Part shown: one piece after another, positions 1 to 33,527 of the stretch
How positions within the stretch are numbered: the stretch's first letter is position 1
Layout of the letters: each line of letters starts with the position of its first letter
Assembly: GCA_012031415.1 (NCBI GenBank)
Contig: JAAUTN010000033.1
Location: forward strand, 1 to 33,527
DNA length: 33,527 nt
Source: Leptolyngbyaceae cyanobacterium SM1_4_3
Lineage (GTDB): Bacteria > Cyanobacteriota > Cyanobacteriia > Elainellales > Elainellaceae
Reading direction: 5' to 3'
The notes under the pieces: generated by a model
Told to the model about the DNA's origin: nothing
Database searches by the model: none
The model's input: the letters and a program-made list of their open reading frames with translations, nothing else
Translations under genes and position numbers: made by a program

Positions 1-314
1 GAGTTTTGCCTGAGGCACTTTCAAAAAATTAATAATTTTTAGATTACAACAAGTCTAGTTCCACTAGTAAATTTCGGCTTAAATTTACCAACCGTTTAGA
101 GTGTGAGCCGTCTCGCTCACGCGGGCAAGATGCCCGCGTATGGTATCCAAACTTCCGTCACTCTGTACTAGATGCCTTGCCAACAGGTCTATCAGGAGCT
201 TAAACTCTGCCAGTAATTTTCTGTCATTACGGTATCTTCTATACTGTCTTAGAGGTTCTGCGAACAAACCAAAAAACCTTGAAGCATCTAGACCTCAAGG
301 TTTTCAGAGATTTA
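1..314. other. Gene-free stretch before tRNA-Gly
   Basis: I see no convincing gene here. Two overlapping short open frames exist (minus 85-267 with a TTG start, plus 140-403, which runs through the tRNA). Neither has a recognisable motif or a ribosome binding site. The minus frame would give a helical, Leu/Arg-rich 60-residue peptide and could be a relic. The only clear structure is the double hairpin at 103-137. Confidence 0.5.
103..137. repeat. Double hairpin repeat element
   Basis: Two adjacent inverted repeats are visible. GTGAGC (103-108) pairs with GCTCAC (115-120). It is followed at once by GCGGGCA (121-127), which pairs with TGCCCGC (131-137). Such back-to-back small hairpins are common dispersed elements in cyanobacterial intergenic DNA. 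No T-tract follows on either strand, so I do not call it a terminator. Confidence 0.6.
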
Positions 315-385
315 AGCGGGTGGGGGGAATCGAACCCCCATCATTAGCTTGGAAGGCTAAGGTTTTACCACTAAACTACACCCGC
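315..385 (-). tRNA. tRNA-Gly (anticodon UCC)
   Basis: Read on the minus strand, the acceptor arm GCGGGTG pairs with CACCCGC next to a U discriminator at 315. The anticodon stem TTAGC/GCTAA encloses the loop CTTCCAA, giving anticodon UCC. The T arm is GGGGG-TTCGATT-CCCCC. All arms close, and no CCA is encoded. It lies about 100 bases downstream of the end of the TonB-like gene on the same strand. Confidence 0.95.
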
Positions 386-482
386 ATAGGCTTTCCAGAT
401 TGAAGGAGCGATCGCCTCACCTGGTTCAATCCCAATTCTATGCCTAAACTAGGATATCACGTCTTTATGCTCTTTGTGCTAG

Positions 483-1535
483 CTACTGAATCGAGCTAAT
501 AGTAATCGTCACTTGCTGGTTGTCACTAGCCCAGGGTACCCCTTCCTGCAAAGCGGGGTTGAACTCTAGCCAGTTTGTCACCAGACACAGTGCAAGCTGA
601 TTATAGGCATAGCTCTCGCTTGCCGTGTTGCCTATCTGAGCATCAGAGACAGACCCGTTTGCTTCCACTCTGACGTTAACATCAACCGGAGTACCCAGAT
701 ATGCATCTGCTTCTGCCAGATATTGGGCGTACTGCTCTTGTGCCGTCTGGGCCGTTCCTCCAGGCTCAACTGGACAGCCAAAACTGGTTGGGTCAGGCAG
801 GCGATCGCGCCCTGGCTTAACCGTCGCAAGCTGAGTCGGGATATCGAAAAGACGATCCGGTCTTTGGCTGACAACCGGATTGACTACCCAACCTGTAGAA
901 TTCACATTTGCATCTACTGGCACTGTGGGCAATCCAGAGTCACTTGTCGAAGCATCGGGGTTTGTGTTTCCCTCCCCTCCAGCGGAAGCAGGCTCGTCGG
1001 CAGGAGCCGTCGTTTCACCACCAGTACCAGCCCCCGAATCTGAATCAGGCTCCCCTGAGTCAGGATTTTCTGTTGAAGAATCTGTAGATTGCTCTGACTC
1101 AGTTGGAGGTGGCGCTGGAGCGGGCGGTTCTTCAACTGGCGGTTCGATGGGTGGTTCTAGTGGCAGTTCTGGCGGTTCTAGCGTAGGTTCCGGTTCTGGC
1201 GGTGGCGACGGAAATGCTTCAATCGGCTGAGTAGACGGGGAAGGCTGAGACTCAAGCTGCTGAGTAGTGGCATCAGATTGAGTGGAGTTGGAGGCGATCG
1301 CCACAGGCGCTTCAGCCGTTGGGTCAAGTTCAACCAGATCGATCGCAACGGGGGTAATCTGAGGCTGCTCCCCAGCACGTCGCGCCTGTAGCGGCAAAAT
1401 AATTATCACCAGCAGCAAGTGGAACACAACCGAGCCAGTTGCCACCATCAGCCACAACGCGGGCGGGTCTGTGTGTCGTCGCCTGTTGTCCGTCGTGGGA
1501 AGTTTTGGTTTAGGGGCTTGAGTCAATCGTGCCAT
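483..1535 (-). CDS. TonB-like energy-transducing protein
   Basis: The 350-residue protein has a TonB-type plan. A short basic N-terminus (residues 1-24) is followed by one membrane helix at about 26-48. Then comes a long Pro/Glu/Ser-rich spacer (about 75-200) and a small C-terminal domain (about 250-350) that would contact outer-membrane receptors. In the family, such proteins couple the inner-membrane proton gradient to TonB-dependent transport. The start is the ATG at 1533-1535; its upstream sequence is pyrimidine-rich and shows no clear Shine-Dalgarno. No exbB/exbD lies nearby. The Pro-rich spacer gives a long antisense open frame (plus 880-1230), which I regard as a shadow. The architecture is clear, but the C-terminal domain is divergent, so substrate and partner are unknown. 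Confidence 0.75.
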   Translation of the reverse strand: MARLTQAPKPKLPTTDNRRRHTDPPALWLMVATGSVVFHLLLVIIILPLQARRAGEQPQITPVAIDLVELDPTAEAPVAIASNSTQSDATTQQLESQPSPSTQPIEAFPSPPPEPEPTLEPPELPLEPPIEPPVEEPPAPAPPPTESEQSTDSSTENPDSGEPDSDSGAGTGGETTAPADEPASAGGEGNTNPDASTSDSGLPTVPVDANVNSTGWVVNPVVSQRPDRLFDIPTQLATVKPGRDRLPDPTSFGCPVEPGGTAQTAQEQYAQYLAEADAYLGTPVDVNVRVEANGSVSDAQIGNTASESYAYNQLALCLVTNWLEFNPALQEGVPWASDNQQVTITISSIQ

Positions 1536-1573
1536 GCAGGAGGGTTAATTGTTGATGCTCCCAGTGATCATAG

Positions 1574-1713
1574 CGAAGGAGGGGCGGGGCGGAAGAGGGG
1601 AGGCTTATGATAGATGTAGCGATCGCACAAAGTTTTTAGCTAGTTGAACACACAACTCCTATTGGGGCATCCTCTATCCTTACTTCTCCGCCCTCCGCCC
1701 TCCCTCTTCCGCC
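1574..1713. repeat. Inverted heptamer repeats between kinase and TonB-like gene
   Basis: Purine-rich sequence at 1574-1603 (GGCGGAAGAGGG at 1588-1599) is matched in inverse orientation by CCCTCTTCCGCC at 1702-1713. The second arm reads as 7-base units: CTCCGCC 1686-1692, CTCCGCC 1693-1699, CTCCCTC 1700-1706, TTCCGCC 1707-1713. It abuts the kinase stop codon. It belongs to the same heptamer style seen at other gene ends in this window. Confidence 0.6.
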
Positions 1714-3489
1714 TCACCGCCAGCCCAGCCAGCGCAAGCAGGGGACAAAGACATAGTGGCTGATGCCCAGACAGCTTCCTAGAGTCAGGCTGAGTAGACA
1801 GAAGAAGACCAGACACGCCCAAAAGCTAATTCCAATCGAATTTGCTAACGGTGTGGTTGTGAAAACCTGCCATAGCTCAGCAATGAACGGAACGTTTAGC
1901 CATCCCAGGGCAGCGATAAATGGAGTCAGGCTGGTGGCTGCAACGAGGGCGTAGAGCAGGTGGTGGCTGGGTAGCCCCAGTCCTAAAGTCAGGAGTGGGG
2001 GAGCGATCGCCACAAACACTGCCAGTCCAACTACTGCACCTTGAGTCAGCGAAAACTGCAATCCTGCCCAGCCGAGCCAATAGCTTAAAACTCCGGTGAA
2101 GCCCGAGACAATTCCCCGTCGCCGCTGCTCAAAGCCGCCTGCTGCGGTCAAGCCGAGGGCTGTTCCCAGCCCAGCTAAGCCAAACATGAGAAACCCCGGC
2201 TCAACCGTGAGTGCGAGATCAGGAATCCAGCGAACCAATTGATTAGATAGCAGTTCTGCCAAATTAGTTCCCACAGGTGAGCCGTAGGAGAGCAAAAACC
2301 CGATCGCAGTGCCAACGCCAGCCCCCGCAGTGGCTAAAGTTGTACTCCAGCAAGTGTCGAGAACGGCTTTAAACGTCCAAACGGTGGCTTGGAGAGTGGC
2401 GGTGGCGATCGCCACAATTCCCTGCTTCCCCGCTTTAGTTCCCTTCTGCAACGCTGCAACGACTGGATTTTTGGGAATCGTCAGCCCCACTGCTCCCCTC
2501 CCATGGGCTGCAACAAATGGCGCAATTTTTCTCAGCCGCAGTCGAATCTCCTCAGCCGACTCAGGGCGGCGCTGCGGGTTTGCCCGCACTAACTGATCTA
2601 GCAAATCTGCCAAATTGGGATTTACCTGCACCAGGGTGCGCCAGCGCAACTCTCCTGTAATTGGGTCTTCTAGCTGCACCGGATAGCGCCCCGTCAGCAG
2701 GTGAATCAGCGTTCGACCCAGCGCATAAAAATCAGCCGACGGCTGAATGTCGTCGCCTTCTACTTGCTCTGGAGGGCTGTAACCCGGAGATACCAGGCGA
2801 GTAGAGCTAATTGAATTTGGAACGGGTAGCGCTTGCATCTGCTTTGCCCCACCAAAGTCGATCGCCACTAGTTGCCCTGTTTCAAGCCGCACCATCAGGT
2901 TGGCAGGCTTCAAGTCTCGATGCACAATCCGATGGGCGTGCAGTTCTTGCAGAATGTCTAATGCCTGATAAAACCAGTTCACCACCCAGGCTTCTGGGCA
3001 GCCCTGCGGATGCTGCTCTAAAATATCCTGCAAGGTTTGACCGTTAATTTTCTCCATCACCAGGCAGGGAAGCGTCGTGTGAACTGTGCCTGACGAGTTT
3101 GGGAGAAGATTTAAGGAAGGAATTCTGCCTGAGTTAGTGGCGATCGCCCGTCGCTCCATCGCCACCTCAAAATAGCTTCCCGACTCCACTTTGGGAACTC
3201 CCGGATGGTTTAGCCTTGCCAGCACCGCCGCTTCCTGCTCAAACAGTTCCCGTGCTTTAGGAATCTGTTCAACTAGAACTTTCAGAACTTTTTCCGAGCG
3301 TGTCTGCAAGTCATAAACCGCATAAGTAACTGCAAATCCACCCGACCCCAAAATTTGCAGCGGCAGATATCGTCCTCGCAACTGCAACATTGACCCGCAG
3401 CGCTGACAAAACCGATTGCCCCAAACCTGGCATGGCTGAGTGCAATTCGGATTAATGCAGTAAATCGACACCGGAGCAGATTGAGACAC
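1714..3489 (-). CDS. Ser/Thr protein kinase, zinc ribbon plus membrane C-terminus
   Basis: This is a Hanks-type kinase of 591 residues. The N-terminus has a Cys cluster (C11, C16, C20, C28, C31) resembling the zinc ribbon of cyanobacterial kinases. The kinase domain follows. It has a glycine loop GSGGFAV (48-54), catalytic Lys K70, helix-C Glu probably E86, HRDLKPAN (190-197), DFG (211-213), and a SPGYSPPEQ activation-segment end. All catalytic residues are present, so it should be active. After about residue 370 there are some six hydrophobic helices, which place it in the membrane with the kinase domain in the cytoplasm. The start is GTG at 3487-3489. It runs toward the TonB-like gene but is separated from it by the inverted repeat. 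The substrate is unknown. Confidence 0.9.
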   Translation of the reverse strand: MSQSAPVSIYCINPNCTQPCQVWGNRFCQRCGSMLQLRGRYLPLQILGSGGFAVTYAVYDLQTRSEKVLKVLVEQIPKARELFEQEAAVLARLNHPGVPKVESGSYFEVAMERRAIATNSGRIPSLNLLPNSSGTVHTTLPCLVMEKINGQTLQDILEQHPQGCPEAWVVNWFYQALDILQELHAHRIVHRDLKPANLMVRLETGQLVAIDFGGAKQMQALPVPNSISSTRLVSPGYSPPEQVEGDDIQPSADFYALGRTLIHLLTGRYPVQLEDPITGELRWRTLVQVNPNLADLLDQLVRANPQRRPESAEEIRLRLRKIAPFVAAHGRGAVGLTIPKNPVVAALQKGTKAGKQGIVAIATATLQATVWTFKAVLDTCWSTTLATAGAGVGTAIGFLLSYGSPVGTNLAELLSNQLVRWIPDLALTVEPGFLMFGLAGLGTALGLTAAGGFEQRRRGIVSGFTGVLSYWLGWAGLQFSLTQGAVVGLAVFVAIAPPLLTLGLGLPSHHLLYALVAATSLTPFIAALGWLNVPFIAELWQVFTTTPLANSIGISFWACLVFFCLLSLTLGSCLGISHYVFVPCLRWLGWR

Positions 3490-3930
3490 GGGAGCGATCG
3501 CTAAAAAGACACAAACATTCAGTATCTAACTTCAAACTGTAGCGCCCAACCCCTATTAACTGACAAATCCCTCGCTCAAATTCCGAAAGTCCGGTGGAAA
3601 CACAGCATCCAATATAATCCGGGCAAGCTTTTCCTTGTTACGAATCCTTGCCTGAAAACAAGGAGGTTCCCCAATTTCCATCCCTGATTCCTATTAAAAA
3701 ATCTTTACATCTCCAGAAATGCTTACATCAAAAGATGTGGATAAAACATTGCGATTAGTAAACAAAAGTCGGAATATTTTTTATTGAGTTAATAAATTTT
3801 GATTATCTGTTAGAAACATAAATGGTCGTTATAGATAAGCAAAGAACTTTGGAAGTTTCCCTTATAAAATTCCTGATATATTTCTTAGGAACCCAATCGG
3901 TCGCGGCAATCGGAAGAAGAGGAGTTGATT

Positions 3931-3946
3931 ATTAGTTTGATCTAAG
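3931..3946. promoter_or_regulatory. Candidate RbcR/LysR-type operator
   Basis: The dyad ATTAG-TTTGAT-CTAAG resembles the ATTA-spacer-TAAT type of site used by the LysR-family regulator RbcR on cyanobacterial carbon-fixation genes. The spacer is six bases and the last half-site base differs from the usual form, so this is a weak match placed by context. Confidence 0.25.
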
Positions 3947-4056
3947 CCCTGCACTACGGCCGACTTGACGACCGACCAGGATTGTTATTTGCACTTTATT
4001 TGCAAGGTTACTGTTTGCATTACTGTCTGCTAGTGCTTCTTGACGTAGTTTGTGTC

Positions 4057-4079
4057 GCTTAACTGAGATGATGTTAAGC
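4057..4079 (+). promoter_or_regulatory. Hairpin in rbcL 5' leader
   Basis: GCTTAAC (4057-4063) and GTTAAGC (4073-4079) form a perfect 7-bp inverted repeat around a 9-base loop. It sits about 50 bases before the rbcL start. In the transcript it would be a leader stem-loop. A role in message stability or translation is inference only. Confidence 0.45.
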
Positions 4080-4131
4080 AGCAACGGGTTCTTAGTTGTC
4101 TAGAGCTAATTGATTCACAGGAAGGGAAACG

Positions 4132-5562
4132 ATGTCTTATTCTCAAACGCGAACTCAGACGAAATCTGGGTATAAGGCTGGGGTTCAAGATTACAAGCTG
4201 ACTTATTACACCCCAGATTACACTCCTAAAGATACGGATATTTTGGCAGCTTTTCGAGTCACGCCTCAGCCTGGTGTTCCGCCCGAAGAAGCAGCGGCGG
4301 CGGTTGCGGCTGAGTCTTCTACGGGTACCTGGACAACCGTATGGACTGACCTGTTGACCGACCTCGATCGCTACAAAGGCCGTTGCTATGACATCGAGCC
4401 AGTTCGGGGTGATGACAACCAGTTCATTGCTTACATTGCCTATCCTCTAGATCTGTTTGAGGAAGGCTCTGTCACCAATATGTTGACCTCGATTGTAGGG
4501 AACGTGTTTGGTTTCAAAGCGCTAAAAGCGCTGCGTCTAGAAGACCTGCGAATCCCCGTTGCTTACCTCAAGACTTTCCAGGGGCCTCCTCACGGCATTC
4601 AGGTCGAGCGCGACAAGATCAACAAATACGGTCGTCCTCTGCTAGGCTGCACGATCAAGCCGAAGTTAGGTCTGTCTGCTAAGAACTACGGTCGGGCAGT
4701 CTATGAGTGCCTGCGCGGTGGTCTTGACTTTACCAAAGATGACGAGAACATCAACTCTCAGCCATTCCAGCGCTGGCGCGATCGCTTCCTCTTCGTTGCC
4801 GAAGCCATCCACAAAGCTCAGGCTGAAACGGGTGAAATCAAGGGGCATTACCTCAACTGTACTGCTGCTACCTGTGAAGATATGCTAGAGCGGGCAGAGT
4901 TCGCCAAAGAACTGAAAATGCCCATCATTATGCATGACTACCTCACCGCAGGCTTTACCGCCAACACCACGCTGGCAAAGTGGTGCCGTGCGAATGGCAT
5001 TTTGCTCCACATCCACCGGGCAATGCACGCCGTAATTGACCGTCAAAAGAATCATGGAATTCACTTCCGAGTGCTTGCCAAGACCCTGCGGATGTCCGGT
5101 GGCGACCACATTCACACCGGAACCGTCGTCGGTAAGCTAGAAGGCGAACGCGGCATCACGATGGGCTTTGTGGATCTGCTGCGTGAAAACTATGTTGAGA
5201 AAGACCCTTCTCGCGGCATCTACTTCACTCAAGACTGGGCTTCCATGCCTGGTGTAATGGCAGTAGCTTCCGGTGGTATCCACGTCTGGCATATGCCCGC
5301 ACTGGTAGAAATCTTCGGGGATGACTCCGTGCTTCAGTTTGGTGGTGGCACCCTCGGACACCCCTGGGGTAATGCGCCAGGGGCAACTGCAAACCGGGTT
5401 GCTCTGGAAGCTTGCGTCCAGGCACGGAACGAAGGTCGCTCCCTGGCTCGTGAAGGTAACGATGTCATTCGTGAAGCCTGCAAGTGGTCGCCTGAATTGG
5501 CTGCGGCTTGCGAACTGTGGAAGGAAATCAAGTTTGAATTTGAGGCGGTTGATACCGTCTGA
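4132..5562 (+). CDS. rbcL: RuBisCO large subunit, form IB
   Basis: This is the catalytic subunit of ribulose-1,5-bisphosphate carboxylase/oxygenase, which fixes CO2 in the carboxysome as an L8S8 complex. At 476 residues it is full length. Visible landmarks are the N-terminal stretch ending in [17 protein letters not shown] with active-site K176 and K178, and FTKDDEN with the carbamylated lysine K202 and Mg ligands D204 and E205. [15 protein letters not shown] contains loop-6 lysine (about K335). The start ATG is fixed by AGGAAGG 7 bases upstream. It is first in the rbcL-rbcX-rbcS operon. A second open frame on the opposite strand (5137-5679) is a shadow. Confidence 0.99.
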
Positions 5563-5565
5563 TCT

Positions 5566-5707
5566 GGAAGGATGAAGGATGAGGGATAAGGATGAATTCA
5601 AGCCATTCCTGGAACTTTGTCCCTCATGCTTCTTAAGATGGATGAAAGTTAAGGATGGACACTGTTCCTCATCTTTCATCCCTCATCCTTCATCCCTCAT
5701 CCCTTCC
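5566..5707. repeat. Inverted heptamer repeats between rbcL and rbcX
   Basis: Immediately after the rbcL stop, 5566-5596 carries purine-rich 7-base units of the type GGATGAA/GGATGAG/GGATAAG. The span 5667-5707 carries the complementary pyrimidine-rich form (TTCATCC/CTCATCC units). The arms are near-perfect reverse complements about 70 bases apart, so the transcript can form a large stem-loop ending just before the rbcX ATG. The pyrimidine-rich arm replaces any ribosome binding site for rbcX. Confidence 0.75.
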
Positions 5708-5710
5708 CCG

Positions 5711-6127
5711 ATGGATCTCAAACAAGTTGCGAAGGATACTGCCAAAACGATCGTGAGCTACCTGACTTATCAGGCTGTGAGAACGGTTGTTGCTCAGCTT
5801 CGAGAGACGAATCCGCCACTTAGCATCTGGCTAAATGGGTTCTCTTCAACTGGCAAAATCCAGGATGGAGAGGTTTACCTCCAAGAACTGTTAGAAGCAA
5901 ATCAGCAGCTTGCCTTTCGCGTAATGACGGTGAGAGCACACCTGGCAGAGGAAATCTCGGATTTTTTGCCAGAAATGATTCGCACTGGCATTCAGCAGGC
6001 AAATGTGGAGCATCGTCGCCAATATCTTGAGCGAGTCACGCAACTGAGTTTATCGGCACCGCTGTCGATCGCTGAGCCGCCAGTTGACTCAGAACCGGGA
6101 TCTGACGATTCAGATGAGTCCATTTAG
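5711..6127 (+). CDS. rbcX: RuBisCO assembly chaperone RbcX
   Basis: RbcX is a helical homodimer that binds the C-terminal tail of newly folded RbcL and promotes assembly of the large-subunit octamer. The 138-residue protein starts MDLKQVAKDT. It keeps the peptide-groove residues Y17, Y20 and Q29, and ends in an acidic tail. The frame is open further upstream to 5579, but that extension only translates the heptamer repeat; homologues start at the ATG at 5711, which I use. No Shine-Dalgarno is visible, so translation may depend on coupling or on the repeat structure. Its place between rbcL and rbcS is typical. Confidence 0.96.
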   Translation: MDLKQVAKDTAKTIVSYLTYQAVRTVVAQLRETNPPLSIWLNGFSSTGKIQDGEVYLQELLEANQQLAFRVMTVRAHLAEEISDFLPEMIRTGIQQANVEHRRQYLERVTQLSLSAPLSIAEPPVDSEPGSDDSDESI

Positions 6128-6182
6128 CGGTTGGTGATTGGTCAACATTTAGCACTCAACTCCAAAACCTACCGAAACAACC

Positions 6183-6527
6183 ATGCAAACTCTACGCAAA
6201 GAACGCCGTTACGAAACTCTTTCCTACTTGCCTCCTTTAAGCGATCAGCAAATCGCTAAGCAGGTTCAGTACATTCTCGATCAGGGCTATTTCCCAGCGA
6301 TCGAATTCAACGAAACTTCTGAGCCAACTGACTATTACTGGACGATGTGGAAGCTGCCTTTGTTTAACGCAGGTAGCGTTCAAGAAGTGCTGCAAGAAGT
6401 CAATGAGTGCCGCAACGCTTACCGTGACTCTTATGTGCGGGTTGTCGGATTTGACAACATCAAGCAGTGTCAAGTTCTTAGCTTCATTATCCACAAGCCC
6501 GGTGGCAGCAATAGCTACCGCTACTAG
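6183..6527 (+). CDS. rbcS: RuBisCO small subunit
   Basis: The small subunit of form-I RuBisCO caps the L8 core and tunes catalysis. The 114 residues have the usual cyanobacterial plan: [19 protein letters not shown] at the N-terminus, [11 protein letters not shown] (residues about 51-61), and [17 protein letters not shown] near the C-terminus. The start ATG has only a weak purine stretch ahead of it. It is the third gene of the rbc operon, 55 bases after rbcX, and is followed by two hairpins that end the transcript. Confidence 0.98.
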
Positions 6528-6546
6528 GGTTTAGGTACTGTTTCCT

Positions 6547-6580
6547 CGTCTCATTCCCAGACCATGCTAAGAATGAGACG
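6547..6580 (+). terminator. First hairpin after rbcS
   Basis: CGTCTCATTC (6547-6556) and GAATGAGACG (6571-6580) form a perfect 10-bp stem with a 14-base loop, 20 bases after the rbcS stop. A loose T-rich stretch follows about 10 bases later. It may stabilise the 3' end rather than terminate by itself. Confidence 0.6.
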
Positions 6581-6605
6581 ATAATGAGTTTCTTTTGTTT
6601 TACTC

Positions 6606-6652
6606 AAGCGGGTAGAGAATGCACAGTTGTACTCTTTACCCGCTTTGCTTTT
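6606..6652 (+). terminator. Rho-independent terminator of rbc operon
   Basis: AAGCGGGTAGAGA (6606-6618) pairs with TCTTTACCCGCTT (6633-6645), a 13-bp stem with one G:U pair and a 14-base loop. It is followed by TGCTTTTC. This is the stronger of the two tandem hairpins and the likely end of the rbcLXS message. Confidence 0.75.
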
Positions 6653-6729
6653 CGTTACTAGCATTCTTTATAGTAGGTCCATGGCCTAAAGTTTTTTCAT
6701 CTCTCTGTTATGTCAGTCACTAAAGGGTG

Positions 6730-6852
6730 TTATGAACTTTGCGCTGAGAACCCAGCAAAACGTTTAAGCACGGACCAATCCTTTTTTGCTTCTGACCACT
6801 TCACGACTGCCAATTGAATTCCCTCTGCTGCTGCATCCTGGGCGGCTTGCTC
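6730..6852 (-). pseudogene. Relic of IS5-group transposase
   Basis: On the minus strand, between stop codons at 6853-6855 and 6730-6732, a 40-codon frame reads EQAAQDAAAEGIQLAVVKWS, then EAKKDWSVLKRF. This resembles the GIQLEVVKxPEAKKGF segment near the C-terminus of IS5-group DDE transposases, which should continue into a conserved RRWVVERSFAW block that is garbled here. There is no start, no DDE core and no terminal repeats, so it is at most a decayed fragment. The match is from memory of the family and moderate at best. Confidence 0.4.
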
Positions 6853-7175
6853 TTAGTCTATAAAGATGTGACAGTATCTCACTTCAACAGCACATCATGT
6901 GGGTGAGCAGTAAGAAGTTATTTGTGTTGCGTGTCATTATGCTGTGTTGCAGATTCAGCCAAATGGCTCAACTCATTAGTCAACGCTCACACGTAGATTA
7001 TTACGTAGTCCTCTGTGAAATTTCGCAGGTTCATGAAATTTTCTGAGTAGGTCAAGTGCCTTTACCAATGCGCTGTCTTGTCATATTGCAGCAGGGCGTT
7101 CTGTTGCCACATTTTTAGCTCATTCCCTCTATCTGCACATTTCATAGTCTCTAACCTCAAGCCTGTCCATCTTTA
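6853..7175. other. Gene-free stretch before 353-aa gene
   Basis: I see no open frame of note, RNA gene or terminator. It presumably carries the promoter of the downstream gene and maybe more transposase debris. Confidence 0.4.
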
Positions 7176-8237
7176 ATGGAGAAAAGCGTGCTAAGAGAAA
7201 GCGTACTCCCCGATACTATCCATCAAGATAGCCCCTCAGTCAAAAGCCTGGTTAACCTGTGGACATCTCGCTACACCACCGATCTATCCACGTTTTCCTC
7301 ACAGACGGGTAAAGAAGCAGTGGTTCAACTGGTTAAAACCTCTTCTTTGGCGGGGCGCAGCCAAACCGTTAAGCATCTCAAGCGAATTCTGCAAATCAAC
7401 TGCGAACGGGCAGGCATCCAGTCCAACACGCTTTTTTCCTACATTCCCAACGTAGTTAACCTCAGTGATGCTCAGCGCATTGCCGCTGCCGCAATGCATC
7501 TCTATGAAAAAACTCTGGAATTTTATGAACAGCAGTCACCCTCGCCTGCGTCATTTGTGCTACAGCCCTCGCTGGGCATCCAGGCAATCACACAGCTATT
7601 AGAAGAACTTGAGCCAGCCTTGCAGGAGTTGCGACATCAGCACCTTACAGCAAAAGATTCAAGGGCGATCGCCTTTTTGAGTACTCAGTTTCATTTCAGC
7701 AGCCAATTTCTGCTCAAGCGACTCACCCCGGTTGAACAACTGCTGGTTTCTCCCTACTTCAGGTTTCTTGAGGAGCAGGTTTGCATTCCCTGGAAGCGTG
7801 TCTGTGAGGCTGCCGCTGGGCACACTTTGCAGTCTCCCAGACTGTCCCTAGTTCAACAAATGTTGCCCCGCAGCCACGACATTGGCTTATCTGTGTCTCG
7901 TCGCGTCGTGCAGTTAAACCCCCACTACCAAAGTCAGCGTGGATCGCTGAGCAATCCGGGTGTTATGGCATCCAGCATTCGGGACGTGCAGATGTTTCAG
8001 GGCTACCTCTGGCTCTCCATTCTTGAAGGCAGCACAGCCTCAATTGAAGAAGAGCTAGTGCCGCTATGCGTGATGGTCTACCCCAGTGTTAACGTGTCCT
8101 GGAAATTAGCTCATCAGGGAATTCAGCTTTTAACGGAAGAACTTCAGGTCCGAATGCAGCCAGAGCACGTCGAAATTTTTCTACCTTACGCTCAGTCGAT
8201 GCAATCTTTCTTTGCAAAACTTTGTAACCAGGTATAG
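7176..8237 (+). CDS. Hypothetical protein, 353 aa, downstream of rbc operon
   Basis: I do not recognise this family. The protein is soluble-looking, with no signal peptide or membrane helix, and predominantly helical. Residues 30-130 are rich in Ser/Thr and Leu, with a segment NVVNLSDAQRIAAAAMHLYE. The C-terminal third mixes strands and helices (VSWKLAHQGIQLLTEELQVR). No metal-binding or catalytic motif stands out. The start ATG at 7176 has no strong ribosome binding site (a nearby Met or GTG is possible). Composition matches its neighbours. It is separated from rbcS by terminators and a transposase relic, so there is no reason to link it to RuBisCO. Confidence 0.75.
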   Translation: MEKSVLRESVLPDTIHQDSPSVKSLVNLWTSRYTTDLSTFSSQTGKEAVVQLVKTSSLAGRSQTVKHLKRILQINCERAGIQSNTLFSYIPNVVNLSDAQRIAAAAMHLYEKTLEFYEQQSPSPASFVLQPSLGIQAITQLLEELEPALQELRHQHLTAKDSRAIAFLSTQFHFSSQFLLKRLTPVEQLLVSPYFRFLEEQVCIPWKRVCEAAAGHTLQSPRLSLVQQMLPRSHDIGLSVSRRVVQLNPHYQSQRGSLSNPGVMASSIRDVQMFQGYLWLSILEGSTASIEEELVPLCVMVYPSVNVSWKLAHQGIQLLTEELQVRMQPEHVEIFLPYAQSMQSFFAKLCNQV

Positions 8238-8250
8238 TGCTGGGAAAATA

Positions 8251-8271
8251 GGGCGGAGGAAGGAGGGCGAA
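8251..8271 (+). repeat. Three purine heptamers after the 353-aa gene
   Basis: Three 7-base units follow the stop codon by 13 bases: GGGCGGA (8251-8257), GGAAGGA (8258-8264), GGGCGAA (8265-8271). They are the same style as the heptamer repeats elsewhere in the window. Confidence 0.5.
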
Positions 8272-8399
8272 TCTTGTTTATTGAGGCTTTGTCACTTACT
8301 GGTTGTTTTGTACTGCGAGAACGTATAAAAACTCCTGATGCAGCTTTCTAGCTTACCTGGCTGAGAATTTTAGGTGTGGTGTCCATCGGTGGATGTTGT

Positions 8400-9095
8400 T
8401 TAAGGCCCGTTGTGGGTATTTCTATCATGCTCATAATCCAGCGTTTCGCAGTAGGACTTGACCTGAGCATCAATTCCGGTGATTGCTGTTCCTACAACAA
8501 CCGCATAAGCTCCTAAGTCTAGAGCTTGCTTTGCCATCGTGGGGGAGGCGATGCCGCCTTCACAGATTACGGGAACGGATAGCTTGTCTACCATTTGCTT
8601 CAGCAGATCGAAGCCAGGAGGATTCAGATGGCGGGTTTGTTGGGTGTAGCCGTAAAGTGTAGTGCCAACCAGGTCAGCCCCCACAGCAGCAGCGGCGATC
8701 GCACTCTCCAACGTATCCACATCAGCCATCACGGGTTTACCGAGTCTGTGAATTGAGTCAACTAAGGAAGCAACGGTTTCTCCACCCGGACGCGCTCTAA
8801 GGGTGGCATCAATGGCAATAATGTCTGCTCCTGCCAGGGCGATCGCCTTTGCCTGGTCAGCCTGGGGCGTGATGTAAACTTCAAATCCTTCAAACTGCCG
8901 CTTCCAGAGTCCAATGATTGGGGCTGAGGTGCGTTGCCGGACTGACTGTATATGGGCTGGCGTATCAATTCGTAAGCCTGCTGCTCCCCGATTGATTGCA
9001 GCTTGGGCGATCGCTGCAATTACCGTCGGGTCATGTAGGGGGGAGTCAACAGGAGCTTGGCAGGAGACGATCAGTTTGTGCTGGAGAGATTGCAT
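8400..9095 (-). CDS. nanE: N-acetylmannosamine-6-phosphate 2-epimerase
   Basis: This enzyme interconverts N-acetylmannosamine 6-phosphate and N-acetylglucosamine 6-phosphate in amino-sugar metabolism. The 231 residues form a TIM-barrel family typical of NanE. Landmarks are GAAGLRIDTPAHIQSVR (about 33-49), PIIGLWKRQ, ADIIAIDATLRARP, the catalytic-region segment KPVMADVDTLE, and VICEGGIASP followed by GAYAVVVGTAIT near the end. Length is normal. The start ATG at 9095 is the only sensible one. No sialic-acid genes lie nearby, so it probably serves amino-sugar recycling rather than sialate use. It is convergent with the 353-aa gene and lies downstream of the repeat-protein gene on the same strand. 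Confidence 0.93.
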   Translation of the reverse strand: MQSLQHKLIVSCQAPVDSPLHDPTVIAAIAQAAINRGAAGLRIDTPAHIQSVRQRTSAPIIGLWKRQFEGFEVYITPQADQAKAIALAGADIIAIDATLRARPGGETVASLVDSIHRLGKPVMADVDTLESAIAAAAVGADLVGTTLYGYTQQTRHLNPPGFDLLKQMVDKLSVPVICEGGIASPTMAKQALDLGAYAVVVGTAITGIDAQVKSYCETLDYEHDRNTHNGP

Positions 9096-9101
9096 CGGGG
9101 A

Positions 9102-9122
9102 GGGGATAGGGGATAGGGGATA
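9102..9122. repeat. GGGGATA heptamer x3
   Basis: GGGGATA is repeated exactly three times (9102-9108, 9109-9115, 9116-9122) in the 48-base gap between nanE and the upstream gene. Exact copies suggest a young, length-variable tract. Confidence 0.8.
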
Positions 9123-9143
9123 GGGCTGTTTTAGAGGTTATCG

Positions 9144-10043
9144 TTAGTAGTCCTCTTCGTATTCATAATCTTCTTCATAATAGGAATCGTCACTTTCGGG
9201 GGCGGATTCGGCTTCCCAGGAATCCCAAACGATTTCGCGTTCGATGCGCCATTGGGCGATCGTTGAGCGAGCTTCAGAGTAGAGCGCCCGACCTCTACCA
9301 ATCTGAGAAGCGACATCGATAGCGGCGGAGAGGCTACCCTGTTCCGCTAGTTTGTAGGCTTCGTTGAGGATTGGGCGGTCTTCGGCAATTTCGATTTCGG
9401 TGCGCCAGTTTCTAATGGCGGTTTGGGCTTCTTCATGGAGGGCACGACCGGAGCGGATCTTTTCGGCAGAGGCGATCGCTTCTCGGCGTTTACCCTGGCT
9501 GGCTAGCGCTCTAGCTTCGTCTAAGAATGGCTGATCCTCAATGGTTTCAATCCGGCTATTCCAGGTGGCGATCGCGGACTGAGCTTCTCCCCGCAGGGCA
9601 CGGTTGAGTTGGATGACGCTAGCCTGGGCGATCGCAGCTTTGAGGGTGGGAATGGTGTCCGGTTCTGCCAGTTCGCGGGCACGGCGCAAATAGGGGCGGT
9701 CTTCTATGCGCTCAATCTCTTGCCGCCAGTGAGCAACCAGAGTTTGTGCCTGGACGCGGCGGGGGCGATCGGCTCCAATCAGTGCTGCTTGCTGAATGGC
9801 TGACTCCAGGGAAAAGCGCTGTCCCAAACTGGCGCTGAGGTTAGCAAACTGAAGCTGCATCAGATCGTCTAGCTGAGACTGCCAGACTTCTCGTTCTGTC
9901 TGGGACTGGCGATAAAGTTGGCTATCCGGTTCGATTTGGTTGACCGTAGAAAGAGCCTGCATCAAGCCCCAGATTTGCTTGAAGGACGGTTGCCACTGAG
10001 CCTCGCTCCAGCCTGCTAGCCGCTGGGCATGGCTAAACTGCAC
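9144..10043 (-). CDS. Repeat protein, C-terminal part (after frameshift)
   Basis: This frame continues the gene at 10057-11214 after a one-base frameshift near 10105. The open frame reads back past the listed start as DRLVQQTPPDPTLSPDASDL, and the Met at 10043 is probably not a real start. It contains tandem helical repeats of 52-55 residues. The pattern is EIExIEDRPxLxxARxLA, then AIxxAxxI, then RALxxEAQxAIxxW, with an invariant Trp closing each unit; three units are clear. The extreme C-terminus is very acidic and Tyr-rich (SDDSYYEEDYEYEEDY). Function is unknown; the repeats look like a TPR-like scaffold. Confidence 0.7.
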   Translation of the reverse strand: MQFSHAQRLAGWSEAQWQPSFKQIWGLMQALSTVNQIEPDSQLYRQSQTEREVWQSQLDDLMQLQFANLSASLGQRFSLESAIQQAALIGADRPRRVQAQTLVAHWRQEIERIEDRPYLRRARELAEPDTIPTLKAAIAQASVIQLNRALRGEAQSAIATWNSRIETIEDQPFLDEARALASQGKRREAIASAEKIRSGRALHEEAQTAIRNWRTEIEIAEDRPILNEAYKLAEQGSLSAAIDVASQIGRGRALYSEARSTIAQWRIEREIVWDSWEAESAPESDDSYYEEDYEYEEDY

Positions 10044-10056
10044 CAGGTCGGATGCA

Positions 10057-11214
10057 TCAGGGGAAAGCGTTGGGTCGGGAGGGGTTTGCTGTACCAGGCG
10101 ATCGCCCCTCCAGATTGCCCTGCTGCCACTGCTGAATTCCAGTTTTGAGGAGTGCCTGACTCCACTGCGTCAGTTCGGTTTTAGCCTCAGCCCAGGCGTG
10201 GCTGCTGGGATCAATCTGCTGGGCCAGGGCGATCGCTTCTCCCAGAGCTTCCGAGTTTTGTCGCTTAGCCAGGTTGCGGGCCTCGACAAGCTGCGTTCGG
10301 GCCTGCTTTTCTGACAAAATCTGGCTGGTTAGCTGATCTGCCCGCTGCTGCCAGTAAGGATTTTCAAGCTGTGCCAAAGCCGGAACTTGCTCAGCCGCCC
10401 TGTCCCAATACTGGTTTTGCAGAGCTTCCTGAGCCATCTTGTAAAGCGTTTCGCCTTGCTGCCACTGTTCTTGCCAATGGGCGATCGCAGCCTGGGCTTC
10501 CTTGTAAATGGGGCTATTGGGGGGAATGTGGCTGGCTGTTTCGACCGCGCCGGGTAAGTCGTTATGATTAATTTTGTCGTTGGCGATCGCCAAAATCGCC
10601 TTGGACCAACTTGCCATCAGCTTTTGCGCCTCGCTATAAAGCGGGTGGTCGTCTGACCATTGCCCCACTAGCTGCAAGCCTGCAACTAGCTGCGGCAAAT
10701 CGCCCGAACGAATTGCCTCCTGAGCGCAATAGAGCCGCTCTGAATCGGCTGCAATGGGCGATATCTTTCCGCAGTCGGGCAGGGGTGGTAAGGTAGTTAG
10801 CCACATCAGGGCGGCAGCCCCCATGCCAGCCGAAAGAACCACTGCCCCCAGCCCCAGCAGTGACCAGTTCCACGACTTCAGCGGACGCGATCGCGCCGAC
10901 CGCGATCGTCTCGGTGCAGATGCAACCTGAATTGCGCTCTCAGTCCGACCCCGTTGAGACGCGGTATCTGCTTCAGGCTGGCTAACTTCGATTGGCGGCA
11001 AATTAGCTACGCTGCTCAGCCCCGAAGGAAGAGCGGGAGGAGAAACTACAGGAACGACAGGGGGAGTTACAGGCAGCTTGGGCAGCTTTAGCTTATGTAA
11101 ATCTGCTGGTTCAATGTTCTGAATTTGCCAGTCGCTTGCGTGCTGTACGTATTGATTTGTCTTTGTCCCTAATCGCTTTGTCCCTGATCGTCGGTCAAAT
11201 CGCTTCCTCACCAT
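10057..11214 (-). CDS. Repeat protein, N-terminal part (before frameshift)
   Basis: The first 368 or so residues have a basic N-terminus and a Pro/Val-rich stretch (about 45-75). One membrane helix follows (about 114-138, SLLGLGAVVLSAGMGAAALM). Then helical repeats, each ending in a conserved Trp (EAQKLMASW, EAQAAIAHW), show the same design as the downstream frame. After QWQQGNLEG the frame loses sense (RSPGTANPSRPNAFP, stop). Removing one G from the GGGG at 10105-10108 joins it to the 9144-10043 frame, giving one protein of about 689 residues. So this is one membrane-anchored repeat protein, split by an indel or a read error. The start ATG at 11214 follows the usual cyanobacterial length. 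Confidence 0.75.
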   Translation of the reverse strand: MVRKRFDRRSGTKRLGTKTNQYVQHASDWQIQNIEPADLHKLKLPKLPVTPPVVPVVSPPALPSGLSSVANLPPIEVSQPEADTASQRGRTESAIQVASAPRRSRSARSRPLKSWNWSLLGLGAVVLSAGMGAAALMWLTTLPPLPDCGKISPIAADSERLYCAQEAIRSGDLPQLVAGLQLVGQWSDDHPLYSEAQKLMASWSKAILAIANDKINHNDLPGAVETASHIPPNSPIYKEAQAAIAHWQEQWQQGETLYKMAQEALQNQYWDRAAEQVPALAQLENPYWQQRADQLTSQILSEKQARTQLVEARNLAKRQNSEALGEAIALAQQIDPSSHAWAEAKTELTQWSQALLKTGIQQWQQGNLEGRSPGTANPSRPNAFP

Positions 11215-11417
11215 GCCCTTGCCTACGCCCGTGATGCTTCAGAATGGCTTTTTAGATTTGTTCATTCAGCATACTCGTCAATCACTCATTGGTCACACGA
11301 TTGACGTTTTAGTGATACTTTTAGCTGATTTATTGCTGATACTACACGATCCCTGCGCTATCGGGGGTTGAATGCAAAACAGCTTTGTTAAGCTGCACTA
11401 TTCTGGAGAAGGGGAAT

Positions 11418-12362
11418 ATGAAGGGAGTTGGCATGAGCAGCCAGGGTCAAGCAGAATTACTCACGATTGCCGTGATTGGAGATGTCCACGACTGTTGGGA
11501 TGCAGACGATGGACTGGCACTAAAGCATTTGGGCGTTGATCTGGTGCTGCTGGTTGGCGATTTTGGGAATGAATCGGTGGAAGTAGTTCGGGCGATCGCC
11601 GCTCTCGACATTCCTAAAGCCGCCATTCTAGGCAACCACGATGCCTGGTATAGCGCTACAGAATGGGGCAGGAAAAAGTGTCCCTACGATCGCCGAAAAG
11701 AAGACCGGGTGCAGCAACAGCTAGATTTACTGGGCGCGGCTCACGTCGGCTACGGCAAGCTCGATTTATCGGAACTGGGGCTGACTGTGGTAGGAGGTCG
11801 TCCCTTTAGCTGGGGCGGCTCTACCTGGAAAAACCAGGAATTTTACCGAGAACGATACGAAGTCACCAGCTTCGCAGAATCAACTGCAAAAATTTTTGCG
11901 GCGGCCGACAGTGCAACGGAAGAGACCCTGATTTTTATTGGACACTGTGGCCCAACAGGACTGGGCGACCAGGCCGAAGACCCCTGCGGCAAAGACTGGC
12001 AACCCATTGGCGGCGATTATGGCGATCCCGATTTAGCAGAGGCGATCGCCCAAACACGTCTCTCTTCTAAAAAAATTCCCCTGGTTGCCTTTGGGCATAT
12101 GCACCACAGGTTGCGTCATACCAAAACTCAGCTTCGCAAAACAGTTCACACCAGCCCTGAAGGAATGGTTTACCTGAATGCGGCTAGCGTTCCTCGAATT
12201 GTGGAGCAGGGGGGCGATCGCCTGCGAAACTTTTCCCTCGTCTCGCTTCAGTCAGGTATGGTTTCGCAAGTAATGCTGACCTGGATCGATCAAAATTTTG
12301 ACATTTCCTCTGAACAAGTTCTTTATCAAGCTCACCCCGTTGCCCAGCTTGCATCCACTTAA
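11418..12362 (+). CDS. Metallophosphoesterase (TIGR04168-like)
   Basis: This is a calcineurin-like phosphoesterase with every metal-binding motif in place: IGDVHDCWD near the N-terminus, VGDFGN, LGNHDAWY, IGHCGP and GHMHHRLRH. It matches the family seen in cyanobacteria and plant plastids as TIGR04168; the substrate is not established. The frame is open from a TTG at 11385. I choose the ATG at 11418 because GGAGAAGGGG lies just ahead of it. The ATG at 11433, preceded by AAGGGA, is an equal alternative. It is divergent from the repeat-protein gene, and tRNA-Ser follows in the same direction. Confidence 0.9.
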   Translation: MKGVGMSSQGQAELLTIAVIGDVHDCWDADDGLALKHLGVDLVLLVGDFGNESVEVVRAIAALDIPKAAILGNHDAWYSATEWGRKKCPYDRRKEDRVQQQLDLLGAAHVGYGKLDLSELGLTVVGGRPFSWGGSTWKNQEFYRERYEVTSFAESTAKIFAAADSATEETLIFIGHCGPTGLGDQAEDPCGKDWQPIGGDYGDPDLAEAIAQTRLSSKKIPLVAFGHMHHRLRHTKTQLRKTVHTSPEGMVYLNAASVPRIVEQGGDRLRNFSLVSLQSGMVSQVMLTWIDQNFDISSEQVLYQAHPVAQLAST

Positions 12363-12430
12363 AGAGGGCTTAAACAGGTTGCCCTGATTGCAACAATGCG
12401 GACGACTCAGGTTAAGATAAGAGGTCTGAA

Positions 12431-12515
<85 letters not shown>

Positions 12516-12540
12516 TCGATAAGAGATCTTGCACGGATTA

Positions 12541-12915
12541 TTACGCCGATTGCAGTTCTGGCTGTGGTTCAGGTTCTAGTGGTAATATCTCAATGCCCAT
12601 TTGGGTTAGGGCTTCTTGATGTTCTGTTAAGGTGAGCGATCGCAAGTCAGCCTTCTCAACCCAAAACAAGCAGTAATCCTGGGGTAGCGCTTCTACCATC
12701 GTCATATCGTAGGCAACTGCCGGAAAACCGTCTTCCCGCTTCAGCATTTTGTATTCGGGGTTGTTTTTGTGAACTAAAACATATCCCGGCAGCCGCTTTG
12801 CATAGCCCTGATCTGCACCCACATACTTAAAAATTCCTCCAGGGCGAATTTCTGTAGTGGATGTGCGTGAAATTACTAGCCCTTTTCGAGAAATAGGGGT
12901 GTATTTAGCATCCAT
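12541..12915 (-). CDS. Hypothetical protein, 124 aa
   Basis: I do not recognise the family. It is a small soluble protein with no signal or membrane segment. The N-terminal half is basic and strand-rich (KGLVISRTSTTEIRPGG, GYVLVHKNNPEYKML). The C-terminus ends in an acidic, Pro-rich tail (LEPEPQPELQ). The start ATG at 12915 has GGAGGTG well placed ahead of it, which supports a translated gene. It is transcribed toward tRNA-Ser and ends 25 bases from it. Confidence 0.75.
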   Translation of the reverse strand: MDAKYTPISRKGLVISRTSTTEIRPGGIFKYVGADQGYAKRLPGYVLVHKNNPEYKMLKREDGFPAVAYDMTMVEALPQDYCLFWVEKADLRSLTLTEHQEALTQMGIEILPLEPEPQPELQSA

Positions 12916-13016
12916 TGGCTAACACCTCCAGGGTCAACCTTTTTATTTATTATAGTATTTTTGTACTACTTAAGTTCTGGAACGACTACCACTGCAACGG
13001 AGAGATAAAGCATTTC

Positions 13017-13049
13017 AGATCTCCAACTTCTTTAAGAAGTTGGAGATCT
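13017..13049. repeat. 33-base perfect palindrome
   Basis: AGATCTCCAACTTCTT (13017-13032) and its exact reverse complement (13034-13049) flank one central base. This gives a 16-bp stem with essentially no loop. It lies between two minus-strand genes and could end the upstream transcript, though no T-tract follows. Near-identical palindromes are familiar as dispersed repeats in cyanobacterial genomes. Confidence 0.8.
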
Positions 13050-13086
13050 TCTTAAGCGTTAATGCCCTATTGCAACCTCTATTCCG

Positions 13087-13344
13087 CTAGGAATTGGCCA
13101 GGATGTATCGAGTCAGGATGCTCATCACTTCACCTGGATTGGGTGCGGGCAACAGCGGACTCCATTCCCCAACTTCAGCAAAACCGAGCCGATAGAGCGT
13201 TTGTATTGTGTTGGTGACTCCGCTACGAGAGCCAATCACCAGCACTCGCAGCGGTTCTCGGTGGAGTGTTGCATCTGCGGGTTCAGCGGTGGCAGCGGGG
13301 CTGCTAAAAGCGGCTGTGCAGCCGATCGAAAAAAGGCTTTGCAT
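13087..13344 (-). CDS. Small conserved-looking protein, 85 aa
   Basis: The frame is open from 13473, but the first part reads as low-sense sequence. I place the start at the ATG at 13344 (MQSLFSIGCTAAF). The C-terminal half has a crisp pattern, LRVLVIGSRSGVTNTIQTLYRLGFAEVGEWSPLLP, then NPGEVMSILTRYI, which looks like a conserved cyanobacterial small protein. IGSRSGV hints at a nucleotide-binding strand-loop-helix, but it is too short to assign. Followed by the 33-base palindrome. Function unknown. Confidence 0.7.
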   Translation of the reverse strand: MQSLFSIGCTAAFSSPAATAEPADATLHREPLRVLVIGSRSGVTNTIQTLYRLGFAEVGEWSPLLPAPNPGEVMSILTRYILANS

Positions 13345-13630
13345 CTGATTTAACCTGTGATGGAAAGTAAAGGGTTTTTCTGTCAACCTGCTCCCAGAGA
13401 GCGTAGAGCAAGGGATGAAGGGCTTTAGTACAGCACTTAGATGGGCAAGCAAAGTGAGGCCCTTGCAATGCAAAGTCCATTAGAAAATCGCTGGTTTATC
13501 CCAAAAATTGCTGAACCTGCGCCACACCCAGTCGAAGAGTTGGGGGGATATCACTCTCGATTAGAGGGGTGGGGGTAAGAACCGCTGCATCCGACAGTAA
13601 TTAACACAATACCTGCTCAGGTGTAATCTG

Positions 13631-14125
13631 TCAATCAGATGCCGGATCTTCTATGTATTTAAAGCCAGCCTGCTCTGCCACGATCGTCAAATGTTTAGAA
13701 GTAGACAGTCGGGGATCGTATACCTTCGTTTCCCAATCGCTCACAGTTTGCTGACGCACGCCTAGTTTTTCAGCAAACTCGGTCTGCGACAGTTGCATAT
13801 GTTGCCGGAGTGCCCTGATTAACTCGCTGTGCCAAATAACGGTATCGCCTACGCGCTTTACGATGTACTGAGTGGGCGGTTTGCGGAAAGTGACTTTTTC
13901 TGCTTCCAGGTTGAGAGTCGCGACCAGGAAACCTGCATTCATCCAGGAAGTTGCTTGCAGCGCCCCTTTGCTGCGGTTGCTCCACCAGCCGCGAAGGGTG
14001 CGGGCAGATTCGGGCAGCTTCTCCGCCATGATTGCTTCGATTTCGGCAAAGGTTAGTGTGACTTCAGGGCGATCGCTCCGAAGCAAGTAGTCCAGTAGTG
14101 GCTGATATTTGCTTCCCCCTTTCAT
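13631..14125 (-). CDS. DUF7662-like domain fused to XRE-type HTH
   Basis: The 164-residue protein has two modules. Residues 5-82 (KYQPLLDYL, VTLTFAEIEAIMAEKLPESA, GWWSNRS, AGFLVATLNLEAEKVTFRK) resemble the family annotated as DUF7662, which I name from memory. Residues 100-152 form an XRE/Cro helix-turn-helix (IRALRQHMQLSQTEFAEKLG, then VRQQTVSDWE), so it should bind DNA. It is a likely transcription factor or antitoxin-like regulator. No toxin partner is adjacent; it is divergent from comB across a 248-base gap, where it may bind. The start ATG at 14125 follows a weak GGAG. Confidence 0.8.
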   Translation of the reverse strand: MKGGSKYQPLLDYLLRSDRPEVTLTFAEIEAIMAEKLPESARTLRGWWSNRSKGALQATSWMNAGFLVATLNLEAEKVTFRKPPTQYIVKRVGDTVIWHSELIRALRQHMQLSQTEFAEKLGVRQQTVSDWETKVYDPRLSTSKHLTIVAEQAGFKYIEDPASD

Positions 14126-14373
14126 GTTTTCCAGTCTGCTCCTACTGATTCACCGAAATAACTTGAGGAACTACTATACAGGTTCATCCGTACAATAGCC
14201 TCTCAAAATTAAATTAAAACCAAATAAGTTCATTGATCATTAATCGCGGGTCAATGGCTGCGGATAGGTGCTGCTTTCTCAATGGTTGCCATAGGACAAA
14301 TGACGCATGACATTCTTAAACTCATGCTGATCTGCTACCCTAATCACCCTAGAATGGTTGTCGGCAGTTCTCA

Positions 14374-15132
14374 ATGCAGGTGCGCCAACTCGTGAAGCTA
14401 TTTGTTTTCCATACGCCCGAACTTACTCCTAGTGATGACGTGCCTGACTGTGCGATCGCCATTGATGTGCTGCGGGCAACTACGACGATGGCAACTGCCT
14501 TAGCAAACGGTGCTGAAGCGGTTCAGGTATTTAGCAACATTAGCCAGTTGATGCAGGTGAGTGAAACCTGGCCGTCCGAAAAGCGAATTCGGGCAGGCGA
14601 ACGAGGCGGGGCAACGGTTGAGGGGTGCGATCTGGGAAATTCGCCGCTTGACTGCACGCCAGAGCGGGTCAGCGGCAGACGGTTATTTATCAGCACCACC
14701 AATGGCACACGCTGTCTAGAACGAATTCAAAATGCCCCGGTTGTGTTGACGGCTGCACTGGTCAACCGAAATGCAGCAGTGCAGTATTTGCTCAACCACC
14801 AGCCTGAAACCGTTTGGATTTCTGGCTCTGGCTGGGAGGGCAGCTTTTCTCTAGAAGACACGATTTGTGCGGGGGCGATCGCCCACAGTTTGCTGGCTAA
14901 AACAAACATTTCTCTGAATGACTTAGCAGGAAATGATGAAGTCGTGGGGGCGATCGCCTTATATACACACTGGCAAGACAAACTGCTAGAGTTGCTGCAA
15001 CAAGCCAGTCACGGTCAGCGCCTGCTGCGTTTGGGAGTCATTGATGACCTGAAATATTGCGCCCAGACTGATACTCTAAACGTGCTGCCGATTCAGCAAG
15101 AACCCGGAATTTTAGTCACAAAATCGCTGTAG
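14374..15132 (+). CDS. comB: 2-phosphosulfolactate phosphatase family protein
   Basis: The 252-residue protein matches the ComB family, which in coenzyme M synthesis dephosphorylates 2-phosphosulfolactate. Visible signatures are [23 protein letters not shown] (about 26-48), [31 protein letters not shown], and [20 protein letters not shown]. Cyanobacteria do not make coenzyme M, so the true substrate here is uncertain and the symbol is by homology. The start may be the ATG at 14374 or the GTG at 14392 ([10 protein letters not shown]), as homologues begin near the latter. Three bases separate its stop from ridA, so the two form an operon. Confidence 0.88.
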
Positions 15133-15135
15133 CTC

Positions 15136-15525
15136 ATGCTTGAATTCATCACGCTTCCAGATAACCTGCTGCCACCCCCAGCCCCCTATTCTCATGCGGT
15201 ACGGGCAGGTGATTTCTTGTTTGTGACGGGGCAACTGTCAGAAGATCCAGAAAGCGGCGAAATTATTCTGGGTTCGATTGTCGAACAAGCCAACCGAGTG
15301 ATGGAAAACCTGAAACTTGTGCTTGACCATGCAGGTGCAAGTTTCGACACCGTTGTGATGGCGCGTCTATTTCTCACCGATTTTAGAGACTATGCGGCTG
15401 TAAATCAGGTATTTTCGTCTTATTTTAGCGACGGCCGCCGCCCCAGTCGCACTACTGTCGGCGTAATTGCGCTGGCGGGTCAGGGCAATGTAGAAATCGA
15501 CCTGATTGTTTATTGCGGTAACTAG
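15136..15525 (+). CDS. ridA: RidA family enamine/imine deaminase
   Basis: RidA proteins are trimers that hydrolyse reactive enamines and imines such as 2-aminoacrylate made by PLP enzymes. The 129 residues contain the family landmarks PPAPYSHAVRAGDFLFVTGQ (about 13-32), VVMARLFLTDFRDYAAVN, RPSRTTVGV with the catalytic arginine, and GNVEIDLIVY with the conserved Glu. Length is typical. It follows comB by three bases and converges on pipX. Confidence 0.94.
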   Translation: MLEFITLPDNLLPPPAPYSHAVRAGDFLFVTGQLSEDPESGEIILGSIVEQANRVMENLKLVLDHAGASFDTVVMARLFLTDFRDYAAVNQVFSSYFSDGRRPSRTTVGVIALAGQGNVEIDLIVYCGN

Positions 15526-15591
15526 CTTGCGCTGTTGTTATGCAGCCTTAGAGAATTGGTGTGAGCAACAAACTCAGGTAGGGCTACTGCA

Positions 15592-15861
15592 TCACTGAAA
15601 AGTCTGTTTATATGCCGTCTGAAGCTGGGTATGTTGCTGGTGCTGCCCCAGACGGCGCAGGTTGCGGAGGCGATTTTCAACCAGAATTCGAGCATCGCCG
15701 CGGCCCACCGGGTCAAACTGAACTCCATCTGGACCAGTTGTAACCAAAAAGAATAATCGTTGGGCATAAAGCGTAGCAAACAGTTCGCGGCTTTCTTCGA
15801 TAAGACAGACCCTAAACAGCAAGCCAAATGTTGGATGATTCAGATAGGTTTCGGTACTCAT
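15592..15861 (-). CDS. pipX: PII-interacting protein PipX
   Basis: PipX is a small Tudor-like protein that bridges carbon/nitrogen signalling. It binds PII (GlnB) when nitrogen is plentiful and co-activates NtcA when 2-oxoglutarate is high. The 89 residues match the family throughout: ETYLNHPTFGLLFRVC (4-19), ELFATLYAQRLFFLVT (26-41) containing Y32, DARILVENRLRNLRR (56-70), and a C-terminal helix. Start and length are standard. The usual partner gene pipY is not next to it; the downstream neighbour is the convergent ridA. I see no NtcA box (GTA-N8-TAC) in the 220 bases upstream. Confidence 0.95.
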   Translation of the reverse strand: MSTETYLNHPTFGLLFRVCLIEESRELFATLYAQRLFFLVTTGPDGVQFDPVGRGDARILVENRLRNLRRLGQHQQHTQLQTAYKQTFQ

Positions 15862-16081
15862 TCAAATTTGGGCTGTGTGGCAGCAATAGGATCGGAAATT
15901 GAGTTGAAGAACAGGTCTAACCAGACGCAAAAATTTAGGGGGTAGATGTCAAAAGGCTGGCTAAACATTACTTGTCGTGGTTAAGTTCATAAGGTTTCAC
16001 TACTTTTCTCTAATTCACAGAAATTTGTAGAAAACCTGACTAAATGTTATCAAAATCAGGGCATTTCTGAATTTATTTCTC

Positions 16082-17551
16082 CTATTGAGTCTTGACATTA
16101 TAAGATTTAGTCGCTAACGCAGCCAGTTGTGCCTGTGCCTTGTGCAGTGCTTCAAACCACTCCAGTTCTGGGTTGCTATCTGCTACGATGCCTGCTCCGA
16201 CTTGCCCCCAGATCACGTTCTTGCGATCGCTTGCGCTTTTAGTTGAGACTGACGACAGTGAGGCGGGGGCAGAGAGTAGCGTGCGAATTAAAATGTTTAA
16301 GTCCAGGTTTCCGCGCCAGTCTAAATAGCCGCAGGAACCGTAGAACAGGCTGCGGCGAACGGGTTCTAGCTCTTCAATGATCTCCATGCAGCGAACTTTA
16401 GGACAGCCCGTAATGGTGCCACCTGGAAACAAGGACTGAATCAGGGCGATCGCATCACAATCTGAGCGCAATCTGCCCCTGACATTACTAACCAAGTGCA
16501 TCACGTGGCTGTAACGTTCGATCGTCAGCAGTTCATCGACTGTCACCGACCCCCATTCACAAACTCGCCCCAGGTCGTTGCGCTCCAGGTCAACTAGCAT
16601 GATGTGTTCGGCATTTTCTTTGGCGTTGTTGAGCAGGTCTTGAGCCTGCTGGCGATCGCCCTCTAAAGTGCTTCCCCGCGAGCGCGTTCCGGCGATGGGT
16701 CGGGTCTGTGCCTCGCGTCCCCGCAATTCTACTAACCGCTCTGGAGAACAGCTAATCACGGCTCCCCAGGGAGTCTGCCAATAGCTGGCAAAGGGGGAAG
16801 GGTTAATCTGCTGGAGCGATCGATAGATTGACCAGTTATCTGCCAGGGTATGTGCCTCAAACCGTAGGGAAAGGTTTGCCTGGAAGATGTCTCCGGCTTG
16901 AATATATTTCTTAGCCCGAAGGATGGCAGCTTCGTAGTCAGGTTGAGAAGTGTGGAAGTGGGGCGCAGGGGGAGTGGGGCAGGCGACAGGGAGCAGGGAG
17001 CAGGGAGGAGGATTTTCCAGGTGGGATTGGAGGGTGTCGAGGTGGGCTGGGTGAGTGACGGCTAGCCAGAGAGTTTGGGCGTAGTGGTCGAGAATGGCAA
17101 ACTGGTCTGGCTCATACCAGTAGGCAACGGGGAAAGGGAGCGGGTCAGGGTTGAGGCAGGGAAGCTGTTCAATTTCCCACGCCAGGTCGTAGCCCAGCCA
17201 CCCCAACCAGCCTCCGGTGAAGGGGAGATCAGGATCGGGAATCTCCAGGGCTGCTGAATACTGAAGGAATTGGCGCAACTGGGGCAAAATTTTGCCGACT
17301 GCGGGTGTCCAGATTTGCGGCTTGCCCTGTCGGATGCGGGGCGCTCCGGCACAGAGGGAATATCGCGCTTGCAGGGAGGAAGTCACCGGGGTAGGGAGGG
17401 CGGAGGGGCTTTCTAGCAGGGTGGCGATCGCCTCCACTCCAGTTTCAGGTGCAGCTACCGGACGGTGAAACAGCGCCTCAAATACGTCTGAGCCAGTGCG
17501 CTGGTTAAGGGGAAGCGATCGCCAGTGCCAGGGTTGAATCGATTGCAGCAT
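16082..17551 (-). CDS. pabB: Chorismate-utilising synthase component I (PabB-like)
   Basis: This chorismate-binding enzyme makes aminodeoxychorismate for folate (PabB) or anthranilate (TrpE type). The C-terminal catalytic domain is complete: FQANLSLRFEA, RPIAGTRSRG, NAKENAEHIMLVDLERNDLG, GGTITGCPKVRCMEIIEELEP and the final GAGIVADSNPELEW. FQANLS and the overall layout favour PabB. However, the motif reads PIAGT rather than the PIKGT common in PabB, and an LLES segment near the N-terminus recalls TrpE. The frame opens at 17602, but that overlaps ecfT by 34 bases. I prefer the Met at 17551 (MLQSIQPWHW), giving 489 residues. A heptamer repeat interrupts the linker at 16989-17009. Confidence 0.87.
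   Translation of the reverse strand: MLQSIQPWHWRSLPLNQRTGSDVFEALFHRPVAAPETGVEAIATLLESPSALPTPVTSSLQARYSLCAGAPRIRQGKPQIWTPAVGKILPQLRQFLQYSAALEIPDPDLPFTGGWLGWLGYDLAWEIEQLPCLNPDPLPFPVAYWYEPDQFAILDHYAQTLWLAVTHPAHLDTLQSHLENPPPCSLLPVACPTPPAPHFHTSQPDYEAAILRAKKYIQAGDIFQANLSLRFEAHTLADNWSIYRSLQQINPSPFASYWQTPWGAVISCSPERLVELRGREAQTRPIAGTRSRGSTLEGDRQQAQDLLNNAKENAEHIMLVDLERNDLGRVCEWGSVTVDELLTIERYSHVMHLVSNVRGRLRSDCDAIALIQSLFPGGTITGCPKVRCMEIIEELEPVRRSLFYGSCGYLDWRGNLDLNILIRTLLSAPASLSSVSTKSASDRKNVIWGQVGAGIVADSNPELEWFEALHKAQAQLAALATKSYNVKTQ
16989..17009. repeat. Heptamer tandem repeat inside pabB
   Basis: GGGAGCA is repeated twice (16989-16995, 16996-17002) and followed by GGGAGGA (17003-17009). The tract lies within the coding sequence and encodes part of the Pro/Leu linker PPPCSLLPVA between the N-terminal and chorismate-binding halves. 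Three units total 21 bases, so the reading frame is kept. Confidence 0.7.
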
Positions 17552-17568
17552 AGTTGCAGCATTGTCTC

Positions 17569-18501
17569 TCACAAATAGCCCCAAAAGATCCGGGCGCTCC
17601 AAAATGCACCTGCGCCCAGCAGCACGGCCCAGTCTAACAGCCGCAGCCGAAACTGATACCAGCGCACTTGATGCTGGTTAGGACTGGTAAACCCTCTCAC
17701 CTGCATGGCGCTAGCAATTTGCTCTGCCCGCAGCAGCAGGTTGTCCAGCAGCCGCTCAGAAATCATCAGCCAAACCTGGGATGTGCCACGAAAACCCAGC
17801 TTTTTCCAGTTGATGGCCCTGGTCCGAACCGATCGCACCAAGTTCTGAATTTCCTCCAGCACTAAGGGAATAAACCGCAGCGATAGCGTCAACGTCAGCA
17901 CAATTTCGGTGACGGGCACATTAAACCGACGCAGCGGCTGCATTAGATTGTCCAGCCCAGCGGTGATTTCTTCGGGAGCAGTGGTCAATAGATACAGATT
18001 CGTACTGTAGATCAGCACAAACATTAGCGTCCCAGCCCGAACCGCTAACTCTAGCGATCGCCGCGTTACGGTAATTCGAGACTGTTGAATCAGCACATAG
18101 CGATAGCCAGTCGGCTGAGGCAATTCGCTAGCTGCCACCTGTACGGGTGCATCCGTCGGTTGCACTGCTGTTTCTACAAGAGCAAGTTCATTGTCAGGCA
18201 ATCGGGTCTGATGAGTCACATCTAGTCCATCTGGAGCTAGCATCGTGACCAAAAACAGCAGCAAGCTAAAAATAATTACCAGCCCCATCTGCTGCCGCCA
18301 AACCCGAAACGGAATTCGAGTCGCTAGCGTCAGCAACAGCAGCCAGCCCACGAGTGAAAGCCGCCAAATTGGCCCCGCCGAAATCGGTGAGAGCAAAAAG
18401 CCCAACAGCCACACGAGCTTAATTCTAGGGTCGATCTGGTGAAGCCAGGTGACGGGTTGTTCAAGGTAAAGCCCAATTGGGAGCGATCGCAGCAGATCCA
18501 T
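17569..18501 (-). CDS. ecfT: Energy-coupling factor transporter T component (CbiQ/EcfT)
   Basis: EcfT is the membrane scaffold of energy-coupling-factor importers for vitamins or metal ions. It links two ATPases to a substrate-binding subunit. The 310-residue protein begins with the family signature LDPR-like HQIDPRIKLVWLLGF (about 21-35). It has several membrane helices and two cytoplasmic coupling helices (SVRTRAINWKKLGF and IASAMQVRGF). A soluble insert of about 50 residues (about 88-145) separates two helices. Its ATG directly abuts the der stop codon, a pairing common in cyanobacteria. No ATPase or S component is nearby, so the cargo is unknown. Confidence 0.9.
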   Translation of the reverse strand: MDLLRSLPIGLYLEQPVTWLHQIDPRIKLVWLLGFLLSPISAGPIWRLSLVGWLLLLTLATRIPFRVWRQQMGLVIIFSLLLFLVTMLAPDGLDVTHQTRLPDNELALVETAVQPTDAPVQVAASELPQPTGYRYVLIQQSRITVTRRSLELAVRAGTLMFVLIYSTNLYLLTTAPEEITAGLDNLMQPLRRFNVPVTEIVLTLTLSLRFIPLVLEEIQNLVRSVRTRAINWKKLGFRGTSQVWLMISERLLDNLLLRAEQIASAMQVRGFTSPNQHQVRWYQFRLRLLDWAVLLGAGAFWSARIFWGYL

Positions 18502-19872
18502 TTAGCCCCTCACTTTGGTTGCCCGATTCGCACTGCCTCGCTCCAGTTCACGCATTTTTTTGCCGCGCCACAGCAGGCGAATGGGAGTTCCTGTAAAGCC
18601 GAGGCTTTGGCGAAACTGACGCTCAACATAGCGACGGTAGTTGTCGTTAAACAACTTGGGATCGTTAATAAACAGGGCGATCGTCGGGGGCTGGCTGGTA
18701 ACTTGAGTGCCATAGTAGATTCTGCCCTGTCGCCCTTGTCGGGTGGTGGGGGGCGTGTGCCATTTAGCCGCGTCTTCTAGCACCTCGTTGATTACAGAAG
18801 TTGAAACGCGGCGTTTATGCTGCTCGGCGGCAATATTGACCAGCTCCAAAATTTTTTCTACTCGCTGTCCCGTCATGGCGCTGACGTAGATCGTCTCAGC
18901 CCAATCGGTGAAATGTAACCGATCTTTTACTGTTCTTTCGTAGGCGTAGATCGTGTAAGAGTCTTTCTCGACTGCATCCCACTTATTGACCACCACCACA
19001 CAAGCGCGACCGTCTTCAGCGATGCGTCCGGCTAGTTTTTGGTCTTGTTCGGTGACACCATCCAGGGCATCAATGACTAAAAGCACCACATCTGCCCGCC
19101 GAATGGCCTTAAAAGCGCGATTGATGCCAAAAAATTCAGGGCCATATTCGACCTGCTTCTTTTTGCGAATGCCTGCGGTGTCGATCAGGCGATAAACTTG
19201 CCCCTGGCGCTCAACCACCATATCGATCGCATCTCGCGTCGTGCCTGAAATCGGGCTGACGATCGCCCGCGATTCTCCAACAAAGGCATTCAACAGGCTA
19301 GATTTGCCAACATTGGGGCGACCCACGATCGCCACTCGAATTTCGTTCGTTTCTGGCAATTCCTCGGTGGTGGGTAAGTACATCATCAGGGCATCTAGCA
19401 AGTCTCCAGTGCCGCTGCCGTGAATGCCCGAAACCGGGAAGGGTTCACCTAACCCTAAACTCCAAAACTCTGCCGCTTGCAGTGCGCCCTGCTCGACCGA
19501 TTCACATTTGTTGACCGTAAGCAGGACTGGAGCGGTTTGCTGCCTGAGCCAGGTGGCGATCGCCTCATCGGAAGCATTGGGCCCTGCCTGACCATCAACG
19601 ACCATAATCGCCACACTCGCTTCTGCGAGAGCCGCCATCGCCTGCTCTCGAATCAGCGGTAGAAACTCGGTGTCATCGTCAAAAACCAAACCACCCGTGT
19701 CTACAACCAGAAATTCGCGATCGCGCCAAAAGGCTTGTCGGTAGGTGCGATCGCGTGTCATCCCCGGCTCGTCATGAACGATCGCATCTGTTCCCCCTGC
19801 CAGACGATTGACAAGCGTAGATTTGCCCACATTAGGGCGACCGATAATAGCAACTACAGGCAAAGCCATCAT
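18502..19872 (-). CDS. der: Ribosome-assembly GTPase Der (EngA)
   Basis: Der is an essential GTPase for 50S ribosomal subunit maturation, with two tandem G domains and a KH-like C-terminal domain. P-loops GRPNVGKS lie at residues 11-18 and 184-191. Switch/G3 motifs are DTGG and DTAG. The G4 motif is NKCE in the first domain (121-124, where NKxD is the general rule) and NKWD in the second. The C-terminal domain follows from about residue 350 ([15 protein letters not shown]) to a basic end. Start is one of two consecutive ATGs; the second (19869) matches homologues better. First gene of der-ecfT-pabB. Confidence 0.98.
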
Positions 19873-20389
19873 ATAAAACCCGCTAGCCGTCTGGCTGTGA
19901 ATCCCTCAATATTCCATTCTAGTGCAGCTTCAACAAGCCCGTTCCGTCAGGCATTTGCAAATATTCCGCAACGCCTCAAAATCTTTACGAAAGTTGTTGA
20001 CACAGCCCTACTACTATAGAAACGCAGAGGCAAAAAGAGATGTAGAAATTGGTTTTCCTAACTTTCCCCCCTGTGGCATTTGAGAGTTTGGCCGCTATTT
20101 GCTACGGTTTATTACAGATGCTTACGTATTCTTTATATTTTCTCCCCTCTTTAGGTAGATGACGAGCAGCTAATAGGTCTCTGTCAGGATTGCACCCTAG
20201 ACTGATGTGGAGAATAGATAGATTTAGTTTTATCAGCAGTAGTGGCAGGTTGGAAAACCTTCTTACTTCTGGAAAGGTAAGCAGCCATCTGGAAAGGTAA
20301 GCAGCTAGGTCAAATTTCAAAAGATTAATCTTCTATTTTTGAAATGCCTTTAGACTTTGTTCAACAACTTGATTTAGGTAGGTAATTTC
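19873..20389. other. Gene-free divergent region between der and glgB
   Basis: This 517-base gap must hold the divergent promoters for der and glgB. A minus-strand frame at 20102-20320 has no family features and lacks a good start, so I leave it out. The only structure I can support is the 20-base-period direct repeat at 20268-20304. The glgB start is preceded by TTAGGTAGGTAA. Confidence 0.45.
20268..20304 (+). repeat. Direct repeat upstream of glgB
   Basis: TCTGGAAAGGTAAGCAG occurs exactly at 20268-20284 and again at 20288-20304. This is a 17-base repeat with a 20-base period, about 90 bases before the glgB start. The spacing is about two helical turns, so it could be a paired protein-binding site; that is inference. 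Confidence 0.6.
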
Positions 20390-22681
20390 ATGTCAATGAC
20401 TGTCGCTCCAGAGCAGATCGAACGGATTGTTTGGAACCAGCACCAAGACCCGTTTGAAGTGTTAGGCCCCCACCAAATTCAGGACAACGGCAAAGCTGTT
20501 TGGGTGGTACGGGCTTATCTGCCTGATGCCAGCGCAGCATGGGTGGTATTGCCAGAAGAGCGGGCTGAGTACCCAATGCAGCCCGTGCATCATGCCCACT
20601 TTTTTGAATGTACCCTGGAACGACCTGATCTTGCCAATTACCAGCTTCGGGTCAAGGAAGGAGAGCATGAGCGAGTTATCTACGATCCTTATGCATTTCG
20701 ATCGCCCCGTCTAACTGACTTTGACATTCATCTGTTTGCAGAGGGCAACCACCACCGAATCTACGAAAAGTTGGGCGCACACCCGACTGAAATTGAAGGC
20801 GTTGAGGGAGTCTACTTTGCAGTCTGGGCACCAAATGCGCGTAACGTTTCGGCTTTAGGCGATTTTAACGATTGGGATGGTCGTAAGCATCAGATGCGAC
20901 GCGGTTCGAGTGGCATCTGGGAACTGTTTGTACCTGGGCTGAAGGTTGGCGACTGCTATAAGTACGAAATTAAAAACCCGGCGGGTCACATTTACGAGAA
21001 GTCTGACCCCTACGGCTTTCAGCAGGAGGTACGACCCAAAACCGCATCTATCGTGGCGGATCTGGATCGATATGAATGGGGCGATCGCAACTGGATGGAA
21101 CAGCGCCGCCACAGCGACCCCTTGACCCAGCCAATCTCAGTTTACGAAGTCCACCTGGGTTCCTGGCTGCACGCCTCAGCCGCTGAACCCGCTAAATCCA
21201 TCACAGGCGAAGATGAGCCTGTCGTGATTGTCGCAGAACTCAAGCCTGGAGCAAGGTTCCTCACCTACCGAGAGCTAGCCGAGCGGCTGATTCCTTATGT
21301 CAAGGAAACGGGCTTTACCCACATCGAGCTACTGCCCATTGCCGAACATCCGTTTGATGGCTCCTGGGGCTATCAGGTGACGGGCTACTACGCCTGCACC
21401 TCTCGCTATGGAAGCCCTGAAGACCTGATGTATTTCATCGATCAGTGTCACCAGAACGGCATTGGCGTAATTGTTGACTGGGTGCCTGGACACTTTCCCA
21501 AAGACGGACACGGGCTTGCTAGCTTCGACGGAACCTACCTTTATGAACACGCCGATCCTCGTAAAGGTGAACACAAGGAATGGGGAACGCTGGTGTTCAA
21601 CTATTCCCGTCACGAGGTACGCAACTTCCTGGTTGCCAATGCTCTATTCTGGTTTGACAAATACCACATCGATGGCATTCGAGTAGACGCAGTTGCCTCC
21701 ATGCTCTACCTTGACTACTGCCGCGAACCCGGTGAGTGGCTCCCCAACCAGTACGGCGGACGGGAAAACATTGAAGCGGCTGACTTCCTCCGTCAGACTA
21801 ACCATACCTTGTTTAGCTATTTCCCTGGAGCGCTGTCAATTGCAGAGGAATCCACTACCTGGCCAATGGTTTCCTGGCCTACCTACGTTGGCGGTTTGGG
21901 CTTTAACCTGAAGTGGAATATGGGCTGGATGCACGATATGCTCGACTACTTCAGCATGGACCCCTGGTTCCGCCAGTTCCACCAAAACAACGTTACTTTC
22001 AGCATCATGTATGCGTTCAGCGAAAACTTTATGCTGGCGCTCTCCCATGATGAGGTAGTGCATGGCAAGAGCAACATGATTGGTAAGGTGCCAGGTGACG
22101 AGTGGCAAAAGTTTGCTAACTTGCGCTGTCTCTATGCCTATATGTTCACCCATCCGGGTAAGAAGACTCTGTTTATGAGCATGGAGTTTGGTCAGTGGAG
22201 CGAGTGGAATGTCTGGGGCGATTTGGAATGGCATTTGCTCCAGTATGAGCCGCACCAAAAGCTGAAGCATTTTGTCGGCAAACTAAACCAGCTTTATCGA
22301 GATGAGCCTGCTCTATATACACACGACTTTAGCTATGACGGCTTTGAGTGGATTGACTGTAGCGACAATCGCCATAGTGTCGTTTCCTTCATCCGTAAGG
22401 CTAAGGACTCTGAGGATTTTGTGATTACGGTCTGCAATTTCACCCCTCAACCCCATTCTCACTATCGGGTTGGTGTGCCCCAGCTAGGATTCTACACAGA
22501 GCTACTGAACAGCGATGCGCGGGAATATGGCGGCAGCAATATGGGCAACCTGGGCGGCAAGTGGGCAGAGGAGTGGTCTTACCACAATCGTCCCTACTCG
22601 ATTGATCTTTGCTTGCCACCGCTGGGAGTGCTGGTGTTGAAGTTGGATAAGGCGAAGACTGAGGCGGTAAGGGAAGGATGA
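20390..22681 (+). CDS. glgB: 1,4-alpha-glucan branching enzyme
   Basis: GlgB cuts alpha-1,4 glucan chains and rejoins them as alpha-1,6 branches, shaping cyanobacterial glycogen. At 763 residues it is full length. It has an N-terminal domain with FEVLGPH (22-28), a CBM48 domain with [20 protein letters not shown] (140-159), and the GH13 barrel. The barrel carries nucleophile D433 ([10 protein letters not shown]), acid/base E486 (SIAEES) and D554 ([10 protein letters not shown]). A C-terminal all-beta domain ends LGVLVLKLD. Start is the first ATG at 20390; a second Met two codons on is possible. It is monocistronic, with heptamer repeats and a strong terminator downstream. Confidence 0.98.
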
Positions 22682-22748
22682 GGGGTGAGGGATAAGGTTT
22701 AATCTGTAGCGGTTTACTCAGAACTCGGAACTCAGAACCTAGAACTGG
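22674..22748. repeat. Two heptamer tracts after glgB
   Basis: The end of glgB and the next bases (22674-22700) carry purine heptamers of the GGATGAG/GGATAAG type. A second tract follows: GAACTCG (22721-22727), GAACTCA (22728-22734), GAACCTA (22735-22741), GAACTGG (22742-22748). These are short tandem repeats with a 7-base period, characteristic of cyanobacterial intergenic DNA. Confidence 0.7.
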
Positions 22749-22840
22749 TAAAAATCACCCAACTAGGTGAGCCGTTGGAGTGAGGTGCTAGGCATTGGGT
22801 TGCCGTTATCTTAATGACTGTAAGTGACGTTGATTGAACT

Positions 22841-22869
22841 AACCCAGCAAGGGGCTGCTGGGTTTTTTT
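22841..22869 (+). terminator. Rho-independent terminator of glgB
   Basis: AACCCAGCA (22841-22849) pairs perfectly with TGCTGGGTT (22856-22864) across a 6-base loop and runs straight into seven T residues (22863-22869). This is a textbook intrinsic terminator placed between glgB and tRNA-Thr. Confidence 0.9.
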
Positions 22870-22911
22870 ATTTGGAAGGCGATCGCTCAATTTGATATAC
22901 TTGCTTCTATT

Positions 22912-22984
22912 GCTGGTGTAGCTCAGTTGGTAGAGCAGCTGATTTGTAATCAGCCGGTCGCAAGTTCGAGTCTTGTCACCAGCT
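22912..22984 (+). tRNA. tRNA-Thr (anticodon UGU)
   Basis: The acceptor arm GCTGGTG/CACCAGC closes, with discriminator U at 22984. The D arm is GCTC...GAGC. The anticodon stem GCTGA/TCAGC encloses TTTGTAA, giving UGU. The T arm is GCAAG-TTCGAGT-CTTGT with one G:U pair. No CCA is encoded. A degraded integrase gene starts 115 bases downstream, so the tRNA is a likely former integration site. Confidence 0.96.
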
Positions 22985-23099
22985 TCTAGAAAAAAGCCGA
23001 ATAATAGGGGATTTGGGATACTCAGTATGTGGAGGAATACCCTAAAATATGCTGCAATAATCCTCAAATTTTTAGGGAATCTTTAGGGAAGGTAGGGGT

Positions 23100-23496
23100 G
23101 TGGCTAAGGGAGAATTGTTTTTGGAGGCGATCAGTTCGCGCTTGAAGGCTGCTCGTTCTGGGGTATCGGTTCGGCAGAAGGGAAATCGCTTGTACCTTCG
23201 AGCGACACTACCACCTAAACCCAATTCTACTAAGACGCAGATGCATCAGCAGGATGTATCGCTGGGAATTTATTGCTAACCCTGCTGGGCTGGAACGGGC
23301 AGAGGCAGAGGTGCGGAAACTCGGAGTACTGTTGGCGTGTAATGAGTTTAGCTGGACATTATATTTGCTTTCTAACGTGCTTAACGCCTTGCGGCATCAG
23401 AGGTTTGCGACGTTGATGAGGGCGATCGCCATCTACATCCATCTAGCCATCAGTCTTGTCCTTCTACACTGCAAGACCAATGGTTTCCGGTATTGA
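23100..23496 (+). pseudogene. Degraded tyrosine-type integrase
   Basis: From GTG at 23100, with AGGGAAGG ahead of it, the frame reads SSRLKAARSGVSVRQKGNRL, YLRATLPPKPNSTKTQ, then QQDVSLGIYC and stops at 23277-23279. The next frame picks up at once with NPAGLERAEAEVRKLGVLLA and CNEFSW. Together these match the N-terminal DNA-binding part of cyanobacterial site-specific integrases, split by one extra base near 23270-23277. After about 23352 the sequence stops resembling an integrase, and the C-terminal catalytic R-H-R-Y domain is absent. So it is frameshifted and truncated. Its position beside tRNA-Thr fits an old phage or island insertion. Confidence 0.7.
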
Positions 23497-23547
23497 GAAT
23501 TTGCTATCTGTCTCAAGCAAACGCCTCAACGGTCCGTAGCAATTGGC

Positions 23548-23802
23548 TCAAACGTCACTCTCTCTGTCCTGGTCAGTTTTCGGCAAAAAACTTGCCCCAT
23601 GTTGAGTAATCAGATGGTTCCCTTCTGCCGTATCCAGCACAACCTTGACTGACTCAGCACCTTCATTCTCAACTAACTCAAACTCCTCATTCTCATTCGC
23701 TCTCTCAAGAGCAGCGATCGCATCTGGATCGCCCTGTTGCGCCAACACGGTAAGCAGGTTGGTGACGGTCTGGTTAACAGATTTGGAAACTGGCTCTGAC
23801 AT
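23548..23802 (-). CDS. Small acidic protein with QGDxxAIAxL module
   Basis: I take the ATG at 23802 (MSEPVSKSVNQTVTNLL) rather than the TTG at 23823; AGG lies 8 bases ahead of it. The 84-residue protein is acidic and has no membrane segment. Its LTVLAQQGDPDAIAALERAN resembles the N-terminal LLELAKQGDTKAIATLMNN of the gene at 23987-24859. The following VKVVLDTAEGNHLITQ could be the strand part of the same module. Function unknown. It may be a stand-alone or eroded copy of that module. Confidence 0.6.
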   Translation of the reverse strand: MSEPVSKSVNQTVTNLLTVLAQQGDPDAIAALERANENEEFELVENEGAESVKVVLDTAEGNHLITQHGASFLPKTDQDRESDV

Positions 23803-23986
23803 AGTTTCGACCTTTTGCAGCAATTGACCTAGAATTTTACGGCATTACTGCATCATCTTCCAATAATTGAGTGATCGCCAAAGATGCCTACTTAAGACAT
23901 AAACGCTATGTTTACTCTCTTAATTATTCCTACTATGTCAGTGAGCGATCTCACTACTATTAAGAATTAAGGATTATCTAATCTAC

Positions 23987-24859
23987 TTAATTACCTCTAA
24001 TCCTTACTCCAGGAATAGGCACAGCATACGTGATGTTCCCTATTTCTTGTGCAATGGAGTTAGCTTGATTGACACGGATATTGTACTGGTCAATTGCAAG
24101 ACTGTAGTTTGAGTAAAAAGCTCTGTACTCATCTAAGGCATTATTATAAGAAACAATAGTTGCATTATGTTCATTTATTAATTCAGAGTAGCTTGTGTAC
24201 AGGAATGAAGGAATGCCGTTGGGATGTCTTTGCTCGATTGACTTAATATATATTTCTGAAGCTTTAATTTTTTGGTCTAATCCATTTAAATAAGAATCCA
24301 TTTCACTAAGACGAGATTCCATTACTTCAATATTAGGAAGACTTGCATCAAGTTCCCTTTTAACGCTGTCAAATTGAGTTTGAAGCTTTTGATGTGAAAC
24401 CATTGATAAGCTATTGCCTACCAGACAAACAGCTAAAACAATTGCAAATCCACTTAATCGAAGGCTTCCTCTTTTGCTCAGAAGGCTTGTGTACTTTGAT
24501 AGAGCAGCAAATTTTCCTGGTCTTTTAGATGCTGCTAAAGATAAATTCGTCTGCTTCTCTATTTCAAATTCTTGATTCCAAGCAGAGTCAAAAGTATTCT
24601 TCTGTCGTCCGTAAACCTTAATTTTCCTAATTTTTCTCGATGAATGTAACTCTAGTCTTTTTGCCTCTTCTTGAATTAGTAGAATAACCTGATGCTTCGG
24701 TACTTTGACTGACTCTAGCACTATATGCAAACAGCCATCTTTGAGCGAAACTTTAGTGGTTATACCGTCTGGCTGGAGTCGATTATTCATTAAAGTAGCG
24801 ATCGCTTTTGTATCCCCCTGCTTTGCAAGTTCTAAAAGGTTCGGTTGTGCGGCTGTCAT
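23987..24859 (-). CDS. Membrane-anchored coiled-coil protein with cyanobacterial N-terminal module
   Basis: Residues 6-110 form a module I know from many uncharacterised cyanobacterial proteins: LAKQGDTKAIATLMNNRLQP, then VSLKDGCLHIVLES, then IRKIKVYGRQ and WNQEFEIE. A single membrane helix lies at about 135-152 (LSGFAIVLAVCLVGNSLS). The remaining 135 residues are polar and helical, probably a coiled coil outside the cytoplasm, with Ser/Tyr/Asn-rich segments and no catalytic motif. Base composition is visibly AT-richer than the flanking housekeeping genes, suggesting transfer or relaxed constraint. Start is the ATG at 24859. Function unknown. Confidence 0.75.
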   Translation of the reverse strand: MTAAQPNLLELAKQGDTKAIATLMNNRLQPDGITTKVSLKDGCLHIVLESVKVPKHQVILLIQEEAKRLELHSSRKIRKIKVYGRQKNTFDSAWNQEFEIEKQTNLSLAASKRPGKFAALSKYTSLLSKRGSLRLSGFAIVLAVCLVGNSLSMVSHQKLQTQFDSVKRELDASLPNIEVMESRLSEMDSYLNGLDQKIKASEIYIKSIEQRHPNGIPSFLYTSYSELINEHNATIVSYNNALDEYRAFYSNYSLAIDQYNIRVNQANSIAQEIGNITYAVPIPGVRIRGN

Positions 24860-24905
24860 AGGAATAAAGTGAATTTGATACGGCGACTTTAATTTTTAGA
24901 GTTCC

Positions 24906-25335
24906 CTAATTAGAGTTGGAAATTGGAACTGTAGGAGAACGTAAAAAAACGATCGCCAGGTAAATGACCTTCATCGCTAATTCGTCAGTGGGGAAGGAAC
25001 GATGATTTCTTAAGACCTTGCGAAGAGTCATATTCATCGATTCAATCGCATTAGTTGTGTAGATAGCCTTACGGATGTCAGATGGAAAAGCAAAGAAGGA
25101 AATAATCCGATTCCAGTGGTTTATCCAGGATTTACTGGGGGTGGGGTATTGCTTATCCCAACGCTCGGCGAAGTCAACATGGCATCCAGGCTGCGATTCT
25201 GCCAAACTTTACGCTCTTGCTCCACCGCTTCGGTGACGTTGGAAATTAGGCTGTGGGACATCTCCACCCCATGCAATTCCTGCAACTACCCATCAGATCT
25301 TCAGGATTGCGATATTCTTTGAGCGGTTCGTCCAT
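24906..25335 (-). pseudogene. Decayed IS256-family (mutator type) transposase
   Basis: Three pieces of one transposase lie in order on the minus strand. The N-terminal MDEPLKEYRNPEDLMG starts at 25335. A middle segment VTEAVEQERKVWQNRSLDAM lies around 25190-25250 in another frame. The C-terminal FAERWDKQYPTPSKSWINHW and FPSDIRKAIYTTNAIESMNM, then TLRKVLRNHRSFPTDELAMK, runs to 24906. In an intact IS256 transposase about 300 further residues, including most of the DDE core, lie between these. The element is therefore internally deleted and frameshifted and cannot be active. I could not identify terminal inverted repeats. Confidence 0.85.
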
Positions 25336-25381
25336 TAATTCGGGTCGAAAAAGCTTTGTAGAAGTTCCTCTGTATTGGCTT

Positions 25382-25611
25382 GCATCAGCAATGAGATGAC
25401 CTGCATTAACAGATGCAGCCGTTGCATTAACAATGTGATTCATCGCATTAGCAATGTCAGCCGTTACATTAACAATGTCAGCTATCACATTGGCAATGTT
25501 GCCTGTCACATTAACAATGTGACTCGTCGCATTAGCAATGTAACGAGTCACATTGCGATGTGCAGCCATCACATTACGATTGCAAGCCCTACATTAGAAA
25601 TGCTCGATGAT
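25382..25611. repeat. 21-bp tandem array of palindromic units
   Basis: About eleven units stand head to tail, the central eight at an exact 21-base period starting at 25403, 25424, 25445, 25466, 25487, 25508, 25529 and 25550. Degenerate units flank them at 25382, 25571 and 25591. The core of a typical unit is a palindrome, RCATTARCAATGT (CATT-NNC-AATG), followed by 8 variable bases such as CAGCCGTT or GACTCGTC. Because 21 is a multiple of three, both strands stay open and read as heptapeptides (HIVNVTG type, minus; HINNVTR type, plus). There is no start or binding site to support translation. It lies just upstream of the IS256 relic. Confidence 0.9.
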
Positions 25612-25724
25612 CAATCGCATTGTTATAGATGCATATCGATAATTGAGGAGGGGGGTGGGAGGCGATCGCCTGCTGTTTGAGAGACGCGACTTACTCCACT
25701 TCATTATCGAATCAGGCTAAAACT

Positions 25725-25757
25725 TGCCCCCAAATCAATTTAGAAGTGATTTGGGCA
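25725..25757 (-). terminator. Terminator of cyclase gene
   Basis: On the minus strand, TGCCCAAATCA (from 25757) pairs with TGATTTGGGGGCA (to 25725), with a two-base bulge and a 9-base loop. It is followed by AGTTTTAG. It lies 17-49 bases after the stop of the cyclase gene. Confidence 0.6.
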
Positions 25758-25773
25758 GAAAAAATATTTTTGC

Positions 25774-27048
25774 TTACTTAGTAGTCATAGTGTGAACTCC
25801 ATCCCAGGCGGTAGGAGGAGGGCTGAGCAGGTAGGCGTTGGCACGTTCCAGGTGGACGACGAGTGCCCGATCATCTTGCTGCAAGCGTTGTGCCTTTTCA
25901 AAGCAGCGAATTGCCTGCTGGAAGTTCATGGCTGTGTAGGCTGAGCGTCCCTGTTCATAGAGCGACAGAAATTCGTGGGTCTGGTCGTCGAGGGGGTGAT
26001 GGCGATCGCCGATTAGCTCATAAATGCTGATGGGTTTGGTCTTGCCCTTCACCCGAATTCGGTCTAGCTCTCGCACGACGATGTGTTCCTGACAAAGCCT
26101 GTAGGTAAACTCGCTGAGAATGATGTCGCAGCCGTATTCCTTAGTGACCCCTTCCAGGCGAGAGCTAATGTCTACGCCATCGCCAATCACGGTGTAGTCC
26201 ATCCGCTTTTGAGAGCCGATGTTGCCCGATACGACTTCTCCCGAACTGATGCCAATGCCAATGCGAATTTGAGGCTGACTTTTAATGCGGCGATTTTGGT
26301 TAAACTCTGCCAGTCGCCGCCGCATATCCAGTGCCGACTGTACAGACATCCAGGCATGGTTTTTTAACGGTAGGGGCGCACCAAACACGGCCATCAGCGC
26401 ATCGCCGATGAATTTATCGAGTGTGCCTTCATAGTTAAACACCGCTTCTACCATCGTTTCAAAGTAGTTGTTGAGCAGCGATACGACTTCTGCCGCTTCC
26501 ATCCTTTCCGTTAGTGAGGTGTAGCCGCGAATGTCAGAAAACAGGATGGTGACTTCTTTGCGCTCGCCGACCATCAGCGCATCTTCGCCCAGCGCCATAA
26601 CCCGTTCGGCTACGCCAGGAGTCATGTAGCGGTACATCGTTGCTTTCATCCGCTTTTCCTGGCTGATGTCTTCTAACACGACTAGCCCACCTCGGACGGT
26701 GCCTTCTGGATTGGTCAATGGGTTGACTGTCAGGTTAATGCTGCGCTCCAGTTCTCGTATCTGCGCTTGAGGAATTGGAGAGAGATCAAAAGACTGGCTC
26801 TCAATGGGGCTGAGATTCCAGGGGAGAAAACTGTTGGGGTTCTGGCGATCGCGCACTGCCATCACATACATTTCTGACTCGCTGCCATTCTCGTTGACGT
26901 TGACCTGGGGCTGTGCTGACTGGCTGAGAAATAGCCCTACCGTCAGGCTTTGTTCAGGAATGTAGTGCTTTGCCCCAACTTTAAGGCTCTCCTCAACGCG
27001 CATTTGCAGATTGTCGATCGGCACGACTTCCCAGACCAGGCGGCCCAC
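25774..27048 (-). CDS. Class III nucleotide cyclase, C-terminal part (after frameshift)
   Basis: This frame holds the end of a PAS region (LVVLEDISQEKRMKATMYRY) and a class III adenylate/guanylate cyclase domain. The Met at 27048 lies in mid-domain, and the frame reads back sensibly to HQEDFWTEQLVGRLVWEVVP, so the true start is in the upstream part. Metal-binding residues D172 (FSDIRGYTS) and D216 (KFIGDALMAVFG) are present. The transition-state Asn of the usual VN(L/I)xxR motif reads Asp here (VDISSR). A TPR-like helical tail follows (GRSAYTAMNFQQAIRCFEKAQ). The product would be cAMP or cGMP; residue choice does not settle which. Confidence 0.85.
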   Translation of the reverse strand: MGRLVWEVVPIDNLQMRVEESLKVGAKHYIPEQSLTVGLFLSQSAQPQVNVNENGSESEMYVMAVRDRQNPNSFLPWNLSPIESQSFDLSPIPQAQIRELERSINLTVNPLTNPEGTVRGGLVVLEDISQEKRMKATMYRYMTPGVAERVMALGEDALMVGERKEVTILFSDIRGYTSLTERMEAAEVVSLLNNYFETMVEAVFNYEGTLDKFIGDALMAVFGAPLPLKNHAWMSVQSALDMRRRLAEFNQNRRIKSQPQIRIGIGISSGEVVSGNIGSQKRMDYTVIGDGVDISSRLEGVTKEYGCDIILSEFTYRLCQEHIVVRELDRIRVKGKTKPISIYELIGDRHHPLDDQTHEFLSLYEQGRSAYTAMNFQQAIRCFEKAQRLQQDDRALVVHLERANAYLLSPPPTAWDGVHTMTTK

Positions 27049-28376
27049 AAGCTGCTCTGTCCAGAAATCTTCCTGGTGCGATCGCCTCCTTCCTTTTGGC
27101 GCGGACAGCCCAGCAGTTCTAGCGCTGCGTCATTAATGGTGACGATTCTGCCCTGCATATCGGTAGAAATTACGGCATCCGACAGGCTTTGCAGCATATC
27201 TTTTTGATACTGCTTTTCCAGCAACACGCTTTCAAATAGCTGAGCATTTTCCAGCGCGACTCCCGCCTGGATGTTAAACGCCCGCATAAACTCTTCGTCT
27301 GAACTGGTAAAGCTGCCCTGGTGCTTGTTAATTAACTGCGTTACACCGATCAGCACCCCCTCCGAGTTGTAGACAGGCATACAGAGAATGTTGCGGGTGC
27401 GATAGCCTGTGCGCTTGTCCGTCGATGGGTCAAAGCGCGGATCTTCGTAGGCATTGGGAATATTTAGCGCTTGCCCGGTGGAGGCGACATAGCCTGCAAT
27501 TCCCCGGTCTGCCGGAATGCGAATTTCCATTAGAGTGCTGCCGTCGGCTGTCTCTACCTTTGACCAGAGTTGCCCCTGTTCTCGATCGAGCAAAAACAGC
27601 GTACTGCGATTGGCCTGCATCAGGTCGCGGGCTTCATCCATCACTGCCCGTAGGGTTTTCTCCAGGTCTAAGCTCTGCGCCAGACAAGAGGTAGCTTTTA
27701 GCAGGGCTGCTACGCCTTTCTGGTTGCGGGCAGCAATGTAAAACGAATTGCAGCTTTCCAGGATGATCCCAATTGACGAAGCGAATTCGCGAAACTGACG
27801 TTCGTCTTCAGCATCAAAGGATTCATTGCCTGCCTTGTTCATTAACTGCACGACAGCAACGACGCGATTTTTGGTGCTAAAAATCGGCATACAGAGAACA
27901 CTGCGAGTGCGGTAGCCCGTCTGCCGATCGACATCCCGATTAAACAAGGGATGGCTATACACGTCGGCAATGTTAAGACATTTTCCGGTGGCGGCAACGT
28001 GTCCGGCGATTCCTACGTTTAGCGGCACTCGGATTTCTAAGGGTTTTTCGCCTTCACCCTGAGCAATTTTTGACCAGAGTTGTTCCCTTTCTTCATCGAC
28101 TAGAAAGATGGTGGTGCGATCGGCCTGTAGAATTTGGCCAATTTTGAGTGTGAATGCCTCCAGGATTTGCTCCAGCATCGTTTCCAGGGCTTCGTTGTTG
28201 ATCATTTCGATCGCCCTGAGAAAATGCTCAAACTCTTTTGTAATTTGTTCGAGCAGACTCGCAAATTGAGGAACGGGAAGATCCTTCACGCGACGAGTCA
28301 GATCGCCTTTGCGATCGCCCTGTGACAGGGTTGCCAACATACTGCTGGGAGAAGTGCCAGGAGGAGTTAGGGTCAT
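26943..28376 (-). CDS. GAF-GAF-PAS sensory part of nucleotide cyclase (before frameshift)
   Basis: Two GAF domains follow each other. The first contains QADRTTIFLVDEEREQLWSK and GYRTRSVLCMPIF; the second contains QANRSTLFLLDREQGQLWSK and GYRTRNILCMPVY. A PAS domain then begins (LSDAVISTDMQGRIVTINDA). At about 27085 the frame turns to nonsense and stops at 26943, while the cyclase frame continues. One missing base at the HIP1 site 27078-27085 restores a single protein of about 867 residues. I place the start at the ATG at 28376 (MTLTPPGTSPSS); the open frame extends to 28481. It is a cytoplasmic signal-sensing cyclase, as is common in filamentous cyanobacteria. Confidence 0.85.
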   Translation of the reverse strand: MTLTPPGTSPSSMLATLSQGDRKGDLTRRVKDLPVPQFASLLEQITKEFEHFLRAIEMINNEALETMLEQILEAFTLKIGQILQADRTTIFLVDEEREQLWSKIAQGEGEKPLEIRVPLNVGIAGHVAATGKCLNIADVYSHPLFNRDVDRQTGYRTRSVLCMPIFSTKNRVVAVVQLMNKAGNESFDAEDERQFREFASSIGIILESCNSFYIAARNQKGVAALLKATSCLAQSLDLEKTLRAVMDEARDLMQANRSTLFLLDREQGQLWSKVETADGSTLMEIRIPADRGIAGYVASTGQALNIPNAYEDPRFDPSTDKRTGYRTRNILCMPVYNSEGVLIGVTQLINKHQGSFTSSDEEFMRAFNIQAGVALENAQLFESVLLEKQYQKDMLQSLSDAVISTDMQGRIVTINDAALELLGCPRQKEGGDRTRKISGQSSLWAAWSGKSCRSTICKCALRRALKLGQSTTFLNKA

Positions 28377-28507
28377 GGCCGCTAGTAGGGGGTGTAGTGT
28401 TGCCCCGATTAAGGAAATAGGTCTTAAATAGGCTACTGAATGTAAGCCAGGAGACACACAACTATATAGATAGTTATACAAGAGAGAGTAGTATGGCAGG
28501 CGCTGTG

Positions 28508-29527
28508 CTATCTCCTATATTCGTCGCCGCAGTCACCAATCAGTTGGTAAAGGTCGCGGGATTGTCTGAGTACAGCGTCGATTTGGGTGCGATCGCCCTC
28601 ATCTAACATCAGGTGAAAAACTCTAGCATTGTCCTGCAAATGGTCTGATACACCTAGCCGCGCTCCCACGATCACGCCTGCCACCGCTGGCTGATCTAAA
28701 ACGTAGCGCACTGCAACGTTGGCGATGCTTACCCCATGCTTTTCAGCGAGAATCTGGAGCGCCGAAAGCAAGTTTTGAAATAGCTCCCAACCACCCCACA
28801 CGTCTATCATGTTCTTGTACTTTTTCAGTGAAGCAGTATCGAGTGCGGCTCGCTCCGGTTCAGGTTGTCCCAGGTAGCGCTCCGACAATAGTCCGCCACA
28901 AACCGTTCCGTAGGCAAGCAGCTTCACGTTATGCTTCTGACAAAACGGTACCATACGAACCAGCGGACGACGATCAATTAGAGAGAATTGCACCTGGTTG
29001 GAGACGATCGGAATGTCGTTTTCCAGGGTGATTTGCAGATGCTCTGTGTCAAAGTTGGTTAGCCCTAAGTGCTTAATCTTGTTCTCGTTTTGCAGTTCTG
29101 TTAGATAGTTGAGCGCATCCAGGTAGTTTTTGTCGCGATATTCCCACCAGTGAAACTGGAGCAGGTCTAGCGATCGCACATCCATCCGTCGCAGCGAAAT
29201 GTCAATGTTTTCCTCAACCAGGCTGCGCGTCATACGGGCAGGGCGGGGCACCCATTTGGTGAACGCTTGCAGGCTCTGCAAGACTGCTGTACCGCGTGTT
29301 GCAGAAATCTGTCGTCTAAATTCGCCAACAAAATCCTCAGCCGGGCCGTAGTGATCTGCCAGATCCCAGGTGGTCAAGCCTGCGTCAAAATAGTCGAACA
29401 TACTCTGGATTGCCCGCTGGGGAGCGATCGCCCCATGTAACCCCGACACCTGCCACATCCCGTTAAGAATGCGGCAAATATTTAAGTCTGGTGCAAATTG
29501 CAGCCTGCGAGAATCAGGTGGATTCAT
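28508..29527 (-). CDS. Aldo/keto reductase family oxidoreductase
   Basis: This is an NADPH-dependent aldo/keto reductase of 339 residues with the family TIM-barrel and all four catalytic residues: D55 and Y60 (WDLADHYG), K91 (FTKWVP) and H126 (LQFHWWEY). Cofactor-binding segments LGLTNFDTEHL and GVIVGARLGVSDHL are present in the later half. The physiological substrate cannot be told from sequence. Start is the ATG at 29527. It shares its orientation with the cyclase gene downstream but is separated from it by over 100 bases. Confidence 0.93.
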   Translation of the reverse strand: MNPPDSRRLQFAPDLNICRILNGMWQVSGLHGAIAPQRAIQSMFDYFDAGLTTWDLADHYGPAEDFVGEFRRQISATRGTAVLQSLQAFTKWVPRPARMTRSLVEENIDISLRRMDVRSLDLLQFHWWEYRDKNYLDALNYLTELQNENKIKHLGLTNFDTEHLQITLENDIPIVSNQVQFSLIDRRPLVRMVPFCQKHNVKLLAYGTVCGGLLSERYLGQPEPERAALDTASLKKYKNMIDVWGGWELFQNLLSALQILAEKHGVSIANVAVRYVLDQPAVAGVIVGARLGVSDHLQDNARVFHLMLDEGDRTQIDAVLRQSRDLYQLIGDCGDEYRR

Positions 29528-29705
29528 CCTGAAGTTTTGTTAACGCTACACCCCTTTTAAGTTATATCGTTTCTACAGGAACGAGCGATGGAGATTCTTA
29601 ACGGACACACATTTCTGCAATGAATCTAGTATCTTTAGATCTGAATAATTCTTGGTTTTACCTCTGTTATGGCGCTACGCGCCTTGATTAGAAATCGCGC
29701 CATTA

Positions 29706-30560
29706 ATGATGCAAAAGAATTCTATTCGGTTTGGGAAACTGCTGCTGCTGTTTGGGCTGGGTATGACAGCGTTGGTTGTTCTGGAAACGCACCAGGAAGT
29801 TGGTGGGGCGATCGACCTCAGCCGTGTCCCTGGCGGTAGTCTTCCCAATCTTATCCGAGGGGCGGCTCCAAATCCGGTAGCTGATTCTAACCCCGACGCA
29901 GAAGCCAGCCCAGATGCAGAGGTCAGCACCGAGACAGAGGTTGATGCGGGTGAAGAGGCTGCCTCATCCGAGCCAAGACGGGAAACTTTGGCGATCGATG
30001 CAGACGCTGAGGCAGTGAATCCAGAGCAGGAAGTTGCTCAGCTTGATCCCAGTCAGATGGCGGTGAATCAGTGGCAGGGGGCTTCCTTTCCGCTGGAAAA
30101 TTTTCAGGCATACACGTCTCCGTTTGGCTATCGGTTGTCTCCGATGGGGGGTTACAGCCAGGAGTTTCACTACGGTTTGGATATGGCCGCTCCTTCTGGC
30201 AGCTACATTCGCAACTGGTGGTCAGGTACCGTCGTTGAGGTGACAGACGACAGCAATTGCGGCACTTCGGTGGTGGTGGAGTCTGGAAGCTGGCTGCACA
30301 TCTACTGCCATATGCAGGGACACGTTGAATCTAACAGTCAAGGACGCTACATGATTGACCGTGAAGGCGGCGTACAGATTTGGGAAGGGCAGGAAGTGCT
30401 AGCCGGAACGCGCATTGGTCGCGTCGGCATGACAGGGCGAACAACCGGACCTCACCTGCACTGGGGACTGAAGTATAACGATAACTGGGTCGATCCGGCG
30501 CTGGTGCTGCGGGCGATGTATTCGGAGCAGCAAACCGCTGCTGCTAATCGGGTTGAGTAG
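29706..30560 (+). CDS. M23 family (LytM-type) metallopeptidase
   Basis: This 284-residue exported or membrane-anchored protein has an N-terminal hydrophobic segment at about 10-26 (GKLLLLFGLGMTALVVL). An acidic Ala/Glu/Pro linker follows (about 55-118), then an M23 peptidase domain. Zinc ligands H155 and D159 (HYGLDMAAPSG) and H252 in GPHLHWG are present, along with HIYCHM at 198-203. The domain should cleave peptidoglycan cross-bridges or act in envelope remodelling. Two adjacent ATGs occur at the start. It is divergent from the aldo/keto reductase, and a hairpin follows its stop. Confidence 0.9.
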   Translation: MMQKNSIRFGKLLLLFGLGMTALVVLETHQEVGGAIDLSRVPGGSLPNLIRGAAPNPVADSNPDAEASPDAEVSTETEVDAGEEAASSEPRRETLAIDADAEAVNPEQEVAQLDPSQMAVNQWQGASFPLENFQAYTSPFGYRLSPMGGYSQEFHYGLDMAAPSGSYIRNWWSGTVVEVTDDSNCGTSVVVESGSWLHIYCHMQGHVESNSQGRYMIDREGGVQIWEGQEVLAGTRIGRVGMTGRTTGPHLHWGLKYNDNWVDPALVLRAMYSEQQTAAANRVE

Positions 30561-30584
30561 AATGGCGCTGAAATAAGCTCGATT

Positions 30585-30616
30585 CAGATCTGCGGCTCTG
30601 AGAAGTCGCAGATCTG
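30585..30616 (+). terminator. Hairpin after M23 gene
   Basis: CAGATCTGCGGCT (30585-30597) pairs with AGTCGCAGATCTG (30604-30616), a 13-bp stem with one G:U pair and a 6-base loop. No T-tract follows, so it may stabilise the 3' end or terminate weakly. Confidence 0.5.
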
Positions 30617-30674
30617 ATCCGCGATATCCCGTTCCCGATTACTATGACAGTGTTGCCTCTGATGCAGATTGGGT

Positions 30675-30992
30675 ATGCGTTCTTTTTGGTCTGATCCTTA
30701 CCTATGGATTCACCTGGCGGGCGTGGCGGCGCTGCCGATTCTCTTAGAAATTTGCTTGTTGGGGTTAGCGGCGGGTGATCCCTTCTTGCCTGCGGTGCTA
30801 GAGTTGGGGCTTGTTGCCGCAGTGGGAATCGCGCCTGTTTTTTGGATGCAGTGGCAACGTCCGTTTTACATTTTTAGCCTGCTGGCGATCGCCCTCCAGC
30901 CGACTCAACTCAGCGACGAACAGCGGCGACTGCTGCGACTTTTCAAAACCAAAGAAGTGCGGGTGTTGACGGCGATCGCCCCGTCATTCTAA
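30675..30992 (+). CDS. Low-complexity-tail membrane protein, N-terminal part (before frameshift)
   Basis: This part begins MRSFWSDPYLWIHLAGVAAL, the start typical of the cyanobacterial low-complexity-tail membrane protein family. Membrane helices lie at about 10-30 and 38-58, then LSDEQRRLLRLFKTKEVRVL on the cytoplasmic side. The frame runs into AIAPSF and a stop at a HIP1 site. With one more C at 30979-30982 it would read AIAPVILTIALWQLYKLAPL and join the 31040-31705 frame, giving about 343 residues. A TTG two codons upstream (30669) is an alternative start. Function unknown. Confidence 0.8.
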   Translation: MRSFWSDPYLWIHLAGVAALPILLEICLLGLAAGDPFLPAVLELGLVAAVGIAPVFWMQWQRPFYIFSLLAIALQPTQLSDEQRRLLRLFKTKEVRVLTAIAPSF

Positions 30993-31039
30993 CGATCGCT
31001 CTCTGGCAGCTTTACAAACTGGCTCCGCTTGCAGCAGAA

Positions 31040-31705
31040 ATGACTCCCTTTTCTGGGCGATTGGTTGGGCTACTGGTGGCGGCGATCGCCTTTTTGGGCT
31101 GCAATTTGTTTTTGCAAGTTCCCCTTAGCGTTGTGCGGGTGTTGCTGGCAGGTGAGGCTGAGCTTGCCGCGATAGACCCCTATCTGCCAGAGCAAATTGG
31201 TCGAGACTTTACAGTTTTAGGACTGCGCGTTAAGCAAATTTTGCCTGCGATCGCCCTACCTCCCCAACCTGTAGCCGTTGCTGAGTCGGGAGCATCCTCT
31301 GAACCTGAGACGGGTGCCGCTGCATCTACGGCGATCGCTTTAGAGAACGCCTCAGATGCAGGTGCATCTGCCCCAGTCGTCAAGGAAGCAATTCCAGAAG
31401 AAGCAATTTCAGAGGAAGTGATTCCAGAAGAAGTGATTCCAGAAGAAGCGATTTCAGAAGAAGTGATTCTAGAAAAAGTGAACCAGACCGATGCTGCCAC
31501 TGATGTTGCCAGTGATGCTGCCAGTGATGCTGCTACCGATACAGTAACGGGGACTGCGGTAGAGGAGTCAGGTGTTGAAGAGGCGATCGCTTCTGAGGCT
31601 GTTTCGCAGGCTGAAGCAGCTTCAGTCGTTGAGGAAGTGATTGAAGAACGGTTGGAGGGGCGATCGCTGATGCTTAACCGGGTGCTAAGTTGCCTAACCG
31701 TGTAG
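31040..31705 (+). CDS. Low-complexity-tail membrane protein, C-terminal part (after frameshift)
   Basis: This frame continues the protein from 30675. It reads PVILTIALWQLYKLAPLAAE before the listed Met, which is internal. It contains another membrane helix (LVGLLVAAIAFLGCNLFLQVPL, about 8-29) and a conserved segment (GLRVKQILPAIAL). Then comes the family's long acidic tail of Glu/Ala/Ser/Val, including six near-identical pentapeptides (IPEEA/ISEEV). The tail DNA is a 15-base tandem repeat. Its opposite strand is open over 530 bases, which is a composition effect. Function unknown. Confidence 0.75.
   Translation: MTPFSGRLVGLLVAAIAFLGCNLFLQVPLSVVRVLLAGEAELAAIDPYLPEQIGRDFTVLGLRVKQILPAIALPPQPVAVAESGASSEPETGAAASTAIALENASDAGASAPVVKEAIPEEAISEEVIPEEVIPEEAISEEVILEKVNQTDAATDVASDAASDAATDTVTGTAVEESGVEEAIASEAVSQAEAASVVEEVIEERLEGRSLMLNRVLSCLTV
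31391..31480 (+). repeat. 15-bp coding repeat x6
   Basis: Six consecutive 15-base units of the form ATTYCAGAAGAAGYG encode IPEEA, ISEEV, IPEEV, IPEEA, ISEEV and ILEKV in the acidic tail. The unit is a multiple of three, so copy number can change without loss of frame. Confidence 0.85.
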
Positions 31706-31797
31706 CTCAGCACAGTCAGACGGGTTGACTACGCTATGCTGTGATTAGTGGAGTTTTCGAGCTTCCACCCATCCTTGCACCATTCCTGGAACCTTCT

Positions 31798-32001
31798 ATG
31801 GCTACTACTTCTTTTACCGCTGGTATACAGTCTCCTGGAGATGAGCAGGTCTGGGATAGCTTGAAGCGGGCGATCGCCTCTAGTTCTGGGTTCAAGCGTT
31901 GGCAAACCGAGCGTGGCGAAGATCGGAACCATCTGCCACTCAGTCAAGACCAGTTGGTGAGCCGATACCTGCGCGAGACTTTGGAAACTTTGGCGTATTG
32001 A
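31798..32001 (+). CDS. Small hypothetical protein, 67 aa
   Basis: I choose the ATG at 31798 (MATTSFTAGIQSPGDEQVWD); the frame is open from a GTG at 31741, but that extension is Pro-rich and lacks sense. The protein is hydrophilic and helical (VWDSLKRAIASSSGFKRWQT, then LVSRYLRETLETLAY). It has the look of a conserved small cyanobacterial protein, but I cannot name it. It converges on the DUF1400 gene, ending 32 bases from it. Confidence 0.65.
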   Translation: MATTSFTAGIQSPGDEQVWDSLKRAIASSSGFKRWQTERGEDRNHLPLSQDQLVSRYLRETLETLAY

Positions 32002-32032
32002 GATAGCTAACGGATTAGAGCAGCCTTTCGGC

Positions 32033-32605
32033 TTAAAATAGCCGAATGTTGTCTAACACGCCGTCTAATCCCCCTTCGATTAAGCCGCCAAAGCGTTCTT
32101 GAATGTCCTGAAGCTGACTGTAGGCAGCAACGAGGCGATCGCCATCAACTACCACCTCATCGGTTGGATAGTTTTGAATCACCTCTATTAAACTGATGCG
32201 ATTGTCATCACTGGCTGAAAGCACCAGAGCCGATCGCATTGCTTCCCGGCTGGCTTCGCCCGATGGCGGGTAGATTGCTTCCCCGATTTGGTCAAGGACG
32301 CGATCGCCCAGCGGGTTGTTCAAACCCCGATCAACTAGAATCACGTTAACTTGAGCTTCTTCGGTCAGCGTTTGGCGCACTTCTTCGGGCTGTTTTCCGG
32401 CCAGGCGCAAATAGCGATTGAGCGATCGCGATGTTTCGCCTGTTTCGGCTAGCGTTGTCAGTTCGGCAACGGAAACCGACTGTCGCAGAATGCTGTACTT
32501 TAAGACAACCCGTTCAGCGGCGATCGCCCCCGTTGCCCAAAGCGGTAAAGAAACGCCGATACTTAACATCAGCGTCAGTCTTGTAATCAATGAATTTAAG
32601 TGCAT
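32033..32605 (-). CDS. DUF1400 protein with signal peptide
   Basis: The 190-residue protein starts with a signal peptide (LTLMLSIGVSLPLWATGAIA, cleavage near residue 30, AAE). The rest matches DUF1400, a cyanobacteria-specific domain: ERVVLKYSILRQSVSVAELT, TGETSRSLNRYLRLAGK, AMRSALVLSASDDNRISLIE and NYPTDEVVVDG. In larger proteins this domain precedes an alpha/beta hydrolase domain; here it stands alone, so no hydrolase activity is expected. It should act in the periplasm or at the membrane. A small dyad (TTCGGCT/AGCCGAA, 32027-32046) overlaps its stop codon and may help end both convergent transcripts. Confidence 0.85.
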   Translation of the reverse strand: MHLNSLITRLTLMLSIGVSLPLWATGAIAAERVVLKYSILRQSVSVAELTTLAETGETSRSLNRYLRLAGKQPEEVRQTLTEEAQVNVILVDRGLNNPLGDRVLDQIGEAIYPPSGEASREAMRSALVLSASDDNRISLIEVIQNYPTDEVVVDGDRLVAAYSQLQDIQERFGGLIEGGLDGVLDNIRLF

Positions 32606-32654
32606 AACCTGTGCAGCGAACTGCCTATTAAAGTTTTGGGATTGCTGGTTTTAA

Positions 32655-32701
32655 GTATGAATGGGTGTGTGGCGGCTCAGCCGCCACACACCCATTCATA
32701 C
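32655..32701. repeat. 47-base perfect palindrome
   Basis: Arms of 23 bases (32655-32677 and 32679-32701) are exact reverse complements around one central C at 32678. The outer part reads GTATGAATGGGTGTG and the inner part GCGGCT. It lies between two minus-strand genes, without a T-tract. It looks like a palindromic mobile or dispersed repeat rather than a plain terminator. Confidence 0.9.
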
Positions 32702-32828
32702 CCGAATTGAGCAACATCTCTGATCTATCTTGATGATATCGATTGGGTAAAGTTCCAGTGGGAGTGGCGATCGCCAGGAGTAAAGGTTCAGGTTTGACCG
32801 ACTTCAAGCTGACACTAAAATCTGGCTG

Positions 32829-33491
32829 CTAGGCTGATTCTTCCTGCTCGACTGCATCTTCAATAGCAGCCATTTCCTCGGCAATTTCAGCGTCAACCTC
32901 TTCCTGGGTAGGCGGCACTGCCACAGGCGGGGCAAACACCAGCAGCCCTTGAGGAATGCACTCAATTTCGACGGGCGTAGTGCCAATAATTTCTCCATCG
33001 ACTACCACTTTTTGGGGCGGGTCAGTGGTTACAGTGAGTCGCTTAGTTCGCAGACAAATAATGTCTTCTCGATTAGTCGCAGTCTTGATTAGCGCGGAAC
33101 CAAACAAATTCAGCATCGTATCAAGCGCCTGAAGCCGAGTATTTGCCGTGCTGATTGTCACGTCTAGCAGTCCATCATCTACCAGCACCTGTCCAAAGCC
33201 TTGCGCTAACAGGGAGGTCGGGGGCGCAACATTAGCAATGGTGATTGCCCCCGACTGACACTCGCTCACTGTACCATCGACCTCAATTTGGGCGAGAAAT
33301 TGCTCCTGCTGTCCAACCTGCTGCATCCCTGCCAGGATGTATGCCAGAACGCCTAAGCGATTTTTTAGGTCGCGATTGGCTCGTTCAATGGTTTCTGCCT
33401 CAAACCCAATTCCAGCCAATAAAATCATCGGTGAACCGTTACAGCGGGCTGCGTCTACGGTGCGTGTTAGTCCTGCCAAATCGTATTGCAA
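32829..33491 (-). CDS. Diacylglycerol/lipid kinase family protein, partial and frameshifted
   Basis: This is the C-terminal part of a YegS/BmrU-type lipid kinase. It contains TRTVDAARCNGSPMILLAGI, GFEAETIERANRDLKNRLGV, and the strand-rich C-terminal domain (LVDDGLLDVTI, VVVDGEIIGTTPVEIECIP) with an acidic tail. The nucleotide-binding GGDGT region would lie beyond the window. Before this frame, the sequence from the window edge reads SRLGIPRTVQGACNTI in another frame. One missing T in the TTT at 33478-33480 explains the break. The listed start is therefore artificial and the real gene continues past 33527. The likely reaction is phosphorylation of a lipid; the substrate is unknown. Confidence 0.85.
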   Translation of the reverse strand: MQYDLAGLTRTVDAARCNGSPMILLAGIGFEAETIERANRDLKNRLGVLAYILAGMQQVGQQEQFLAQIEVDGTVSECQSGAITIANVAPPTSLLAQGFGQVLVDDGLLDVTISTANTRLQALDTMLNLFGSALIKTATNREDIICLRTKRLTVTTDPPQKVVVDGEIIGTTPVEIECIPQGLLVFAPPVAVPPTQEEVDAEIAEEMAAIEDAVEQEESA

Positions 33492-33527
33492 GCTCCCTGC
33501 ACCGTTCTAGGAATTCCCAAACGCGAC

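Follow-up and report, generated by a model that had tools for sequence, protein, structure and literature searches.

Genes, spacer and predicted hairpin

The window analysed here, i.e. the whole 33,527-nt stretch of the Leptolyngbyaceae cyanobacterium SM1_4_3 genome, carries on its forward strand the genes of a Rubisco operon: rbcL (4132-5562), an ORF for the large subunit of 476 aa with Pfam matches to RuBisCO_large (PF00016, E 1.6e-139) and to PF02788; rbcX (5711-6127), for the Rubisco assembly chaperone of 138 aa (RbcX, PF02341, E 2.4e-53); and rbcS (6183-6527), for the small subunit of 114 aa (RuBisCO_small, PF00101, E 3.3e-43). An upstream in-frame ATG at 5579, which would extend the rbcX ORF, was not adopted as the start of the gene because the product beginning at 5711 matches the Pfam RbcX model from its first residue onwards. 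The spacer of 148 nt between rbcL and rbcX (5563-5710), read on the same strand, contains the hairpin that is the subject of this report. Its 5' arm (5567-5595) consists of purine-rich GGATGAR heptamers, with GAAGGATGAAGGATGAGGGATAAGGATGA at the spacer start; the interior (5596-5668) folds as a weaker inner stem-loop and resembles, by eye, the same stretch in the same-genus genome G002; the 3' arm (5666-5704), with TCCTCATCTTTCATCCCTCATCCTTCATCCCTCATCC at the spacer end, consists of YTCATCC heptamers, the complement of the 5' arm; and a short C-rich tail (5705-5710), holding neither an SD-like motif nor a U-run nor a GCTGG(G/T)GTC leader, precedes rbcX.

A sequence-only reading of this DNA had proposed that inverted heptamer repeats lie between rbcL and rbcX and that they fold the intercistronic RNA into a long stem, and both proposals are borne out as far as prediction reaches. 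The stretches 5567-5592 and 5666-5691 are 85% complementary without a gap, and complementarity amounts to 95% in the register 5567-5587/5678-5698 and to 100% in 5577-5587/5692-5702; since the 3' arm exceeds the need of a 26-pair stem, these other registers are able to pair. TRF finds a period of 7 at 5567-5596 and 5667-5704 and a period of 14 at 5667-5702, and we regard both the existence of the inverted repeat and its composition from a dispersed repeat as nearly certain. In the minimum-energy fold, 5570-5595 is paired with 5669-5695 through 26 pairs with one bulged base (5677), and the identical 26 pairs are predicted in all three stretches that were folded (5550-5730, 5501-5790 and 5450-5850), while the structure predicted outside them varies with the stretch. 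The 181 nt of 5550-5730 fold at -68.5 kcal/mol against -48.8 ± 4.2 for shuffled sequences (z -4.72, with 0 of 200 shuffles as low), and the spacer alone reaches -61.0 kcal/mol (0 of 500 as low); stem length by itself is less remarkable, 28 pairs being reached by 11 of 500 shuffles. An Rfam scan returned 12 matches, all under the gathering threshold, of which the best (28.2 of 91 bits) and nine others are to microRNA models; we attribute them to low complexity.

The same reading had the stem end at the rbcX start, and this holds in part, in that the start is paired in some of the folded stretches, with a partner that changes from one to the next: in the fold of 5550-5730, the partner of 5710-5717 is 5551-5559, at the final codons of rbcL; in that of 5501-5790, 5711-5714 pairs with 5515-5518; and in that of 5450-5850, the AUG has two of its three bases (5711 and 5712) unpaired. 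Because the partner depends on the stretch folded, we make no claim on the pairing of the rbcX start, and its pairing with the end of rbcL was dropped as a feature. That no ribosome binding site is visible before rbcX agrees with our finding of no SD-like 4-mer there; rbcS likewise has none upstream, and rbcL has AGGA. Such an absence is usual, since an SD-like motif precedes rbcX in only 20 of the 118 distinct spacers that we collected and is missing from the other 98.

Recurrence of the fold and dispersal of the heptamer

Of 60 related genomes, 56 yielded RbcX, and rbcL adjoins it in 52 of these, in which, at 40 shuffles for each z-score as in all our comparative sets, z falls below -2 in 43 of the 51 testable rbcL-rbcX spacers and in 38 of the 52 windows that follow the rbcL stop. 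The letters of the hairpin do not recur in the same manner. Within the genus, the comparison gave z -5.7 for SM1_4_3, -5.2 for G002 and -4.3 for G001, and this last genome, which shares 99% of RbcL and 88% of RbcX with SM1_4_3, has at rbcL-rbcX a hairpin of TTTTGAG-type heptamers without visible similarity to the GGATGAR hairpin; other genera, as judged by eye, have heptamers of the GGATTTT, TTAAGAG or AAAAGTA type or plain palindromes. Shape rather than sequence thus seems to be kept, given that most of the relatives examined carry a hairpin of quite different letters at the same site. The sequence-only reading had proposed to compare arm length among related strains; relatives were indeed compared, and since even the hairpin of the same-genus G001 is unrelated in letters while standing in the same place, arm length turns out to be the wrong quantity to compare.

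Beyond these genomes, the 118 distinct spacers, reduced to 116 by a limit of 40-300 nt, fall into 61 BLAST clusters, which are a rough guard only against shared ancestry, many of the spacers coming from related taxa; the median z lies below -2 in 46 of the 61 (binomial against 0.30, p 3e-13). Two Thermosynechococcus loci and Halothece are among the 15 clusters that do not fall below -2, and no significant fold was obtained for G046 and G065, in which rbcX does not adjoin rbcL. Thirteen further rbcL-rbcX loci, picked mostly for weak RbcX scores, gave passing values in 6 windows and 8 spacers, and 11 non-cyanobacterial loci in 3 windows and 4 of 9 spacers. Left out were L087 and L088 (the same loci as L033 and L032), L074, L083, L085 and L086 (no adjacent rbcL), L150 (no downstream rbcX) and L140 (a spacer of 29 nt, too short for a spacer fold). 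By eye, the Nostoc-type spacers of L108, L115, L124 and L125 show extra inserts within a hairpin arm, those of L115 and L124 being palindromes around GACGCGAT...ATCGCGTC.

For controls we relied on a named cyanobacterial set of 69 loci, 68 of them with rbcX downstream and 60 usable for rbcL windows; 7 of the 68, being under 8 kb, and 1 more were left out of the control-gene comparison, in which genes were called as longest ORFs and those lacking a neighbour or a full window within the locus were not used. Whereas the rbcL windows have z below -2 in 46 of 60 cases (median -3.78), the same holds for 27% of the 715 other genes in these loci (median -0.73) and for 36 of 105 co-directional pairs with a gap of 80-200 nt (rbcL windows against these, p 1e-7); where the next gene points the other way (gap 60-400), 39% of 128 windows pass. 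Within the operon itself, the counts with z below -2 are 55 of 67 for the rbcL-rbcX spacer, 10 of 66 for the window past rbcX, 55 of 64 for that past rbcS and 2 of 68 for the last 140 nt of rbcL. The main stem starts at a median of 9 nt past the rbcL stop and ends at a median of 18 nt before the rbcX ATG (67 spacers), and rbcL has the top rank of its locus in only 18 of 58 cases, with 5.2 expected. In the last 24 nt before rbcX, GCTGG(G/T)GTC or a close variant, often with AAGC after it, stands in 35 of the 118 distinct spacers, the named set contributing 32; this leader is present in G001, G003 and G041 and missing in SM1_4_3 and G002, and may have been lost in the lineage that carries the GGATGAR hairpin.

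Two genes, groES and psaA, served as controls for good expression. Windows after groES (5 of 30 loci unparsed) are at background, with z below -2 in 6 of 25, and windows after psaA (28 of the 30 loci L260-L289 parsed) are above it, with 19 of 28. The psaA-psaB spacers measure 91-221 nt in 16 genomes, all 16 of which have z below -2, and 10-25 nt in the other 12. As these spacers behave alike, the fold is not unique to Rubisco, and it may be a trait of photosynthesis operons with strong expression. At least five psaA-psaB spacers of 91-221 nt end in TTAGGACTT directly before psaB.

Loci in which rbcS directly follows rbcL fold as well: z lies below -2 in 13 of 15 distinct cyanobacterial windows (19 before identical sequences were merged), 12 of the 15 coming from a single family, f2, and one of the other 3 passing at a borderline value (-2.2 and -1.9 in two runs). 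This family, which we take for alpha-cyanobacteria, has no RbcX match among the matches listed. Its 13 rbcL loci L216-L228 show, by eye, short hairpins between rbcL and rbcS, a few of them with T-runs; some of these could be partial terminators, unlike the long stems of the SM1_4_3 relatives.

The two strands of the rbcL-rbcX spacer are not equivalent. In 46 of the 61 clusters the fold is more stable in the mRNA sense than on the complementary strand (p 5e-6), the 5' arm is the purine-richer one in 48 of 61, and the share of GU pairs in the main stem is 11.3% for sense folds against 6.4% for antisense folds. Control hairpins, which were compared for energy only, show a weaker bias (sense lower in 111 of 195; rbcL against controls, p 0.012). 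This strand bias points to selection on the transcript, thereby disfavouring a role as a DNA-only cruciform.

The material of the SM1_4_3 arms is abundant in its genome. The 13-mer TCATCCYTCATCC has 221+237 matches (458) in the 7.79-Mb draft, against 4+2 (6) for the reversed control, and it occurs 172+214 times in G002 and 22+24 times in G001. At only 4 of 43 distinct own-genome sites, sampled from among the matches listed, does the opposite orientation stand within 130 nt, so that the usual copy is a one-sided tandem array; 6 of the 43, again among the matches listed, lie inside an ORF of at least 150 aa (longest-ORF gene calls). The family thus shows the tandem 7-bp unit of an STRR, a short tandemly repeated repetitive sequence of cyanobacteria (TRF periods 7 and 14), together with many dispersed copies, mostly extragenic (458 against 6, with 6 of 43 in ORFs), while a REPIN-like mobile REP doublet, whose usual dispersed unit is two inverted REPs, was rejected on account of the prevailing one-sided copies. 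Both arms are present, by comparison, in 6 of the 8 rbcL-rbcX spacers in which the GGATGAR-type heptamer forms a strict dimer (5 of 7 without one duplicate, Fisher p 0.001 against the own-genome sites), an excess that is only indicative, for it sets the sites of a single genome against spacers of several genomes, two of which (SM1_4_3 and G002) share the element. Abundant families do not generally supply the letters, given that by exact 16-mers the heptamers of the G001 and G003 spacers are scarce in the respective genomes (6 and 1 places in total).

Readings of the hairpin

These comparisons, drawn from sequence, favour a selected RNA structure over an accident. The reading that we prefer, and to which we would give a little under an even chance, is that the stem serves as a selected 3' barrier on the rbcL mRNA and is renewed from whatever repeats are available, rather than being an attenuator specific to rbcX. 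The rbcL-rbcX-rbcS message, presumably cotranscribed, would be read through, the lack of a U-run meaning that the stem is not a classical intrinsic terminator; once the message is cut or decays from its 3' side, 26 pairs standing a few bases past the rbcL stop would halt 3'-5' exonucleases, and the rbcL part would outlast the downstream part, with differing mRNA levels as the expected outcome. A secondary effect on RbcX may follow through poorer translation of rbcX, as the stem separates the two cistrons. The letters of the stem would meanwhile turn over, local repeat arrays growing, shrinking or being replaced and chiefly the paired versions being retained. By its predicted properties, i.e. 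a stable stem past the upstream cistron, no U-run and recurrence among genomes, the element matches what is expected of an intercistronic mRNA-stabilising stem-loop. Of the two roles offered by the sequence-only reading, that of protecting the rbcL message agrees somewhat better with the data, since the fold also follows rbcL where rbcS comes next; attenuation of rbcX is possible and not specifically supported.

It is rather unlikely, in our judgement, that the hairpins are neutral, i.e. that dispersed heptamers gather in a tolerant spacer and palindromes arise by DNA-level processes without any function. The dispersal of the heptamer through the genome, a lag-7 periodicity only slightly lower in control windows (0.337) than in rbcL spacers (0.355) and the inserts seen by eye to interrupt some Nostoc arms are all in line with such an origin; however, it does not readily account for the enrichment of folds over control genes of the same loci, for their rarity after rbcX, for the presence of both arms at rbcL and seldom at other sites, or for the bias towards the sense strand. 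We also consider it unlikely that the stem acts chiefly by lowering RbcX relative to RbcL, be it by blocking translational coupling or by hiding the rbcX start. The rbcX AUG is paired in two of the three folded stretches and has no SD, and the main stem ends close to the rbcX ATG across the 67 spacers; yet that pairing is unstable to the stretch folded, an SD is usually absent before rbcX and absent before rbcS of the same operon too, and the fold is present also where rbcS comes next, albeit mostly in one family. The folds of these latter loci lean towards a function at the 3' end of rbcL without settling the matter.

Quite improbable, although a strong stem stands straight after the stop codon and the window after rbcS folds too, is a partial transcription terminator or pause site that reduces rbcX-rbcS transcription. 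A U-run follows the main stem in 0 of 67 spacers, a result to be read with the caveat that the test is not sensitive, as it finds a U-run after rbcS in only 10 of 64; at the SM1_4_3 locus no U-run stands directly past the stem, CTTCCCCG being what follows 5702. A terminator scan of the spacer found none, and being limited to loops of 3-8 nt it could not have seen the 26-pair stem.

If the preferred reading of a 3' barrier is widened to the whole sample, a tentative proposal takes shape, possible though still short of an even chance: the rbcL 3'-end hairpin of many beta-cyanobacteria and of the sampled alpha-cyanobacterial family would be maintained by selection that acts solely on the RNA fold, the letters being repeatedly replaced, often from heptamer arrays, so that congeners share structure and not sequence. 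In that case dispersed STRR repeats would be useful as raw material for operon-internal 3' barriers, with psaA-psaB as a second case. A site that keeps its pairing while exchanging its sequence would make the use of heptamer repeats testable, and this in the operon of a central carbon-fixing enzyme.

Intercistronic hairpins that give the upstream gene a longer-lived message are known from the proteobacterial puf and malE-malF transcripts, where experiments showed the function, whereas the rbcL-rbcX stem is known from its predicted fold. The closest likeness in terms of turnover is the P6b stem of the Nostoc trnL intron, which, according to passages in PMC4476775, consists of one of two classes of seven-nucleotide repeats that are unrelated and take each other's place from strain to strain among relatives, with a similar secondary structure throughout. 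P6b, however, lies inside a group I intron and the rbcL-rbcX stem between cistrons, in a wider range of cyanobacteria and in some of them without heptamers. Hairpins of 7-bp STRRs between genes are likewise described near cyanobacterial genes such as hupS-hupL and upstream of hoxW (in parts of PMC2670836) and in the hyp operon (in parts of PMC2408588), that is, in operons other than rbcL-rbcX-rbcS; these passages suggest transcript stability or translational coupling and call the function of the hairpins unknown, as PMC2670836 does for cyanobacterial heptamer repeats in general.

In chloroplasts, 3' inverted repeats impede PNPase and thus offer a 3' stem-loop that acts as an exonuclease barrier, with the rbcL 3' UTR listed as 28RNP-bound in a section of PMC5897788. 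That system is described for chloroplasts, and we liken the two by analogy; if the proposal is true, the chloroplast rbcL 3' inverted repeat could continue the same habit. Plastid rbcL is not known to have an rbcX gene behind it. A literature search, with most subscription journals outside its reach, found no statement of a conserved rbcL-rbcX hairpin. Turnover of the spacer would give a reason for what users of the rbcLX phylogenetic marker report in passages of two papers, namely that the spacer is omitted from wide alignments (PMC12559999) and that it contains inserts and a recombination breakpoint (PMC4476775).

Other repeats in the window

The heptamer family of the hairpin recurs in degenerate form (AAGGGAAGGATGAGGGGTGAGGGATAAGG) at 22669-22697, across the end of the ORF 20390-22681, and a 20-bp direct repeat of 1.9 copies (20268-20305) stands upstream of this ORF. 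Heptamer arrays of other composition were found at 9101-9125 (AGGGGAT, 3.6 copies), between two ORFs, and at 16987-17011 (CAGGGAG, 3.6 copies), within the ORF 16082-17602. Tandem units of 21/42 nt with CATTAACAATGT / CATTAGCAATGT half-palindromes occupy 25402-25576, near a fragment (24906-25205) that by eye looks like part of a transposase.
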